Part shown: positions 1 through 64,000 of the stretch, piece after piece
How the letters are laid out: every line of letters starts with the position of its first letter
Numbering within the stretch: position 1 is the first letter of the stretch
Source: Paucihalobacter ruber
GTDB taxonomy: Bacteria > Bacteroidota > Bacteroidia > Flavobacteriales > Flavobacteriaceae
Length of the DNA stretch: 64,000 nucleotides
Assembly (NCBI RefSeq): GCF_006494535.1
Contig: NZ_VHIQ01000001.1
Span: forward strand, 560,736-624,735
Direction of reading: 5' to 3'
Made by a program: the position numbers and the translations under genes
The notes under the pieces: model-generated
Told to the model about the DNA's origin: nothing
The model's input: the letters and a program-made list of their open reading frames with translations, nothing else
Database searches by the model: none

Positions 1-1928
1 GTGTTCAAATCAGGAAAAATAAATACGTTGGCGCGTCCTGCGACTTCTGAATGTGGTAGTTTTATTTTACCAACATTAATATCTACTGCGGCATCATACT
101 GAATTGGTCCTTCAACTTTTAAATCTGGTCTTTTACTTTTAATAATTTCGGTGGCTTTTCTTACGCGCTCCACATCGGCTCCTACGCCCGAAGTACCCGA
201 TGAATAAGACAACATGGCAATTTTTGGTTTAATATCAAACGCCATGCTCGATTCTGCCGACGAAATAGCTATCTCGGCCAGTTGCTCTGCAGTAGGATTT
301 GGATTAATGGCACAATCTCCATAAACCGAAACCCGATCTTCTAAACACATAAAAAACACAGAGGAAACAATTGATGCTTCAGGTTTAGTTTTAATAAACT
401 GTAATGCCGGTCTTATGGTGTGTTGTGTTGTGTGTACTGCGCCTGAAACCATTCCGTCGGCATGACCGTGATACACCATCATGGTGCCAAAATAAGACAC
501 GTCTTCCATCAAGTCTTTAGCCATGGCAAGGTTCACATTTTTATGTTTACGAAGCTCGTACAAGGTATTGGCATAAAATTCAAAATTATCAGATTCAACA
601 GGATTGATAACATTAATACCGTTTAGATCTAATCCGAGATTAAGCGTAGCAATTTTTTCTTCTATTTGTTTTTGGTCGCCAAGCAAAGTGATTTTTACCA
701 CATCGAGATCTTTCAGGTGCTTGGTAGCTTTTAAAATACGCTCGTCTAATCCTTCGGGTAAGACAATATGTTTTTGATTAGATTTTGCCTTTTTTAATAA
801 ATTGTACTGAAACATTCTGGGCGTAACCCCATTCGATTTAAAGGTGATGAGTCGTTCAATTAACGCTTCAACCTTCACAAATTTCTCAAAATCGTTGATA
901 GACGTAGTTATTTTTTGTGTATTTCCGGCATAGATTTGAGATTTAATCATACCTATTCTATTCGCTACTGAAAACGTACCCTCTTGCACAGATATAATTG
1001 GCACCACATCAGAAAGTCCTTCGATAAGACGTATAATGGTTGGTTCAGGAATCAAGCCACCTGTAAGAACAATACCTGAAACAGCAGGATAATTCTCTGA
1101 AATATTGGCTTGCAAGGCACCTAAAATAAGATCGGCTCTGTCTCCCGGTGTAATGACCAGTCCGTTCTCCTGCAGATGGGTTAGATAATTTCGTAATTGC
1201 ATGGCACCAACGCTAAACGATGCCGCCTGATTATTGATAGATGATTCACCAAACAAGACTTTTGCGTCGAGTTCATCTACAATTTCCTTAATGGATGGAT
1301 TGGCCAAAACCGGGTTTAGTGGTATAGCGCTAACAATAACATCTTTAGGCAGGTATTGCTCTAATTGTGTTACTACCAACTCCAAATTTTCGGTTTGAAC
1401 TTTATTAGCAATTACCGATAACACTTCAACGCCTTTATCTTTAAAAGAATCATAGGCCATTTGTATGTTTCCCGTAAGTTCATCGATAGTTTTGTTCTTA
1501 CCGCTGGCAATAATAATGGCCGGAACACCCAAATTTTTAGCAATCACCACATTAATATCTAACTCGATGATAGCACCTTCACCTTCAAAACTAGTGCCTT
1601 CAACCAGCACAAAATCGAAACGATCTTCCAGGGCTTTGTACTTTTCTATAATTCTACCAATGATCTCGTCATCCTTATTCTCGTTTTTCATTTTAATGAC
1701 CTCGCTTCTATGAAAAGCGTAAGCATCTTCAAATGAAATATTTAAATTAAAGTAACTGTTAACAGTATTGATATGATTGTCGATTTCACCCTCTTTAAGG
1801 TCGTCAATAATCGGTCTAAAATAACCTACCTTGGCTGCTCTTCCCAATAGGGAATGCATTAAACCTAAGGAGACAATTGATTTTCCGCTGTTAGATTCTG
1901 TGGTGGCGATATAGATGGCTTTGCTCAT
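1..1928 (-). CDS. pta: phosphate acetyltransferase, C-terminus cut by window edge
   Basis: This enzyme interconverts acetyl-CoA and acetyl phosphate in the cytoplasm (Pta-AckA pathway). About 642 codons are visible from the ATG at 1926-1928, and the reading frame runs off the left edge; long Pta proteins usually have about 700 residues, so roughly 50 are missing. The start carries a dethiobiotin-synthetase-like P-loop (TESNSGKS, residues 10-17), the middle has a DRTGG-type region, and the last third is the PTA_PTB catalytic domain (for example the SYSSGTSG and VEGPIQYDAA segments). This is the long three-domain form, whose N-terminal part is regulatory in other bacteria. No ackA is in view; it may lie to the left. 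A promoter -7 match stands about 50 bases upstream. Confidence 0.95.
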   Translation of the reverse strand, partial: MSKAIYIATTESNSGKSIVSLGLMHSLLGRAAKVGYFRPIIDDLKEGEIDNHINTVNSYFNLNISFEDAYAFHRSEVIKMKNENKDDEIIGRIIEKYKALEDRFDFVLVEGTSFEGEGAIIELDINVVIAKNLGVPAIIIASGKNKTIDELTGNIQMAYDSFKDKGVEVLSVIANKVQTENLELVVTQLEQYLPKDVIVSAIPLNPVLANPSIKEIVDELDAKVLFGESSINNQAASFSVGAMQLRNYLTHLQENGLVITPGDRADLILGALQANISENYPAVSGIVLTGGLIPEPTIIRLIEGLSDVVPIISVQEGTFSVANRIGMIKSQIYAGNTQKITTSINDFEKFVKVEALIERLITFKSNGVTPRMFQYNLLKKAKSNQKHIVLPEGLDERILKATKHLKDLDVVKITLLGDQKQIEEKIATLNLGLDLNGINVINPVESDNFEFYANTLYELRKHKNVNLAMAKDLMEDVSYFGTMMVYHGHADGMVSGAVHTTQHTIRPALQFIKTKPEASIVSSVFFMCLEDRVSVYGDCAINPNPTAEQLAEIAISSAESSMAFDIKPKIAMLSYSSGTSGVGADVERVRKATEIIKSKRPDLKVEGPIQYDAAVDINVGKIKLPHSEVAGRANVFIFPDLN

Positions 1929-1979
1929 TTTTACGGTGTTCTAAATAAATTTGTTATGGTTTCTGTATCAATAAGTCAG

Positions 1980-1987
1980 CAAAATTA
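1980..1987 (-). promoter_or_regulatory. TAnnTTTG -7 element for pta
   Basis: On the reverse strand the octamer reads TAATTTTG, an exact match to the Bacteroidota -7 consensus, about 50 bases before the pta ATG. I see no TTG at the right distance for a -33 element, so this is a half-site call. Confidence 0.5.
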
Positions 1988-2282
1988 AGGCAAAAAAAGC
2001 ATGAGGTTTATGATAATTATTAGAATTGTTAGATTTAGTGTTCAATTTAATGTGAAAAAGCGATGTTACTTCCAGCTTCAGATTAAATAACAGAATTCAA
2101 GCTTACAAAAGAATATAGCCATATTTAGTACTTAAAATAACAGCTATAATTTTGGGATTATTTAAGTCAAAAATCAATTTTCGGAAAAGAAAATATTCTG
2201 TAGATCAACATAAATTTTGTTTTCACGGCATTTATTCCTACTATTTATTACCTTTAAAATATTTAACTTAAAATTAAAATTT

Positions 2283-2501
2283 ATGAAAATTACAAAAATA
2301 GTAGGTATACTTTTAATAGTGGCAGGCGTTTTCTTGGGGTATTTAGGAATAACTAAAATTGTTGATAACAGTGCCGAGGTGAAAATTTTCGATTTAGAAA
2401 TTGATGTTTCTAACGAATCCGGAAAGGAACAGGGATATGTTTATTTGGGTATAGCTGCGCTGTTATTTGCAGGTGGCGTGTATTCATTAAAGAAGAAATA
2501 A
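2283..2501 (+). CDS. small two-helix membrane protein, DUF3185-like
   Basis: The protein has 72 residues. A first hydrophobic helix covers about residues 5-27, a short polar stretch rich in Asp, Glu and Ser follows, then a second helix (about 52-67) and a Lys-rich end. This layout and the opening KITKIVGILLIVAGV resemble the DUF3185 family of small bacterial membrane proteins; that is a resemblance only, and the function is unknown. I chose the ATG at 2283 over a possible start at 2217 because the extra 22 residues are AT-rich filler that would put an unusual hydrophobic tail in front of a normal start. A terminator follows about 20 bases after the stop, so this is probably a single-gene transcript. 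Confidence 0.7.
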   Translation: MKITKIVGILLIVAGVFLGYLGITKIVDNSAEVKIFDLEIDVSNESGKEQGYVYLGIAALLFAGGVYSLKKK

Positions 2502-2522
2502 GTTTGTAAGAGATAAGCCAAA

Positions 2523-2557
2523 ACCTCACAGGTTTTGAAAATCCCTGAGGTCTTTTT
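2523..2557 (+). terminator. rho-independent terminator after the small membrane gene
   Basis: ACCTCA and TGAGGT can pair across a short loop that itself contains a CAGG/CCTG hairpin, and the stem is followed by TCTTTTT on the forward strand. It lies directly after the gene ending at 2501. Confidence 0.65.
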
Positions 2558-2610
2558 AAGTCTTAGCTATAAGAATCGGTTAATCTTATCAAATGCCAAA
2601 TATTGCGCAT

Positions 2611-2652
2611 AAAAAAACCGTAAAATGTTATCATTTAACAATTTACGGTTTT
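2611..2652 (-). terminator. terminator of the tRNA unit
   Basis: On the reverse strand a 9-base-pair stem AACCGTAAA/TTTACGGTT, with a partly paired AT-rich interior, is followed by seven T. It starts just past the 3' end of tRNA-Leu and closes the tRNA-Gly/tRNA-Leu transcript. Confidence 0.85.
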
Positions 2653-2654
2653 AG

Positions 2655-2740
2655 TACAGAAGGCGGGACTTGAACCCGCACGAACATTACTGCTCATTGG
2701 ATTTTAAGTCCAACGTGTCTACCGATTCCACCACTTCTGC
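2655..2740 (-). tRNA. tRNA-Leu (anticodon TAA)
   Basis: The 86-base gene folds as a class II tRNA. The acceptor arm is GCAGAAG/CTTCTGT (first pair G-U), the anticodon stem TTGGA/TCCAA encloses a loop reading C-T-TAA-A-A, a long variable arm follows, and the T arm contains GGTTCAAGTCC. The 3' CCA is not encoded. It is the second tRNA of a two-gene unit and reads UUA and UUG leucine codons, UUA being very common in this AT-rich DNA. Confidence 0.97.
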
Positions 2741-2757
2741 ATTCGGTATTTTACTTG

Positions 2758-2829
2758 AGCGAAAGACGGGATTTGAACCCGCGACCCTCACCTTGGCAAG
2801 GTGATGCTCTACCCCTGAGCTACTTTCGC
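2758..2829 (-). tRNA. tRNA-Gly (anticodon GCC)
   Basis: The 72-base gene has the acceptor stem GCGAAAG/CTTTCGC with discriminator U, as expected for bacterial tRNA-Gly, an anticodon stem CACC/GGTG around TTGCCAA, and a T arm with GGTTCAAATCC. The CCA end is not encoded. It is the first gene after the promoter at 2861-2890 and lies 17 bases before tRNA-Leu. Confidence 0.97.
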
Positions 2830-2860
2830 GATTTAATGAACGTTTGCGCTATTGCGGATG

Positions 2861-2890
2861 CAAATTTAAAACATTTCTTATAATACCAAA
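2861..2890 (-). promoter_or_regulatory. promoter of the tRNA-Gly/tRNA-Leu unit
   Basis: On the reverse strand TTTG, then 18 bases, then TAAATTTG match both halves of the Bacteroidota housekeeping promoter. The start of tRNA-Gly lies about 30 bases downstream, so the leader is short. Confidence 0.8.
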
Positions 2891-2915
2891 GCCTTTTGTA
2901 AAAAATAATTAACGC

Positions 2916-5528
2916 TTAAGCTTGTTTCTTTTTTACCAACATGCGCTTTATTTCGTTTAACTTCATTAAAGCCTCAACCGGCGTTAAGGTATCTATATCG
3001 GTTTCAAGAATTTCATCCTTAATTTGGGCTAGTAGAGGATCGTCCAGATTAAAGAAGCTCAACTGCATTTCGCTGCCTAGTTGTTTGACGGTATCGGTTA
3101 GTTTTTCGCTGCTGTGAGATTGCTCTAATTGCTTTAGCATTTTGTTAGCCCTGCTAATGACTTGCTTGGGCATGCCGGCCATTTTGGCTACGTGTATACC
3201 AAAACTGTGGGCACTACCGCCGGCAACCAGTTTTCTTAAAAACAACACATTGTCTTTTAATTCCTTCACCGAGACATTAAAATTTTTAATGCGTTTAAAA
3301 GTCTCGCTCATTTCGTTGAGCTCGTGATAATGGGTTGCAAACAGTGTTTTTGGTTTGGATGGATGTTCATGCAGGTACTCGGTAATAGCCCAGGCAATCG
3401 ATATACCGTCATAAGTACTGGTGCCACGCCCTATTTCATCTAACAATACCAAACTGCGATTAGAAATGTTGTTTAATATAGAAGCCGTTTCGTTCATTTC
3501 AACCATAAAGGTAGATTCGCCCATAGATATATTATCGCTGGCACCAACTCTGGTAAATACCTTATCTACCAACCCAAGTCTGGCCGATTTTGCCGGTACA
3601 AAACTGCCCATTTGTGCCAGTAATACAATAAGTGCGGTTTGCCTTAATATAGCCGACTTACCACTCATGTTTGGACCGGTGATCATGATAATTTGCTGGG
3701 ATGTGGTATTTAAAAATACATCGTTGGCAATATAGGCTTCGCCGGGTGGCAGTTGTTTTTCAATTACCGGATGGCGACCTTCGGTAATATCTAAATCTAA
3801 ACTTTCGTCTAAAACCGGACGTTCATAGTTTTGTGTTTTTGCCAATTGGGCAAATCCTGAAAGGCAATCTAACTTTGCAACAATAAATGCGTTTTGCTGT
3901 ACGGGTTTAATATAGTCGTGCATCCACAAAACCAGATCTGAAAACAGCTGTTGCTCAATGGCCATAATGCGCTCTTCAGCACCCAATATCTTTGCTTCGT
4001 ATGTTTTTAATTCTTCGGTAATGTAGCGCTCGGCACTTACTAAAGTTTGTTTTCTAATCCACTCAGACGGCACTTTGTCTTTATGGGTATTGCGCACTTC
4101 AATATAATAACCAAACACGTTGTTAGAGGCTATTTTAAGCGAAGGTATGCCCGTGCGTTCACTTTCGCGCTCTAGCATTTGGTCTAGATAATCTTTTCCT
4201 GAAATAGCCAAACTTCTAAGCTCATCTAACTCACCCGAAACACCCGGCGCAATACTGCTGCCTTTTAAAATGTTGACCGGTGCAGCTTCGTTTAGGGTGG
4301 CTTTAATTTTTTCTCTTAACAAGGTGCAGTCGTGAAGCGTATCACCTAAAATTTTTAATGACTCATTATCACTTTTTGAAGCCATACTTTTTACGGGAAC
4401 AATGGCTTCTAAAGCATTTTTAAGCTGAATAACTTCGCGCGGTGATATTTTAGCAGTAGCTACTTTAGAAATCAATCGTTCCAAATCGCCTACCTGCTTG
4501 GTATAATGTTGAATTTTTTGAAGTAACTCGGGTTGTGCTAAAAAATAACTCACCACTTCATGTCGCTGATTAATGGCTTCTATGTTTTTTAGCGGAAGTG
4601 CTAACCATCGTTTTAACAATCTGGCACCCATTGGTGATACTGTATAATCAATACAGTCTAACAAGGTTACACCGTTGTAATTATTGGTGTGATACAATTC
4701 TAAATTTCTAATCGTGAATTTATCCATCCAAACATAGGCGTCTTCGGCTATTCTGGAAATGGCCGAAATATGTTTGAGTTTGTGATGTTGTGTTTCACCC
4801 AAATAATGTAAGATTGCACCAGAGGCAATAATACCTTCGTATAGGTCGTCGATACCAAAACCTTTTAATGATTTGGTTTCAAAATGCTTGGTGAGTAGCT
4901 CGTAAGTGTAATCACTTTGAAATACCCAATCTTCCAAATAAAAGGTATTAAAATCGGCGCCGAAAGTTTCTTTAAATTCTTTTCGTTGTTGTTTTGAAAT
5001 GAGTACTTCGCTGGGATTGAAATTTTGCAACAGTTTATCAATGTATTCACTATTACCCTGAGCGGTTAAAAATTCGCCCGTTGAAATATCTAAAAACGAC
5101 ACGCCCAGCCTGTTGTTATCAAAATGAACCGACGCTAGGAAATTATTACTTCTAGAGGACAAGACCTCATCATTGAGTGCTACTCCAGGAGTTACCAATT
5201 CGGTAACACCGCGTTTTACAATGGTTTTGGTTTGTTTAGGATCTTCCAACTGATCGCAGATAGCCACACGGCAACCTGCCTTTACTAACTTTGGTAGATA
5301 GGTGTTTAGCGAATGATGCGGAAAACCGGCCAGCTCGGTTTCACTGCTACTTCCGGCACCGCGTTTGGTTAGTATGATATCTAAAATTTTAGCCGCTTTA
5401 ATGGCATCTTCACCAAAGGTTTCGTAAAAATCGCCCACACGAAACAATAATAAGGCATCAGGATATTTGGCCTTAATGGCATTGTATTGTTTCATTAAAG
5501 GTGTTTCTTTGTCGGCTTTTTTAGACAC
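2916..5528 (-). CDS. mutS: DNA mismatch repair protein MutS
   Basis: MutS recognises base mismatches and starts methyl-independent or MutL-dependent repair. The 870-residue length is normal for full MutS1. The mismatch-reading Phe-X-Glu motif is present as F34-Y-E36 in GDFYETF. The ATPase has a Walker A GPNMSGKS at 618-625, a Walker B ending [14 protein letters not shown], and the ATHYHEL segment. The C-terminal end continues past the ATPase into the helical dimerisation part. No mutL is in the window. The gene stands alone, between the tRNA unit and the divergent RNA methyltransferase gene. Confidence 0.98.
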
Positions 5529-5546
5529 AATTCTGCGGTTTAATAT

Positions 5547-5554
5547 TACTTTTG
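5547..5554 (+). promoter_or_regulatory. TAnnTTTG -7 element for the RNA methyltransferase
   Basis: TACTTTTG fits the -7 consensus exactly. It lies about 20 bases outside the mutS start and about 90 bases before the methyltransferase ATG. I find no clear -33 TTG. Confidence 0.45.
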
Positions 5555-5645
5555 TAAAAAATAAAGTGTGCTAAGATAACCATATTTTAGCCTTTTTTAA
5601 AGGCCGAAGCTACCAAGTTATCTACAAAAATCACAAGATTTTAAC

Positions 5646-6176
5646 ATGCGAAAACTTAAAAACAGCGAGTTAGACCGTTTAGATGTCGATGCCTTTAAGC
5701 AAGCCGAAAAAACACCCATTATTGTGGTGTTGGACAATATTAGAAGCTTGAACAATATTGGCTCTGTATTTAGAACCGCCGATGCCTTTATAGTTCAGAA
5801 GATTTATCTCTGCGGCATTACTGCCCAACCACCGCACAAAGACATTCATAAAACCGCGTTGGGCAGCACCGAAAGTGTAGACTGGGAATATGTACCAAAA
5901 ACCGAAGATGTGGTGAACCGCTTAAAATCTGAAGGTGTTGTGGTCATATCAGTCGAACAAGCTGAAAACGCCGTAATGCTACATGAATTTAAACCTGAGC
6001 CTAACATTACCTATGCCTTTATTTTTGGCAATGAGGTGAAAGGCGTTTCTCAGGGAGTAGTGAATATGAGTGATGTGGTTTTAGAAATACCTCAATATGG
6101 CACCAAACATTCTTTAAATATTTCGGTGAGTTCTGGTGTGGTGCTATGGGATGTTTTTAGTAAAATGAGATTTTAA
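5646..6176 (+). CDS. TrmH/SpoU family RNA methyltransferase
   Basis: This 176-residue protein belongs to the SPOUT (trefoil-knot) methyltransferases that methylate the ribose 2'-O of tRNA or rRNA using S-adenosylmethionine. The three family motifs are visible: DNIRSLNNIGSVFRTADAF (motif 1, with the N and R contacts), IFGNEVKGVS (motif 2) and LNISVSSGVVLWDVF (motif 3, normally ending in the knot). It is about the size of a single SpoU domain and lacks the extra RNA-binding N-terminal domain of RlmB, so the target base cannot be named. Its stop codon overlaps that of the convergent folK-kinase gene by four bases (TTAA). Confidence 0.92.
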   Translation: MRKLKNSELDRLDVDAFKQAEKTPIIVVLDNIRSLNNIGSVFRTADAFIVQKIYLCGITAQPPHKDIHKTALGSTESVDWEYVPKTEDVVNRLKSEGVVVISVEQAENAVMLHEFKPEPNITYAFIFGNEVKGVSQGVVNMSDVVLEIPQYGTKHSLNISVSSGVVLWDVFSKMRF

Positions 6177-7300
6177 CTGTGAATTTGATCCAGTACCCAA
6201 ACATAATCTTCCCTGTTTTTCACGAAGTCTTTTTCTGAAATATCAATGATTTTTACATTAAAATCGGGATGGTTTTTTAAAAATTCAAGATATCCTGCAT
6301 TGATTTTTTCTAAGTAGTCATCAGCTATATTTTGCTCATAATTACGACCGCGTTTTTTAATATTGGCTTGTAAACGCTCTGTGTTTTGGTAGAGATAGAT
6401 GTATAAATCGGGCTTGGCAATATCTTTATATACCTGATAAAACAATTTTCGGTACAGGGCAAACTCATCTTCGGGCAAGGTAATTTTTGAAAAAATTAAT
6501 GATTTAAACACATCATAATCGCTTACTATAAAGTCTTTAAACAAATCTAATTGCGACAAATCATCGCTTATTTGCTGGTACCTGTCGGCCAAAAAAGACA
6601 TTTCTAAAGTGAAGGCATAGCGCTTGGGTTCTTTATAAAATTTTGGCAAAAATGGATTATCGGCAAAGCGTTCTAAAATGAGTTTCGCATTGAATTCGTG
6701 AGATATAATTGTAGCCAAACTGGTTTTACCGGCACCAATATTACCTTCAATAGCTATGTAATTATAATCTTTAAACCTGTATTGTTTACTTGGGTTTTTT
6801 AGCCAAATATTGATGGGGTCTACTTCTAGATTATCTTCACATTCACCAAGTAAAGTGGTTACATTTTTTTTAAAAACAGGATGGTATAGCTGCGAGCTTA
6901 CATCCATTAACGGGACCAATACAAACTTGCGAAATTGCAACTGCGGATGCGGTATGGTTAAATTGGGGAACTCGACAATGTCATCATTAAAAAACAGTAT
7001 ATCAAGGTCGATTATTCTAGATTGGTAACCTTTGGTATTACTGCGCTGACGACCCATGTCTCTTTCAATTTCGAGCAAGGTCTTGAGTAATTTCTTAGCT
7101 CCCAAATAGGTTTCAACCAAAATACAGGCATTATTAAAATCGTCTGCATCAAAACCCCAGGCCTTGGTTTTATAAACTCTCGAAATTGATTTAACATACC
7201 CAATCTTTTGATGAATGGCATCTATGGCCAACTGCAGATTTCTAAAGGCATCGCCTTTATTACTACCCAAAGATATGTATGCCTGATTTTGTGGTGTCAT
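6173..7300 (-). CDS. folK: fused HPPK (FolK) and deoxynucleoside kinase
   Basis: Two enzymes are joined in 375 residues. Residues about 6-158 are 6-hydroxymethyl-7,8-dihydropterin pyrophosphokinase of folate synthesis: the opening AYISLGSNKGD, the loop with MGRQRS, and the metal-binding pair D98 and D100 in RIIDLDILF are all present. Residues about 178-375 are a deoxyribonucleoside kinase of the dNK/dGK type: P-loop GNIGAGKTS at 186-194, the catalytic E210 in LERF, and the D239-R240 pair (ADRYQQ). The linker is short. I recall this fusion from other Flavobacteriia, where the kinase part acts on purine deoxynucleosides; the substrate here is not shown by sequence. Confidence 0.93.
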   Translation of the reverse strand: MTPQNQAYISLGSNKGDAFRNLQLAIDAIHQKIGYVKSISRVYKTKAWGFDADDFNNACILVETYLGAKKLLKTLLEIERDMGRQRSNTKGYQSRIIDLDILFFNDDIVEFPNLTIPHPQLQFRKFVLVPLMDVSSQLYHPVFKKNVTTLLGECEDNLEVDPINIWLKNPSKQYRFKDYNYIAIEGNIGAGKTSLATIISHEFNAKLILERFADNPFLPKFYKEPKRYAFTLEMSFLADRYQQISDDLSQLDLFKDFIVSDYDVFKSLIFSKITLPEDEFALYRKLFYQVYKDIAKPDLYIYLYQNTERLQANIKKRGRNYEQNIADDYLEKINAGYLEFLKNHPDFNVKIIDISEKDFVKNREDYVWVLDQIHS

Positions 7301-7429
7301 AAGGTTTTCAAAAAAACAAAAAGTTAATAAGATTTACAGATAAATTTGAATAAAAAACTGAGATATTATTAACAACATCAACCCGAATGAAAAACCTTGC
7401 CAATTCTCACTGATTATAAATTAATTGCT

Positions 7430-7437
7430 TAGTTTTG
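7430..7437 (+). promoter_or_regulatory. TAnnTTTG -7 element for the queuosine-precursor transporter
   Basis: TAGTTTTG matches the -7 consensus and stands 21 bases before the ATG at 7459, implying a leader of about 15 bases. Part of it would be coding if translation began at the TTG at 7435, which is one reason to prefer the later start. Confidence 0.6.
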
Positions 7438-7458
7438 TCGCTTGTTTTAAAAAACCAA

Positions 7459-8163
7459 ATGAGTCTAAAAGACAAACTTCTTGCTCAAAAAATCTATTTG
7501 TGGCTGGCGGCCTTGTTTATTACATCGCTGGTGGTTTCGAATTTGATTTTTCAAAAGTTTTTTTACTGGTATCCTTTTGAAGTTGAAATTTTTGGTTCAA
7601 AATTATTCGAAATTTCTGTTGGCATACTTCCCTACCCAATCACCTTTTTAATCACCGATTTAATCAGTGAGATTTACGGTAAAAAACGTGCCAATCAGGT
7701 GGTGGTTGCGGGTATTTTTGCTTCGTTTTTTTCAATGGCTATTATTTACACAGCCAACGCAGTACCCGCTACAGAATGGTCGCCGGTTAACGATGAAAAA
7801 TTTACAACAGTTTTTGGTGCCACAGCCATTGCCGTTTTTGCCTCGATGATGGCCTATTTATTAGCGCAATTTATTGATATACATATTTATCATTATTGGA
7901 AAAACCTCACCAAGGGCAAACATTTATGGCTAAGAAATAATTTTTCTACCTTTTCATCTCAGTTTATAGATACAGCCACTGTATTGCTGCTACTGTGCTC
8001 ATTCGGGAAAATTAGCTGGGATAATTTCGCCGCATTATTGGTAAGCGGTTTTGTGTTTAAAGTACTGATTGCAATGCTTGACACACCCTTTTTATATCTG
8101 TTTGTTTTTATGTTCAGAAAACGTTTCAACGTAAAAGTAAACCAAGAGATAGAACTGTTATAA
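7459..8163 (+). CDS. yhhQ: queuosine precursor transporter, YhhQ family
   Basis: The protein has 234 residues and about six membrane helices. The family signature is clear: a helix reading FPITFLITDL-type sequence (here YPITFLITDLISEIYG followed by KKRANQVV) and later AQFIDIHIYHYWK. In other bacteria this DUF165/VUT family imports the 7-deazaguanine precursors preQ0 or preQ1 for queuosine in tRNA. I start at the ATG at 7459 rather than the TTG at 7435, because a -7 promoter element covers the latter. A QueG-like enzyme, the last step of the pathway, is encoded at 62031-62951, so this cell probably makes or salvages queuosine. Confidence 0.9.
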   Translation: MSLKDKLLAQKIYLWLAALFITSLVVSNLIFQKFFYWYPFEVEIFGSKLFEISVGILPYPITFLITDLISEIYGKKRANQVVVAGIFASFFSMAIIYTANAVPATEWSPVNDEKFTTVFGATAIAVFASMMAYLLAQFIDIHIYHYWKNLTKGKHLWLRNNFSTFSSQFIDTATVLLLLCSFGKISWDNFAALLVSGFVFKVLIAMLDTPFLYLFVFMFRKRFNVKVNQEIELL

Positions 8164-8200
8164 GATTACTAATTTACAGGGCTTAAAGATCTTTCTTTCC

Positions 8201-8208
8201 TAACTTTG
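8201..8208 (+). promoter_or_regulatory. TAnnTTTG -7 element for the AsmA-like gene
   Basis: TAACTTTG is an exact -7 match, about 40 bases before the ATG at 8249. No -33 TTG is seen at 17-23 bases. Confidence 0.55.
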
Positions 8209-8248
8209 CGTATATTATATAATACGTAACTTTAAATCGCTCAATCTT

Positions 8249-10864
8249 ATGAAACTTAAAAAAGTAATAAAGATTTCGTTAATAACTTTAGGAATTATCG
8301 TTGTTGTACTGGCTGTAACGCCATTTCTTTTTAAAGATAAAATAACTGAGATGGTGAAAAAGTCTCTTAATGAAAGTGTCAATGCAAAAATTGACTTCGC
8401 ATCGGTTGATTTAAGTTTACTTAAAAGTTTTCCGAAATTAAATGTAGGCATCAACAATTTATCGGTAATTAACTACGCTCCTTTTGAAGGCGATACGCTG
8501 GCATTTGTTGAAACCACCCAATTAAAAATGGGAATCAAAGAATTGTTTAAAAAAGAAGGCGAGGCCATGAGTATCAATTCAATTGACATCAATAAAGCAC
8601 GGTTAAATTTATTGAACAATCTGGACGGTATTACCAACTACGACATTTCAATAGCCGATTCAACTTCTGATAACAATTCAAGCGAAAGCACACTAAATAT
8701 AGATCTTGAAAATTACAGCATTTCAAACAGTAGCCTAACTTACTTCGACCAAGAAAGTGATATGGGTTTAATAATTAACGAATTCAATCACACCGGAAGC
8801 GGTAATTTTAAAGGCGAAACCTCCAAACTTATAACCAAATCAAATGCACTGGTAAGCTTTGTAATGGGAGAAACCAATTACCTCAACAAAAACAAGGTCA
8901 CCCTAGACGCGGTGATAGGTATTGATTTTGGAACCAATACCTACCGTTTTGAAGACAATTCAGGCTACGTAAATAATTTATTACTGGAATTTGATGGCTT
9001 TGTGCAATTATTAGACGAAGGTCAACTGGTAGACATTACTTTTAGTAATCCCGGTGCCTCATTTAAAGACTTTTTAGCCCTGATTCCCGAAACTTATTCT
9101 AAAAATTTAAACGACGTTGAGACCAATGGCAATTTTAAATTACATGGTGTTATAAAAGGTTTAAATAATGATGACCGTATTCCGGGGTTTAATATTAATA
9201 TGACTTCAAACGATGCCGCTTTTAAATATAAAAGTTTGCCCAAAGCTGTTGAGAACATTAATATAGATATTTCGGTGTTAAATGAAACGGGAATCACCGC
9301 CAACACTATTGTGGACATCAACGCCTTCAATTTTAAAATAGATCAAGACGTTTTTAAATCTGAAGCCCATCTTAAAAACATTACCGAAAATATGTTGGTT
9401 GATGCCAAATTAAGCGGTACCATTAACTTAGCCAATCTTACTAAAGCCTATCCTGTTGAACTGGATCACGAACTAAGTGGTATTTTAAAAGCCAATATCA
9501 TTACAGCCTTTGACATGGAGGCTGTAACCAACAATAATTATGAACGCATTAAAAGTTCGGGAGATTTAAATTTATCTAACTTTAATTATCAACCCGAAGG
9601 CTTTGTGGATGCTTTAAACATCAACTCGGCCGGATTAACATTTAACCCTGCAACTATAATACTCACTAATTTTGACGCCTTAATTGGCAGTACAGATATT
9701 AAAATGAGTGGTGATATCAAGAATTTGTTTGGTTATGTTTTAAACAATCAAGAACTACAAGGCAACTTTAACATAAGCTCTAATCGTTTTGTAGTGCAGG
9801 ATGTCTTGGCTAAAGAAACCGAAACAGTAGCTGAGGAAACAGAAAGAGTACAATTTAAAATACCTCAATTTTTAGACTGCACCTTAAATGCCAATGCTCA
9901 AACCGTAGTTTATGACAACCTCAACCTAAATAATGTGAGCGGCCAATTGAGAATTAAAGATCAAACCGTTAGCCTTAACAACATGCAAGCCGATATTTTT
10001 AAAGGGCTAATTAATTTTAACGGTTCGGTTTCAACAAGTGAAGCAACGCCTGCGTTCAGTATGGATTTAAACTTGCAAAATATGGATATAGCCCAATCTT
10101 TCGCAGGTTTGGAATTATTGCAAAACATCGCTCCTATTGCCAAAGTAATTAACGGCGCATTTAATTCTACCTTAAAACTATCAGGTAATTTAAATTCTGA
10201 AATGAGTGCCGATCTGAATACTTTAACAGGAAAATTTCTAGCGGGCATCACGCAAGCCACCGTTAACGTTCCTGACAATAACGCGCTAAAACTTATAGAT
10301 AATCAACTAAATTTTGTTGACTTCAAAGACTTAAACTTAAAAGACAGCAAGTTTGATATGAGCTTTAATAACGGTGTTGTAGACATGAAACCCGTTAAAT
10401 TTAAAATAAAAGATATTGAAGTAGATTTGGCCGGCGGTCATAGTTTTAGTCAAGCCATGAATTATAAAGCCACTTTTAATGTGCCTGCGAAATATTTAGG
10501 CAACGAGATTAACAATTTACTATCTCAATTGAATAGCGTAGAAGCATCTAATATTGTAGTACCGGTAGCAGCCAATATAACAGGTAACATTTTTAAACCC
10601 GAAATCAAGACCGATTTGTCCTCGAGTGTAACCAATCTCACCAAACAATTGGTTGAAATTAAAAAGCAAGAATTAATTGGCGACGGAAAAACCAAAGCAA
10701 ATGAGTTAATTGGTAATCTTTTTGGCGGTAATACTACCAAACAAAAAGATAGTATTACAGTACAGGATAGCATAAAAACCAACCAGGTTGAAAATACAGT
10801 GAAAAATGTGTTAGATGGCCTGTTGAATAAAAAGAAAAAAACTAAGGATACAATTAAGAACTAA
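8249..10864 (+). CDS. AsmA-like envelope protein
   Basis: This 871-residue protein has one N-terminal membrane helix (about residues 8-28) and a very long periplasmic part made of repeated short beta strands, as in the AsmA/TamB/YhdP superfamily of inner-membrane-anchored bridge proteins. The opening after the helix (KITEMVKKSLNESVNAKIDFASVDLSLLKSFPKLNVGI in pattern) is the typical AsmA N-terminal domain, which in known members is linked to outer-membrane lipid traffic and protein assembly. The last 60 residues are Lys/Thr-rich and low in complexity. The gene is monocistronic by spacing, 118 bases before the sigma-factor gene. The cargo is unknown. Confidence 0.82.
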   Translation: MKLKKVIKISLITLGIIVVVLAVTPFLFKDKITEMVKKSLNESVNAKIDFASVDLSLLKSFPKLNVGINNLSVINYAPFEGDTLAFVETTQLKMGIKELFKKEGEAMSINSIDINKARLNLLNNLDGITNYDISIADSTSDNNSSESTLNIDLENYSISNSSLTYFDQESDMGLIINEFNHTGSGNFKGETSKLITKSNALVSFVMGETNYLNKNKVTLDAVIGIDFGTNTYRFEDNSGYVNNLLLEFDGFVQLLDEGQLVDITFSNPGASFKDFLALIPETYSKNLNDVETNGNFKLHGVIKGLNNDDRIPGFNINMTSNDAAFKYKSLPKAVENINIDISVLNETGITANTIVDINAFNFKIDQDVFKSEAHLKNITENMLVDAKLSGTINLANLTKAYPVELDHELSGILKANIITAFDMEAVTNNNYERIKSSGDLNLSNFNYQPEGFVDALNINSAGLTFNPATIILTNFDALIGSTDIKMSGDIKNLFGYVLNNQELQGNFNISSNRFVVQDVLAKETETVAEETERVQFKIPQFLDCTLNANAQTVVYDNLNLNNVSGQLRIKDQTVSLNNMQADIFKGLINFNGSVSTSEATPAFSMDLNLQNMDIAQSFAGLELLQNIAPIAKVINGAFNSTLKLSGNLNSEMSADLNTLTGKFLAGITQATVNVPDNNALKLIDNQLNFVDFKDLNLKDSKFDMSFNNGVVDMKPVKFKIKDIEVDLAGGHSFSQAMNYKATFNVPAKYLGNEINNLLSQLNSVEASNIVVPVAANITGNIFKPEIKTDLSSSVTNLTKQLVEIKKQELIGDGKTKANELIGNLFGGNTTKQKDSITVQDSIKTNQVENTVKNVLDGLLNKKKKTKDTIKN

Positions 10865-10928
10865 AACCGATGTGTTTTTAAGAATACCGTAAAAATCAAA
10901 GGTTTTATGTTAAGACTTAGCCAATAGT

Positions 10929-10956
10929 TTGGAAATGTTAAATATTATGTTATAAT
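10929..10956 (+). promoter_or_regulatory. possible promoter of the sigma-factor gene, TATAAT type
   Basis: TTGGAA, 16 bases, TATAAT stand 27 bases before the sigma-factor ATG. This resembles the sigma-70 promoter of other phyla, not the TAnnTTTG form found elsewhere in this window, and no exact TAnnTTTG lies between 10865 and 10982. In AT-rich DNA such a match can occur by chance. Confidence 0.3.
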
Positions 10957-10982
10957 GGAAATAATAACTTCTAATAGCATAT

Positions 10983-11846
10983 ATGAGACAATTAAAAATC
11001 ACCAAACAAATTACCAACAGAGCAGAAAAATCTTTAGACAGTTATCTGCAAGATATTAGTAAAATTCCAATGATTACCGCCGATGAAGAAGTAGAATTGG
11101 CGCAGCGCATAAAAAAAGGAGACCAACAAGCTGCAGACAAACTGGTAAATTCCAATTTGCGCTTTGTGGTTTCGGTAGCGAAACAATACCAAAATCAAGG
11201 TTTAAAATTACCCGATTTAATAAACGAAGGTAATGCAGGTTTAGTAAAAGCCGCCAAGCGTTTTGACGAAACACGAGGATTTAAGTTTATCTCTTATGCG
11301 GTTTGGTGGATTAGGCAATCGATTCTACAGGCTTTGGCCGAGCAATCCAGAATTGTAAGATTACCTCTTAACAAAATTGGCTCAATTAATAAAATTAATA
11401 AGGCCTATTCTTTTTTAGAACAACAACATGAAAGACCACCATCACCCGAAGAATTGGCCACACAGCTTGAAATGACCATTACAGATGTAAAGCAATGTTT
11501 AAAAAACTCAGGAAGGCATCTGTCTATGGATGCGCCGGTTAGAGAAGACAGTGATTTTAATCTTCACGACATGGTTAGTTCATCCAGTGAGCCTAACCCG
11601 GATGCCTCACTAATTGACGATTCACTTTCTATCGAAATAGAAAGGGCTTTGGAAACGTTGCCTCAAAAAGAAAGTGATGTGTTAAAATTATACTTTGGTT
11701 TAGGCGGTAATATGCCATTAAGCTTAAACGAAATAGGCGAAGTGTTTGAACTCACTAGAGAACGCGTGCGTCAAATAAAAGAAAAAGCCATTAGAAGATT
11801 GAGACACACTTCAAGAAACAAAATTTTAAAAACCTATTTAGGATAA
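10983..11846 (+). CDS. RNA polymerase sigma factor, RpoD/SigA-type
   Basis: The protein has 287 residues, the short form of primary sigma factor found in Bacteroidota (no region 1.1). Region 1.2 covers about 14-47, region 2 about 52-122 ([20 protein letters not shown] contacts and melts the -10 side), region 3 about 130-205, and region 4 about 219-280, with the helix-turn-helix ending [16 protein letters not shown]. The DNA-reading parts are essentially those of the housekeeping factor. Other parts differ from the flavobacterial RpoD as I remember it: [12 protein letters not shown] in region 1.2, [29 protein letters not shown] in region 3.2, and [13 protein letters not shown] in region 4. It is therefore either a diverged primary sigma or a second paralogue. 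The bS21 gene follows after 9 bases. Confidence 0.9.
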
Positions 11847-11855
11847 AAACACATT

Positions 11856-12050
11856 ATGATAAAAATTGAAATTAAAGAAGGCGAAAATATTGAACGCGCA
11901 TTAAAACGCTACAAACGAAAACACAGAAATGTGCAGGTGATGCAAAATATTAGAGCCAATCAGTACTTTACCAAGAAATCTGTAAAGAGACGACAAGAAT
12001 TACAAAAGGCAACTTATATACAATCGCTTAAAGATTCTCAGGATATTTAG
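11856..12050 (+). CDS. rpsU: ribosomal protein bS21, apparently a diverged copy
   Basis: The 64-residue basic protein keeps the bS21 core (KEGENIERALKRYKRK and the QKATYIQSLKD end) and the normal length. Tyr54, which in the Flavobacterium johnsoniae ribosome is described as packing against the 16S anti-Shine-Dalgarno end, is present. Between residues 23 and 50 the sequence departs from the usual flavobacterial bS21, where I remember FDKTG and a VR-LR pattern. No strong Shine-Dalgarno sequence precedes the ATG; the closest is AGGAT about 14 bases away. In F. johnsoniae the housekeeping rpsU leader is reported to have a strong one. It forms an operon with the sigma gene, and its stop overlaps the next, convergent gene by four bases. 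Confidence 0.93.
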   Translation: MIKIEIKEGENIERALKRYKRKHRNVQVMQNIRANQYFTKKSVKRRQELQKATYIQSLKDSQDI

Positions 12051-12274
12051 ATATCGTCTTGATTCATGGGATTGTCTTCATAAAAATGCTTAAATGTTTT
12101 TGTGGTGGTATAATTGTCGGTTAAAACCTTATATACCATCACAGCTACAAACACTTGACCTATTACAGTGAGATAAAATATCCAGTTAAAAGGTAAATTC
12201 ATGGCGGCCATAATGGTTATTGTAATTAGTAATACAGTGGTTAGTGCTACGTAAAACATTGGTGAAACTTTCAT
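12047..12274 (-). CDS. small two-helix membrane protein, unknown function
   Basis: The protein has 75 residues: two hydrophobic helices (about 5-24 and 29-50) and a polar, charged end (TTKTFKHFYEDNPMNQDD). I do not recognise a named family; the size and layout match short conserved membrane proteins of Flavobacteriaceae. Coding is supported by a clean start, by the exact four-base stop overlap with rpsU, and by a -7 promoter match at 12339-12346. A stem-loop lies in its presumed leader. Confidence 0.7.
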   Translation of the reverse strand: MKVSPMFYVALTTVLLITITIMAAMNLPFNWIFYLTVIGQVFVAVMVYKVLTDNYTTTKTFKHFYEDNPMNQDDI

Positions 12275-12290
12275 GGCTTTATTTTTTTTT

Positions 12291-12317
12291 GATTAGCTCC
12301 TAACAGGATGGCTAATC
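12291..12317 (-). other. stem-loop in the leader of the 75-residue membrane protein gene
   Basis: GATTAGC and GCTAATC pair perfectly (7 base pairs), with an inner TCC/GGA stem and a five-base loop. On the reverse strand it is followed by eight or more A, not T, and then by the ATG 16 bases later, so it is not an ordinary terminator. It could act on translation, or mark the 3' end of the DUF2797 transcript. Confidence 0.45.
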
Positions 12318-12338
12318 CATTCTTGTTTAAAATTAAGA

Positions 12339-12346
12339 CAAAAATA
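12339..12346 (-). promoter_or_regulatory. TAnnTTTG -7 element before the 75-residue protein gene
   Basis: The reverse strand reads TATTTTTG, an exact -7 match. Transcription from here would give a leader of about 60 bases that includes the stem-loop at 12291-12317. No well-spaced -33 element is visible. Confidence 0.4.
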
Positions 12347-12381
12347 TTAAACATATCAAGCTTTAACTAAACACTAACAGT

Positions 12382-13176
12382 TTACTGTACCGCTATTGAA
12401 ACTACCAAACCTTCATTAGAGCGCACGTTAAAAACAGTATTATCTTCGAACAATAAGTACTGACCTTTAATGCCTACCAACTTGCCGCTGTAATTTTGAG
12501 ATTTCAGTAAATTGAGGCTATTTGGCTTTTCAGGATAGGACAACACAGGAAAATGAATATTGGTTTCTTTATGATTCTCTAAAAAATAAGGCAAGGCTTC
12601 TTGAGGAATATACGGTTTTAACTTGTCGCGCCACACTACTAAATCTTCATCTTTTAAATCATTTTTTAGCATACTACGCCAGTTGGTTTTATCGGCAACA
12701 TGATCTTTAAGTGCAACTTCGGTTATGCCTGCCAGATACCGGTTGGGCACCTCAACAATTTCAATGGCTTCGTGTGCACCTTGATCAATCCACCGGGTTG
12801 GCACCTGACTTTTTCTGGTAACACCAACTTTAACATTACTGCTATTGGCCAAATACACGATGTGCGGTTGAAGTTGTACCTGTTTTTCGTATGTCAAATC
12901 ACGATCTTCAATATCAAGATGGGCTTTGCTCAACTCCGGATGCATGATCCAATCGGCGGCTTGTGGAATTTCAAAAAAACACGACTTGCAAAAACCTTGT
13001 CTAAAAATTGGCGCATCGCTGCCGCAGTTTAAGCACTGAAATTTCTCGAACTTAATTTCAATGTTTTTACCAATTAATTGATTGACATTAAGAAAGTCAT
13101 CTTCAAATACCAGATAGTATGAAACGGGTTCTTTAAACTCGGTTTGCATTTTTGTTAAAACCCCGGTGTAAATCAT
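12382..13176 (-). CDS. DUF2797 family protein with zinc-ribbon and GIY-YIG-like segments
   Basis: The protein has 264 residues. A four-cysteine site (C48-X2-C51 ... C63-X2-C66) should bind zinc. Residues 105-170 read like a GIY-YIG nuclease core: IVY at 106-108, KVG at 116-118, an Arg at 128, a Glu at 153 and an Asn at 165, spaced as in that fold. The C-terminal 60 residues look like a small beta domain. The family is listed as DUF2797, without an assigned role as far as I know. The nuclease reading is my inference from residue spacing. It is divergent from the GH3 gene, 44 bases away. Confidence 0.8.
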   Translation of the reverse strand: MIYTGVLTKMQTEFKEPVSYYLVFEDDFLNVNQLIGKNIEIKFEKFQCLNCGSDAPIFRQGFCKSCFFEIPQAADWIMHPELSKAHLDIEDRDLTYEKQVQLQPHIVYLANSSNVKVGVTRKSQVPTRWIDQGAHEAIEIVEVPNRYLAGITEVALKDHVADKTNWRSMLKNDLKDEDLVVWRDKLKPYIPQEALPYFLENHKETNIHFPVLSYPEKPNSLNLLKSQNYSGKLVGIKGQYLLFEDNTVFNVRSNEGLVVSIAVQ

Positions 13177-13220
13177 AATAGTTTTTTGTTATTTTTAGGA
13201 ACTGTAAAGATAACCAATCT

Positions 13221-14747
13221 ATGCCAATCACTATTGTTAATTCTGTTGCCAGCTGGTTTCTTAAAAAACGAATTCATCAGATGGAATTGTTTTTAAAGTA
13301 CCCCAACGATGTGCAAAACGAATTACTTCTGGATTTGATTAAAACAGCCAAAGACACCGAACTTGGCAGGCTTTACAACTTCTCTGAAATTAATAATTAC
13401 CACACCTTTTCTGAACGCGTACCAATTGTTAATTACGAAGGCTTTCATCATTATATTGAACGGGCGCGCTTAGGAGAAGCCAATATTTTTTGGCCGGGTA
13501 GTATCAAGTGGTTTGCCAAATCAAGTGGCACCACCAATGCCCAAAGCAAATTTATTCCTGTAACCGAAGCTTCTCTTGAAGACTGCCACTACGCCGCCAG
13601 TAAAGATTTGCTTTGCATTTATTTAAACAACAACGAAGACTCACAACTTTTTACAGGTAAAAGCTTAAGACTAGGCGGCAGTAAAGAATTGTACAAAGAA
13701 AATGGTACTGCCTTTGGCGACCTAAGTGCCATTCTCATTGACAATATGCCATTTTGGGCAGAGTTTAGCAGCACACCAAGCAACAAAGTGTCGCTCATGA
13801 GCGACTGGGAATATAAACTCGATGCCATAGTAAAAGAAACCATACAGGAAAACGTAACCAGTTTGGCCGGCGTACCTTCGTGGATGCTGGTATTGCTCAA
13901 CAGAGTCCTGGAGCACACCAGTAAAAACGACCTTACCCAAATCTGGCCTAATCTTGAAGTATATTTTCATGGGGGCGTTAGCTTTGTGCCTTACCGAAAT
14001 CAATATCAAAATATTATTCAAAAGCAAGATTTCAGGTATTACGAGATTTACAACGCTTCGGAAGGATTTTTTGCTGTGCAAGACCAAAATAATTCCGATG
14101 AATTGCTACTCATGCTAGATTATGGCATTTATTACGAGTTTATCCCTATAGATACTTATGGCAAAGAAAACCAATATGCCATACCTCTAAATCAGGTTGA
14201 ACTCGATACCATATATGCCGTTGTAATAACTACTAACGCCGGTTTATGGCGCTATAAAATTGGGGATACCGTGAGGTTTACTTCTGTTAATCCGTACCGT
14301 ATTAAAATATCGGGAAGAACCAAACACCACATCAATGTATTTGGAGAAGAGTTGGTAATTGAAAATGCCGAAACAGCCATTGCCAGCACTTGCCAATTAC
14401 TCAACGCAGAAATAACCGACTTTACAGTAGCGCCAATCTTCATGGAAGGAAAAGAAAAGGGTGCGCACGAATGGCTTATTGAGTTTAAAAAATCTCCGTC
14501 GTGTATGGATGAATTTAGAGATGTATTAGATAAAGAATTACAACAACTCAATTCAGATTACAAGGCCAAGCGGTATTTAAATATGACTTTGAATGCTCCA
14601 AAAATTCAAATTGCCAAATCTGAATTGTTTCATACCTGGTTAAAAACAAAAAACAAACTGGGTGGTCAACATAAAATACCGAGATTGTCAAATTCGCGCG
14701 TGCATCTTGAAGAGCTACTAGCCATGAATACTGCCTTGTTTGCTTAA
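13221..14747 (+). CDS. GH3-family acyl-adenylating enzyme
   Basis: The 508-residue protein carries the three ATP/AMP-binding motifs of the GH3 branch of the ANL superfamily: SSGTTNAQSKFIPVT (motif I, about residues 96-110), the YEIYNASEGFF segment (motif II), and RYKIGDTVRFTSVNPYRIKISGRTKH-type sequence (motif III) leading to the mobile C-terminal domain. Plant GH3 enzymes join amino acids to jasmonate or auxin; bacterial members are common in Bacteroidota, but their substrates are unknown. No signal peptide, carrier protein or biosynthetic partner is encoded next to it, so no substrate can be proposed. It shares a bidirectional terminator with the convergent clpX gene. Confidence 0.9.
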   Translation: MPITIVNSVASWFLKKRIHQMELFLKYPNDVQNELLLDLIKTAKDTELGRLYNFSEINNYHTFSERVPIVNYEGFHHYIERARLGEANIFWPGSIKWFAKSSGTTNAQSKFIPVTEASLEDCHYAASKDLLCIYLNNNEDSQLFTGKSLRLGGSKELYKENGTAFGDLSAILIDNMPFWAEFSSTPSNKVSLMSDWEYKLDAIVKETIQENVTSLAGVPSWMLVLLNRVLEHTSKNDLTQIWPNLEVYFHGGVSFVPYRNQYQNIIQKQDFRYYEIYNASEGFFAVQDQNNSDELLLMLDYGIYYEFIPIDTYGKENQYAIPLNQVELDTIYAVVITTNAGLWRYKIGDTVRFTSVNPYRIKISGRTKHHINVFGEELVIENAETAIASTCQLLNAEITDFTVAPIFMEGKEKGAHEWLIEFKKSPSCMDEFRDVLDKELQQLNSDYKAKRYLNMTLNAPKIQIAKSELFHTWLKTKNKLGGQHKIPRLSNSRVHLEELLAMNTALFA

Positions 14748-14944
14748 TAGTAAAAAAATCTTAAATCGTCTTTTATCGTAAAAATTGACACTAAGATATT
14801 TTATATCGAATTTAAAATGTGCTTTATCTAAAAATTAGGTTTGTAAGGTTTTTCATTAAAATAAGCTATTATATTTGAATCATCATTAACCGAATAACCC
14901 TAAACTAAACATATTTTTCGGCAACATATTAGTGATTAATCCAA

Positions 14945-14983
14945 ATAAAAAAACCACTCTTCCAATTTAGACGAGTGGTTTAA
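14945..14983 (-). terminator. terminator after clpX, probably shared with the GH3 gene
   Basis: AAACCACTC and GAGTGGTTT form a 9-base-pair stem with a 13-base loop. On the reverse strand the stem is followed by seven T. On the forward strand a weaker T-rich stretch follows, so it can serve both converging genes. Confidence 0.85.
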
Positions 14984-15004
14984 TTATTTTAAGTGCTTGG
15001 GTGT

Positions 15005-16237
15005 TTACGAAACAGCTTTCAGCTTTTTAAGTGTTGTTTTACTTAATTTATCCTCGGCATAGGCTTTGGTAACATTAAGTTCTTTTAGATCGCTACTAGG
15101 TAATTCAAACATGGCATCGGTTAAGATTTCTTCGCATAACGATCTTAAACCACGTGCCCCCAATTTATATTCTACGGCTTTTTCTACAATATAATCTAAA
15201 GCACCATCGGTTATTTTAAAGGTAACATCGTCCATTGAGAACAACTTCTCATATTGCTTGATAATGGCGTTTTTAGGTTCGGTAAGAATGGCTCTTAGCG
15301 TAGAAGCATCAAGCGGATCCATGTGTGTCAATACAGGCAATCTACCAATAATTTCAGGAATCAATCCAAAATCTTTTAAATCTTTAGGTATGATATATTG
15401 TAATAGGTTACTAAAATCAACCTTAGCATCAGACTTGGAGGCACTGTAACCAACAGCCTGCATATTTAGTCTTTTAGAAATCACGCGCTCAATACCATCA
15501 AATGCGCCACCGGCGATAAACAAAATATTTTCGGTGTTTACCTCGATGAACTTTTGGTCGGGATGCTTTCGGCCACCTTTGGGTGGTACATTTACCACGG
15601 TACCTTCAAGTAGCTTCAATAAGGCTTGTTGTACGCCTTCACCAGAAACATCCCGAGTAATTGAAGGGTTATCGCTTTTACGAGCAATTTTATCAATTTC
15701 GTCTATAAAAACAATTCCTTTTTCAGCGCGCTCGAGATTATAATCGGCGGCCTGCAGCAATCTGGTTAAAATACTTTCAACATCTTCGCCTACATAACCT
15801 GCCTCAGTTAAAACGGTAGCATCAACAATAGCTAATGGTACATTCAACATTTTGGCAATAGTCTTTGCAATGAGGGTTTTTCCGGTACCGGTTTGACCAA
15901 CCATGATGATATTACTTTTTTGAATTTCAACATCATCTTTGGTTTGCTTTTGAAACAATCGTTTATAGTGATTGTAAACTGCCACCGACATTACTTTTTT
16001 GGTGTGCTCCTGACCAATGATATACTCGTCTAAAAACTCTTTAATTTCAAGAGGTTTTTTAAGCATTACATCGGCTGAGAGTGCTTCCTTACCGCTTTGT
16101 TTTGATTCTTCAAGAACAATACCGTGTGCCTGAACAATACATCTGTCGCAAATATGTGCATCTAAACCTGCGATTAGCAGATTCGTTTCAGACTTTTTTC
16201 GTCCGCAGAAGGAGCATTCTAATTCTACTTTAGACAT
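15005..16237 (-). CDS. clpX: ATP-dependent unfoldase ClpX
   Basis: ClpX is the hexameric AAA+ unfoldase that feeds tagged proteins to ClpP. All parts are present in 410 residues: an N-terminal zinc-binding domain (C8, C11, C30, C33), Walker A GQTGTGKT at 114-121, the substrate-gripping pore loop GYVG at 147-150, Walker B VFIDE at 176-180 and the RKH loop (GGRKHPDQ). It lies 38 bases downstream of clpP and is probably on the same transcript, ending at the stem-loop at 14945. Confidence 0.98.
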
Positions 16238-16275
16238 GAATTTATGTTTTCTCTTTTTTCTTTAATTAAATGGTG

Positions 16276-16950
16276 TTAGTTTCTCACCAAAATTTCGTCA
16301 ATCATACCGTATTGTTTAGCTTCTTCGGCACGCATCCAGTAATCACGATCAGAGTCTTTTTCGATTTGTTCGTAAGATTTTCCGGAATGTTTAGAAAGTA
16401 TCTTGTACAATTCTTCTTTCACCTTTAAAGTTTCTCTTAACGAAATTTCCATATCAGACACCTGACCTTGCATACCGCTCATAGGTTGGTGTATCATCAC
16501 TCTGGAGTGTGTTAATGCTGAACGTTTTCCGGCTTGACCGGCACAAAGTAACACAGCACCCATTGAGGCTGCCATACCTGTACAAATAGTAGCAACATCA
16601 GGCTTTATAAAATGCATGGTGTCGTAAATACCCAAACCGGCGTAAACACTCCCGCCCGGAGAATTGATATAAATTTGAATGTCTTTAGACGCATCTGTAC
16701 TTTCTAAAAACAGCAATTGCGCCTGAATAATATTAGCCACCTGATCGTTGATGGCGGTACCTAAAAATATAATTCTATCCATCATCAATCTTGAAAATAC
16801 GTCGAATATGGCGATGTTCATCTGGCGCTCTTCAATAATATTTGGCGTTAGGTTTGTTGGGTACATACTTTTGATGATTTTATCGTAATAAGTAGTACTG
16901 ATGCCTTGATCTTTTGTGGCAAATTTTTCAAATTCTTTTCCGTAGTCCAT
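16276..16950 (-). CDS. clpP: ATP-dependent Clp protease proteolytic subunit
   Basis: The serine protease core of ClpXP has 224 residues from the ATG at 16948-16950. Its catalytic triad is Ser129 (GMAASMGA), His154 (RVMIHQP) and Asp203 (DRDYW). I prefer this start to an upstream one at 17010, which would add 20 residues encoded mostly by the AT-rich spacer after the tig terminator. The order clpP-clpX downstream of tig is the common bacterial arrangement, but here a strong terminator separates tig from clpP, so clpPX should have its own promoter. I see no exact TAnnTTTG in the short gap. Confidence 0.97.
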   Translation of the reverse strand: MDYGKEFEKFATKDQGISTTYYDKIIKSMYPTNLTPNIIEERQMNIAIFDVFSRLMMDRIIFLGTAINDQVANIIQAQLLFLESTDASKDIQIYINSPGGSVYAGLGIYDTMHFIKPDVATICTGMAASMGAVLLCAGQAGKRSALTHSRVMIHQPMSGMQGQVSDMEISLRETLKVKEELYKILSKHSGKSYEQIEKDSDRDYWMRAEEAKQYGMIDEILVRN

Positions 16951-16995
16951 ATTTCTTTTTAAAATGTTTAGTTTATTTAATTGAATTTCAACTGT

Positions 16996-17029
16996 TAAAA
17001 AAAAGCGCAAAACATTACAGTTTTGCGCC
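16996..17029 (-). terminator. terminator between tig and clpP
   Basis: On the reverse strand GCGCAAAAC and GTTTTGCGC form a perfect 9-base-pair stem with a six-base loop and are followed by eight T. It lies about 30 bases past the tig stop codon. Confidence 0.93.
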
Positions 17030-17057
17030 TTAAAGATACTAATTTATTCTGTAATAC

Positions 17058-18380
17058 TTAACTGTAGAATTCCTTTACAAAATCGTCGTAGGTTATTTTT
17101 TTAACCTTCAAATTGGCTTCTGCCTTGTATAAATCGAGTAATTTTTTGCTTACCAATTGCTCGCTTAAGCGTTTTACTTCGTCTCTGTTTGATAAAATTC
17201 TTGCAGCGATATCGTCAAGTTCTTGCTCAGACGGATTTAACTGCCCGAATTGCGCCATTTGAGATTTAATGAGTTCTTTGGCATGTGTTTTTAAATCTTC
17301 AAATTCAACTTTAACATTGTATTTTTCCATCAACTTACCTTCAATCAACTGGTAGCGAATGCTTTTTTCTGATTTTTCGTATTCATCTTTAGCTTCTTCC
17401 TCGTTCATTGGCTTTTCGCCTGCATTTTGAAGCCATTTTTGAAGAAAGGATGCCGGTAAATCAAATTTGATGTTCTCAATTAAATAATCGGTAACATCGT
17501 TCATTAACTTTTGGTCGGATTGCTGTTGAAACTGCTTCTCAGAATCGGTTTTAATTTTCTCCTTCAATTCGGTTACAGTGTTTACTTCGCCTTTGGCAAA
17601 AAGCTTGTCAAAAAGATCTTGATCTAAATCGGCCAAAACTCTGCTATTAATTTCAGCTATAGTCAACTTTACATCAACCTTTAAATCGTGTGCTGCATCA
17701 TGAGACACCTTTAAATAGGTCATTAAGTCATGAGAATCATTAAACAACTCTTTGGTGTTTAATGTAATAACATCACCAACTTTGGCACCTGTCAAATTTT
17801 TGATATTGCTTTTACCTTTTATTTTTTCTAATGAAAAGGTTGCCGTGTTGTTAATGTTGTTGTCTTCGTTTACAAAGGTTCCTGTAATTTCAGAATTGGC
17901 TTCAACCACATCGGTGCTCACCAATTTACCGTATTGCTTTTGAATGTGTTTAACCTGGTCGTCAATCATCTTATCATCTGCATAGATTTGATAATGCGTA
18001 ATGGCTTTTTTGATTTTCAAATCAATATCAAATTCAGGAGATAAACCCAATTCAAACTCAAAACTAAACTGGTCTGAATTCCAATCTAAATCGTCTTGTG
18101 GTTTTGGCAGTGGATTCCCTAAAACATCCAGTTTTTCTTCGACCAGATATTTATTTAAGGCATCTTGAAGTAACTTGTTTACCTCATCAACCAATACAGC
18201 TTTACCGTATTGTTTTTTAACCAAGGTCATAGGAACGTGCCCTTTTCTAAAACCCGGAATGTTTGCTGATTTACGGTAATCAGTCAATATTTTTTCAACC
18301 TTATCGCTATAATCTTCTTTTGCGATATCCACCTTTACTACGGCGTTTAGATTGTCAATGTTTGTTCTTGTAATATTCAT
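17058..18380 (-). CDS. tig: trigger factor
   Basis: Trigger factor is the ribosome-bound chaperone that meets nascent chains. The 440-residue protein has the ribosome-docking signature GFRKGHVP at 43-50 in its N-terminal domain, a middle domain that has lost the usual FKBP-type prolyl isomerase motifs, as is common in Bacteroidota, and a helical C-terminal chaperone domain. A two-part promoter lies just upstream and a strong terminator just downstream, so it is probably transcribed alone. Confidence 0.95.
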   Translation of the reverse strand: MNITRTNIDNLNAVVKVDIAKEDYSDKVEKILTDYRKSANIPGFRKGHVPMTLVKKQYGKAVLVDEVNKLLQDALNKYLVEEKLDVLGNPLPKPQDDLDWNSDQFSFEFELGLSPEFDIDLKIKKAITHYQIYADDKMIDDQVKHIQKQYGKLVSTDVVEANSEITGTFVNEDNNINNTATFSLEKIKGKSNIKNLTGAKVGDVITLNTKELFNDSHDLMTYLKVSHDAAHDLKVDVKLTIAEINSRVLADLDQDLFDKLFAKGEVNTVTELKEKIKTDSEKQFQQQSDQKLMNDVTDYLIENIKFDLPASFLQKWLQNAGEKPMNEEEAKDEYEKSEKSIRYQLIEGKLMEKYNVKVEFEDLKTHAKELIKSQMAQFGQLNPSEQELDDIAARILSNRDEVKRLSEQLVSKKLLDLYKAEANLKVKKITYDDFVKEFYS

Positions 18381-18406
18381 GCTACGATGCTAAAAAAATT
18401 GGAGTG

Positions 18407-18437
18407 CAAAAATACAACATTTCTCTATGCTAACAAA
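18407..18437 (-). promoter_or_regulatory. promoter of tig
   Basis: On the reverse strand TTTG, 19 bases, TATTTTTG fit both promoter halves. The -7 element ends 27 bases before the tig ATG. Confidence 0.8.
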
Positions 18438-18446
18438 GTTTTTAAA

Positions 18447-18809
18447 TCACTGTCTGTCAGTAACAACTTTATCTTCTCTTAGTACAGAATAGAAGATAGA
18501 TTGCAGAATGGTGAGTAAAATACTAAAAAGCATCGCTGTCCAAATTGACGAGACCGTAAAACCGGTAACTAAATAATCGGCTAAAAGAATTATTAATCCA
18601 TTAATTACCAGCAAGAATAATCCCAAAGTCAAAATGGTTGCAGGCAAGGTTAATAAGATGAGTAACGGCCTTACAAACAAATCTAATATAGCGAGAACTA
18701 CAGCTACCAGCAAGGCCGTAAAATAGTCTACAACCGTAACACCAGGCAGCAATTTAGAAATTAATACTACGGCTATAGCCGACAAAATAAATTTTACAAT
18801 TAGCTTCAT
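18447..18809 (-). CDS. phage-holin-fold membrane protein (YvlD-like)
   Basis: The protein has 120 residues with four hydrophobic helices and the pattern LDLFVRPLLILLTLPATILTLGLF in its middle, which marks the so-called phage holin 4 superfamily (YvlD-like). Despite the name, members are ordinary chromosomal membrane proteins of unknown function, and nothing around it looks like a prophage. The C-terminal 15 residues are polar. It lies upstream of tig, but the tig promoter sits between the two genes. Confidence 0.85.
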   Translation of the reverse strand: MKLIVKFILSAIAVVLISKLLPGVTVVDYFTALLVAVVLAILDLFVRPLLILLTLPATILTLGLFLLVINGLIILLADYLVTGFTVSSIWTAMLFSILLTILQSIFYSVLREDKVVTDRQ

Positions 18810-18896
18810 AATGGGTAATATTTTGATTAAAAGAAGTGATTTAAAGTTATTAACGTTAAAGATAATGAATTTAAGCTATTTATAAAATCTAACCGT

Positions 18897-19661
18897 CTAA
18901 CCCAGAAATTTCATCACTACTTGATAGAAGTCTTCAGGGTTTTCGGCATGCAACCAATGACCGGCATTTGCTATGGTCTCTATTTGCGCCGAAGGAAACT
19001 GTCTTTTAATAATATCAAAATCTTGAATACCGATATATTCAGACTTATCACCACGTAAAAATAAGCTTGGTCCGCTATATTTAGCATGAATTGGTAAGGC
19101 TTCACCAACTTCAGCTACTTGCTCGGTAAGCACTTTGAGGTTTAACCTTAAGCCAAGCGTTTCTTTGTCTTTCCAATATAAATTTTTTAGTAAAAATTGT
19201 CTGATTGGTTTTGATTTAATATGCTGTGATAAAGCCTTATCTGCATCACCTCTTGATTTACAGGTTGTAAAATTAATGGCATTTAAACCGTCTAAAATAC
19301 CGTCATGATGCACGGGATAATATCTTGGAGAAATATCGGCAACAATTAAATGCTTCACGAGCTCTGTGAATTGAGTCGCCACTGTCATAGCTGTTTTACC
19401 ACCCATAGAATGACCAAGCAAAATAATATCCTCTAAACTATGTTTTTCACAATAACTCACAACATCCTGTGCCATCACTTCGTAATTAAAATCATTGCTG
19501 TGAAAACTTCGGCCGTGGTTGCGCTGATCAATTAAATGAACCTCATAACCTGCTTCAGAAAAGGTAGTTCCTAGGCTTTTCCAATTGTCTCCCATACCTA
19601 AAAATCCGTGTAAAATAACAAAAGGCTTTCCGCTACCAATAATATTTGAATACAATTCCAT
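18897..19661 (-). CDS. alpha/beta hydrolase, YbfF-like esterase
   Basis: The protein has 254 residues with the alpha/beta-hydrolase fold: oxyanion segment HGFLG (18-22), nucleophile Ser85 in GHSMGG, acid Asp205 (FLRGDKS) and His235 (NAGHWLH). The family includes YbfF-type acyl-CoA or carboxyl esterases; the substrate is not evident. There is no signal peptide, so it acts in the cytoplasm. Its ATG overlaps the pdxJ stop by one base (TAATG), so the two are translationally coupled. Confidence 0.88.
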   Translation of the reverse strand: MELYSNIIGSGKPFVILHGFLGMGDNWKSLGTTFSEAGYEVHLIDQRNHGRSFHSNDFNYEVMAQDVVSYCEKHSLEDIILLGHSMGGKTAMTVATQFTELVKHLIVADISPRYYPVHHDGILDGLNAINFTTCKSRGDADKALSQHIKSKPIRQFLLKNLYWKDKETLGLRLNLKVLTEQVAEVGEALPIHAKYSGPSLFLRGDKSEYIGIQDFDIIKRQFPSAQIETIANAGHWLHAENPEDFYQVVMKFLG

Positions 19662-20374
19662 TACTTAAGCTTATTTAAATACATTTGAATAACATTTTCT
19701 ACTCCCAAATACAAACTTTCGGCAATTAAGGCATGGCCAATAGAAACTTCCAGTAACCCGGGAATGTTTTGTTTGAAATAGGCAATATTTTCAAGAGATA
19801 AATCGTGACCGGCATTAACACCCAAGCCTAATTGATTTGCCAAAACTGCACAATCTGTGTATGGTTTAATGGCAAATGTATTGCCAAGCGCATACTGGTG
19901 CGCATAAGCTTCGGTGTAAAGCTCAATTCTGTCGGTGCCAATTTGCTTGGCGCCTTCTATTTGAGATATCACGGGGTCTACAAAAACAGATGTTCTAATG
20001 CCATTTCGTTTAAATTCAGAAATCACCTCTAATAAAAACGATTTGTGCCTAATGGTGTCCCATCCGGCATTAGAAGTGATGGCATCGTCTGCATCGGGCA
20101 CCAGGGTTACCTGAGTTGGTTTCACATCAAGAACCATTTTGATAAAATGGGGATTGGGATTGCCTTCAATGTTATATTCGGTGATAACAACCGGTTTTAA
20201 ATCGTATACATCTTTGAAGGTTATATGGCGCTGGTCGGGACGCGGATGAATGGTGATTCCCTGAGCACCAAAACGCTGCGCATCTTTTGCGAATTCTACT
20301 ACATTTGGCACATTGCCACCTCTGGCATTTCTAAGGGTTGCCACTTTATTGATGTTAACACTTAATTTGGTCAT
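19661..20374 (-). CDS. pdxJ: pyridoxine 5'-phosphate synthase
   Basis: PdxJ joins 1-deoxy-D-xylulose 5-phosphate with 3-amino-2-oxopropyl phosphate in the DXP-dependent vitamin B6 pathway. The 237-residue TIM-barrel protein opens KLSVNINKVATLRNARGG, as expected, and has ITIHPRPDQRHI and the late GVNAGHDL segment that holds the phosphate. I chose the ATG at 20374; the longer reading to 20407 would run through a -7 promoter element. It is the first gene of a two-gene unit with the alpha/beta hydrolase. Confidence 0.97.
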   Translation of the reverse strand: MTKLSVNINKVATLRNARGGNVPNVVEFAKDAQRFGAQGITIHPRPDQRHITFKDVYDLKPVVITEYNIEGNPNPHFIKMVLDVKPTQVTLVPDADDAITSNAGWDTIRHKSFLLEVISEFKRNGIRTSVFVDPVISQIEGAKQIGTDRIELYTEAYAHQYALGNTFAIKPYTDCAVLANQLGLGVNAGHDLSLENIAYFKQNIPGLLEVSIGHALIAESLYLGVENVIQMYLNKLK

Positions 20375-20392
20375 AAGTTGAATTTTAAAGTG

Positions 20393-20400
20393 CAAAAATA
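20393..20400 (-). promoter_or_regulatory. TAnnTTTG -7 element for pdxJ
   Basis: The reverse strand reads TATTTTTGCAC, the same -7 sequence with the same downstream bases as the tig promoter, 18 bases before the pdxJ ATG. A -33 TTG is not seen at the usual spacing. Confidence 0.55.
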
Positions 20401-20462
20401 CAAACAAGAACAGGCTTATTACGGTAATTTTTGATTAATTTGCAGTGTTTTTAAATTACGCT

Positions 20463-21119
20463 ATGCAGCTGGAAGATCTTATCATAAACGACTTAACTCC
20501 TGTTAAATTCAACGACACCATTGGCGATGTTAAAATGATGTTTAGCCAGCTCACCTATTCCCATATTCCAGTTAAAAACGGTGATATTTATGTGGGATGT
20601 ATTTCTGAAACTGATGCGCATTGTTTTGAATCACAAAAGGTATTAGCAGATATTAACTACTCTTTAGAGGGTTTTTACGTGCGAAACACCACCAACTGGC
20701 TTGACATACTTGAAGCTTTTGCCCAAAATGATTCTAACGTGATGCCGGTTTTAGATTCCAACAATAATTACCTTGGATATTACGAGTTAAACGACATCAT
20801 ACAGTTGTTTAACGAAACGCCTTTTTTTGCCGAAAGTGGCGGCATCATTATTGTTGAAAAAGGTATTTTTGATTATTCTTTTAGCGAAGTTTGCCAGATT
20901 ATTGAATCTAACAATTCTAAAATTTACGGTGCCTTAATTTCTAAAATGGAAAATGACAAAGTGCAAATAACCATCAAAATTGGTAATGCTGCAATTAACG
21001 ATGTGCTTCAAAGTTTTCGTCGCTATGGCTATAGCATTGTCTCAGGCATTGAACAAGACAGCTATGTTGAAAGTTTAAAAGAACGCTCTGATTACCTTAA
21101 AAAATATTTAGATTTCTAA
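20463..21119 (+). CDS. CBS-domain protein with C-terminal ACT-like half
   Basis: The protein has 218 residues from the ATG at 20463; a GTG at 20445 would add six. Residues about 1-120 form a pair of CBS motifs (for example FNDTIGDVKMMFSQLTYSHIPV and NDSNVMPVLDSNNNYLGYYELND), which usually bind adenosine nucleotides. Residues about 130-205 (GGIIIVEKGIFDYSFSEVCQII and later ITIKIGNAAINDVLQSFRRYGY) resemble an ACT-like domain, as in AcuB-type proteins. It lies 11 bases before nadK and is probably co-transcribed with it, which hints at a nucleotide-sensing role. That link is inference. Confidence 0.85.
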   Translation: MQLEDLIINDLTPVKFNDTIGDVKMMFSQLTYSHIPVKNGDIYVGCISETDAHCFESQKVLADINYSLEGFYVRNTTNWLDILEAFAQNDSNVMPVLDSNNNYLGYYELNDIIQLFNETPFFAESGGIIIVEKGIFDYSFSEVCQIIESNNSKIYGALISKMENDKVQITIKIGNAAINDVLQSFRRYGYSIVSGIEQDSYVESLKERSDYLKKYLDF

Positions 21120-21130
21120 AATAATTTCTT

Positions 21131-22015
21131 TTGAAAGTAGCAATATTTGGTCAACAATATCAAGAAAACGCTTTAAACAGCATTCATGTTTTATTAAATT
21201 GTTTAACAGCTCATGGCGCCAATTTACTAATAGAAGAAAATTTTGCTCAACAATTGAAAAATAATGATGTTTTAGATTTAAAATCGCGTCAAATAGGCGT
21301 TTACAATAATTTAGATAAGTCTTTTGATCTGTTGGTAAGTATTGGCGGCGATGGCACTATTTTAAGAGCAATAACAGGGGTAAAAGATTTAGGAATTCCA
21401 ATAGTGGGTATCAATACCGGCAGATTGGGGTTTCTAGCCACTGTTCAAATCAATGAAATTGAGCGCGCTTTTAACGATATTTATAAAGGAAATTACACCA
21501 TTTCAAGTCGCAGCCTTGTGGCTGTTGCAACCAATCCATCACATCCTGATTTAGACGATATCAATTTTGCATTGAATGAAATTGCCGTAAGCAGGAAAAA
21601 TACCACATCCATGATTTCGGTTGAAACGCAGCTTAATGACGAATACCTAACCAATTACTGGTCTGACGGCTTAATAGTATCAACGCCGACCGGTTCAACA
21701 GGTTATTCGTTGAGCTGTGGTGGTCCGGTAATTATTCCCCAAGCCGGTAACTTTGTAATTACCCCAATTGCGCCACATAATTTAAATGCCAGACCATTGG
21801 TGATTCCCGATTCAACGAAAATAACCCTCAAAGTTAACAGTCGCGAAGAGGATTTTTTATTGTCTTTAGATAGTAGACTAGTGAGTTTATCCACCCAAAC
21901 CGAAGTTGTCATAACAAAAGCACACTTCAAAATAAAAATGATAGAACTTAAATATGATAGCTTCATTAGCACACTTCGAAAAAAAATGCTTTGGGGAGAA
22001 GACAAGCGCAATTAA
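21131..22015 (+). CDS. nadK: NAD kinase, TTG start
   Basis: NAD kinase makes NADP from NAD. In 294 residues it has the GGDGT motif (72-76), N149-E150, and the Gly-rich GSTGYS segment (188-193) of the NAD/diacylglycerol kinase family. Translation must begin at the TTG at 21131: the conserved N-terminal MKVAIFGQ starts there, an in-frame TAA stands at 21122-21124, and the next in-frame ATG is about 160 codons inside the gene. It follows the CBS gene closely. The gap to porG holds a clear promoter, so the two transcripts are separate. Confidence 0.96.
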   Translation: MKVAIFGQQYQENALNSIHVLLNCLTAHGANLLIEENFAQQLKNNDVLDLKSRQIGVYNNLDKSFDLLVSIGGDGTILRAITGVKDLGIPIVGINTGRLGFLATVQINEIERAFNDIYKGNYTISSRSLVAVATNPSHPDLDDINFALNEIAVSRKNTTSMISVETQLNDEYLTNYWSDGLIVSTPTGSTGYSLSCGGPVIIPQAGNFVITPIAPHNLNARPLVIPDSTKITLKVNSREEDFLLSLDSRLVSLSTQTEVVITKAHFKIKMIELKYDSFISTLRKKMLWGEDKRN

Positions 22016-22065
22016 ACAATAAATTTCGGTGTTTGCTGTTAATCACTAAAGCAATTCAATTGAAA

Positions 22066-22097
22066 TTGCAATAGGCTTATCAATATTGTTATATTTG
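22066..22097 (+). promoter_or_regulatory. promoter of the porG-uppS-bamA-skp operon
   Basis: TTG, 21 bases, TATATTTG fit the Bacteroidota promoter, 16 bases before the porG ATG. Confidence 0.75.
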
Positions 22098-22113
22098 CAA
22101 ACTTTTAAATCTT

Positions 22114-22803
22114 ATGAAGCGGTTCATCATCATCTTAATAACTATGTTCGCTATAAAAAATACTACAGCACAAATTTACGAAGTTGGCGTATTTTTAGGA
22201 GGAAGCAATTTTATTGGAGACGTTGGTGCTACCAACTACATCAAACCAAACCAGCTGGCAATGGGTGGTATAGTTAAATGGAATCGCAGTCCGAGACATT
22301 CGTTTAGAGCGTCAATATTGTTTAGTAACTTAAAAGGTGTTGATAGCGAATCGAGCGACAACAGACGAATAGCAAGAGATTACAGCTTTGAAAACAGTAT
22401 TGTTGAATTTTCAGCAGGTATGGAATTTAACTTTTTTGATTTTGATTTGCATATTTCAGGAAATAAAACCACACCCTATTTGTTTACAGGAATATCAGTA
22501 GCTCATCACGATAATTACTATTGGGATGGCGGTGGAAATTACAGATCAGAAAATACTTCCAGCTACGCTTGGGGTATTCCTATGGTGATAGGAGTGAAAA
22601 CCACTTTAACCAGTCATATTATCTTAGCAGCCGAAGTTGGCGCCAGATATACCTTTAGCGACGAAATTGACGGCAGCGTGCCCGATGCACCGCAACTATC
22701 TCAATTTAGCTTTGGTAATACCAACAGTAACGACTGGTATGTGTTTACAGGCATTACCTTAACCTACACCTTCGGTCAAAAACCTTGTTATTGCGCTTTT
22801 TAA
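22114..22803 (+). CDS. porG: PorG-like outer-membrane protein (DUF6089), type IX secretion
   Basis: The 229-residue protein has a signal peptide (about residues 1-19, cut near TTAQ) and then alternating strands of an outer-membrane beta-barrel, beginning YEVGVFLGGSNFIGDVG, the DUF6089 signature. In Porphyromonas gingivalis the DUF6089 protein PorG is needed for the type IX secretion system and lies in front of uppS and bamA, the same order as here. Assignment rests on both the sequence pattern and this synteny. The end KPCYCAF contains two cysteines. Its stop overlaps the uppS start (TAATG). Confidence 0.8.
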   Translation: MKRFIIILITMFAIKNTTAQIYEVGVFLGGSNFIGDVGATNYIKPNQLAMGGIVKWNRSPRHSFRASILFSNLKGVDSESSDNRRIARDYSFENSIVEFSAGMEFNFFDFDLHISGNKTTPYLFTGISVAHHDNYYWDGGGNYRSENTSSYAWGIPMVIGVKTTLTSHIILAAEVGARYTFSDEIDGSVPDAPQLSQFSFGNTNSNDWYVFTGITLTYTFGQKPCYCAF

Positions 22804-23546
22804 TGGATACAAAACCAACCTTTAATACAGACAAACTACCAAAACACGTTGCCATCATCATGGATGGTAATGGCAGGTGGGCCAAACAAAAAGGAATGCT
22901 GAGAATTGTTGGGCATGAAAATGGCACCAAATCGGTACGAACTACCGTTGAAGCCTGTGCCGAAATAGGTATTAAAAATTTAACCTTATACGCCTTTTCA
23001 ACAGAAAACTGGAACAGACCAAAAAGCGAGGTCAATACGCTGATGAAACTTTTGGTAAAGTCCTTAAAAAAAGAAATTAAGACACTTCAAGACAACAACA
23101 TTAGGCTTCGAGCCATAGGTAAATTAGAAGAATTACCCGAAAAAGCCTTTAAAGAATTGCATGAAGTTATTGAAAAAACAAAAGATAATACCCACATGAA
23201 TCTTACGCTTGCACTTAGCTACGGATCAAGAGAAGAATTAATTAGCGCTGTTAAAAGCATAAGTACCAACGTTAAAAATAATATAATTTCAATAGAATCT
23301 ATTGACGAATCAATTATAAATAAGCATCTTTACACGCAAAATTTACCAGATGTAGATTTGCTCATCAGAACCAGTGGCGAGCAACGCATTAGTAATTTTT
23401 TGCTTTGGCAGATTGCCTATGCCGAATTGTATTTTACAGACGTGCTATGGCCCGATTTTTCAAAAGAAGATCTGTACAAGGCTCTAAAATGCTATGAAAA
23501 AAGAGAACGAAGATTTGGTAAAACTAGCGAACAGCTTAGCAAATAA
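22803..23546 (+). CDS. uppS: isoprenyl transferase (undecaprenyl diphosphate synthase)
   Basis: This cis-prenyltransferase makes the C55 lipid carrier for peptidoglycan and surface polysaccharides. The 247 residues include the P-loop-like IIMDGNGRWAKQ with catalytic Asp21, the FSTENWNRP motif and DLLIRTSGEQRISNFLLWQ, where the Arg residues bind the isopentenyl diphosphate. I start at the ATG at 22803, which shares one base with the porG stop codon. bamA follows after 8 bases. Confidence 0.97.
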   Translation: MDTKPTFNTDKLPKHVAIIMDGNGRWAKQKGMLRIVGHENGTKSVRTTVEACAEIGIKNLTLYAFSTENWNRPKSEVNTLMKLLVKSLKKEIKTLQDNNIRLRAIGKLEELPEKAFKELHEVIEKTKDNTHMNLTLALSYGSREELISAVKSISTNVKNNIISIESIDESIINKHLYTQNLPDVDLLIRTSGEQRISNFLLWQIAYAELYFTDVLWPDFSKEDLYKALKCYEKRERRFGKTSEQLSK

Positions 23547-23554
23547 ATCATAAT

Positions 23555-26098
23555 TTGAAAACGCATCAAAAAACCCTAATACTTTTTAGCTTTTTATTAT
23601 GCAGCCTTCTAGGCAATGCACAAGAATACCAGTTCGACACCGGTAAATCTTACATCATAGGCGACATCGCTATTAGCGGAAGTACTTCGTATGCAGAACA
23701 AACCATTATTGTTTATTCTGGTCTAAGAAAAGAGGAATTAATTAAAATTCCTGGTGAAAAATTAAGCAACGCCATAAAAAAATTATGGAAGTCTAACCTG
23801 TTTAGTAGCATTGATATTTACGCTACCAAATTTGTGCAAGATACGGTGTATCTGGAAATAGAAATTAACGATTTACCCGAACTTAATAATGTTACTATTA
23901 AAGGCGTTAAAAAAGGTAAATTTGAAGAAATTAAAACCGAAAACAAACTACAAAAGGGCACTAAAGTCACCGAAAACTTAATCACTACCACCAAAAATTA
24001 TCTTACTAATAAATACAAAAAGAAAGGCTATTTAAATGCCGACGTTAATATTATTACCACCGAAGTATTAGATTCAATTGAAAAGAAAAGGGTTAACATG
24101 TTAATTGACATCGATCAAAAAGATAAGGTGAAAATTAAATCTATCACTTTTGTAGGCAACGAAGTTTTTAAAGACAAGCGACTAAGAAAGGTCATGAAAA
24201 AAACAAAAGTGCGAAATCCCGTGCGCTTTTGGAAACGCTCTAAATACATTGTTGAAGATTACAAAGAAGATCTCACGTCGCTAATCGATTTTTATAAAGA
24301 AAATGGGTATCGAGACGCCAGAGTCGTATCAGATACCCTTATCAAAAACGATGACAATACCATAGCGCTTAAGTTAAATATTAATGAAGGTTCTTTGTAC
24401 ACCTTTGGTAAAATTACCTTTGTAGGTAATACAGTTTACTCAGATGCCCAATTAAGATCTGTTTTAAGAATTGAGGAAGGCTCAACTTATAACGGTGTTG
24501 AATTGGCCAAACGCATTGAAGACAATACAAAACCAGATGGAGATAACCTTGTAAATCGATATCAGGATTCAGGATATTTATTTTCTTCCATCAATCCTGT
24601 TGAAACCAGTGCCGACGGCAATGTGATTGATATGGAAATTAGAATTACCGAAGGTAAACCGGCCTATCTTAATAAAGTTACCGTTGTTGGCAACGATATC
24701 ACTAACGACCGCGTAATTTACCGAGAACTTCGAACCAGACCGGGACAGCTTTACAGTAAATCTAATATAGTACGAACCATAAGGGAATTAGGTCAATTAG
24801 GCTTTTTTGATGCACAGCAAATAGCACCAAATATTAAAAACCCAGATCCCAATGCCGGCACCTTGGATATTGAATACTCAGTTGTTGAACAAGGCTCGAG
24901 TCAAATAGAATTGCAAGGTGGCTATGGCGGTGGTGGATTTATAGGTACTTTGGGGCTTTCATTTAATAACTTTGCAATTAAAGATATTTTAAAGAAAGAC
25001 GCTTACAAACCTGTACCTCGTGGAGATGGACAAACATTAGCATTAAGATTACAGGCCAGCCAGTTCTTTCAAACTTATAGTTTAAACTTCATGGAACCTT
25101 GGTTGGGCGGCAAAAGACCACAGCAGTTTTCTGTGTCGTTATCGCAAACCAAACAATTCTTGTTTGATCAACAAACATTTAGAGCAGACCGAAGCAGAAG
25201 CTTTAATATTTCTGGTATTTCTGTGGGGCTAGCAAGAAGATTATCAATACCCGACGACTATTTCACTTTATCTCAATCTATAGGTTTACAGCACTACAAC
25301 CTCAATAATTATAACACAGGTTTATTTACCTTTGGTGACGGTTATGCCAACAACCTTTCATATACGGTAGCATTAGCCAGAAATAACACTTATACAGATC
25401 CTATATTCCCAACCGGTGGTTCTAACTTTATTGTTTCGGCCAAGTTGTCTCTACCATATTCTCTATTTAATAATGTAGATTACAAGGCACTGAGCGAAGA
25501 AAGAGAAAGTCTGAACCCAAATGATCCTTCAGATTTTGCCAGAATTGGTGAAATAGACCAAGAGCGTTTTAGTTGGTTAGAATTTTATAAAATTAAATTA
25601 AGAGGTGATAATTACACCACTTTATTTAAAAAGTTTGTTTTAAGGTCTAACGTTGAATTCGGATTTTTAGGTGCCTATAACAACGACAGAGGTATCATTC
25701 CGTTTGAAAGATTCTTTCTTGGTGGTGACGGATTAGGAAACTTCGCTCTTGATGGCCGAGAGGTAGTACAGCTAAGAGGTTATCCAAACCAATCACTTTC
25801 AAGTGTAGACGGTGGTGCGATTTACAACAAATTTTCAATTGAGCTTCGACATCCCATCACTTTGGGAGCCGGTGCAAAGATATTTGCATTAGGCTTCTTA
25901 GAAGCAGGTGCGTCGTTTAATAGTTTTAGAGAATACAATCCGTTTAATATGAATCGTTCTGCCGGTTTTGGTGTGAGAATATTTATGCCTGCATTTGGCT
26001 TGTTGGGCATTGATTTTGGTCACGGCTTTGACCCATTACCGGGCCAAACAGTTAAAAACGGATGGGAAACACACTTCATTATTGGACAACAATTTTAA
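23555..26098 (+). CDS. bamA: outer-membrane protein assembly factor BamA, TTG start
   Basis: BamA folds beta-barrels into the outer membrane. The 847-residue protein has a signal peptide (KTHQKTLILFSFLLCSLLGNAQ region), five POTRA repeats at about 30-420, each with the GN-type loop (VGNEVF, VGNTVY, VGNDIT), and a 16-strand barrel ending in Phe (IIGQQF). The start is a TTG; no in-frame ATG lies between the uppS stop and the signal peptide, and the next Met is past residue 170. There is no BamB-E homologue nearby, and two Skp-type chaperones follow. Confidence 0.96.
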   Translation: MKTHQKTLILFSFLLCSLLGNAQEYQFDTGKSYIIGDIAISGSTSYAEQTIIVYSGLRKEELIKIPGEKLSNAIKKLWKSNLFSSIDIYATKFVQDTVYLEIEINDLPELNNVTIKGVKKGKFEEIKTENKLQKGTKVTENLITTTKNYLTNKYKKKGYLNADVNIITTEVLDSIEKKRVNMLIDIDQKDKVKIKSITFVGNEVFKDKRLRKVMKKTKVRNPVRFWKRSKYIVEDYKEDLTSLIDFYKENGYRDARVVSDTLIKNDDNTIALKLNINEGSLYTFGKITFVGNTVYSDAQLRSVLRIEEGSTYNGVELAKRIEDNTKPDGDNLVNRYQDSGYLFSSINPVETSADGNVIDMEIRITEGKPAYLNKVTVVGNDITNDRVIYRELRTRPGQLYSKSNIVRTIRELGQLGFFDAQQIAPNIKNPDPNAGTLDIEYSVVEQGSSQIELQGGYGGGGFIGTLGLSFNNFAIKDILKKDAYKPVPRGDGQTLALRLQASQFFQTYSLNFMEPWLGGKRPQQFSVSLSQTKQFLFDQQTFRADRSRSFNISGISVGLARRLSIPDDYFTLSQSIGLQHYNLNNYNTGLFTFGDGYANNLSYTVALARNNTYTDPIFPTGGSNFIVSAKLSLPYSLFNNVDYKALSEERESLNPNDPSDFARIGEIDQERFSWLEFYKIKLRGDNYTTLFKKFVLRSNVEFGFLGAYNNDRGIIPFERFFLGGDGLGNFALDGREVVQLRGYPNQSLSSVDGGAIYNKFSIELRHPITLGAGAKIFALGFLEAGASFNSFREYNPFNMNRSAGFGVRIFMPAFGLLGIDFGHGFDPLPGQTVKNGWETHFIIGQQF

Positions 26099-26215
26099 GT
26101 TTGGCACGATATTTTCTAAAGATGATTTTGGTAATTCATGAGTAGGTTAAAATTTTTCAGAATATATTTCGTTAATTTGAAAAATATATCGACTTAATTT
26201 AAATCAAATGAACGC

Positions 26216-27544
26216 ATGAAATACAAAGTTCTTTATATATTGATTTTCGTTTTTTTTGTTAATCTCACTCTGCACGCACAAAGAGGTATTAGAATTGCCT
26301 ACATCGATACAGAATACATCTTACAAAATGTACCTGAATATCAGGAAGCAAATGCACAGTTAGATAAAAAAGTTCAAGAATGGAAATCTGAAATCGATAA
26401 AAAGTTAAGTGTGATTGCTACAAAAAAGCAGGAGCTTGAAGCTGAACGAATTCTTCTAACAAAAGAGTTATATGAAGAGCGCTTAGAAGATATTCAGATA
26501 GAAGAAAATGAAGTTTTAGATTACCAACAAAAACGATTTGGCCCTGAAGGTGATTATATTGCACAAAAAAATCAATTGGTTCAACCCATTCAAGATCAAA
26601 TTTTTGCTACTGTTCAAGAGATTGCAGAATCCAGAAACTATGATTTTATTTTTGATAAATCGGCCGATTTAACCATGCTATTCTCCGCAAAACAATACGA
26701 TGTAAGCGAATTTGTTTTGAGAAGTATTACGCGTTCGGCAACAAGAAAGCAAGCGCAAACCAAAGAAGAAAGACGTGCGGCTGAAGATGAAGAACTGGTT
26801 CCTGAAATTAACACTGCAAAAGAAGAACGTGAACTTGCTTTAGCCGAGAAAAAAGCAGCAAGAGAAAAAGAAATTGAAGCTCGCAGACAACAGCAATTGG
26901 AAGAAAGAGAAGCGGCCAAGGCAGCGGCAGAAGCCAGAAGACAGCAAATTTTAGAAGAACGTGCCAAAGCCAGAGAAGCTAAATCTGGTAATAAATCGGG
27001 AGACGCGAGCGAAACAGTAAATAAAAAAGAAGAAAGTACAGAGAAATCTGCAAAAGAATTAATGGAAGAGCAACGTGCGCAAAAGTTAAAGGAACGTGAA
27101 GCGTTGCGTCAAAAAGCGGTAGAAGTGAAACAAGGCACTAATCCTCCTGCTTTAAAAGAAGATTCTGAAGTTAAAGGTGAAGAAAAAACAGATAGCACCG
27201 CTGTCGAAGAGACTAAAACACCTCAGCAACTCATGGAAGAAGAACGCCAGAGAAAACTAAAAGAGCGTGAAGAAAAGAGACAAGCAGTTCTAAATCCTAA
27301 AAAACAAGAGTCTGATTCAAAAACTGAAGAGAAAAACGAAAAAGCATCAGACTCTACAAAAGCCGAAAAACCAATGACAGCTCAGGAAAAAATGGAGGCT
27401 GAAAGACAGAAAAAAATTGAAGAAAGAGAACAACGACGAAAAGAATTAGAAGAACGCAAACAAAAAATATTAGAAGAACGTAAAAAACAAAGAGAACAAC
27501 AAGAAGCAGAGAAAAAAACAGATACCACCAAAAACAATAACTAG
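26216..27544 (+). CDS. OmpH/Skp-family protein with long charged coiled-coil tail
   Basis: Residues 1-22 are a signal peptide, and about 24-175 form a Skp (OmpH) chaperone domain: IRIAYIDTEYILQNVPEY at the start of the body, a helical hairpin, then YDFIFDKS. Skp holds outer-membrane proteins in the periplasm. The remaining 265 residues are extremely rich in Glu, Lys, Arg and Gln, with three related segments of about 23 residues (279-302, 337-359, 390-412) separated by Ser/Thr/Glu-rich linkers. At 442 residues it is more than twice the usual length. The next gene encodes an ordinary-sized Skp, so the tail is an add-on, not an annotation error. Confidence 0.88.
   Translation: MKYKVLYILIFVFFVNLTLHAQRGIRIAYIDTEYILQNVPEYQEANAQLDKKVQEWKSEIDKKLSVIATKKQELEAERILLTKELYEERLEDIQIEENEVLDYQQKRFGPEGDYIAQKNQLVQPIQDQIFATVQEIAESRNYDFIFDKSADLTMLFSAKQYDVSEFVLRSITRSATRKQAQTKEERRAAEDEELVPEINTAKEERELALAEKKAAREKEIEARRQQQLEEREAAKAAAEARRQQILEERAKAREAKSGNKSGDASETVNKKEESTEKSAKELMEEQRAQKLKEREALRQKAVEVKQGTNPPALKEDSEVKGEEKTDSTAVEETKTPQQLMEEERQRKLKEREEKRQAVLNPKKQESDSKTEEKNEKASDSTKAEKPMTAQEKMEAERQKKIEEREQRRKELEERKQKILEERKKQREQQEAEKKTDTTKNNN
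27050..27451 (+). repeat. three degenerate coiled-coil repeats within the long Skp gene
   Basis: Protein segments AKELMEEQRAQKLKEREAL, PQQLMEEERQRKLKEREEK and AQEKMEAERQKKIEEREQR align without gaps and recur about every 55 residues. The DNA copies are diverged, so the repeat is old or kept by protein-level selection. Confidence 0.7.
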
Positions 27545-27580
27545 TAAAAATTAATTAATACAATTATAATATTTAAACAC

Positions 27581-28093
27581 ATGAAACAAATTACAACCTT
27601 TTTATTTGCAGCAGTCGTATTTTTTGCAGCTAATACCTTTAGTAACGCTCAAAGTAAAATTGCACACATAGATTCGCAGGCCTTAATTGGAGAAATGCCT
27701 GCAACCAAAGCTGCTCAAGCCGAAATTGAAAAGCTTGAAAAAACATACCAGACTGAAATTGAAGGTATGATCACAGAGTATCAAAACAAAATTAAGCGTT
27801 ATGATGCTGAGGCCGCTTCTCAAACAGACGATGAAAACGCCAAAAGAATGCAAGAAGTTGAAACCATGCAAAGAAGCATTAGAGAGTACCAAGGCCAGGC
27901 TCAAGAAGACCTTCAAAAAAAGCAATTTGAATTGTTAAAGCCAATTGCAGAAAAAGTACAGGCAGCCATTTCTAAAGTTGCCAAAGCTAAGGGTATCGAG
28001 TATGTTTTACAATCTACTCCAAACAACGGTATTGTTCTTGTTGCAGATGGTTATGATTTAATGGGAGATGTTAAGAAAGAGTTAGGTCTTTAA
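27581..28093 (+). CDS. skp: OmpH/Skp-family periplasmic chaperone
   Basis: The protein has 170 residues, the normal Skp size. A signal peptide (about 1-23, cut after SNAQ) is followed by SKIAHIDSQALIGEMP, a long charged helical hairpin, and the closing beta part with the YVLQSTPNNGIVLV segment. It would carry unfolded outer-membrane proteins to BamA, encoded upstream. It is 36 bases after the long Skp gene and is the last gene before a strong terminator. Confidence 0.94.
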   Translation: MKQITTFLFAAVVFFAANTFSNAQSKIAHIDSQALIGEMPATKAAQAEIEKLEKTYQTEIEGMITEYQNKIKRYDAEAASQTDDENAKRMQEVETMQRSIREYQGQAQEDLQKKQFELLKPIAEKVQAAISKVAKAKGIEYVLQSTPNNGIVLVADGYDLMGDVKKELGL

Positions 28094-28117
28094 AATTTTA
28101 CAAAACAAATAACTGAT

Positions 28118-28153
28118 CAAGCCGCTTTTTTTAAAGCGGCTTGTTTATTTTTA
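28118..28153 (+). terminator. terminator after skp, before murI
   Basis: CAAGCCGCTTT and AAAGCGGCTTG form a perfect 11-base-pair stem with a four-T loop, followed by a T-rich run. It ends only a few bases before the murI ATG, so murI needs read-through or a promoter I cannot see. Confidence 0.93.
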
Positions 28154-28157
28154 TACC

Positions 28158-28937
28158 ATGCAAAGTCAACCCATAGGTATATTCGATTCTGGCGTTGGTG
28201 GTACTTCTGTTTTTAAAGAAATCCACCAATTATTACCTAATGAATCCATTATTTATTTGGCAGATAGTTTTAATGCGCCTTATGGCAACAAATCAGCGGA
28301 AGAAATTAAAAACTTAAGCGAAAAAAATACCCGTTTTTTAATTTCAATGAACTGCAAGCTAATTGTAGTTGCTTGTAATACAGCCACTACTAATGCCATT
28401 GGTTATTTAAGATCTAACTTTAATTTACCTTTTATTGGTATCGAACCCGCAATTAAACCGGCTGCCCTTCAATCCAAGACCGGCTCTATTGGTATTTTAG
28501 CAACCAAAGGTACCTTGGCGAGTGATTTATTTCACAAAACCACTAATCTTTACAGCAACAACATTAAAGTAGTTGAACAAACCGGAACCGGTATTGTTGA
28601 ACTTATTGAAAGTGGTAAGTTATATTCTGAAGATATGCGCAATCTATTAAAAACATATCTTCAACCTATGATTTTAGCTAATATTGACCATCTTGTCTTA
28701 GGTTGTACGCACTACCCCTACCTAATACCTCTGTTTAAAGAATTGTTACCGGAAAATGTAAAGATTATAGATTCAGGTGAGGCTGTGGCCAGACAGACTA
28801 AAAATATTCTGATTCAGAATCAACTTTTAAATACAGGTGAGGAACAACCAAACATTTCATTTTATACCAATACCAATCCCGCTGTGTTAAAACAAATTTT
28901 AGAAAATAAATATAGTGTTGCCTATAAAGATTTTTAG
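28158..28937 (+). CDS. murI: glutamate racemase
   Basis: MurI makes D-glutamate for peptidoglycan. The 259-residue protein has the opening IGIFDSGVGG (Asp10, Ser11), and both catalytic cysteines: Cys73 in VACNTATT and Cys183 in LGCTHYPY. It follows the porG-skp operon directly, but beyond a strong terminator. Confidence 0.97.
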   Translation: MQSQPIGIFDSGVGGTSVFKEIHQLLPNESIIYLADSFNAPYGNKSAEEIKNLSEKNTRFLISMNCKLIVVACNTATTNAIGYLRSNFNLPFIGIEPAIKPAALQSKTGSIGILATKGTLASDLFHKTTNLYSNNIKVVEQTGTGIVELIESGKLYSEDMRNLLKTYLQPMILANIDHLVLGCTHYPYLIPLFKELLPENVKIIDSGEAVARQTKNILIQNQLLNTGEEQPNISFYTNTNPAVLKQILENKYSVAYKDF

Positions 28938-28970
28938 TAAGGTTAGCGACAAAATCACAACCAATCTATT

Positions 28971-29330
28971 ATGGAGCTAATGATGGTTTATAACGCAAAA
29001 TCCGGGCTTAAAAATGCCGTTTTAGATAGTTTACATAAAATGTTGAGTCCGTCAACTTACCAATGCGATTTATGCGCACTAACTTATGGTAATTTCACTG
29101 AAAAAGCTGTTTGGAAAGAATTTAAGGAAAAATCTAAATTTGAAATCAGATTCTATCATATTGACGAATTTGAAGCTAAATTCGGTAAACAAAACTACAT
29201 TTATCCGGTTGCCTTGAGGTATGACAATCAAAGTTTTGAAACTGTAATTTCACACCAAGCATTTAAAACATTTAAAAACACCGAGGAACTTATAACTCAT
29301 GTGAAGTGCATCATAAATGATTATGCCTAA
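28971..29330 (+). CDS. conserved hypothetical protein with Cys-X-X-Cys
   Basis: The protein has 119 residues, no signal peptide and no membrane helix. It opens MMVYNAKSGLKNAVLDSLHKMLSPSTYQCDLCALTYG, a pattern I have seen in short uncharacterised proteins of several phyla, with C32 and C35 as a possible metal or redox pair. The rest is a small alpha/beta arrangement with the FYHIDEFEAKFG segment. No function can be assigned. It follows murI by 33 bases and converges with the hexapeptide-repeat gene. Confidence 0.75.
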   Translation: MELMMVYNAKSGLKNAVLDSLHKMLSPSTYQCDLCALTYGNFTEKAVWKEFKEKSKFEIRFYHIDEFEAKFGKQNYIYPVALRYDNQSFETVISHQAFKTFKNTEELITHVKCIINDYA

Positions 29331-29338
29331 TAATCTAA

Positions 29339-29854
29339 CTACTCTTTAAACCAAGAGGCATATTTTATATAATTTTCGGCTATTCTGTTGATCTCTCCAC
29401 TAATTAATTCCTGGCTGATATCTTTTACTTTTTTAGCAGGCACACCGGCATAGATACTACCGGTTTCCACTCTTGTATTTTGTGTTACAACAGCGCCCGC
29501 GGCAATAATACTGTTACTTTCAATCACACAATGATCCATAACAATACTTCCCATCCCAATTAACACATTATCATGGATGGTGCAACCATGTACAATGGCA
29601 TTATGACCTATTGAAACATTATTCCCTATGGTTGTTGGTGCTTTTTGGTAGGTTGCATGAATTACAGCACCGTCTTGAATATTAACCTTATTGCCTATTT
29701 TTATATAGTGAACATCGCCACGTATTACGGCATTGAACCAAATACTACAATTAGCACCCATGATAACCTCTCCAACAATTGTTGCATTTTCGGCTATATA
29801 ACAATCATCCGGAATTTCCGGAGCTATTCCCCTAACTGACTTAATGATTGGCAT
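29339..29854 (-). CDS. gamma carbonic anhydrase family protein
   Basis: The 171-residue protein is a left-handed beta-helix built of hexapeptide repeats (for example NATIVGEVIMGANCSIWF). His66, His84 and His89 are placed as the three zinc ligands of the gamma-carbonic-anhydrase/YrdA/PaaY group. The GDVHYIKIGNKVNIQDG segment is typical. Whether this member hydrates CO2 is unknown; many close relatives show no activity. The end GVPAKKVK is also standard for the family. Confidence 0.9.
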   Translation of the reverse strand: MPIIKSVRGIAPEIPDDCYIAENATIVGEVIMGANCSIWFNAVIRGDVHYIKIGNKVNIQDGAVIHATYQKAPTTIGNNVSIGHNAIVHGCTIHDNVLIGMGSIVMDHCVIESNSIIAAGAVVTQNTRVETGSIYAGVPAKKVKDISQELISGEINRIAENYIKYASWFKE

Positions 29855-29869
29855 AATGATATGATGACA

Positions 29870-30877
29870 TTAATTTACCGCCGGACAATTACAATCGTAT
29901 TTTTCTCTTCGGCAGTTAAAATTGTAACCCAAAGTTATTTGATGAAATCCCCCATTATTGAAGACCACTGAATTTGCCTGATAACTATAAGTATAGGCAA
30001 ACACAAAGTTGTTATAATCAACACCAATAAAAGGGGTTACATACTGAAGTCTTTGATTACTCACACCTGAACCGTCCAAAAGTTGAGCACCATCAAAACT
30101 TCTTCTGTAAGATAAACCGCCCCAAAGTCTTCCAAAATCCATTTGTTTGTAAACCTTTCCGTTGATATCGATTGAAGATTCTTGAGTAGCATCTCGATAC
30201 ATAAACATAATTGAAGGTTCGTAACTCCAGTCACTTCCATACTTGCTGAATGTATTACCAACCGACAATAAATAAGTTCTTAGGTTATCAAAACTCAATC
30301 CCTGTTCATTAAAATTAATGCCTTCGTTATTGAGTACATTTTTCACCGTGGCATGCGCATAAAAATTTAGGAAGTGATAGGAAAAACCAAAATCTATATT
30401 AAAGTTAGTAGCACTTTGTTCTATACCGGCAATAATAGGGTCAAATCCTTGAGATAAAAATGATGTCTCATCTAATTTGTATTGAATAAAACCGGCACTT
30501 AGTCCGAATGACAACATGTTTAGATCAATTTCATTTCGGGAAAACATAATATGATGTGCATAGGTAGCATAGGCGCCAACTTGCGAGTGAAATCCGTTTC
30601 TGTCGCTATAAATAATCCCTCCAAGAGCCGACGGACCATCTCCCAACCTACCATTGACACTGAGCGTTCCCAATCTCGGAGCGTTGTCTGAACCGAACCA
30701 TTGTTGACGCGCTGTAAGTCTTACTTTGGCACAATTTGCCACACCTGCCATAGACGGGTGAATCAGGTAATAATTATCGGTTAAATAATCGGAATAAATA
30801 GGTAGACCTTCTTGGGCATTCATAGTTGTTATAGATAATAACAACAACATAACTTTTAGATAGGTTTTTAAATTCAT
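29870..30877 (-). CDS. PorP/SprF-family outer-membrane protein
   Basis: The protein has 335 residues with a signal peptide (about 1-21, cut after MNAQ) and the PorP/SprF start EGLPIYSDYLTDNYYLIHPSMAG, followed by barrel strands. Members assist secretion or attachment of specific proteins by the type IX system; SprF, for instance, serves the adhesin SprB. Such genes usually follow the gene for their large secreted partner. Here no large gene is upstream: the upstream 470 bases hold at most a 50-codon frame. It is therefore an orphan copy, or its partner has been lost or lies elsewhere. Confidence 0.9.
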   Translation of the reverse strand: MNLKTYLKVMLLLLSITTMNAQEGLPIYSDYLTDNYYLIHPSMAGVANCAKVRLTARQQWFGSDNAPRLGTLSVNGRLGDGPSALGGIIYSDRNGFHSQVGAYATYAHHIMFSRNEIDLNMLSFGLSAGFIQYKLDETSFLSQGFDPIIAGIEQSATNFNIDFGFSYHFLNFYAHATVKNVLNNEGINFNEQGLSFDNLRTYLLSVGNTFSKYGSDWSYEPSIMFMYRDATQESSIDINGKVYKQMDFGRLWGGLSYRRSFDGAQLLDGSGVSNQRLQYVTPFIGVDYNNFVFAYTYSYQANSVVFNNGGFHQITLGYNFNCRREKYDCNCPAVN

Positions 30878-30891
30878 AAGTTTTTATCTTT

Positions 30892-31044
30892 TCAAAGTAA
30901 AATGAGTTCTAAACTCCTTTTAATCATCAGTGCTGTAAAATGGTATCTGGCACCCAATGACAATCTTTCGTTGACATAAATTAAATATTCTGCATCTAAA
31001 CCAATAATTATGGTTAAGACCATCACGCTAAAGGCATTTGCCAT
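30892..31044 (-). CDS. possible 50-residue small ORF or gene remnant
   Basis: From an ATG at 31042-31044 the frame gives a peptide with a hydrophobic first third and the segment EYLIYVNERLSLGARYHF, which alternates like outer-membrane barrel strands, then a hydrophobic Leu-rich end. It ends 14 bases before the PorP/SprF ATG. It may be a short leader peptide, the decayed tail of a lost upstream gene, or chance. Confidence 0.25.
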   Translation of the reverse strand: MANAFSVMVLTIIIGLDAEYLIYVNERLSLGARYHFTALMIKRSLELILL

Positions 31045-31050
31045 AACGGT

Positions 31051-31058
31051 CAAATATA
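31051..31058 (-). promoter_or_regulatory. possible -7 element upstream of the PorP/SprF gene
   Basis: The reverse strand reads TATATTTG. It is only six bases before the ATG of the 50-codon frame and about 175 bases before the PorP/SprF ATG. No -33 TTG lies at 17-23 bases. Confidence 0.35.
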
Positions 31059-31330
31059 TAAATTTTTGAGCTTGTTATGTTGTTTAATTGTACAATGACT
31101 CAAATATTATGAACTATTTATAAATTTCGACGAAATATGCAAGGATGTTATCAGTCATCATGGTATATGGAATAAACTTCATATATATTGATTTATTATT
31201 TATACTTCAATTTAATAAAAAGCATATAAATTATAGGGACTTTTAGGAATAAATATTTATGCAATATTATCTCTGGCATTAAAAACGTTAAATGACTCAA
31301 AATTTAATCCTATTTAGAGCCTGATTTATT

Positions 31331-31338
31331 TATTTTTG
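31331..31338 (+). promoter_or_regulatory. TAnnTTTG -7 element for the Nfu-type gene
   Basis: TATTTTTG, followed by CA as at tig and pdxJ, stands 13 bases before the ATG at 31352, so the leader must be very short. No -33 match is evident. Confidence 0.5.
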
Positions 31339-31351
31339 CAAAAAAATTGCC

Positions 31352-32245
31352 ATGAGCATCACAATAAAACCTACTAATAGAGAAACAATTTTAAAATTTG
31401 AAACCGAGCAGTTTTTAGTCAATGCAGGAAGTTTTCAATTTAACAATATAGATGAAGCCAAAAACTCTCCATTATCTCAACAGTTATTCTACTTACCCTT
31501 TGTTAAAAAGGTTTTTATTTCGTCAAATTTTATAGCCATTGAACGTTATGACATTGTTGAATGGAAAGACGTGCAAGAAGAAGTTGCTAATCAAATTGCC
31601 GCTTATATCAAAAGTGGACAGCCGATTATTGACGAAAAAACTATTGTTAAAAAGACAGCAGTAACAGTTTATGCAGAAAGTACTCCAAACCCGGGAGTTT
31701 TAAAATTTGTTGCCAACAAAAAACTGGTGCCTGTAGCCATGGAATTCAACAATATTGACGAATCTAAATATTCGCCATTAGCCATGGATCTTTTCCAATT
31801 TCCATTTGTTAAAAGCTTATTTTTTGAGGATAACTTTATTGCTATTAGTAAGTATGATATTGCAGACTGGAATGATATTACCATAGAATTAAGAGAATTT
31901 ATAAGAAATTATATTGAATCAGGCAAAAGAGTATTAGAAGATGAGGCACTTTCTCAACTAGAAGAAAAAGAACAAAAAACAACTGTTGAAAACATTAATC
32001 TTGATATCACATCGAAAGAAATAATAAAAATTCTTGAAGAGTATGTAAAACCTGCTGTTGCCAGCGATGGCGGCAACATAGAATTTAAATCTTATAACTC
32101 CGAAACCCATAAAGTAAGTGTTTTACTTCAAGGAGCTTGCAGTGGTTGCCCATCTTCAACCTTCACCTTAAAAAATGGTATTGAAACCATGTTAAAAGAG
32201 ATGCTTAACAACCAAAATTTAACAGTTGAAGCTTTAAACGGTTAA
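31352..32245 (+). CDS. Nfu-type iron-sulfur cluster protein with two N-terminal domains
   Basis: The C-terminal part (about 220-297) is the NifU C-terminal (Nfu) domain with the cluster-holding C263-X-X-C266 in GACSGCPSS; such proteins carry 4Fe-4S clusters to target enzymes. In front of it stand two copies of the Nfu N-terminal domain (about 10-90 and 107-190). The copies share FNNIDE...SPL...LF.LPF-VK-F-..NFIAI..YDI..W-.I, and the linker to the second contains STPNPG. Most Nfu proteins have a single copy or none. The gene looks monocistronic. Confidence 0.93.
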   Translation: MSITIKPTNRETILKFETEQFLVNAGSFQFNNIDEAKNSPLSQQLFYLPFVKKVFISSNFIAIERYDIVEWKDVQEEVANQIAAYIKSGQPIIDEKTIVKKTAVTVYAESTPNPGVLKFVANKKLVPVAMEFNNIDESKYSPLAMDLFQFPFVKSLFFEDNFIAISKYDIADWNDITIELREFIRNYIESGKRVLEDEALSQLEEKEQKTTVENINLDITSKEIIKILEEYVKPAVASDGGNIEFKSYNSETHKVSVLLQGACSGCPSSTFTLKNGIETMLKEMLNNQNLTVEALNG

Positions 32246-32340
32246 ATTTATCATAATTAACAAATTAAAATTTTTTATTGCTTAGATTTTGTTGAATTTG
32301 GCACACTTTTAGAAACAACCTTAAAACAAAAACTTGTATT

Positions 32341-33030
32341 ATGACAAAACAATTTGCTATCAAATTTTTCATTTTAATTTTAATTTTAATTCCTTTTGTA
32401 GGTCAAGCACAACAATTAGATTTTGCATCTGAAGTAGGCTTCTCACCAAAAAACATCTCAAGAGCAATGCCTAATGTAATGGGCAGCCCTTATGTTAATG
32501 AGGACTACCAGCAGGTAAGAATAAATGGAGCTGATAATAAAATCTACAGTGGCCGATATAATGCCTACATAAACGAAATGGAAATTCTCGTTGCTGCTGG
32601 TAGAGATCCAATCGCGTTGGACATATCTAATAATGATTACGAAGTATTTTTTATAAATGAAAACAAATTATACAAAACTTTCAACTATGAAAGTAATAGG
32701 GGAATAACTAAAAGAGGTTTTTTGGTTGTGATGTCAGAAGAAAATGATGTGACTGTACTAAAAGAGGAAATCGTAAAGTATTACGACAAAGTAGCCGCGA
32801 GCTCATCCTATGATCAAGATAAGCCTGCTAAATTTAGAAAAGAAGATGATAATTATTACATCAAATTGAAATCTGGTAGAGTTGTATACCTGCCTTCAAA
32901 AGATAAAGATATTGCTAAGGCTTTTCCGGAACAAAGTAAAGAAATTATGACTTTCGTTAAGAAAAACAAATTGAAAACTAAAAAAGAAGAAGATCTTATT
33001 AAAGTTGCAAATTTTATAGGAAGTTTGTAA
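32341..33030 (+). CDS. secreted protein of unknown function
   Basis: The protein has 229 residues with a clear signal peptide (hydrophobic 9-20, cut after VGQAQ) and no other membrane segment. The mature part is mixed alpha/beta and ends in a Lys-rich helical stretch. I do not recognise a named family and see no catalytic motif or cysteine pair. It is probably periplasmic. It lies 95 bases after the Nfu gene, in a separate unit by spacing, and is followed by its own terminator. Confidence 0.75.
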   Translation: MTKQFAIKFFILILILIPFVGQAQQLDFASEVGFSPKNISRAMPNVMGSPYVNEDYQQVRINGADNKIYSGRYNAYINEMEILVAAGRDPIALDISNNDYEVFFINENKLYKTFNYESNRGITKRGFLVVMSEENDVTVLKEEIVKYYDKVAASSSYDQDKPAKFRKEDDNYYIKLKSGRVVYLPSKDKDIAKAFPEQSKEIMTFVKKNKLKTKKEEDLIKVANFIGSL

Positions 33031-33054
33031 AATTGTAAAACTATAAATTTTTTA

Positions 33055-33092
33055 AAACGCTATTAGTTAATAAATTAATAGCGTTTTTATTT
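33055..33092 (+). terminator. terminator after the secreted protein gene
   Basis: AAACGCTATTA and TAATAGCGTTT pair perfectly over 11 bases, with a ten-base AT-rich loop and a run of T after the stem. It ends 15 bases before the MscS gene. Confidence 0.88.
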
Positions 33093-33106
33093 AAAACAGA
33101 AAAAAT

Positions 33107-33919
33107 ATGGATTTACAAGTATGGATTGACAAAGCCTATGAACTCATTCTAGATTTTGGCCCCAGAATTATTGGGGCGATTCTTATCTACATTATTGGTG
33201 GGTGGATTATTAAGATTACTTTAAAAAGCTTGAAACGCTTTATGGAAAAGGCCTCTTATGAAGAGAGTTTGAAAAAGTTTTTAGTAAATCTGCTTAATTG
33301 GACTTTAAAAATTGTACTCATCATTGTTATTTTAGGTATTGTTGGCATTGAAACCACTTCTTTCGCAGCAATATTAGCCGCAGCCGGTTTGGCTGTAGGT
33401 TTAGCACTCCAAGGTTCTCTGGCCAATTTTGCCGGTGGTGTTTTAATTATGATTTTTAAGCCATTTAAAATTGGTGACCTAATCGAAGCGCAAGGAGAAA
33501 TGGGGGTTGTTAAAGAAATTGAAATATTTACAACCAAGCTAACAGGCTTGTCTAACAAAGAAATTATTATTCCTAATGGAACGCTCTCTAATGGTAATAT
33601 TGTTAATTACTCTGTAACCGGGACACGACGTGTTGATCTAGTTTTTGGAGTACATTACGACTCTGATATCAAAAAAACAAAAGAAGTCTTAATGAATGTT
33701 ATTAAATCGCATCCAATGGTTATCGAAAGCCCGGAGCCAACGGTAAACGTATTAGAACTGGCAGATAGTTCGGTTAATTTTGCTGTAAGACCTTGGTGTA
33801 AAACTGCAGATTATTGGACTGTTTATTTCGACGTTATTGAAAATACAAAAATAGCACTTGATATGGCCGGAATTGAAATTCCATATCCGCATCAGGTTGA
33901 AATACAAAAGAAAGGTTAG
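33107..33919 (+). CDS. mscS: small-conductance mechanosensitive channel, MscS family
   Basis: The 270-residue protein is close to E. coli MscS in size. It has three N-terminal membrane helices; the third is the pore helix, rich in Gly and Ala (AAAGLAVGLALQGSLANFAGGV), followed by FKPFKIGDLIE and the beta domain (IIIPNGTLSNGNIVNYS) and a final alpha/beta domain. It releases solutes during hypo-osmotic shock. Its stop overlaps the convergent tsaB stop by four bases. Confidence 0.95.
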   Translation: MDLQVWIDKAYELILDFGPRIIGAILIYIIGGWIIKITLKSLKRFMEKASYEESLKKFLVNLLNWTLKIVLIIVILGIVGIETTSFAAILAAAGLAVGLALQGSLANFAGGVLIMIFKPFKIGDLIEAQGEMGVVKEIEIFTTKLTGLSNKEIIIPNGTLSNGNIVNYSVTGTRRVDLVFGVHYDSDIKKTKEVLMNVIKSHPMVIESPEPTVNVLELADSSVNFAVRPWCKTADYWTVYFDVIENTKIALDMAGIEIPYPHQVEIQKKG

Positions 33920-34587
33920 GCTTTTGGTTTGGTTACCATAAAATCTTTTAAATAAAAAGGTTCAAAATAGGCAACATCTTCGGTGTTGCCTATTTTATAT
34001 TTTTGATAAGCCAACTTTGCCATTTGTTTTGCAGATGGTAGTTGATCCAAAATGAAATGGGCATTTTGGTGATTAACAACTGTAGCGATTTTATTAGCGC
34101 CGCTTCCAAGAAAATATGCAGTGTTTTCAGACAATAAACTATTAAAACTATCAGGAGTTATTACTTGAGCTTTTACTCCTTCAACCATTTGGTATTTTTG
34201 ATTAAATACAGCACTATAAACTTCCATTCGTCTTGCATCTAAAACAGGCACAATAAAACCGTCTTTTATTGTTGTTTGATGTGCTAAACTTTCTAATGTG
34301 TTTATTGATATAAGAGGGATGTTTAAGGCATAACATAAGCCTTTAGCCGCCGAAACACCAATACGCAGTCCCGTATAAGATCCCGGACCTTTGCTTATTG
34401 CCACCGCAGAAAGGTCTTCTAATTGTATTTGAGCCTCGGTAATTACTTCAAGAATATAATTGTGTAACAATTCTGAATGCGAGTAATTACTATCATTATA
34501 CTCTTTTAACGCAATAACCTTATCATTTTTTGATAAGGCTACCGAACAATTGGTTGTTGATGTTTCTATTAATAATATATAGGTCAA
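33916..34587 (-). CDS. tsaB: tRNA threonylcarbamoyladenosine protein TsaB
   Basis: TsaB is the scaffold partner of TsaD in making t6A37 on ANN-reading tRNAs. The 223-residue protein begins ILLIETSTTNCSVAL and contains the KGPGSYTGLRIGVSAAKGL motif of the ASKHA fold. It starts 2 bases after the stop of the exporter adaptor gene and so is likely to be the last gene of that operon, although the functions look unrelated. It overlaps mscS by four bases at the convergent end. Confidence 0.95.
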   Translation of the reverse strand: MTYILLIETSTTNCSVALSKNDKVIALKEYNDSNYSHSELLHNYILEVITEAQIQLEDLSAVAISKGPGSYTGLRIGVSAAKGLCYALNIPLISINTLESLAHQTTIKDGFIVPVLDARRMEVYSAVFNQKYQMVEGVKAQVITPDSFNSLLSENTAYFLGSGANKIATVVNHQNAHFILDQLPSAKQMAKLAYQKYKIGNTEDVAYFEPFYLKDFMVTKPKA

Positions 34588-34589
34588 AA

Positions 34590-35879
34590 CTATCGTGGCT
34601 TTTTATCTACCTCTTTTTTCTCAGAGACTTTATCGCCTGTTTCCAAGGTTTTGGACACTAAGTTGTAAGGACCAATAATAACGGTCTCATTTTCGCTTAA
34701 ACCCGAAGTTATCTCAATATTAGCGTTATCCTGGATTCCTGTAGTAATAACTCTTAATTTAGCCACATCACCATCTTTTACAAAAACACACTCAAATTTT
34801 TCATCTTCTCCCGAAAGTTTAACTTTCTTAAATTTCTCTGCAGCTGTTTTTTTGGTGCTTGTGGTATCGGTTTTGATAACAACAGAACTAATTGGAACTG
34901 CCAAAACATTAAATCTCTTTTTGGTAATAACATCAACCGTTGCTGTCATTCCTGGACGAAATGGAGAATAGCCTTCATTTTTACCTTCTAACAAATCTTG
35001 ATAAGACGATTCTAAAATTCTAACCTTAACTTTAAAATTTGTAACCTGATCGGCTGTAAGATTTCCCTGTGCTGAGTTGGCAATTTCGGTAACCACGCCA
35101 CTAAATTCGCGCTTTGGATAAGCGTCTACCTCTACTATCGAGGTGTCACCAATTTTTACTTTCACAATGTCATTCTCATTAACATCCATGAGTACTTCCA
35201 TGGTGTTTAAATTAGCAACTCTCAAAATTTCGGTTCCTGCCATTTGCTGAGTTCCTACAACTCTCTCACCTAATTCAACACTTAAGAGTGAAATGGTACC
35301 ATCTATAGGTGAATAAATAGTGGTTCTTAATAAATTATCACGCGCTTCATTTACGGTGGCGCCGGCACTTTGAACACCATAATAAGCAGATTGCTTTGCA
35401 GCTAAAGCCCCTTCGTAATTGGCAACGGCTCTGTCCCAGTCGGCTTTAGAAATTACGCCGCGCTCAAATAAACTCTTATTGCGTTCGTAATTAAAAGTTG
35501 CTTCTTTTAAGGTGGCTTCGGCCTGATTTAAATTGGCCTGTACGTTTTGATAACTGGCTTGAGCTCTGTTAAGCGCTGATTGAATTAAATCTGGATTTAC
35601 CTTAACCAATAAATCTCCTTTAGTAACTCTATCTCCTTCTTTAAAAGGAAGCTCAATGATTTCTCCTGAAACTTCACTTGATATTTTCACCTCTGTTGAA
35701 GGTTGAATTTTACCTGTGGCTGAGACTTTCTCGAAAACATTTACAGGCTCAATTACCTTTAATTCAACCTCTTTAAAGTCTTCTTTATTACCAAACCAGC
35801 CCGCTTTTTTACCGCCGATTAAAGCAGCGATAAGCACCAAGGCAATTACAATAATGATGATGAGTTTTTTGCGTTTCAC
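34590..35879 (-). CDS. exporter periplasmic adaptor (MacA/HlyD-like), GTG start
   Basis: The protein has 429 residues: a short Lys-rich cytoplasmic start, one membrane anchor (about 5-20), then a biotinyl-lipoyl domain (VSGEIIELPFKEGDRVTKGDLL), a helical hairpin rich in Ala/Gln, a return lipoyl half (IYSPIDGTISLL) and beta-barrel and membrane-proximal domains. It links an inner-membrane transporter to TolC. The start is GTG at 35877-35879; no ATG lies upstream in frame, and the anchor begins at once. It is one of two unlike adaptors in this operon, placed after tolC. Confidence 0.92.
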   Translation of the reverse strand: MKRKKLIIIIVIALVLIAALIGGKKAGWFGNKEDFKEVELKVIEPVNVFEKVSATGKIQPSTEVKISSEVSGEIIELPFKEGDRVTKGDLLVKVNPDLIQSALNRAQASYQNVQANLNQAEATLKEATFNYERNKSLFERGVISKADWDRAVANYEGALAAKQSAYYGVQSAGATVNEARDNLLRTTIYSPIDGTISLLSVELGERVVGTQQMAGTEILRVANLNTMEVLMDVNENDIVKVKIGDTSIVEVDAYPKREFSGVVTEIANSAQGNLTADQVTNFKVKVRILESSYQDLLEGKNEGYSPFRPGMTATVDVITKKRFNVLAVPISSVVIKTDTTSTKKTAAEKFKKVKLSGEDEKFECVFVKDGDVAKLRVITTGIQDNANIEITSGLSENETVIIGPYNLVSKTLETGDKVSEKKEVDKKPR

Positions 35880-35911
35880 TGTTAAGTTATTTTAATTGAC
35901 TGAAGTTATAA

Positions 35912-37252
35912 TTAATATAAGCCAGCTAAATCTACTCCGAAATAGAATTCAAGTACTTTTAAACTGAATATATAATTAAATTTTGTTCTAACAATATCAG
36001 ATTGAGCATTTTCGTAAGCTATTCTACTTTGATTATAATCGAAGGCATTAGATAGGCCAACATCATAACGCTCTTTAGCATATTCAAAAGCTAAACGTCG
36101 TGCTTCGGCAGTTTTAACGGCTGCCTGGTAAAATTTCTTTGAATTTTTAGCATCATTATAGGCCTGATAAACGTTAGATTCTAAATCTAAACTTACTTGT
36201 TCTAATTGAAGTCTCGATCGCTCTACGTTTATTTTGTTTCGCTGAACATTGCTTCTAACATTAAGTCTATTAAAAATCGGGATGTTTAACTGAAATCCTA
36301 TCGCTGTACCATCAAATAACCATAACTGATCTGCAAAACTAATCTGTTCTCCAGTAAAAGGATTTCTTTGTGTACTTGCCCAACGAGCATTGTAGCCCAT
36401 AAAAGCTGTTACCGTTGGAAAATAATTACCTTTAGCCAATTGTAAATCTTTTTCTGCAATTTCTAAATTGGCACTTGCTATTTTAACATCGTTTAATTCG
36501 TCTTTGGCTTTTTCAAAAATTGAAGCCGGTTTTTCTTCCAAAATTGCTTCTGAAATTAATTCAAAGTTTTCGTCGGCTATATCGAAGGTCTCATAATTTC
36601 TAAGCTGAAGTAATTGAGCTAAACCAATTTTTGAAATAATTAAATTATTTTCAGCAGCAATCATTTGTTGTTCCTGGCTCGCGCTTGTTGCTAAAATCTC
36701 TAGTAAATCTCCTTCAGGTAATACTCCGCCATCAACAAGTTCTTTGGTGTTTTTAATGTTTTCCTGAGTAACTTCAAATTGGCCCTGAATAACTTTTAAT
36801 TGCTCTTTATTTGAAAGAATTGATAAAAATGAATTTGCTATCAAGAGTGAAATATCATCTTTCATTTTATCTAATCTGTAACGGGCAGCTGTTATATTTA
36901 ATTTCGCTCTTTGCAAATTACGCCAGTTCTGTAATCCTGAAAACAAGTTTAACCCTGAGTTGGCACCACCTGAAGCAGATCTAAACACAGTATTTTCAAA
37001 CTGGTTAGTTGCAGGGTTAATGTTAGCACCTGTATTGATATTAAAACTTGCATTGGCATTTAAAGACGGTAAAAAATTAGCTATTGCCTGCGTTTTATCA
37101 ACATTAGACTGATCTACATCTAAAAGCGACTGCTCAACAGAAATATTGTTTTTATAGGCATATTCAATACACTCTTTGAGCGTCCACTTTTTTTCTTGTG
37201 CAAATCCAGACACAAAGACAAAGGCTATTATAATGACGATGGTATTTCTCAT
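35912..37252 (-). CDS. TolC-family outer-membrane efflux protein
   Basis: The 446-residue protein has a signal peptide (about 1-18, cut after GFAQ) and the two-fold repeated helix-strand pattern of TolC channels: KKWTLKECIEYAYKNNISVEQ at the start of repeat one, and the second half beginning near residue 240. Asn-rich strands such as FSGLQNW lie in the barrel. It forms the outer-membrane exit duct for the exporter whose adaptors flank it. Confidence 0.94.
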   Translation of the reverse strand: MRNTIVIIIAFVFVSGFAQEKKWTLKECIEYAYKNNISVEQSLLDVDQSNVDKTQAIANFLPSLNANASFNINTGANINPATNQFENTVFRSASGGANSGLNLFSGLQNWRNLQRAKLNITAARYRLDKMKDDISLLIANSFLSILSNKEQLKVIQGQFEVTQENIKNTKELVDGGVLPEGDLLEILATSASQEQQMIAAENNLIISKIGLAQLLQLRNYETFDIADENFELISEAILEEKPASIFEKAKDELNDVKIASANLEIAEKDLQLAKGNYFPTVTAFMGYNARWASTQRNPFTGEQISFADQLWLFDGTAIGFQLNIPIFNRLNVRSNVQRNKINVERSRLQLEQVSLDLESNVYQAYNDAKNSKKFYQAAVKTAEARRLAFEYAKERYDVGLSNAFDYNQSRIAYENAQSDIVRTKFNYIFSLKVLEFYFGVDLAGLY

Positions 37253-37299
37253 AGTTCAACTGTAAGACTTAAATTATATAAAATTGTTACAAAAAAAGT

Positions 37300-38466
37300 T
37301 TAATTTCTGCCGGCGTAAGCTGGTGGACCTTGAAGCTGATTCCAAACTTTGATCTTGTCTGATTCTGAAACACCTTCTAAAACCTGAACAAAAATTCCGT
37401 CACTGAGACCTAATTTCACATCACGACGTTCAAATTTTTGATTACCAATTTCAACTTCTACAAATGGCTTTTTTGTTTGTGAGTCGTATTGCACCAAAGC
37501 TTCTTTAATGGCCATTACATTTTCGGCTTTGTCTAATATAATTGAGGCATTGGCCGATAATCCAGCCCTTATAAAGGTGGTTTCATCCAAATTTTTTAAG
37601 GTTCCTTTAATATCAAATTGAATGGCGCCATTTTCAACAATCCCTTTTGGCGCAATGTAATCTAACACAGCTTCAAATTTTTGGTTGTCTATAGCTCCAA
37701 TAGTAATTTCGAGCGGCAAACCTTCTTTTATTTTACCAACTTCGCTTTCATCTATTTTACCTTCAAAAATCATTTTTTGAATATCGGCAATTGAAGCAAT
37801 AGAAGTACCTTCGTTAAAATTATTGGCTTCAATAACTTGATTACCTTCTTTAATTGGCACATCGAGTACCATTCCTGAAACAGTTGCTCTTACAAGTGTT
37901 TGTGCTGCATTACCCAATCCCGATGTTGTACCGGTTTTAATAATATCGTAATTTTGTCTGGCAGCGTTTAGCGAAATTCTGGCCTGTTCAACTGCTTGCT
38001 TTGCCTGAAGGTAGTTGTTATTAATTAAGTCAAAATCATTGGCAGAAATAACACCCTTTTCAAATAGAGATTTTTGTCTGCTATAAATAGCTTCCTGGTT
38101 TTGAAAATTAATTTGGGCGGTTTCAAGCGATGTTTGGTTAGAGGCAATATTATTCTTTGCACTTGTTAAAGTTGAAACGTTTGGAATTACTCTAATCTTG
38201 GCAATTAAATCACCTGAATTTACAAACTCCCCTGCCTGAATAAACACTTCTTCAACAACACCTGAAATATTTGGCTTTATCAACACCTCTTCTTTTGGCA
38301 CAATACTGCCGGTTGCCATAGTTTTTACTACTATACTTTTATTTAATGCGGTATCTGTTGTATAAGTTACAGGATCTTCCTGGTTTTTTTTCCATAAATA
38401 AATCAAAGCTGTTGCAAATGACAGCACAATGATAACTAATACTATAACGGTGGTTGTTCTTTTCAT
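37300..38466 (-). CDS. exporter periplasmic adaptor, second copy (HlyD-like)
   Basis: The protein has 388 residues, a membrane anchor at about 6-24, the lipoyl half-motif (ISGVVEEVFIQAGEFVNSGDLIAKI), a long helical hairpin with QTSLETAQINFQNQEAIYSRQKSLF, and the second lipoyl half (VSGMVLDVPIKEGNQV). It is only distantly similar to the adaptor at 34590-35879, so the two are not a recent duplication. It follows the second permease gene by 45 bases. Confidence 0.92.
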   Translation of the reverse strand: MKRTTTVIVLVIIVLSFATALIYLWKKNQEDPVTYTTDTALNKSIVVKTMATGSIVPKEEVLIKPNISGVVEEVFIQAGEFVNSGDLIAKIRVIPNVSTLTSAKNNIASNQTSLETAQINFQNQEAIYSRQKSLFEKGVISANDFDLINNNYLQAKQAVEQARISLNAARQNYDIIKTGTTSGLGNAAQTLVRATVSGMVLDVPIKEGNQVIEANNFNEGTSIASIADIQKMIFEGKIDESEVGKIKEGLPLEITIGAIDNQKFEAVLDYIAPKGIVENGAIQFDIKGTLKNLDETTFIRAGLSANASIILDKAENVMAIKEALVQYDSQTKKPFVEVEIGNQKFERRDVKLGLSDGIFVQVLEGVSESDKIKVWNQLQGPPAYAGRN

Positions 38467-38511
38467 TTTAAATGAATATTAAGGTCTTATTTTGTTTATT
38501 TCTAAATTTGA

Positions 38512-39771
38512 TTATTCGGTTCTAAGGGCATCAACAGGTTTCATTTTAGTGGCGATATTGGCGGGTATCAGTCCTGCCAACAAGCCTGAAACTATTAAAA
38601 TACTCAGTGCGGCAAACACAACAGGCATACCTACACTTGGATTTACAAAGTTTTCAATTGGACCGTTGATTTCAATGGCATAATTCATTAAATATATGGC
38701 ACCGGCCGAAAAAGCAACCCCTACCATACCAGCCAATAAAGTTAATACTAAACTTTCCTGAAGTACCTGCGATTTGATATCCCACGGAGTTGCTCCTAAT
38801 GCGCGCCTAACGCCAATTTCTTTGGTGCGTTCTTTTACAACAATTAGCATGATATTACTAATGCCGATGATACCCGACATTAAAATAAGGGCACCAACAA
38901 AAAATCCTACCACTGTAAGTATATTGAAAAGTCCATTTACTCTTTCAAATTGCTCGGCCAAATCTCTATGGCCAAAGGCTCTTTCATCGTCAGGGTGTAC
39001 TCTGTGTCTTGTTTTTAAAAAATCGAAAACTTGCTCTTTTACATCGGTAATACTAAATTGGTCATAGGCGGTTATGGCCATCCATCCCACGTTATCACCA
39101 CGATTAAAAGCTTTTCCAAAGGTTGTAAATGGAATAAATACGGTATTAGCTTCTTCTTCTGAATCGCCTTGACTATTAGTAATTTTAAAAGTCCCGGTTA
39201 CCATAAAATTAACCCCATTTATCTTAATATAAGATCCTATAACAGGTTCGCCTTTATCGTACAAACCGGCAACCACATCAGGACCGATGACGCAAATTTT
39301 TCTGTCGTTGTCAATATCAGACTGGCTAATAAAACGCCCTTCGAGAATATCCATAGGCTTTTGTTTGATAAATTCAGGATAATCACCATAAATTTGAAAA
39401 GCCCCGGTTTTAGTACCTCTAATCACGTTACTGGCACCTTGATAGCCGCCCAATGAATTACGAGGCGATACATATTTCAATTGCGGGAATTCTTGTTTCA
39501 GCGCTACAACATCATCGGTTTTATAGTTAAATCTTCTTCCTCTCGGCAAGCCTTTGTAAGGTATTGAGGTACGTTGCACCCAGGTAAACATAGAGTTAGT
39601 GGCAAAATTGCTAAAACTAGAAGTCACCCCATTTTTTAAGCCATTGGTCAGGGCAAGAAGCAACACTAAAATAGTGATACCCCAAAACACACCGAAAGCC
39701 GTTAAGAATGTTCTAAACTTATTGGCTGTTAATGCTTCTAATATTTCGTCCCAACGATCTTTACTAAACAT
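38512..39771 (-). CDS. ABC transporter permease (MacB/FtsX type), second copy
   Basis: The 419-residue protein has the MacB-like topology: one helix near the N-terminus (RTFLTAFGVFWGITILVLLLAL), a periplasmic domain of about 220 residues (MacB_PCD), and three C-terminal helices containing VKERTKEIGVRRALGAT, the coupling motif of the FtsX family. It begins one base after the stop of the first permease gene. The two permeases could form a heterodimer on the single ATPase of the operon. Confidence 0.95.
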   Translation of the reverse strand: MFSKDRWDEILEALTANKFRTFLTAFGVFWGITILVLLLALTNGLKNGVTSSFSNFATNSMFTWVQRTSIPYKGLPRGRRFNYKTDDVVALKQEFPQLKYVSPRNSLGGYQGASNVIRGTKTGAFQIYGDYPEFIKQKPMDILEGRFISQSDIDNDRKICVIGPDVVAGLYDKGEPVIGSYIKINGVNFMVTGTFKITNSQGDSEEEANTVFIPFTTFGKAFNRGDNVGWMAITAYDQFSITDVKEQVFDFLKTRHRVHPDDERAFGHRDLAEQFERVNGLFNILTVVGFFVGALILMSGIIGISNIMLIVVKERTKEIGVRRALGATPWDIKSQVLQESLVLTLLAGMVGVAFSAGAIYLMNYAIEINGPIENFVNPSVGMPVVFAALSILIVSGLLAGLIPANIATKMKPVDALRTE

Positions 39772-39772
39772 A

Positions 39773-41017
39773 TTATTCGTCTCTAAGTGCTATAATTGGT
39801 TTGATTTTGGCTGCTCGATAGGCCGGAAGAAACCCTGCAAAGGTGCCCGCAATTACCAATATGAAAACAGTGGTTAATGCTGTATTAAAATCTACCTGAG
39901 GATATTTTATAAAATCGTTATCAATGGTTGGTCCAACTAATTCTAACAACCCCAAACCGGCAATTAATCCAAATAAACCCGAGAACATCGTAACGAAAAT
40001 AGATTCTTGTAGAATCATTCCGATGATAGAAAGAGGTTGAGCGCCGAGCGCTTTTCTGATTCCAATTTCCTTAGTACGTTCTTTTACTATAATAATCATG
40101 ATATTTCCCACACCCACAACACCGGCGATTATGGTACCGATTCCAACAAACCAAAATACTGCTCTAATGATATCAACCAATGAGTAGATTTTTTTGGCCT
40201 CTTCTAGAGTATTGTCAACCCTTATGGCCGCTATATCATCCGGGGCGATAATATACTTTTGTTTTAAATCGTATTCAATACCTGCTACCAGATCTTCAGA
40301 TAATTCTAAAGCTTCATTTAAACTACCTGACATTGGCACTGTAAATGCCATGTCTCTTACCCGATCACCACCATTAAAAGCTTTTTGCGCTGAAGTTACC
40401 GGTATATAAACATTACTTTCTTCTCTTTCGCCTCCGGGATCAAAAAACACGCCAATAACTTTAAATTGAATACCGTAAATGGACACATATTCGCCTAAAG
40501 GACTTTTTCCTTTAAATAATTCAGTTTTTACTTTATTGCCAACTACAATTACCTTTTTGGCTTCATTTATGTCTGATTCATTTAAAAATCTTCCTTCTGA
40601 AATATCAGCATTTTCAATAAATTGAAAATCGGGCATAACGCCTTGAACACGAAAATTTCCTGATTCATTTTTATAATTGATTAAGCTACCCCATATAGAG
40701 TAATTCCCTGATCGATACTCGAGATAATCATCGTAATTTCTGGATACGTCAATAAAGTCTTCCATCTTAAGCTGAATATTTCTGCCCGGGTTTAAGCCTT
40801 TGTAACCTTTTGTAGTACTTCTTGTTCTAATAGACAATTTATTTGTGGCATCACTGGAAAACTGATCTTTAACGCCGTTTTGTATGCCAGAGCTAAAACC
40901 GAGTAAAACTATCAAGATAAAAATTCCCGAAGCAACCGAAATACAAGTTAAGGCTGTTCTCAATTTATTTTTACTTAGTGTCTCAAAGACTTCCTGCCAA
41001 CGTTCTATATCAAACAT
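39773..41017 (-). CDS. ABC transporter permease (MacB/FtsX type), first copy
   Basis: The 414-residue protein has the same layout as its neighbour: an N-terminal helix (RTALTCISVASGIFILIVLLGF), a periplasmic domain, and three C-terminal helices with VKERTKEIGIRKALGAQ. The periplasmic domains of the two permeases are clearly different. Its start overlaps the ATPase gene by eight bases. Confidence 0.95.
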   Translation of the reverse strand: MFDIERWQEVFETLSKNKLRTALTCISVASGIFILIVLLGFSSGIQNGVKDQFSSDATNKLSIRTRSTTKGYKGLNPGRNIQLKMEDFIDVSRNYDDYLEYRSGNYSIWGSLINYKNESGNFRVQGVMPDFQFIENADISEGRFLNESDINEAKKVIVVGNKVKTELFKGKSPLGEYVSIYGIQFKVIGVFFDPGGEREESNVYIPVTSAQKAFNGGDRVRDMAFTVPMSGSLNEALELSEDLVAGIEYDLKQKYIIAPDDIAAIRVDNTLEEAKKIYSLVDIIRAVFWFVGIGTIIAGVVGVGNIMIIIVKERTKEIGIRKALGAQPLSIIGMILQESIFVTMFSGLFGLIAGLGLLELVGPTIDNDFIKYPQVDFNTALTTVFILVIAGTFAGFLPAYRAAKIKPIIALRDE

Positions 41018-41711
41018 ATTGAGAGGCTCTAATTTGTTCTACTTTATGATCGTCAATAATTATCCCGTCTTTTAAATTTACAATACGCTTGGTCATTTGC
41101 GCTATGTCTGGCTCGTGGGTTACAATAAGTATGGTTTTGCCTTCATCATTAATACCTTGAATTAATTCCATTACTTCGTGTGAAGTTTTAGAATCTAAAG
41201 CGCCGGTTGGTTCGTCTGCCAATAATACCTTGGGGTCACTGGCCAATGCTCTTGCAATGGCAACACGCTGCTTTTGTCCGCCGGAAAGCTCACTTGGCAA
41301 ATGGTGAGACCATTCTGCTAATCCTACTTTTTCAAGATAATGAAACGCACGATCCATTCGTTCTTTACGCGGCATTTTTTGGTAGTATAATGGCAAAGCA
41401 ACGTTATCTAAAGCAGATTTATAATTAATTAAGTTGAACGATTGAAATATAAACCCAAGAAACTTATTGCGGTATTTTGCCGCAACACGTTCGTTTAAAT
41501 TTTTTATTGGCACACCATCTAAAGTGTAGGAGCCTTCATCGGCCTCATCTAACATACCAAGTATGTTGAGAAGTGTAGACTTTCCAGAACCTGAAGAACC
41601 CATAATAGAAACAAGTTCTCCTTCTTCAACATTAAAATTAATGCCTTTTAAAACGTGAAGACTATTGCTTCCCATTTTATAAGACTTGTGTAAATCTTTA
41701 ATTTGTATCAT
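41010..41711 (-). CDS. ABC transporter ATP-binding protein (LolD/MacB type)
   Basis: The 233-residue protein has Walker [10 protein letters not shown] (38-46), a Q-loop in FIFQSFNL, the signature LSGGQ (142-146), Walker B VLLADE (162-167) and the switch His in IVTHEPD. It fits the LolD/MacB/YknY branch that works with FtsX-type permeases. It is the first gene of the exporter operon. I find no exact -7 element before it; TAACATTG about 30 bases upstream of the ATG is a seven-of-eight match. Confidence 0.96.
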
Positions 41712-41820
41712 ACGTAAGTGGCCAAATGTGGCGCAATGTTAAACAAAAGCACAGATTATTTATACTAACAAACTGTTAAGAGTTCAAATACTCTGTATTA
41801 CTTAGACTTTTACAAGCCTA

Positions 41821-41836
41821 AAAGGTTAAAACCTTT
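41821..41836 (-). terminator. weak stem-loop after the 73-residue membrane protein gene
   Basis: AAAGGTT and AACCTTT form a seven-base-pair AT-rich stem with a two-base centre and a short T run on the reverse strand, ten bases past the stop. It is too weak to be sure of. Confidence 0.35.
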
Positions 41837-41845
41837 AATAAATGT

Positions 41846-42067
41846 TTAACTTTTAGCGTATTTTTTGTACAGGAAAAAAGCGATACCCCCAACCAATATG
41901 TAGGGAATTGCCATAAGATATACTATTCCATTATTAACACCTTCGGCTATAGAAGTATCGGCTTCGCTTTCCAAAACAGCACGGCACATAGCACATTGTG
42001 CTTGCGATGCTGTAGAAGCAAGCAATATGATTAAGAAAAGCGCTATTTTGAGAACAATTTTAGGCAT
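41846..42067 (-). CDS. small membrane protein with Cys-X-X-Cys, oxidase-assembly context
   Basis: The protein has 73 residues: a signal-peptide-like N-terminus (cut near SQAQ), then QCAMCRAVLES with a two-cysteine site facing the periplasm, and a C-terminal helix (about 48-68) ending in KKYAKS. It overlaps the DUF420 gene by eight bases and is the last gene after SCO. That position suggests a role with copper, heme or thiols in cytochrome oxidase assembly, but this is inference. Confidence 0.72.
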   Translation of the reverse strand: MPKIVLKIALFLIILLASTASQAQCAMCRAVLESEADTSIAEGVNNGIVYLMAIPYILVGGIAFFLYKKYAKS

Positions 42068-42608
42068 AGTATGGAGAAATCATCAAATAAACAATCACAC
42101 CTGTTACGGCAACGTAAAGCCAAATTGGAAACGTGATTTTTGCGATTTTTTTGTGGCGCTCAAAATTATTGGTAATAGCCCGAACGTAGGTTATTAAAAC
42201 AAAAGGAATCACAACAATAGACAATGCGATATGGGTGATTAATATGAAAAAATAAACATATCTAATAAACCCTTCACCACCGTATGGTGTACTGTCACTG
42301 GTCATATGATAAGCCACATACATCACCAAAAAAAGAACAGAGCACCCAATAGCGGTTTTGTTAAGTATTTCGTGAAGGTTTCTTTTTTGATTTTTTATTG
42401 CCCATAGCGACACCACAAGTAGAATTGCCGTGATGGCGTTAATACCGGCATAAATTGGAGGTAAAAAAGTTAAAGGTTGAACATCAAATCCTAACTTTCT
42501 CAAATTTATACCAAACAGCGCTGCAACGGCTATTGGAATAATAACCGATAAGGCTATAATTAATTTGTTATACTTTTTCTCGTTTTGTAAGTTAATATCT
42601 GTACTCAT
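42060..42608 (-). CDS. DUF420 membrane protein, cytochrome oxidase assembly
   Basis: The 182-residue protein has five hydrophobic helices and several His residues near their ends (AYHMTSD, THIALS, FERHKKIAKITFPIWLYVAVTGVIVYLM in pattern), as in DUF420. A Gram-positive member, CtaM, is needed for assembly of heme-copper oxidases. It overlaps SCO by four bases (ATGA) and the 73-residue gene by eight, so the three are tightly coupled. Confidence 0.88.
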   Translation of the reverse strand: MSTDINLQNEKKYNKLIIALSVIIPIAVAALFGINLRKLGFDVQPLTFLPPIYAGINAITAILLVVSLWAIKNQKRNLHEILNKTAIGCSVLFLVMYVAYHMTSDSTPYGGEGFIRYVYFFILITHIALSIVVIPFVLITYVRAITNNFERHKKIAKITFPIWLYVAVTGVIVYLMISPYYA

Positions 42609-43354
42609 TCTTTTAGTAGTTTAGCAATATCTTCTTTTAAAATGGTGATTTGTTGGGTCATGCCATCTTCGTCGGTTTCGTCTTCGGCTAATATGCCATT
42701 GTAGTAAATTATCGGATTTTTAAAATCGTCTAACCTAGATCTTATAAACCCGTTTTTATCAATTAAGGCAAAATTTCCTGAATGTTCAAAGCCGCCTTCT
42801 ACTTCACGGTCTTCGGCAGCATAAAGATTAAAACCCTTATTTGCTAGGGAATAAATATCTTCTTGATTCCCGGTCATTAAATGCCAGTTAGGATTGGTCA
42901 TTCCGTAGTTTTGCGCGTAGGCTTTTAAAACTTCAGGTGTGTCGTGAGTAGGATTAATGGTAAACGAGGCCACTCCAAAATTTTCAAAATCTGAAAAATG
43001 ATTTTGAATTTCAACCAAGTTTCTGTTCATTCTTGGGCAAATAGTTGGACATGTTGTAAAGAAAAATTCAACTACATAAACCTTTCCCAAATAATCTTTG
43101 TTGGTAATGGTGTCTCCATTTTGATTCACAAAACTAAAATCGGGTACCTTTCTGGCGCCTTCACCTACGTTAATAAAAGCGAGGTCTGAAGATTTTTCTC
43201 CTGTAGCTCCTTTAAGATTAGTTGATCTACTTTCGGCATCTCTACTAATGTCGTTATTTTGTAAGCGATCAACTATTTTAGGTATAAAAATTATACCGAA
43301 TAGAAGAACAATAAAGGCTATTCCTATGTACGAATAGTTTGGTTTTTTACTCAT
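42605..43354 (-). CDS. SCO family copper chaperone
   Basis: SCO/Sco1 proteins insert copper into the CuA site of oxidase subunit II. The 249 residues have an N-terminal anchor (about 9-26) and a thioredoxin-like domain with C102-X3-C106 in FTTCPTICPRMN and the ligand His191 (GGFEHSGNF). It lies between the cysteine-less SCO-like gene, with which it overlaps by eight bases, and the DUF420 gene. Confidence 0.95.
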   Translation of the reverse strand: MSKKPNYSYIGIAFIVLLFGIIFIPKIVDRLQNNDISRDAESRSTNLKGATGEKSSDLAFINVGEGARKVPDFSFVNQNGDTITNKDYLGKVYVVEFFFTTCPTICPRMNRNLVEIQNHFSDFENFGVASFTINPTHDTPEVLKAYAQNYGMTNPNWHLMTGNQEDIYSLANKGFNLYAAEDREVEGGFEHSGNFALIDKNGFIRSRLDDFKNPIIYYNGILAEDETDEDGMTQQITILKEDIAKLLKE

Positions 43355-44057
43355 TGCTTTCTTTTAAGTCGTCTGCTCTTCTAATTGAAGAATCAAAATT
43401 ACCTTTTCTTTTTTGTCTGTATTCTGTAAACAAAATGCGCATATCTTCGCTCATTTTATTTTTTATTTGAGACACTTCTAAACAATTGTATTCTACTTTG
43501 CTGTATGGATCCATGCTTTTGGCAATCTCATTTTTTTCTCTATCGTCAATTCTTCCGCGTTGGTTAAGATCTTTATCAATAATAAATGCCGATGGTGTAG
43601 CCATATAGTCATCAAGTGCCTCAGATGATTTTAAACTTTCAAACAGCTGATTGATTTGATCATCGGTACCCAACACATAATGCCAGTGTTTGAGTTCTTC
43701 GTACGCCGATATGTTATTTTTAATGTCTTCTAACTTGTCTTTTGCCTGGTTAGGTAATACAGCCACCACCTGAAAGTTTTTAAACCCTTTAAATTTGTCG
43801 TAAACCAACTCCTTAAGATTTAAAGTTGCTATCATACTTTCACTTGGGTTAGCTCCTAGAAAGGTTAAAACGGTTATTTTATCCTTAAGCTGAATGATTT
43901 GATTGTCATCACTTCTAAATCCATTCAACTCCTTAACGTTTAAGTTTACTATTTCTAAGGGATTATAATTATGAGTTGAAGGATATAAAAACAACAAAAA
44001 CATCACAGGCAAAAAGAAAAGCACTCCCAGGGTGATATTGCGTTTGATATTTTTCAT
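43347..44057 (-). CDS. membrane-anchored SCO/thioredoxin-like protein without active cysteines
   Basis: The protein has 236 residues: one N-terminal anchor (about 10-27) and a domain that follows the thioredoxin/SCO order (ITVLTFLGANPSESMIATLNLKELV, then VVAVLPNQ, then a TPSAFIIDKDLNQRGRIDDR segment). Where SCO has CPxxC this protein has ANPSES, so it cannot bind copper or do thiol chemistry in the standard way. Only one Cys (192) is present. It overlaps SCO by eight bases and is the first gene of that unit. It may be a partner subunit or chaperone. Confidence 0.75.
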   Translation of the reverse strand: MKNIKRNITLGVLFFLPVMFLLFLYPSTHNYNPLEIVNLNVKELNGFRSDDNQIIQLKDKITVLTFLGANPSESMIATLNLKELVYDKFKGFKNFQVVAVLPNQAKDKLEDIKNNISAYEELKHWHYVLGTDDQINQLFESLKSSEALDDYMATPSAFIIDKDLNQRGRIDDREKNEIAKSMDPYSKVEYNCLEVSQIKNKMSEDMRILFTEYRQKRKGNFDSSIRRADDLKESNE

Positions 44058-44065
44058 AGATGATG

Positions 44066-44073
44066 CAAAATTA
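44066..44073 (-). promoter_or_regulatory. possible -7 element directly before the SCO-like gene
   Basis: The reverse strand reads TAATTTTG. It begins inside the T tract of the upstream terminator and ends nine bases before the ATG, so a transcript would be almost leaderless. There is no -33 match, because the terminator stem occupies that place. Confidence 0.3.
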
Positions 44074-44098
44074 AAAAAAGACGACCTTAAGTCGTCTC
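44072..44098 (-). terminator. terminator after the oxidase subunit IV gene
   Basis: On the reverse strand AGACGAC and GTCGTCT pair over seven bases with a five-base loop and are followed by seven T. It separates the cyoE-cox unit from the SCO unit. Confidence 0.88.
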
Positions 44099-44132
44099 TA
44101 TTTTATGAATGATTAACAATCAAAATGTTTTT

Positions 44133-44513
44133 TTAAAAGTCTCGTTTTACGAATTCTTCATCATAGACATCGAATACATAGCCACCTTCCTGTAATAAAA
44201 TAAAAATCAAGTAGGAGATTAGGAAAACTGCGGTCCAGACCACCGCACGTCTTAAACCGGCAGTTTCATCGCGCATGTGCATAAAATCCCAAGTGATGTA
44301 GTATGCTTTTACAATTGTAAGGATGATGAATATCCAGTTTAATAATTTCATGCCTCCCACTACCGTCATAAGTGATGCCGGTTTGTAAATACCTAATACC
44401 ACCTCAACTGCAGTTACTATGGAAAGTAAAATTAAAACACCCCAAATTTTTTGAGTGTTAGATTTAAACTTTATAAGACCTCTTAATATTTCTAATTTGT
44501 GTGCGTGTGCCAT
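44133..44513 (-). CDS. cytochrome c oxidase subunit IV family protein
   Basis: The 126-residue protein has three hydrophobic helices (about 20-40, 50-70, 90-110) and ends in a charged tail. The middle KAYYITWDFMHMRDE is characteristic of the bacterial subunit IV (COX4_pro) family, a small stabilising subunit. It follows a subunit III gene and is the last gene before the terminator. Confidence 0.9.
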   Translation of the reverse strand: MAHAHKLEILRGLIKFKSNTQKIWGVLILLSIVTAVEVVLGIYKPASLMTVVGGMKLLNWIFIILTIVKAYYITWDFMHMRDETAGLRRAVVWTAVFLISYLIFILLQEGGYVFDVYDEEFVKRDF

Positions 44514-44531
44514 TTTTTAAATAAATTCGAA

Positions 44532-45533
44532 TTAAACCAAATAGAAGAATGTAAATACAAATACCCAGACTAAATCCACAAAGTGCCAGTAAAGTCCAAC
44601 CTTTTCAACCATTTCGTAGCTGCCTCTTCTCTCGTATGTACCGATTAACACATTAAAAAAGATAATAATATTAAATACCACGCCCGAAAAAACGTGGAAT
44701 CCGTGAAAACCGGTGATAAAGAAAAAGAAATCGGCAAATAAGGCGGTGCCGTATTCATTAGCTCTTAAGTTAGCGCCTTCAACAACAACTTTGCCATTAT
44801 CTTTAATAGCTTTTAAAGACTCTTCTCTTGATAATATAGTTTTGTGGCCTTCTTCATTTATAATTTGAGTTCTTACCAAAATGTTGGGGTTGGCTTCCAA
44901 ACCGCTGTAAACCTCATCTACCGTGTAGTTTGGCAACGTACCTTCTGATCTGTACCAAATACCTGTTTTTCTCTGATCTTGAACGCGCACTCTTTCACCT
45001 GCTTGGGTAAAGTCGGCAATAGCCACTCGTTTAAAGACTTGTTCACCATCTTTTTCTACATATTCGCCAAACTGAAGAATATTTCCACCTTGTGTTTGCA
45101 CTGCTCCGTAATCACCTTTGATAAAGGTTGCCCATTCCCAAGCTTGCGAGCCAACGAATATCGCACCAAAAATGATGGTTAAAAAGAGATATATGGAAAC
45201 TTTTGATTTGTTCATATTATGACCTGCATCAACGGCTAATACCATGGTTACAGATGATATAATTAAAATAAAGGTCATAAACGCCACATAAATCATTGGC
45301 AATTCTTGTCCGTGTAAAAATGGTACGTGGGTGAATACCTCATCGGCTATTGGCCATGAATCAATAAATTTAAATCTTGAAAAGCCATAGGCTGCCAAAA
45401 AGCCCGAAAAAGTTAAGGCATCTGATACAATAAAAAACCACATCATTAGTTTGCCGTAACTTGCCTTAAACGGCTCGTTACCGCCACCCCAAGTTTTTTC
45501 TGCCGTACCAGTGCTTGCAATAGAAGTATCCAT
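44532..45533 (-). CDS. cytochrome c oxidase subunit III with large polar insertion
   Basis: The 333-residue protein is a heme-copper oxidase subunit III; C-terminal helices with FHGFHVFSGVVFNI and YWHFVDLVWVFVF are diagnostic. Between the third and fourth helices (about residues 132-245) is a polar insertion of some 110 residues (VEKDGEQVFKRVAIADFTQ, then VYSGLEANPNILVRTQ) that ordinary subunit III proteins of 190-270 residues lack. It should lie on one membrane face and could bind a partner. It is the larger of two subunit III genes in this operon. Confidence 0.93.
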   Translation of the reverse strand: MDTSIASTGTAEKTWGGGNEPFKASYGKLMMWFFIVSDALTFSGFLAAYGFSRFKFIDSWPIADEVFTHVPFLHGQELPMIYVAFMTFILIISSVTMVLAVDAGHNMNKSKVSIYLFLTIIFGAIFVGSQAWEWATFIKGDYGAVQTQGGNILQFGEYVEKDGEQVFKRVAIADFTQAGERVRVQDQRKTGIWYRSEGTLPNYTVDEVYSGLEANPNILVRTQIINEEGHKTILSREESLKAIKDNGKVVVEGANLRANEYGTALFADFFFFITGFHGFHVFSGVVFNIIIFFNVLIGTYERRGSYEMVEKVGLYWHFVDLVWVFVFTFFYLV

Positions 45534-45577
45534 AGAAATTGATTAGGTTAAATTTTGGACAAAAATAAGGATTTAAT

Positions 45578-46159
45578 TTATTTAAAGAAATATAAAAAGA
45601 AAAACAGATACACCCATAAAATATCCACAAAGTGCCAAAAAGTTGCTGCAAGTTCAAAACCGAGCATATTTTGTGGATTGTATTTTTTTCTAAGTTGATT
45701 AATTAATACCACCAATAAGCATATTAACCCAACTACAACGTGCAATACATGCACAAAAGCGATTAAAAAAATGTAAGACATGGTGACATTACTTGTTGGA
45801 CCTGTAAAGTGATACCCTTGAGAAACAATTTCATCGAAACCACTAATCTGATTAACTATAAAATAAACCCCCAACGCAAATGTTATAACAAGAAAAATAG
45901 TAGTCAGTTGCAGTTTATTTTCTTTAAGTGCTTTCTTAGAAAGAATCATGGTAACACTACTGGCTATAATTACGAAAACACTTATGAGAAATGGTTGCGG
46001 TAAAACAAAATCAGAGAGCCAGTCTTTTCTGGTACTACTCACTATAAAAGCGCTGGTCCAGCCGGCAAATGACATAATTAGTGATACAATGCCAAACCAA
46101 AGCATCATTTTTTTTGCTCTGGCCAATTTTTCCTGGTCTGTTCCCTGAGTTAAATCCAT
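45578..46159 (-). CDS. cytochrome c oxidase subunit III, short copy
   Basis: The 193-residue protein has five helices and the family end TFWHFVDILWVYLFFFLYFFK, with an earlier FVHVLHVVVGLICL helix. It is the compact form of subunit III. It ends 44 bases before the long subunit III gene, and the cyoE stop precedes it by two bases. Subunits I and II are not in the window; in many Flavobacteriia they are encoded with alternative complex III elsewhere. Confidence 0.93.
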   Translation of the reverse strand: MDLTQGTDQEKLARAKKMMLWFGIVSLIMSFAGWTSAFIVSSTRKDWLSDFVLPQPFLISVFVIIASSVTMILSKKALKENKLQLTTIFLVITFALGVYFIVNQISGFDEIVSQGYHFTGPTSNVTMSYIFLIAFVHVLHVVVGLICLLVVLINQLRKKYNPQNMLGFELAATFWHFVDILWVYLFFFLYFFK

Positions 46160-46161
46160 AT

Positions 46162-47055
46162 CTATATAAACTTGTCTATAACGTAAACTATTTGTAATAA
46201 TGTAATGTATAAAACACTAGACAGCATTAATTGTTTAGCTGCCTGAGTGCTTCGTTTTTTAAACAACTCAAATGCATAATAAAGCATTACCAATCCAAGT
46301 GCCAATACAATAATAGCAGCTACTATCGAGAGTTTTAAATCGCCGGTTATTCCAAAAGCAGGCAAAACAGAGACAATGATAGTCCAGATGGTATAGGCTA
46401 TAATTTGTAAAGCTGTGCCTTTATCTTGCTTTTTGGTTGGTAACATTAAAAATCCACCTTTTTTATAATCGTCATAAAGTAACCAACCAATAGCCCAAAA
46501 GTGTGGAAACTGCCAAAAAAATTGTAAAGCAAACAAAGTTCCCGGTTCAATACCAAACTGGTCTCTTGCGGCAACCCAACCCAACATAAAAGGAATAGCT
46601 CCCGGAATGGCACCAACAAATACAGCAAATGGGGTTTTGGTTTTTAAGGGTGTGTAAACACTGGTATATAAAAAAATGCTAATTGCGCCATACATGGCGG
46701 TTCTTGGGTTGATAATGTAAAGAGCTATAATACCTAAAACCGTAAATGTAACAGCAATAGTAAAGGCAGTAGACACTTGCATTCTACCTGCAGGAATGGG
46801 ACGATTTTTAGTGCGATTCATAAGCGCGTCTAAATCTCGTTCAATAATTTGATTATAGGCGTTAGATGCGCCTACCATAAAGTAGCCGCCAAAACACAAC
46901 AGGATAATTGTAGTTATATCAATTGAATAAGCGCCTAAAAGATAACCCGCCACAGACGAAAAAACCACACTCAATGACAATCTCATCTTTGTGATTTCTT
47001 TGAAATCAGAAACTATGTTACTTAAAGTTAATGGGTGTTTTGCGGTACTCAACAT
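46162..47055 (-). CDS. cyoE: protoheme IX farnesyltransferase (heme O synthase)
   Basis: This UbiA-family prenyltransferase adds farnesyl to heme b to make heme O, the precursor of heme A for oxidases. The 297-residue protein has the two Asp motifs of the family: NAYNQIIERDLDALMNRTKNRPIP, and the later DDYKKGGF loop. It has about nine membrane helices. It is the first gene of the oxidase operon, with a good promoter directly upstream. Confidence 0.96.
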   Translation of the reverse strand: MLSTAKHPLTLSNIVSDFKEITKMRLSLSVVFSSVAGYLLGAYSIDITTIILLCFGGYFMVGASNAYNQIIERDLDALMNRTKNRPIPAGRMQVSTAFTIAVTFTVLGIIALYIINPRTAMYGAISIFLYTSVYTPLKTKTPFAVFVGAIPGAIPFMLGWVAARDQFGIEPGTLFALQFFWQFPHFWAIGWLLYDDYKKGGFLMLPTKKQDKGTALQIIAYTIWTIIVSVLPAFGITGDLKLSIVAAIIVLALGLVMLYYAFELFKKRSTQAAKQLMLSSVLYITLLQIVYVIDKFI

Positions 47056-47084
47056 GCAATTAATTAACGCTTTTAATAAAGGTG

Positions 47085-47115
47085 CAAAGATACTTCATAA
47101 ATTGATTTTCACCAA
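47085..47115 (-). promoter_or_regulatory. promoter of the cyoE-cox operon
   Basis: On the reverse strand TTG, 20 bases, TATCTTTG match both promoter halves. The -7 element ends 30 bases before the cyoE ATG. Confidence 0.8.
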
Positions 47116-47131
47116 TGTTATAAAATGTTAA

Positions 47132-49255
47132 TTAAAAGTCAATATGCCAATTAAATAAATCGGTTCTTAGACCAACTGTAAACCAAACGGTGTTGCTTCT
47201 TAATGTGGTAGTTGTTTCTTGAAGCGGATCAAAATTTCGATAACTTATATTAGTGAAAAGTCTCAAGTTACTAGACGGATTCAAAATATATCCTGCCTGT
47301 AACTCGCCATGAAAAACTGAAGTGGTATTACCTTGTGCTACTTTGATGTTGGTGTCGCCAATACGCTCTTGTTCCCTTCTATAAATGTTACCTCCGTAGT
47401 TGAAATTATTATCGTCTGTATTAAAATCAAAGCCGCGTTCACCTAAAATAAATTTAACATCGGCAAACCATCTTTCATAATTATACCTACCTATTAAAAT
47501 GGCTTCTCTAAAATTGGCGCCCCATAAATGTGCCATGGGTTGATTGTTATGCGCATAGTTGAGCACAATGGTGTTATGAGAGTATGTGTAAGGTCTTACC
47601 TGATTGAATTCAAACTGAAGCAGCAGGTTATCAACCTTAAAAGCATTGTAGTATTTAACACCCAACTGATAACCAAATTTATTTTTCCAGCTTTGATTTC
47701 CTGCAGTTACATCGTCTAAAGAAAACTCATCTAAGATAAACTGTCCGTAAGCATTTACTGCATTACTAAACTTATACTTACCAGAAAGTCCTATCAAAGC
47801 ATTACCTGCGGCTTGCCCGGTGGCAAACTCTATCGCTCGATAAAAAATTATTGGGTTTAAATAGTTAATGTCAAAACCTCTACCATTGCTATTATCCCAG
47901 ATTACAGATTCAAAAACACCTAAATTAAGACGTTTTGAAACATTCCAGCTTAAATAATGATTGGCCATATATTTTCCCAAAAAAGCACCGTCAACTACAA
48001 CTTCGGGCCTTACATCGTTTAACCACATCCAGGTATTTGTGTATTTAATCTTCCAAAAGGACGTGTTTAATTTTAAAAACGGATGTGGACTAGACACATC
48101 GCTTAACAATAAAGATCTGTAGCCATCACCTATAAAATTTTTCCCGTATCCAAACTGAACATTCAAAAAATTAGCCGGCGAATAAGACAAGTAAGCCTCC
48201 GCAACAGGATAATCATAGGCCGAAGTTTTAAATCGTTTGGCAATGCCTCTGCCGGGAATTATGGCCGGATCAGGACCAAAACCTCTCAAACTTTCGGCGT
48301 ATTCATTAAAATATTGTGCAAACCGACCTTGACTTTCAAAAACCGAGGTATAAAAGTTAAACTTTTTACCCAAACCACCTTGAATTAAGAGCCCGCGCGT
48401 ATTATTAAAGGTAGAACTAAAATCGGCTTCGGTATCTTTGCCAACTTGTAAGTCAAAAATTGGATCGATGGTAAACCAATAATCTTCACCTTGTACTTGT
48501 ACCAGATTTTCATTCCAGAATTTACGCCCTAACCATGTTGATTTTTCTTTGGCCAAAGCCGTTCTTTCGGCTTCGATATTGTAATATGGCTGCACATCGG
48601 CAAATAAAAATGGTTTTGAAGCTGTGTGACTATTGGTGCCAATAGCGTTCATATTAGCATCAAACCTTGCGTAATAACTATGCGTAAAAGGAATATTTAA
48701 TTGACTCGATGTTTGTAAACTTTGATACGGTACCAGGCTGTCATTAACTGCTTCAAACTCCTTTAAGCTTTCAGGATTTATATTGTAATATTGTTTGATA
48801 TCCTGAGTTTCATTTGTTAATTCAGCCCCTCCAGCAATTTGTGATGGCAGTTCATTTTCAAAAGGTATATTAATAACAATAGAATATTGATAAAATGTTG
48901 GTTTACCGTTATATCGCCCGGGTTGAACCGGTGGCAGGTTTTCAAATACTCTTTTGGCTTCTGTTTTTAATTCATCATAAATGGCATCTGCATAGATAAA
49001 TTTAAAGGCGCCTTCTTTGTCTACTTCAAATAATACTTTTACGTCTCCCTTGTAATTATTTTGTTGAACAGCTTCAGGTACTACAAAATTTTCTTTTATT
49101 TGTTGAAGTAATTGCTGCTTAAAGCATTTTTTTAACTGCGTAAAATCGACTTTTTGACAAGCTTCAAAAATCGGCGGTTGTTCTAAACTTTCAATATTTT
49201 GGGCAAAAAGCACACTTTGAAAAAACATTAAAGAAACTAATAGATACTTTGTCAT
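47132..49255 (-). CDS. remB: RemB-like gliding motility outer-membrane protein with TonB-like N-terminal domain
   Basis: The 707-residue protein has a signal peptide (about 1-18), then at about 25-132 a domain that follows the TonB C-terminal fold: a two-cysteine start (ACQ...KKCF), NNYKGDVKVLFEVDKEGAF, VFENLPPVQPGRYNGKP. The rest looks like an outer-membrane barrel with many aromatic strands, ending WHIDF. The name RemB rests on pattern, length and position: as I recall, F. johnsoniae has sprA, then remB four genes later, with gcvH, vanZ and tonB between, as here. RemB is needed for gliding there. The two genes upstream encode TonB proteins with the same C-terminal domain. Confidence 0.65.
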   Translation of the reverse strand: MTKYLLVSLMFFQSVLFAQNIESLEQPPIFEACQKVDFTQLKKCFKQQLLQQIKENFVVPEAVQQNNYKGDVKVLFEVDKEGAFKFIYADAIYDELKTEAKRVFENLPPVQPGRYNGKPTFYQYSIVINIPFENELPSQIAGGAELTNETQDIKQYYNINPESLKEFEAVNDSLVPYQSLQTSSQLNIPFTHSYYARFDANMNAIGTNSHTASKPFLFADVQPYYNIEAERTALAKEKSTWLGRKFWNENLVQVQGEDYWFTIDPIFDLQVGKDTEADFSSTFNNTRGLLIQGGLGKKFNFYTSVFESQGRFAQYFNEYAESLRGFGPDPAIIPGRGIAKRFKTSAYDYPVAEAYLSYSPANFLNVQFGYGKNFIGDGYRSLLLSDVSSPHPFLKLNTSFWKIKYTNTWMWLNDVRPEVVVDGAFLGKYMANHYLSWNVSKRLNLGVFESVIWDNSNGRGFDINYLNPIIFYRAIEFATGQAAGNALIGLSGKYKFSNAVNAYGQFILDEFSLDDVTAGNQSWKNKFGYQLGVKYYNAFKVDNLLLQFEFNQVRPYTYSHNTIVLNYAHNNQPMAHLWGANFREAILIGRYNYERWFADVKFILGERGFDFNTDDNNFNYGGNIYRREQERIGDTNIKVAQGNTTSVFHGELQAGYILNPSSNLRLFTNISYRNFDPLQETTTTLRSNTVWFTVGLRTDLFNWHIDF

Positions 49256-49352
49256 TTATCTCAAGCATTGAAAACGGCTGAAAGATACCATTTTTTCAAA
49301 ACTCTAACAGATAAATTTGAAAAATTGAGTTGTTAAAGCTTTACAATTCAAA

Positions 49353-50111
49353 CTAATTTATCACAAACTTAATTGGCAAGGCATACTTAACATTTACCGG
49401 TTTGCCGTTGTGTTTTCCCGGAGTCATCATTGGAACTTTATTTAATACCCTGATAGTTTCTTTCTCTAAAGCCGGGTGTGGTGCTCTTGTTTCTATTTCA
49501 ACCACATTACCATTATTGTCTATTTTAAATTGAACACCAATTACTTGTTTTCCGTTTAATCCGTAGTCTTGAGCTAAATTGGTGTTGAAATTCTTTTGAA
49601 TAATTTTATGTATGTTATCCGACAAACATTTTCGTTGTTCTTCATTGGTTTGAAGGTGCTCACATCCCGGAAATACCGGCACTTTTTCAACCATAATTAT
49701 GGACATATCCTCAGGAGGTAAAACAACATGAATATCGCCGGGTTTTAATTCTTCACCATTATCTATAGGTTGGTTTTCAATTACCGATTCTCCTTGAGCA
49801 GTATCGTCGATGGCATTCACAGATGTCGTTAAAACTCTGGATTTATTTGGTTTGGGTTTTGGAGCCTCTACAATAGGCTCTATATAAACTTTAAATGGTT
49901 CGGTTGGTAATTCAAAATTGTCATCGGTTACTTTAGCGAGATTATTTTCTGAAATAATAGTTGAGCTTAATGAAAATTCAAAGGCAAAATAGGCCGTTAG
50001 TAAACAAATTATCAATCCAATTTGGAAGTAAACTATACTGCTTTTGTTAAGATTTAAATCATTCTTTTTTGAAGATGATTTAGCGGTTTTCGAGGAATTT
50101 GGTGTTATCAT
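49353..50111 (-). CDS. energy transducer TonB
   Basis: The 252-residue protein has a Lys-rich cytoplasmic start, one membrane helix (about 28-50), a Pro/Lys linker (EAPKPKPNK) and a C-terminal TonB domain (about 140-252) with a conserved Cys pair (FPGCEHL and RKCLSDN) and the TonB box-binding end VNVKYALPIKFVIN. It would pass proton-motive energy to outer-membrane receptors. A -7 element stands between it and the terminator of the upstream tonB gene, so it can be transcribed alone. No ExbB/ExbD genes are nearby. Confidence 0.93.
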   Translation of the reverse strand: MITPNSSKTAKSSSKKNDLNLNKSSIVYFQIGLIICLLTAYFAFEFSLSSTIISENNLAKVTDDNFELPTEPFKVYIEPIVEAPKPKPNKSRVLTTSVNAIDDTAQGESVIENQPIDNGEELKPGDIHVVLPPEDMSIIMVEKVPVFPGCEHLQTNEEQRKCLSDNIHKIIQKNFNTNLAQDYGLNGKQVIGVQFKIDNNGNVVEIETRAPHPALEKETIRVLNKVPMMTPGKHNGKPVNVKYALPIKFVIN

Positions 50112-50148
50112 AATATTGAAGATTAATAGATTATTAAATCAATACCAA

Positions 50149-50156
50149 CAAACGTA
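50149..50156 (-). promoter_or_regulatory. TAnnTTTG -7 element for the second tonB gene
   Basis: The reverse strand reads TACGTTTG, 37 bases before the ATG at 50111 and just past the upstream terminator. The place of a -33 element is taken by the terminator stem. Confidence 0.45.
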
Positions 50157-50162
50157 CCAAAA

Positions 50163-50193
50163 TAAAAAAGGGTCGTTTAAAACGACCCTTTAA
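50163..50193 (-). terminator. terminator between the two tonB genes
   Basis: AAAGGGTCGTTT and AAACGACCCTTT pair almost end to end, and the reverse strand then has six T. It is 20 bases past the stop of the gene at 50213. Confidence 0.92.
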
Positions 50194-50212
50194 TTTATCT
50201 TTTAAATAAAAT

Positions 50213-50935
50213 TTAATCTTGAACCTGGAAGATAATAGGTAAAGAGTATTGTACAGTTACAGACTTACCACGCTGTTTTCCGGGTTGCATCTGAGGAAGT
50301 TTACTAATTACTCTTGCTGCCTCTCTTTCTAACCCGGGATGCGGAGCTCTTGACTTAACGTCGGTGATATTACCGTTTTTGTCAATTTTAAAAATCACAC
50401 TAATTCTTTGACGACCAGATAATCCCAAATCACCAGCTAACTCAGTATTGAAGTTTTTATTTACATGTTGAGTTATCTTTTCAGACATACATTGTTTTTT
50501 GGCCTCATTTCCACTTTTATTCTCACAACCGGGAAAAACAGGTACATTTTCAATAACTGCGAAAGGTACCTCGATGTCTTCTTCTACTTCCTCAACAACC
50601 ACATCTTGTACTTCTACAATTTTAGTATCCATTTCTGTTTCAGTAGACTCAATTATTGTTTCTTCAATTTCCTCGTCATCGTCAACCACTTCAATTTCTT
50701 CGGGAGCTGCCGGTGGGGGTGGCGGTGGCGGTGGTGTTTGAATTTGCTCGGTTAATGGAATTTCTTCTTCAATTTCATCACCTAAATCTAACAAACCAAT
50801 ATCAATACCAGATTTATCGTAAGTTTTGAAATTAATTGCGCCATACGTTAATAATAACACAATTGTTAGGCCAACAGCGAAATAGAGTGCGCTGTTTCTA
50901 CCAATGTCGGCTTTTGGATTTTTTTTCGGCTCCAT
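50213..50935 (-). CDS. energy transducer TonB, proline- and glutamate-rich linker
   Basis: The protein has 240 residues with a membrane helix at about 17-34, eight consecutive Pro at 68-75, a strongly acidic linker (about 79-125) and a C-terminal TonB domain with the same Cys pair (FPGCENK and KQCMSEK) as the neighbouring gene. The C-terminal domains of the two proteins are very similar, but the linkers are not: this one is acidic, the other mixed. It therefore looks like an old tandem duplication in which the periplasmic linker has changed. Confidence 0.94.
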   Translation of the reverse strand: MEPKKNPKADIGRNSALYFAVGLTIVLLLTYGAINFKTYDKSGIDIGLLDLGDEIEEEIPLTEQIQTPPPPPPPPAAPEEIEVVDDDEEIEETIIESTETEMDTKIVEVQDVVVEEVEEDIEVPFAVIENVPVFPGCENKSGNEAKKQCMSEKITQHVNKNFNTELAGDLGLSGRQRISVIFKIDKNGNITDVKSRAPHPGLEREAARVISKLPQMQPGKQRGKSVTVQYSLPIIFQVQD

Positions 50936-50999
50936 AATTATAAAGTTTTATTAGGGTTGCTAAAATAACCAATAAATAATTTAATATACAAATGTTATT

Positions 51000-51383
51000 T
51001 TAATTTAACTTCAATTTATATAGACCCCTGACTAGGAAATATCCTATAATTACGCCTATACCATTTGCAAAAATATCGAAGATATCAAAGGTTCTATCGG
51101 TATTCAATACTTTTTGAAGTACTTCAAGAACTGTGCCGTAAGCAAAGCTAACTATCATTGCTATCCAAACAGCACTTTTAACATTGGCTTTTTGTAGAAA
51201 ATTAAACAATACAATAACAAAAACCGTATAAGCCAGGGCATGAAAAATTTTGTCATCATGACCGGTATTAATCTCGGGTAAATTATGCAGTGAAACTAGG
51301 CTTAAAACAGTAATTAGAACTACATAACATATTAATAAAGGTAAAGCAAAACGACTAAGCGTTGATAATAGCTTTGTAATCAT
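51000..51383 (-). CDS. VanZ-family membrane protein
   Basis: The 127-residue protein has four helices and the VanZ pattern DKIFHALAYTVFVIVLFNF with a later FAYGTVLEVLQ and DIFANGIGVIIGYF. VanZ of Gram-positive bacteria gives low-level teicoplanin resistance; members in Bacteroidota have no known role. Its start overlaps the end of gcvH by 29 bases, so the two are co-transcribed. Confidence 0.9.
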   Translation of the reverse strand: MITKLLSTLSRFALPLLICYVVLITVLSLVSLHNLPEINTGHDDKIFHALAYTVFVIVLFNFLQKANVKSAVWIAMIVSFAYGTVLEVLQKVLNTDRTFDIFDIFANGIGVIIGYFLVRGLYKLKLN

Positions 51384-51735
51384 CAGCGCTAAGCAAATTA
51401 TCTATTTCTGAGCTATCTGAGAACTTCAGTTTTACCATCCAGCCTTCGCCGTACGGATCTGTATTTACCTTTTCAGGCTCGTCTTGTAAAGCTTCGTTAA
51501 ATTCTATTATTTCACCAGATAAAGGCAAGAATAAATCCGAAACTGTCTTTACTGCTTCAACGGTTCCAAAAACATCTTCGGCATCTAATGTTTCATCTAC
51601 AGTTTCAACTTCAACATAGACAATATCTCCCAATTCGCTTTGAGCAAAATCGGTGATACCAATAATTGCAATGTCTCCTTCAATTTTTACCCACTCGTGG
51701 TCTTTAGTGTACTTTAAATCTGATGGTACTTTCAT
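51355..51735 (-). CDS. gcvH: glycine cleavage system H protein
   Basis: The H protein carries the lipoyl arm between the other enzymes of glycine cleavage. The 126 residues have the expected fold, with lipoyl-acceptor Lys63 in VEAVKTVSDL and a start reading YTKDHEWVKIEGDIAIIGITDFAQ. No gcvP or gcvT is in the window. It has its own promoter match and overlaps vanZ at its end. Confidence 0.97.
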   Translation of the reverse strand: MKVPSDLKYTKDHEWVKIEGDIAIIGITDFAQSELGDIVYVEVETVDETLDAEDVFGTVEAVKTVSDLFLPLSGEIIEFNEALQDEPEKVNTDPYGEGWMVKLKFSDSSEIDNLLSADDYKAIINA

Positions 51736-51763
51736 TTTTAGAAATTAAATTAATTAAGCAGTA

Positions 51764-51790
51764 CAAATGTAAAATTTTAAAGTAATGCAA
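51764..51790 (-). promoter_or_regulatory. promoter before gcvH
   Basis: On the reverse strand TTG, 16 bases, TACATTTG; the -7 half is exact, and the spacing is one base shorter than the usual range. It lies 29 bases before the gcvH ATG, in the gap after sprA. Confidence 0.55.
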
Positions 51791-51796
51791 TAAAGA

Positions 51797-54700
51797 TTAA
51801 TTGCCAAAATTATATCGTAAAGTGAATCCGGTTCTAATAGAGGTTTGCGGAAATGCCGTAGAAATAGCAAAATCTGAGAACGCATAATCAAAATAGAAAA
51901 TAGCCGTGAGATATTTACTAAAAGCATAATCTGCTGTATACTTCACATTCCAGATGGTTTGACCTGCGGTTACCTGACTATTGGTAACATCTAAAGGCCT
52001 AATAATTGTTTTGTTGTCTCTTACAGAAATATCGGCTCTCATGTTTAAATCGCTCTTAACTACTTGTTGTGGACCCGCAATTTTTGAGCGTATGCGTACG
52101 TCTTTAAATCTGTAACCCAAACCTAAGGTGTATTCTTGCCCTTGAATCTCGGTGAGTAAATTATTATCGAAACTAAGTGATAAAATGCGGTCGCGTTTGA
52201 TTTCTGCTAAAATTTTTACCGAATTTTTCATTTCCATGTCTAAACGCATCAAGGGACTAAAAGATTCTTCTAAGTTAATATTACTTAATAATGTTTGATT
52301 TTTAAAATCACCGTTCTGGTTAAGCGCCTCGATGCTTTGCTCACTATATTCTGCGCCTAACTCAGGTGCGACATAATCTAAGTTAGCTCTAAATTGATTA
52401 ATGGTATAAGATGAACGATAGCCATGATTCACAGAAAATCTTCTAAAGTTATCTTTAAACCACTTAATACGCATAAAACCGGTGTATTTGATATTCCAGT
52501 TAGGCAATGGAAAGTTTCTGAAAGCATCGGCGCTAATACTTTCAGGGTTTGAACCTTGATAAGCAGCTAAAAACGCAGGCAACAGCACGCGCTGACTATT
52601 TTTGCTAAACCCAAGCGGAAAGCCGTCCGCATCGGTTGCAAAGTTATTGGTGCCGTAAAACTCGCGCGCTAATCTATTGGCTACTGTAAGTCGATTTGCT
52701 CTAAACGTTTGAAAGGTTTCTGAATTAAATTCGTCGCTCTTTTTAAAAGCGGTACCAATCATAATGGTAGAGATATTAAAGTTCCCGAAAGAATTTCTAA
52801 TTAAAGAATTATACTCTAATTGGCCGTCACCACTAATATCTTCCACTCTAAAATTTTCGGAATTGTTTTCTGCGTATATTCTTCCGCCGGTAACATCAAT
52901 GGTGAAATCTGTTAAAGGTTGCACACTTGCAGAGTAATCTAATTGTTTGTTGGCAACTTCGGTGTACTGCTGGTTAAAATCAGGAAAAACCGTGAGCCAG
53001 CCATTGCGTGCGGCCAGTTGCCGTATGTCTCTCTGAGCCCCGAAGGTGTAACCAAGCGTGGGTTTTAAAGTTCCTACAATTCCGGGAGTTCTTAAGTATC
53101 CCGGCAAAAATGTACCATTATTTTCTGAGTAATTAACCTGAACACGTTTTACCATGGTTACAATATCAACTACGGTATTGAAAACAGCACTGGGTTTTTT
53201 AGGTGGTTTTTGTTGATCTTCTGGTGTTTGACCGGCTCTTGAAGTTTGAGGCATACCCGGCTGCGACAAACGATTGTCTCGCTGAGCGGCTCGAGGTGAT
53301 TTTTTTACCAAGCCTAAATACCTGTAAAGAGTTTCCATATTTAAGGTGGTATTTAGGTTGTGGGTATTAGCATTTTGTATCGAATTTCCTAAATCAAAGG
53401 TAGATACCGTTCCGTTCGGGTTTGTTATTTCTAAATTCGAATTGATATCAGAGCCTTTGGTCCATTGGAAATTTCCGGTGTAGGCATAAGTTGACCTTAT
53501 AAACCCAAGGGTTGGTATTTTGTTTAAGGGTAATTCGTAATTAAGCTGAAGTTGTTGATTTTGAATATTCGGATCTCCTAAATCAAAGAAATCGTCCCAA
53601 ACATTCAAAGATGGATCTTGCCTACCGTTAATTCGGTCATCAATAAAATAATTTCTTACAATGTTACTGTTATTAGCTGTGAAGTTAAGGTTGAGTGCAT
53701 CGGTAATATTGTAATTTAACACATATTGCATATTGAAATTGTAGTTTCGCCGGAAGAGTTCTTCAATGCCTATATTATCGCCACCTAATTCAACTTCTCT
53801 AAATTTTTGCCTGCTAAACTGCCTAATAAAATCAGTGTTGACAGAAAAACTGGTTGGCAACAAATTAAAGTTAAAGTCTTTTAATATTTTTAAATATTTA
53901 CTTCTAAAAAGTGAATCATTCTTTTTAAAGGGTTCTATTTTAACAGGGTTAAAACTAAAGTTGTAGTTAACACCTGCTCGAATATTTTGATCTAACGAAT
54001 TTTCTATTTCAAAATCTCTAAACTCGACTTTATTGTAAGAGTAATTGAAGGTTAAGTTTTCAACATCGTAAAATCTTGGAGTGGCTTCGCCGGTTCTCAA
54101 TTTTCTAACACCTATAAAATTAATACTCTTTCGTTTTGTATACGATTCATTAACGTTGAGAATAGAATCTCTGTTATTGGTGTTGTTTAATTGTGTTTCT
54201 AATCTGATATCTCTGTAAAATTCGTCGAACTCGGGTGTTACAATTTCCTCGGCAACCGCGTAGTTAAATGGCAATTGAATACCCCATTTTTTTGGTAACA
54301 ACTGCCCAAGATTCATGTTAGTAACAAGATCGTATTGCGAAATATCTTCCCGGCTACGTTCATTTGGTTTTTGTTCTAGTGATCCAAATCCTGATGTACT
54401 GCGTCTGCCTGTTGCACTAATGTTTGCAAAATCAGCCACGTTCGAATCCAAGCTTACTATACCGGCCCAACCACCACGGCTATCTATTTCAGACAGTCTT
54501 AACTCATTAAACCATACTTCTCCACAAACATCCATACCGGTTTGCCCGGGGTTTTTTAGTCCCAACATTAAAACCCTAATATCTCCAAAATTAGGATTTC
54601 CTTTAATGGCTATTCTTTGTTGTCCGGGCGTATGCGGATCAAATTGGTTAACTTCTACCAATCCGCTTGGCGTTACATCATACCATGTTGGTTCTAAATT

Positions 54701-57700
54701 GCTCAGTGTACCATTGGCAATACCTCTTGACTTAATTTCTTGTAAAGCGCTGAGTTGTATATTAATTTCGTTGACCCATACTTCTTCGGGGCTGGAACCG
54801 TTGTTGACTTCCAACGGTAGTTCAACCTGATAGAAGTTTTCGGTAAAATCGTTACCCATTCTAATAAAAGCTACCATATCGCCACTCGATAGCCTTCCTG
54901 ATTCACCATCTTTAGCGTGTAAAAACATGCGCATTTTTTTATATTGCCGCATGTCGAGATTTACATTTTTAAAAACACCACGAGAATCCTCAGGCTCCAA
55001 ATCGCACACTTGAAGCACTAAAGACTGTTCGTTTTGTCTTACAATAGTGTTATTATTGTTTAGTCTTTCTCTTACAACGCCAGGCGGAGATACATATGTA
55101 CCGTCGTTTTCCTGAATGCCGATAACTCCAATATTAAATGCAGTATTGTCGTTATCATTGTTAGGTTCGTCATCAAGAGACAATCGGTATCTTCGCCAGT
55201 CGCTTCTCACCAAATCTAAAGTTGCAAACCTTAAGGTGGTTACTTCATTAAAATCTGTTAGATACATTCTGGCAAATCGAATAGACCTGATATCGGCAAT
55301 ACCACCAACAGCATTAGTTGCTTCAGAAATTGGAATTCTAAACTGATACCATCTCACTTCCCGGGTATCGCCGTTTGGCAATGTAATATTCCTGACTTTT
55401 AAATCGTTAATTTGTGGATTAGCAGTACTTAAAGTGTTTGGTGTGATAGGTATTTCGTATTCAAAATAACTATCAATAGTGTTCATGGTATTGTCTCGGT
55501 TGATGTCTTCAGCATCGGGCTGTGGTGCCGCGCCACGATTGAAATTTGAAAACTCCGACGGCGAATTTCCTTCTACTCCGTTGTATCTTTTATAGCGTTC
55601 AAAGATGTTTCCTGTAGTATTTAAATAAAACTCGTAATTATCATTAGCCGGGTCTGAGCCAAAATCGCCTGTAATACCTAGCGTGCTTAACATGGCCTGT
55701 TCTTCTTGATCGTTATAACCATCATATCCAACATCCTGGTTTATTCTTTCCTGACCGGTAGAAGAAAAGGTGTAAATTAAAGATTGTGCTTGCGGCACAA
55801 CGTAAGGATTTGCAACAGACAAACTTCCTTGCAAAAAGGAAATATCGCCATTTTCAGGCAAACCGTTTTCGTACATTTTCTTTCCGTCCTTTAATATATC
55901 TTCTGATATATTTCCTAGGTTGAAAGTTAAGGTACCACCTGTACTTGCCGGATTGTCTAAAAACGGATCTTGTAACCAAAACTCAATAAACTCAACGTTG
56001 GCTTGTTCAAAATCGGTAGTATTAATAGCTCTTGAAATTCCTGCCCAGCTTTGGTTAGGATTTAATGATGTATTGTTGGCTGCCTGAGGATCAAAATTAT
56101 AAGGACCTCTTTCGGTTGGATAATAGGTTAAATCTAAGGTGTTCGTAACACTTGTTTGACCTTGTACAATGTCAATTTCAGGGAAAATTTCTTCAATAAA
56201 TACACGTCTGGTGTAGAGATTAGACACATCGTCGTTGGTGACACCCTCTGGTCTTTGAGCGCCGTAAAAAATAGGGTCGATGGTGTACCAGTTCATTAAG
56301 GCTCTGCCATAGCCATTGGTTAAACCATTCACATCATTAGCGGTGCTTCCAAATAGATTAACAGGTCTGGAAGACAAAAACCAAGACAACGGATTTTTTA
56401 AATCGATAGCACCTTGAGTACCTTCAAAATCATCTATATACGAGGTAGCTTCACCATCAAAATCGGTACCTTTTGGTGCTCCGGGTGCCAGGTAAGCAAA
56501 TTCACCTCTTATCGAAAGGTTTGATGGTACATCGGTATCTATATTTGGCAATTTATTGACCATCCTTGTTAAAAACGGCACTTCAGTAGAATAGTTCCCA
56601 TTGAAGCCAAAAATGCTGTTACTTACAGATTCCTGATTAAAGTCGGCCTTTTGAGTAATAGGTCTTTCGGTTAAATTTAGGAACGTTGCGCCCAGAACAA
56701 AATTTTCATTAAACTCATGGTCTACATGAAAACCTGCAAATCTTCGGGTTTGTTGACCAAAAACCGCATTATTTTCAACCGATACGTTAATTGGCGTATT
56801 TGAAGCCTTAAGTGCTTCATCTAAAATATTAACACGACCCAACTGATAATCTACGGTATAATCAATTCCTTCAACCAGTGTTCTACCACCGGCAGTTACA
56901 ACAACCGAACCACGCGGAACATTAAATGCGCCCAGCGGAATACCACCACCGCCGGCAGATTGAAACCTTCCTTTGATAAGGAATTTATTTTTTTCAGCCT
57001 CATCTAAGGCTGCTATTTTAGTAGATTTATAAAGAATGTCGTAAACGTATTTGCTTTGGTTAGGATTGAAGTTGCCGGTCTCGTAATCAACATTGTTGTT
57101 TCCCGGGTTGCCGTCATCGTCTAAAATATCGAATAGATATTTACCAAATGGTTCTACTTTAGTAAAAATAATTTTACCGTTTTGAGACAATACCGTTAAC
57201 CCTTCTACGTAATCAAAAAATCCATCGCCTTGTTCTTGAGGATCGTTGTTAAAATTTAACCTGTCTAAATGAAATAACCTGATTAATGGTGTTTCGGTAA
57301 TTTCACTGTCGTCATTAGGGTTATTGGGTGTATTATTCTGAAAAATTGGGAATGTTGTACCTTCTACGGGTCTTATATAATTAAGAGGTGATGCTTCGTT
57401 ATAAAAAATATTAAGTCTAAAGTCTTCTCTCTCTAATTGAAAAGCACCGGTGTCGTAAACGTTTTTCATCATTAAATCCCAAACAGGCAAATCAACAACA
57501 GTGACTGCACTTTTCAGCATCTTTAACACCAAAGCATTATTGGTAATATTTTGTGTATTGTTTGTATTGTCAACTACATCTGAAGCATTCACACCGTCAT
57601 TGGCAAACTCACCAACCTGATACACCTGGCCTCCAACCGTATATTGAAAAGCCACTGCCAAAACCTCATCGTTTAACAATCGCTGATTTAATGAAATATA

Positions 57701-59032
57701 TCCCAGACGTTGGTTTAAAAAATATTCGGTGCCTTCTCTAAGTTTTCTGGCGCTTTCCATTTTACCGTAATCAAAACCTTCGTTTACAGGCACTAAAACA
57801 CCATTTTCAGTTGCTGTGATATCTCTTACTTGTTGAGTTAAAAGTGAGCCGGCACCACCAATGTTGGTGGGATCAAAATCATTATTTTTATTATCGGGAA
57901 ATGCACCTTGACCGACATTAACAAAACCTCCGGGTGGGTTGGGTAACCCAATAATATCAGATTCTCCCAAATCCTGAAATGCCACAATATTTCTTACGTT
58001 TTCTGTAGCATTATTCCGGTTGGTAACCCAAACTTCTATTCTGGTTATTTGAATGTTATTATTAATAAACGGATAGCGAAGCATGGCCTCGTCATAATTA
58101 TTTCTGAAATATTGCGCTAAGAAAAAGTGCCGGTTTTCGTCGTAATTCTGACCAAAAAATTCAAACTCTTCAAGTGTGCCACCGCCTTGGGCTACTACCG
58201 ATGAAGATTGGGATTGTTGTTCAGAGAAAACTGCAGTAATACGGGTTTTCCCAAATTGTAATTCTGTTTTTACACCAAACAAACTTTGGGCCCCTCGAAT
58301 AAGCGAACTATTGAGCGGCATATTGACGTTACCAACTTCAATTTTTCTGATAATATCATCTTCGGTTGGGGTGTATTCCAACTTGATAAGATTTTGAAAG
58401 TCGAACGTTGACTGTGTGTCGTAATTGGCGGTTACCTGCAGGCGTGTTCCAACCTTACCAAGCAAACTCAAGCTGATACGCTGATTAAAGTCGAAAGTGA
58501 AATTACTTCGGTTTTGTGGCGAAAAATTAGGATTATCTTGTTGGGTAAACAAGACTCCTAAATCAACTTCAACCGAACCTTGCGGAATGACTTCAATAGT
58601 ATCTCCACCAAACAAGGTTTGGAAAAAACCTGAGTTGATATAAAAGTTAGGCAGCAGGTTTTTCTGTTCTTCCTCTGTACCTTCCTTTTGTCCGGCCTGT
58701 GCATCAATTTTTTGCTTGTAGTAAGAACGTATTTGCTCCTTTTGCACTAGTTTTTCAAACTCGGCCGGCGTTAAAAACAGAGGATAATTGATATTAAATT
58801 CGCCTACCTTCTGTCTGTAAACGTACATGTTTGTTAGGGGATCATAAGTATACCTTGATATGATACTATTGGGATCTTTTAAAATAATTTTTCCGGTGTT
58901 GTAACCGGTGGCTGTAGAATCGCGCTCAGGCTCTCTTTCCTGAGAGAAAACAACAGATGATGCAAGTAACAAGCTTATTACTAACAGCTTAAAAACGATG
59001 TATTTTAGATTTGTATAGTTGGTTGCGATCAA
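51797..59032 (-). CDS. sprA: SprA, outer-membrane translocon of type IX secretion
   Basis: SprA is the giant barrel through which type IX substrates cross the outer membrane, and it is required for gliding in F. johnsoniae. The 2411-residue protein has a signal peptide (about 1-30, cut after VVFSQ), family segments such as NRSNFTFDFNQRISLSLLGKVG and EIEVGNVNMPLNSSLI-type strands, repeated DDFEGT and LDLVRSDWRRY parts, and barrel strands ending RTGFTLRYNFGN. The length is in the usual range of 2300-2500. It begins 5 bases after the ruvA stop and is probably read from the ruvA promoter. Confidence 0.96.
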   Translation of the reverse strand: MIATNYTNLKYIVFKLLVISLLLASSVVFSQEREPERDSTATGYNTGKIILKDPNSIISRYTYDPLTNMYVYRQKVGEFNINYPLFLTPAEFEKLVQKEQIRSYYKQKIDAQAGQKEGTEEEQKNLLPNFYINSGFFQTLFGGDTIEVIPQGSVEVDLGVLFTQQDNPNFSPQNRSNFTFDFNQRISLSLLGKVGTRLQVTANYDTQSTFDFQNLIKLEYTPTEDDIIRKIEVGNVNMPLNSSLIRGAQSLFGVKTELQFGKTRITAVFSEQQSQSSSVVAQGGGTLEEFEFFGQNYDENRHFFLAQYFRNNYDEAMLRYPFINNNIQITRIEVWVTNRNNATENVRNIVAFQDLGESDIIGLPNPPGGFVNVGQGAFPDNKNNDFDPTNIGGAGSLLTQQVRDITATENGVLVPVNEGFDYGKMESARKLREGTEYFLNQRLGYISLNQRLLNDEVLAVAFQYTVGGQVYQVGEFANDGVNASDVVDNTNNTQNITNNALVLKMLKSAVTVVDLPVWDLMMKNVYDTGAFQLEREDFRLNIFYNEASPLNYIRPVEGTTFPIFQNNTPNNPNDDSEITETPLIRLFHLDRLNFNNDPQEQGDGFFDYVEGLTVLSQNGKIIFTKVEPFGKYLFDILDDDGNPGNNNVDYETGNFNPNQSKYVYDILYKSTKIAALDEAEKNKFLIKGRFQSAGGGGIPLGAFNVPRGSVVVTAGGRTLVEGIDYTVDYQLGRVNILDEALKASNTPINVSVENNAVFGQQTRRFAGFHVDHEFNENFVLGATFLNLTERPITQKADFNQESVSNSIFGFNGNYSTEVPFLTRMVNKLPNIDTDVPSNLSIRGEFAYLAPGAPKGTDFDGEATSYIDDFEGTQGAIDLKNPLSWFLSSRPVNLFGSTANDVNGLTNGYGRALMNWYTIDPIFYGAQRPEGVTNDDVSNLYTRRVFIEEIFPEIDIVQGQTSVTNTLDLTYYPTERGPYNFDPQAANNTSLNPNQSWAGISRAINTTDFEQANVEFIEFWLQDPFLDNPASTGGTLTFNLGNISEDILKDGKKMYENGLPENGDISFLQGSLSVANPYVVPQAQSLIYTFSSTGQERINQDVGYDGYNDQEEQAMLSTLGITGDFGSDPANDNYEFYLNTTGNIFERYKRYNGVEGNSPSEFSNFNRGAAPQPDAEDINRDNTMNTIDSYFEYEIPITPNTLSTANPQINDLKVRNITLPNGDTREVRWYQFRIPISEATNAVGGIADIRSIRFARMYLTDFNEVTTLRFATLDLVRSDWRRYRLSLDDEPNNDNDNTAFNIGVIGIQENDGTYVSPPGVVRERLNNNNTIVRQNEQSLVLQVCDLEPEDSRGVFKNVNLDMRQYKKMRMFLHAKDGESGRLSSGDMVAFIRMGNDFTENFYQVELPLEVNNGSSPEEVWVNEINIQLSALQEIKSRGIANGTLSNLEPTWYDVTPSGLVEVNQFDPHTPGQQRIAIKGNPNFGDIRVLMLGLKNPGQTGMDVCGEVWFNELRLSEIDSRGGWAGIVSLDSNVADFANISATGRRSTSGFGSLEQKPNERSREDISQYDLVTNMNLGQLLPKKWGIQLPFNYAVAEEIVTPEFDEFYRDIRLETQLNNTNNRDSILNVNESYTKRKSINFIGVRKLRTGEATPRFYDVENLTFNYSYNKVEFRDFEIENSLDQNIRAGVNYNFSFNPVKIEPFKKNDSLFRSKYLKILKDFNFNLLPTSFSVNTDFIRQFSRQKFREVELGGDNIGIEELFRRNYNFNMQYVLNYNITDALNLNFTANNSNIVRNYFIDDRINGRQDPSLNVWDDFFDLGDPNIQNQQLQLNYELPLNKIPTLGFIRSTYAYTGNFQWTKGSDINSNLEITNPNGTVSTFDLGNSIQNANTHNLNTTLNMETLYRYLGLVKKSPRAAQRDNRLSQPGMPQTSRAGQTPEDQQKPPKKPSAVFNTVVDIVTMVKRVQVNYSENNGTFLPGYLRTPGIVGTLKPTLGYTFGAQRDIRQLAARNGWLTVFPDFNQQYTEVANKQLDYSASVQPLTDFTIDVTGGRIYAENNSENFRVEDISGDGQLEYNSLIRNSFGNFNISTIMIGTAFKKSDEFNSETFQTFRANRLTVANRLAREFYGTNNFATDADGFPLGFSKNSQRVLLPAFLAAYQGSNPESISADAFRNFPLPNWNIKYTGFMRIKWFKDNFRRFSVNHGYRSSYTINQFRANLDYVAPELGAEYSEQSIEALNQNGDFKNQTLLSNINLEESFSPLMRLDMEMKNSVKILAEIKRDRILSLSFDNNLLTEIQGQEYTLGLGYRFKDVRIRSKIAGPQQVVKSDLNMRADISVRDNKTIIRPLDVTNSQVTAGQTIWNVKYTADYAFSKYLTAIFYFDYAFSDFAISTAFPQTSIRTGFTLRYNFGN

Positions 59033-59037
59033 ATCTT

Positions 59038-59619
59038 TTATAAATTTTTTAGGGCCTGCTTGATAATAGTCTCAACATTAGCTTCAGGTTGAGTTGCTAT
59101 AATCTTATCTACCACGCGCTCGGCCTGTTTTTTAACAAACCCGAGAACTTCCAAAGCAGATAACGCTTCATCTTTGATGGTATTGTTTTGAGCCACCGAA
59201 ATTTCATCTATATCATATACTTTTAGTATTTTATCTTTTAAATCCAAAATTACACGTTGAGCGGTCTTAGCTCCTATGCCTTTTATAGATTGAATAAGAG
59301 CCACATCATTGGTGGCAATGCCTTCACGCACTTGTTTTGGTGTTAATGAAGATAACATGGTTCTTGCTATGCTGGCTCCAACACCACTTACTGAAATGAG
59401 CATTTTAAAAATTTCTCGTTCGGCAAGTGACGAAAAACCGAATAGGGTATGCGAATCTTCTTTTACTTGCAGATAGGTGTAGAGTTTAATGGCTTCTTCA
59501 TCCGGAATTTGCGAATAGGTATGAAGTGAAATATTAATGGCATAGCCTATTCCATTACATTCAATAACAACTTCCGTTGGATTTTTCTCAACAAGTTTCC
59601 CTCTAATATGTGTAATCAT
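59038..59619 (-). CDS. ruvA: Holliday junction helicase subunit RuvA
   Basis: RuvA binds four-way junctions and loads RuvB. The 193-residue protein has an N-terminal OB fold (MITHIRGKLVEKNPTEVVIECNG-like start), two helix-hairpin-helix motifs (LISVSGVGASIARTML and LIQSIKGIGAKTAQRVILDLKDK) and a C-terminal helical domain that contacts RuvB. ruvB is 4.3 kb away on the same strand at the right edge. ruvA forms a unit with sprA and has a clear promoter. Confidence 0.97.
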   Translation of the reverse strand: MITHIRGKLVEKNPTEVVIECNGIGYAINISLHTYSQIPDEEAIKLYTYLQVKEDSHTLFGFSSLAEREIFKMLISVSGVGASIARTMLSSLTPKQVREGIATNDVALIQSIKGIGAKTAQRVILDLKDKILKVYDIDEISVAQNNTIKDEALSALEVLGFVKKQAERVVDKIIATQPEANVETIIKQALKNL

Positions 59620-59641
59620 GCTATGATTCAGGTTAGCGAAC

Positions 59642-59671
59642 CAAATGTAATAAAATTATTAAGATTACAAA
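59642..59671 (-). promoter_or_regulatory. promoter of ruvA-sprA
   Basis: On the reverse strand TTTG, 18 bases, TACATTTG match both promoter halves. The -7 element ends 23 bases before the ruvA ATG. Transcription of sprA is likely to come from here. Confidence 0.8.
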
Positions 59672-59696
59672 CTTAATTTAAAGGTTTGAGACCCTA

Positions 59697-61979
59697 TCAT
59701 ACTTCAGCTCTCTTCTCTTTTTGCTGAGCATCAATTACTGCTATGGCAGTCATATTTACAATTTCATCAACACTGGCATCTAGCTGTAAAATATGAACCG
59801 GTTTTCTCATCCCCATTAAAATCGGACCAATAGACTCGGTTGCATTGAGTTCCTTTAAGATTTTATAGGTTATATTAGCTGAATCTAAGTTTGGAAAAAT
59901 AATGGTATTGACGCGTTTACCGGCCAGTTTGGAAAATGGGAATATGTCTTGCAACATTTTGCTGTTTAAGGCGAAATCTGTTTGCAACTCGCCATCAACA
60001 ATCATATCGGGATAATTTTCGTGCAAATAAGCAACTGCTTCGCTTACTTTTTTAGCCCTTGGATTATTAGACGACCCAAAGTTAGCATACGATACCATTG
60101 CAATAACCGGTTCCATTCCAAATAAGCGAACAGTTTTAGCGGTCATCTGAGCGATGGTTGCCAACTCCTGAGCCGAAGGATCAATGTTTATTGCAGTATC
60201 ACTGAAAAACATAGGTCCACGTTGTGTTAGCAGCAGATTTGTAGAGGCAATTCTAGTGGCATTTTTGGCCTTACCTATTACCTCCATCATAGGCTTGAAC
60301 ACCGTAGGGTAACTACGTGAATACCCTGAAATTAATGCATCGGCATCGCCTTCGTCAACCATCATAGCGGCAAAATAATTACGCTCGCGCATTATTTTTT
60401 CGGCTGAATATTTCGTTACCCCTTTTCGTTTATTTTTTTGCCAGTACACTTCGGCATAACGATTTTTTCTTTCGGTCTCAGAGTCGTCTTTAGGATCTAT
60501 AATGGGCACATCGGCATCGAATTCTATTTCTTCTTTTAGTTTTTCAATAGATTCCTTTCTGCCTAAAAGGATTGGAAATGCAATTCCTTCATCATAAACA
60601 ATCTGGGCGGCTTTAAGCACATCTAGCTGGTCGGCCTCTGCAAAGACCACACGTTTAGGGTTGGTTCTCGCCCGATTGAGTAATAATCTTACAATTTTAT
60701 GGTCTGAACCAAGACGCTCTAAAAGTTCTTCTTCGTATTTATCCCAATCGTCTATTTTATGCTTGGCTACGCCACTTTCAATGGCTGCTTTGGCTACTTC
60801 GGGCGGAACGGTCGCAATTAATCTTGGGTCAAAAGGTTTAGGTATGATATAATCTCTACCAAAGGTGAGTCTTGTTTCTCCATAGGCGATATTGACCTGT
60901 TCGGGCACCGATTCTTTGGCTAATTTGGCCAATGCTCTCACCGCTGCCATTTTCATTTCCTCATTAATTTTAGTAGCCCTTACATCTAAGGCACCTCTAA
61001 AGATATATGGAAAACCAAGTACATTATTAACCTGGTTAGGGTGATCGCTTCGGCCGGTTGCCATGATAATATCTTTACGCGTGTTGATTGCAAGATTGTA
61101 ATCTATTTCGGGATCGGGATTGGCCATAGCAAAAACTATGGGGTTATCGGCCATGGATAAGAGCATTTCCGGAGTAACGATATTAGATGTTGATAATCCA
61201 ATAAATACATCGGCATTAACAAAGGCATCATCAAGGGTATGTAAATCTAAATGTGTGGCGAATTCTGCTTTTTCAGAGGATAGGTTTTCACGGTCTTGTC
61301 TAATCACACCTTTACTATCGGTCATTACCACATTTTCTCGTTTCACCCCAAAAGCCTGGTACAATCTGGTGCAAGAAATGGCAGCGGCTCCTGCACCGCT
61401 CACCACAACGCGAACTTCATCAATTTTTTTATCGGCCAATTCCAGGGCATTCAACAAAGCTGCTGCCGAGATAATAGCCGTGCCATGCTGGTCGTCATGC
61501 ATCAGCGGAATATCTAACTCTTCCTTTAACCTACGTTCAATCTCAAAAGCTTCGGGAGCTTTGATATCTTCCAGATTGATACCACCAAATGTTGGTGAAA
61601 TATTTTTGACGGTTTGGATAAATTCTTCAACATCTTCCGTTCCTATTTCAATATCAAATACATCTATGTCTGCAAATATTTTAAAAAGCAATCCTTTTCC
61701 CTCCATAACCGGTTTTGAGGCTTCAGGACCAATGTTTCCTAAGCCTAGTACTGCGGTACCGTTGGTAATAACAGCAACCAAGTTTCCTTTGGTGGTATAT
61801 TTATAAACGTTATTAACATCTTTGGCAATCTCTAAACAAGGCTCTGCAACACCGGGCGAATAGGCTAAAGACAAGTCGCGTTGCGATCCGTGTTTTTTGG
61901 TGGGTACTACTTTTATTTTACCGGGAGTTGGCTTGGCGTGATATACTAGTGCTTCTCTGCGTTTACTTTGTTTGCTCAT
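59697..61979 (-). CDS. maeB: NADP-type malic enzyme with phosphotransacetylase-like domain
   Basis: The protein has 760 residues from the ATG at 61977-61979. The first 430 form the malic enzyme, converting malate to pyruvate with NADP: RDLSLAYSPGVAEPCLEI, the HDDQHGTAII site, the VVVSGAGAAAISC nucleotide-binding motif. The last 330 resemble phosphate acetyltransferase (for example VVFAEADQLDVLKAAQIV, AMVSYANFGSSNNPRAKKV), as in MaeB, where this half is regulatory and not catalytic. A longer start at 62006 is possible but would cover a promoter element. Pta, with the same domain in active form, is at the other end of the window. Confidence 0.95.
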   Translation of the reverse strand: MSKQSKRREALVYHAKPTPGKIKVVPTKKHGSQRDLSLAYSPGVAEPCLEIAKDVNNVYKYTTKGNLVAVITNGTAVLGLGNIGPEASKPVMEGKGLLFKIFADIDVFDIEIGTEDVEEFIQTVKNISPTFGGINLEDIKAPEAFEIERRLKEELDIPLMHDDQHGTAIISAAALLNALELADKKIDEVRVVVSGAGAAAISCTRLYQAFGVKRENVVMTDSKGVIRQDRENLSSEKAEFATHLDLHTLDDAFVNADVFIGLSTSNIVTPEMLLSMADNPIVFAMANPDPEIDYNLAINTRKDIIMATGRSDHPNQVNNVLGFPYIFRGALDVRATKINEEMKMAAVRALAKLAKESVPEQVNIAYGETRLTFGRDYIIPKPFDPRLIATVPPEVAKAAIESGVAKHKIDDWDKYEEELLERLGSDHKIVRLLLNRARTNPKRVVFAEADQLDVLKAAQIVYDEGIAFPILLGRKESIEKLKEEIEFDADVPIIDPKDDSETERKNRYAEVYWQKNKRKGVTKYSAEKIMRERNYFAAMMVDEGDADALISGYSRSYPTVFKPMMEVIGKAKNATRIASTNLLLTQRGPMFFSDTAINIDPSAQELATIAQMTAKTVRLFGMEPVIAMVSYANFGSSNNPRAKKVSEAVAYLHENYPDMIVDGELQTDFALNSKMLQDIFPFSKLAGKRVNTIIFPNLDSANITYKILKELNATESIGPILMGMRKPVHILQLDASVDEIVNMTAIAVIDAQQKEKRAEV

Positions 61980-62003
61980 AAAGTATCTTATAAGATGAAG
62001 AAA

Positions 62004-62011
62004 CAAATTTA
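62004..62011 (-). promoter_or_regulatory. TAnnTTTG -7 element for maeB
   Basis: The reverse strand reads TAAATTTG, 24 bases before the maeB ATG. A TTTG stands 25 bases upstream of it, rather far for a -33 element. Confidence 0.5.
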
Positions 62012-62030
62012 AGCAAACTATACAGATAGC

Positions 62031-62951
62031 CTATTTCAAAAACCGAATATTTCGTTTCAATCCCTCAAACTTGGTTCGTTTAACAGCCGAATATTTAAAC
62101 ACCTTTTTAAAAGTTTCTTCTGTGATGTCTTCCCAGTCTTGTTTTGTCATGGATAACAAATCGGGATGTGGATTAAAAAGTGGCTCGCTGTGAGGCTTTG
62201 AAAAACGATTCCAAGGGCAAACATCTTGGCATATGTCGCAGCCAAACATCCAGTCGTCAAACTGACCTTTAAAATCAGTTGGAATGTTTTCTTTAAGTTC
62301 GATGGTAAAATACGAAATACACTTGCTGCCATCTACTACATAAGGCTCGGTTATGGCTTGCGTTGGACAGGCATCAATACATTTGGTGCAGGTACCACAG
62401 TGATCGGTTGTTGGGGTGTCGTAATCCAGTTCTAAATCGATAATGAGTTCTGCAATAAAGTAGAATGACCCGACTTGCTGTGTCAATAAATTACTGTGTT
62501 TACCAATCCAGCCCAAACCTGATTTTGCCGCCCATGCTTTATCTAAAACCGGCGCAGAATCAACAAAGGCACGGCCATGTACTTCGCCAATTTCTTGTTG
62601 AATAAATTGAAGCAATGATTTTAGTTTATCTTTAATTACAAAGTGATAATCTGTTCCATAGGCGTATTTAGAAATTTTATAAGTGCTGTCTATTTGATTT
62701 TCATTCGGAAAATAATTCAACAAAAGAGAAACAATAGATTTTGCACCATCTACCAATTTTGTTGGGTCAAGTCGCTTATCAAAATGATTTTCCATGTATT
62801 GCATGGTGTCATGCATATTGTTGTTAAGCCATTTTTCTAAACGTGGTGCTTCTACCTCCAGAAAACCAGCTTCACTAATGCCACATGACAAAAAACCGAG
62901 GCGTTTGGCTTCGGTTTTGATGAGTTTGGTATGTGTACTTTTTGCGTTCAT
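62031..62951 (-). CDS. queG: epoxyqueuosine reductase QueG
   Basis: QueG reduces epoxyqueuosine to queuosine in tRNA, the last step of that pathway, using cobalamin and two 4Fe-4S clusters. The 306 residues include both cluster motifs: [16 protein letters not shown] and [11 protein letters not shown] (eight Cys in all), and the family segment [18 protein letters not shown] chose the ATG at 62949-62951 over a TTG start 12 bases earlier, which would overlap the ruvB stop. It follows ruvB by eight bases. Confidence 0.95.
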
Positions 62952-62959
62952 TAAGCTTA

Positions 62960-63982
62960 TCAAAACAAGCCACCTTGAATATTTCCTTTTATTTTACCCA
63001 GGTGTTTATAGGCTAACTCGGTTACTTCGCGCCCGCGAGGCGTGCGCATTATAAAACCTTGTTGAATAAGAAACGGCTCGTATACTTCTTCAATGGTTTC
63101 GGCATTTTCGCTTACGGCTGTTGCCAAAGTTGTAAGCCCCACGGGGCCACCTTTAAATTTATCGATGATGGTGGTGAGTATTTTGTTGTCCATATCATCT
63201 AAACCAAAAGTATCCACATTTAGCGCTTTTAAGGCGTATTGTGCAATTTTAATGTCTATTTGTCCGGTACCTTTAATTTGAGCAAAGTCTCTAACTCTTC
63301 TTAATAGGGCATTAGCGATTCTTGGCGTACCACGACTTCTACCGGCAATTTCAATGGCGGCCTCAACGGCAATCGGCACGTTTAAAATGGAGGCACTGCG
63401 CTGAATGATATCGCTCAATAACTCTGTGTTGTAATACTGCAATCTGCTGCTAATACCAAATCTGGCGCGCATTGGTGAGGTTAACAAACCGGAGCGTGTT
63501 GTAGCGCCAATAAGGGTAAATGGATTGAGGTTTATTTGTACGGTTCGAGCATTTGGACCCGATTCTATCATAATATCAATTTTGTAATCTTCCATGGCAG
63601 AATACAAATATTCTTCAATTACGGGGCTAAGCCTGTGAATTTCGTCAATAAACAACACATCTCTTTCGTCTAGGTTGGTGAGCAATCCTGCCAGATCTCC
63701 AGGTTTATCTAAAACCGGTCCTGAGGTAATCTTGATGCCTACATTTAATTCATTGGCTAAAATATGTGCTAAAGTAGTTTTCCCTAAACCCGGCGGCCCG
63801 TGCAATAAGGTGTGATCTAAGGCTTCGCCTCTTAAATTAGCTGCTTTGACAAAAATTTGTAAGTTATCCAAAACCTGTTCTTGACCCGCAAAATCATCGA
63901 AGGTAAGCGGCCTCAATTTTTTTTCTACGTCGAGTTCTTCAGGTGTAAAATTACTTCCGGTAGGATCTAGGTTTTGGTTCAT
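62960..63982 (-). CDS. ruvB: Holliday junction helicase subunit RuvB
   Basis: RuvB is the AAA+ motor that drives branch migration with RuvA. The 340-residue protein has Walker [10 protein letters not shown], Walker B FIDEIH, sensor 1 in GATTRSG and the arginine finger region in MRARFGI, followed by the winged-helix domain. I start at the ATG at 63980-63982 (MNQNLDPT), which fits the usual RuvB start; a GTG three codons earlier is possible. The gene lies near the right edge but is complete. Confidence 0.97.
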
Positions 63983-64000
63983 TGAGCTCACAGATTTAAT

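Follow-up and report, generated by a model that had tools for sequence, protein, structure and literature searches.

Background

The remB gene of Flavobacterium johnsoniae (Fjoh_1657) is close in locus number to sprA (Fjoh_1653); the published tables that list it describe it as adhesin-like, without the mark 'essential' used in these tables, and mention type IX secretion of RemA and RemB. The closest described structures for the parts of the protein considered here are the TonB C-terminal domain (PF03544; PDB 6i97 chain D, 5lw8 and 2gsk) and the capsule-anchoring lectin Wzi (PF14052; PDB 2ynk), and a further comparison is offered by SprF and PorG, outer-membrane proteins that, according to PMC12635249, are joined by disulfide to Cys343 of GldK. 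In a search of the open-licence literature, we found nothing that describes RemB as Wzi-like or as carrying a TonB domain.

The gene studied here belongs to a window of 64,000 nucleotides from Paucihalobacter ruber, in which it follows two tonB genes (Table 1). It is referred to here as remB-like, and its position near sprA matches the published F. johnsoniae tables. The first-pass annotation of the window had described RemB as required for gliding, which is a stronger statement than the adhesin-like, non-'essential' listing in these tables. Searches of Pfam and NCBIfam found no type IX sorting domain in RemB at E <=1, and the architecture presented below does not support the type IX secretion that the tables mention for it.

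Table 1 Features of the remB region in the Paucihalobacter ruber window
Feature	Position	Strand	Remarks
cyoE, haem o synthase, downstream neighbour	46162..47055	-	TIGR01473
remB-like gene, 707 aa	47132..49255	-	Signal peptide, TonB_C-like domain, linker and Wzi-like, predicted outer-membrane barrel
RemB beta-barrel, residues 250-707	47135..48508	-	Wzi-like; C-terminal Phe
RemB helical segment, residues 180-249	48509..48718	-	Position of the N-terminal helical bundle of Wzi
RemB linker, residues 138-178	48722..48844	-	Variable (conservation 0.345), partly of low confidence (pLDDT)
TonB C-terminal-like domain, RemB residues 26-134	48854..49180	-	Cys33 codon 49157-49159, Cys44 codon 49124-49126
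Signal peptide (predicted by eye), RemB residues 1-19	49199..49255	-	Without lipobox
tonB-b, 252 aa	49353..50111	-	N-terminal membrane helix (by eye); C-terminal domain about 49356-49694
Intrinsic-terminator-like stem, 11 bp	50167..50191	-	In the tonB-a/tonB-b gap
tonB-a, 240 aa	50213..50935	-	N-terminal membrane helix (by eye); C-terminal domain about 50216-50557
vanZ-like gene and gcvH	51000..51735	-	vanZ-like 51000-51383, gcvH 51355-51735; between sprA and tonB-a
sprA, type IX secretion translocon	51797..59032	-	Conserved upstream neighbour; TIGR04189, 2742.6 bits

RemB carries a TonB C-terminal domain

The proposal that one TonB C-terminal-like domain is common to the three adjoining genes was borne out, with profile homology far above chance. 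In hhalign comparisons, the RemB domain profile matched the two TonB families with probabilities of 99.2 (E 2.9e-18) and 99.1 (E 5.6e-18); as negative controls, the gcvH, vanZ and cyoE profiles gave 0.0, and six column-shuffled profiles gave at most 0.1. On RemB as a single sequence, the match to the Pfam TonB_C model (PF03544, cut-off 24.6 bits) is weak, at 19.6 bits for the whole protein, 23.5 for the domain alone, and 24.3, or 24.8 with neighbours in frame, in a further scan of the same place; the model matched 39 of 41 homologous domains at E <=0.1 (best 1.3e-6). A sequence search of solved structures gave chance-like rows and no TonB for the RemB domain alignment, and zero rows for the full-length RemB alignment; for a mixed domain alignment the top row was the TonB homologue HasB (E 0.15). 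Since this search returned no direct match to a solved TonB, the link to TonB is based on profiles and fold.

The conserved motifs occur in RemB, TonB-a and TonB-b in the order previously given, but the second cysteine, placed about 15 residues after the first, actually follows at 11-12 residues (C33/C44 in RemB, C150/C162 in TonB-b and C137/C149 in TonB-a). The P-QPG(K/R)-GKP end is exact in RemB (PPVQPGRYNGKP), while TonB-b (PMMTPGKHNGKP) and TonB-a (PQMQPGKQRGKS) deviate from it. The aligned PG column reads PG in all TonB-a (70/70) and TonB-b (72/72) domains; among 81 RemBs it is PG in just 28 and PA in 50, and the ligand contacts of the RemB domain may therefore differ. Mean conservation is 0.665 in the RemB domain, 0.839 in the barrel and lowest in the linker, values from which the domain appears to be under constraint relative to the linker and to evolve faster than the barrel.

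Structure prediction, suggested earlier as a check, produced a TonB C-terminal fold for the RemB domain, with a core pLDDT of 95-98. When this model was compared with the PDB by Foldseek, the best 15 rows were all TonB or FusB C-terminal domains; the top row, the chain of TonB in complex with the receptor FoxA, was the sole one below 0.001 (E 4.6e-4), and VIA aligned this chain with the model over 88 residues at 2.6 Å (Z 8.3).

Judged by eye, RemB has a signal peptide and no inner-membrane anchor, as the first-pass annotation had read it, and the fusion of a TonB_C-type domain to a predicted outer-membrane barrel stands likewise. Residue Q19 in the signal peptide region does not vary among the 15 aligned sequences. 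RemB has the fold of the TonB C-terminal domain in common with TonB, and homology to it through the flavobacterial TonB profiles, but differs in that the domain is N-terminal, with a linker and then the barrel after it. Neither the N-terminal inner-membrane helix nor the Pro-rich periplasmic spacer is present by eye; the signal peptide runs straight into the domain, and RemB is therefore not a TonB protein.

The barrel of RemB is Wzi-like

What kind of barrel does the domain precede? In a comparison of the barrel model with 350,542 PDB chains, the best row was Wzi (2ynk, E 8.3e-6), and VIA aligned Wzi with residues 185-700 of the RemB model (Z 15.2, 357 residues aligned); the Z of Wzi was tied with those of TOM40 barrels, with Wzi aligned over more residues. 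Confidence in the full-length model is low (pLDDT 63.7, pTM 0.53); it contains 18 strands of at least nine residues and helices at 153-247, which would give RemB, like Wzi, a helical segment ahead of the barrel. The barrel is Wzi-like, a relation that the earlier sequence-only reading had overlooked and that is new in this analysis.

The Pfam Wzi model (Caps_assemb_Wzi, PF14052) did not match RemB itself at E <=1, and for this reason we call RemB Wzi-like rather than Wzi. Among ten scanned barrel-only homologues, five passed the PF14052 cut-off (L115, L123, L124, L126 and L127, found by the RemB search at E 6.4e-92 to 4.2e-35), one remained under it and four had no match. Polysaccharide or nucleotide-sugar genes lie at most two genes away in 4 of 13 sampled barrel-only loci (L114, L124, L126 and L127); in the other nine, the scanned neighbours suggest no clear polysaccharide role. 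RemB differs from Wzi in its additional TonB_C domain, and lectin activity of RemB is putative.

Proposed role of RemB

We are confident that RemB combines a TonB_C domain with a Wzi-like barrel. As to function, we tentatively favour a polysaccharide-binding surface barrel with a passive periplasmic docking module of the TonB type, a reading that could well be correct. The barrel, of about 18 strands with helices at its periplasmic end, would hold or anchor surface polysaccharide, and the domain, presumably gained once in Flavobacteriaceae between signal peptide and barrel, would hang in the periplasm on the flexible linker. It is possible that docking proceeds by strand addition, in which, as in the TonB C-terminal domain, an edge strand would be offered to the extended peptide of a partner (a TonB-box-like or linker strand); the polysaccharide-holding barrel would in this way be tethered to periplasmic or outer-membrane machinery.

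Distribution and origin of the fusion

The presence of the domain in close RemB homologues had been set beforehand as a check, and by hand count it was found in 119 of the 120 Flavobacteriaceae genomes in which the start of RemB allowed a judgement. None of the 18 barrel homologues retrieved from outside the family has it. On these sequences, the fusion is old and has been retained within Flavobacteriaceae.

In a tree of 82 domains, those of RemB cluster in a single group (37 tips, support 99). The tonB-b domains are nested in the tonB-a group, and tonB-b derives from a copy of tonB-a. The tree was built to test whether the RemB domain arose from the neighbouring tonB, and gave this origin no support, as the RemB group lies outside the tonB-a group. 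Nearest to the RemB group (94) is a long-branched lipoprotein-like domain, a placement that is possibly an artefact.

Domains of the TonB_C type were also observed in a protein of 162 aa that looks lipoprotein-like by eye and at the C-terminus of a 613-aa protein of the M56 peptidase family, both in the P. ruber genome, and twice in a 361-aa protein at loci L129/L130.

Could the domain instead bind peptidoglycan or aid folding of the barrel, unrelated to the Ton or gliding machinery? Such an anchor would fit the further TonB_C-type proteins that lack an obvious TonB role, as well as a RemB distribution independent of tonB and gldJ. We nevertheless regard it as somewhat unlikely, given that the 18 barrels outside the family do without the domain, so that barrel folding in general does not require it.

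Linkage to tonB, sprA and gldJ

Among the genes searched, tonB is the nearest one upstream of remB in 78 of 80 close loci, at 7-504 bp, and the block includes it at 18 of 20 deeper loci; sprA is upstream in 71 of the 80 and 18 of the 20, respectively. The tonB-b/remB gap of the window showed no terminator-like site. The proximity of tonB and the uninterrupted gap would suit an energised arrangement in which the C-terminal domain of a neighbouring TonB is the partner of the RemB domain, and ExbBD-TonB pulls on the barrel so that surface polysaccharide is loaded, released or moved. Several observations make this arrangement unlikely: a terminator-like stem parts tonB from remB in 28 of 73 loci (gaps scanned without a shuffled control), two loci (L139 and L140) keep the RemB domain with no tonB found in the block, a third (L097) has RemB and no tonB within 10 kb upstream, and tonB persists where remB is absent.

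The last point comes from 20 genomes sampled from about 78 family genomes without RemB. No remB was found in the examined stretch, and all 20 retain gcvH and tonB, by which an obligate tonB-remB pairing was rejected. The copy kept is tonB-a in every case, with tonB-b also present in six; vanZ was found in 17 and cyoE in 19, and the gap between tonB and cyoE is at most 526 bp in 13 genomes, 1.0-1.2 kb in four and about 3 kb in two.

GldJ passes the cut-off in 190 of 199 family genomes and is matched at E 0.001 in 197, a figure that may include related proteins, so gldJ occurs almost throughout the family whether or not RemB is present; one genome (G474, 88% complete) has a full-length RemB and no GldJ match. 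A gene so nearly universal cannot discriminate a gliding link by co-occurrence, and with tonB kept without remB, neither pairing is obligatory. The first-pass annotation had offered binding of receptor plugs or TonB boxes, competition with TonB, or a link from gliding to TonB as possible roles of the domain; ideas of coupling to gliding or TonB are weakened by the same facts. We doubt the more general possibility that RemB is a force-coupled polysaccharide holder, its Wzi-like barrel linked via the TonB-type domain to a proton-driven machine, whether that link were to be made by pairing with the TonB C-terminal domain, by strand addition or by disulfide exchange with the GldK track.

The cysteine pair

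P. ruber RemB contains two cysteines in total (33 and 44). All 81 RemBs have the pair, and so do all 70 TonB-a and 72 TonB-b domains aligned. Exactly two cysteines occur in 58 of 80 RemB homologues, while the other 22 carry one to three more in the start region, ahead of the pair; a cysteine downstream of the pair occurs in none of the 80.

Such conservation recalls SprF and PorG of PMC12635249, which likewise have conserved periplasmic cysteines and are outer-membrane proteins belonging to the same phylum and machinery. By this precedent, and with the locus linked to sprA, the pair might be a donor disulfide exchanging with GldK, so that RemB and its bound polysaccharide would ride the gliding track. 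This is highly unlikely. In F. johnsoniae, SprF and PorG have a Cys-X-Cys in the C-terminal tail, according to that source, whereas the RemB pair lies inside the TonB_C domain shared with the TonBs, and a C-tail Cys-X-Cys is absent from RemB in 80 of 80 homologues. The identical pair occurs in all 142 aligned domains of the neighbouring TonBs, and it therefore appears to be a family-wide structural feature. The RemB barrel match is missing in 78 of 199 family genomes, against 190 with GldJ over the cut-off, and RemB does not appear in the main text of PMC12635249. In the passive docking that we favour, the pair would be a structural disulfide of this domain family.

Finally, the below-cut-off Pfam score of RemB alone and the lack of a solved TonB in the sequence search might suggest that the motifs are shared by convergence or coincidence and that the domain does not resemble TonB. 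This is barely credible against the profile comparison, the domain model, Foldseek, VIA and the Pfam matches of homologues.

Conclusions

The Wzi-like and TonB-type reading replaces the 'adhesin-like' label of the published tables with testable predictions, namely, polysaccharide binding outside and a docking partner inside, and it predicts that removal of the domain and its cysteine pair would leave the barrel untouched. On a barrel, an M56 peptidase-family protein and a lipoprotein-like protein, and in tandem, the TonB C-terminal domain is a general module in these bacteria. If RemB were force-coupled after all, surface polysaccharide itself would be gripped, moved or released by periplasmic force, and the output of the Ton or gliding machinery would be neither import nor a protein adhesin.

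The shared domain of RemB and the neighbouring TonB proteins

The three neighbouring genes in which the first-pass annotation had claimed one TonB C-terminal-like domain were confirmed at its coordinates, all on the minus strand. Family matches place cyoE downstream of remB and a VanZ-like gene, gcvH and sprA upstream of tonB-a. By eye, both TonB proteins carry an N-terminal membrane helix, while in the RemB-like protein the shared domain comes immediately after a signal peptide. The window also holds a SCO1/SenC gene whose CxxxC motif reads CPTIC; the next gene looks similar, without the motif and without a Pfam match at 1e-5.

Positions of features in the window and at other loci (L-numbers)
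Feature	Sequence	Position	Strand
SCO1/SenC gene and similar-looking neighbour	window	42605-44057	
remB-like gene, 707 aa	window	47132-49255	minus
tonB-b (TonB, 252 aa)	window	49353-50111	minus
tonB-a (TonB, 240 aa)	window	50213-50935	minus
Local tonB duplication	window	49353-50935	
Terminator-like stem, 11 bp	window	50167-50191	
Acyltransferase-like gene (Pfam)	L030	885-1460	
Acyltransferase-like gene (by eye)	L027	893-1465	
M56 peptidase-family gene	L134, contig 17	1-1842	
Lipoprotein-like gene	L136, contig 17	1357-1845	
Tandem TonB_C gene	L129	5688-6773	
Tandem TonB_C gene	L130	5745-6830	
remB piece and tonB	L138	3612-8865	

Pfam TonB_C was clear in both TonB proteins (40.6 and 42.8 bits) and weak in RemB (19.6 bits vs a cut-off of 24.6), and it was matched at E <=0.1 by 39 of the 41 RemB domains scanned one by one. 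In profile-profile comparisons, 81 RemB domains matched the two neighbouring TonB-domain profiles with probabilities of 99.2 and 99.1 (E 2.9e-18 and 5.6e-18), whereas the controls (profiles of three unrelated neighbours and six with shuffled columns) reached at most 0.1. The RemB domain modelled alone from 41 sequences had a pLDDT of 95-98 through the core. Its best 15 Foldseek rows against the PDB were TonB or FusB C-terminal domains, with E <0.001 for the top row only, and the top 20 VIA rows were all TonB, TolA or FusB, headed by 6i97 chain D with a modest Z of 8.3 over 88 residues; rows past these were all below 5. The TonB-C fold, for which structure prediction had been proposed as a check, was thus borne out.

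The Cys pair of the domain was found in all 81 RemB, 70 tonB-a and 72 tonB-b domains aligned and, since it is common to the three, appears to be a structural disulfide shared by this family of domains. PG was kept in 28/81 RemBs (PA in 50) vs 70/70 tonB-a and 72/72 tonB-b domains; for tonB-b, 71/72 is the fairer figure because one copy without PG was removed before the count. Both counts include the window's copies and derive from 72 tonB genes found per position, after removal of short ones and of tonB-b without PG near the end. None of 80 RemB homologues has a Cys after the pair; 58 have no other Cys, and 22 have 1-3 extra, all before it. At 20 deeper loci, the pair was recovered by pattern in 18 and by eye in L139, while L142 was cut by the start rule used. 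Mean column conservation in RemB was 0.665 for the domain, 0.345 for the linker, 0.754 for the helical part and 0.839 for the barrel.

A Wzi-like barrel

The full-length RemB model was weak (pLDDT 63.7, pTM 0.53); with low confidence, it contains helices between residues 153 and 247 and 18 strands of at least 9 residues at 259-697. According to PMC9601211, Wzi has an N-terminal bundle of helices and a barrel of 18 strands, and is important in anchoring capsule at the surface. Wzi (2ynk) was the best Foldseek match (E 8.3e-6), followed by the alginate exporter AlgE, and also ranked first in VIA (Z 15.2, 357 residues, model 185-700), where TOM40 barrels equalled it in Z but spanned only ~250 residues. 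RemB itself had no match to the Pfam Wzi family; among 10 barrel-only homologues found with it, five scored above the cut-off, one below (L128) and four had no match.

The neighbourhood scan covered 18 neighbours at 13 of 18 barrel-only loci. Polysaccharide or nucleotide-sugar genes lay at most two genes away in 4/13 (L114, L124, L126, L127), and L119 had a SIS-domain neighbour; the other neighbours were ABC transporters (3 loci), a peptidase, a sensor kinase, a type IX cargo-like protein and a receptor-like barrel, or matched nothing. A hexapeptide acyltransferase-like gene directly precedes remB in L027 and in L030, a family locus whose RemB carries the fused domain, in line with a polysaccharide role.

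Distribution and origin of the fusion

The presence of the domain in close RemB homologues, which the first-pass annotation had left to be checked, was evident in a survey of 199 Flavobacteriaceae genomes (mostly one per genus, counted by hand): 115 encode a full-length RemB that has the domain, and in four others it was also seen in a RemB split over contigs. One genome (G516) has a barrel-only copy, whose fetched surroundings of 15 kb contain no tonB, one (G567) a C-terminal piece alone, and 78 no barrel match. Outside the family, barrel matches among those listed for 395 phylum genomes start at RemB residue 178 or later, and hmmsearch found the domain in none of the 18 barrel homologues fetched. 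Among the matches listed for 198 class genomes, strong RemB-domain matches in ~700-aa frames were confined to the family (6 genomes); the next were mostly in TonB-sized frames, with some in frames of ~500-850 aa.

In a tree of 82 domains, those of RemB fall into a single group (support 99); one fusion event is therefore most likely. This group is nested in neither tonB-a nor tonB-b, the latter being a local duplicate that arose within the tonB-a group; the apparent sister of the RemB group is a long-branched lipoprotein-like domain, a placement we do not trust. Other carriers include, in the genome that holds the window, a 613-aa M56 peptidase-family protein with a C-terminal Cys-pair TonB_C domain (Pfam) and, two genes on from it, a lipoprotein-like protein of 162 aa whose diverged copy lacks a Pfam match. 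In L129 and L130, from family genomes without a barrel match among those listed in the phylum survey, a protein of 361 aa, judged by eye to start with a signal peptide, has two tandem TonB_C domains and adjoins another TonB_C gene.

Gene order and transcription

Among the genes searched, tonB was the nearest upstream of remB (7-504 bp) in 78/80 close relatives, and sprA lay upstream in 71/80. The sequence of one tonB exception, L036, begins too close to remB to judge; L097 has no tonB, gcvH or sprA within 10 kb upstream, which we read as relocation of remB or rearrangement of the region. Of 20 deeper family members, 18 have tonB within the block, 18 have sprA and nine a gene that we take to be deoC-like. 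In some relatives three tonB genes stand in a row (L106, L141), and in L138 (genome 88% complete) a 152-aa C-terminal piece of remB, perhaps a decaying or interrupted gene, lies ~4 kb from tonB. Judged by published locus numbers, F. johnsoniae, F. suncheonense and two Gramella species carry remB a few genes away from sprA.

In the window, the stem that separates the two tonB genes is strong. Such stems occur in this gap in 43/73 loci vs 2/730 shuffled gaps, in the tonB-b/remB gap in 28/73 (a count without shuffled comparison) and in the remB/cyoE gap in 0/32. Because of them, remB may often be on a transcript apart from sprA, and partly from tonB; the pattern points to transcription of tonB-b and remB separately from sprA.

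One could suppose that the RemB domain pairs with TonB itself and that RemB is pulled. Against an obligatory pairing, tonB is kept in all 20 RemB-less genomes chosen, and terminator-like stems separate tonB-b from remB at the 28 loci counted. These genomes also keep gcvH (20/20), vanZ (17/20) and cyoE (19/20), with remB in none, within the same stretch; cyoE follows tonB by at most 526 bp in 13 and across a gap of 1-3 kb in six.

Possible role of RemB

Alternatively, the domain would be a structural or peptidoglycan anchor. The disulfides linking SprF and PorG to GldK Cys343 (PMC12635249) prompted the further idea that RemB joins the gliding track as a disulfide client; the main text of that paper contains neither RemB nor TonB as a term. 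The idea is opposed by the membership of the Cys pair in the domain family, by the lack in RemB of the C-tail motif of SprF and PorG, and by a RemB presence that does not track GldJ. In published tables RemB is given as adhesin-like, and RemA/RemB are mentioned in connection with secretion by the type IX system; no type IX sorting domain was detected in RemB, which together with the barrel architecture speaks against a cargo label.

Both components, the TonB C-terminal domain and the Wzi-like barrel, are already known; no description of their fusion in RemB was found in the literature searched, which covers few subscription papers, and this is not proof of novelty. The best reading of RemB is a putative polysaccharide-holding Wzi-like barrel with a periplasmic docking module: the predicted surface barrel would hold polysaccharide, and the TonB-type module would dock by taking up a partner's strand.
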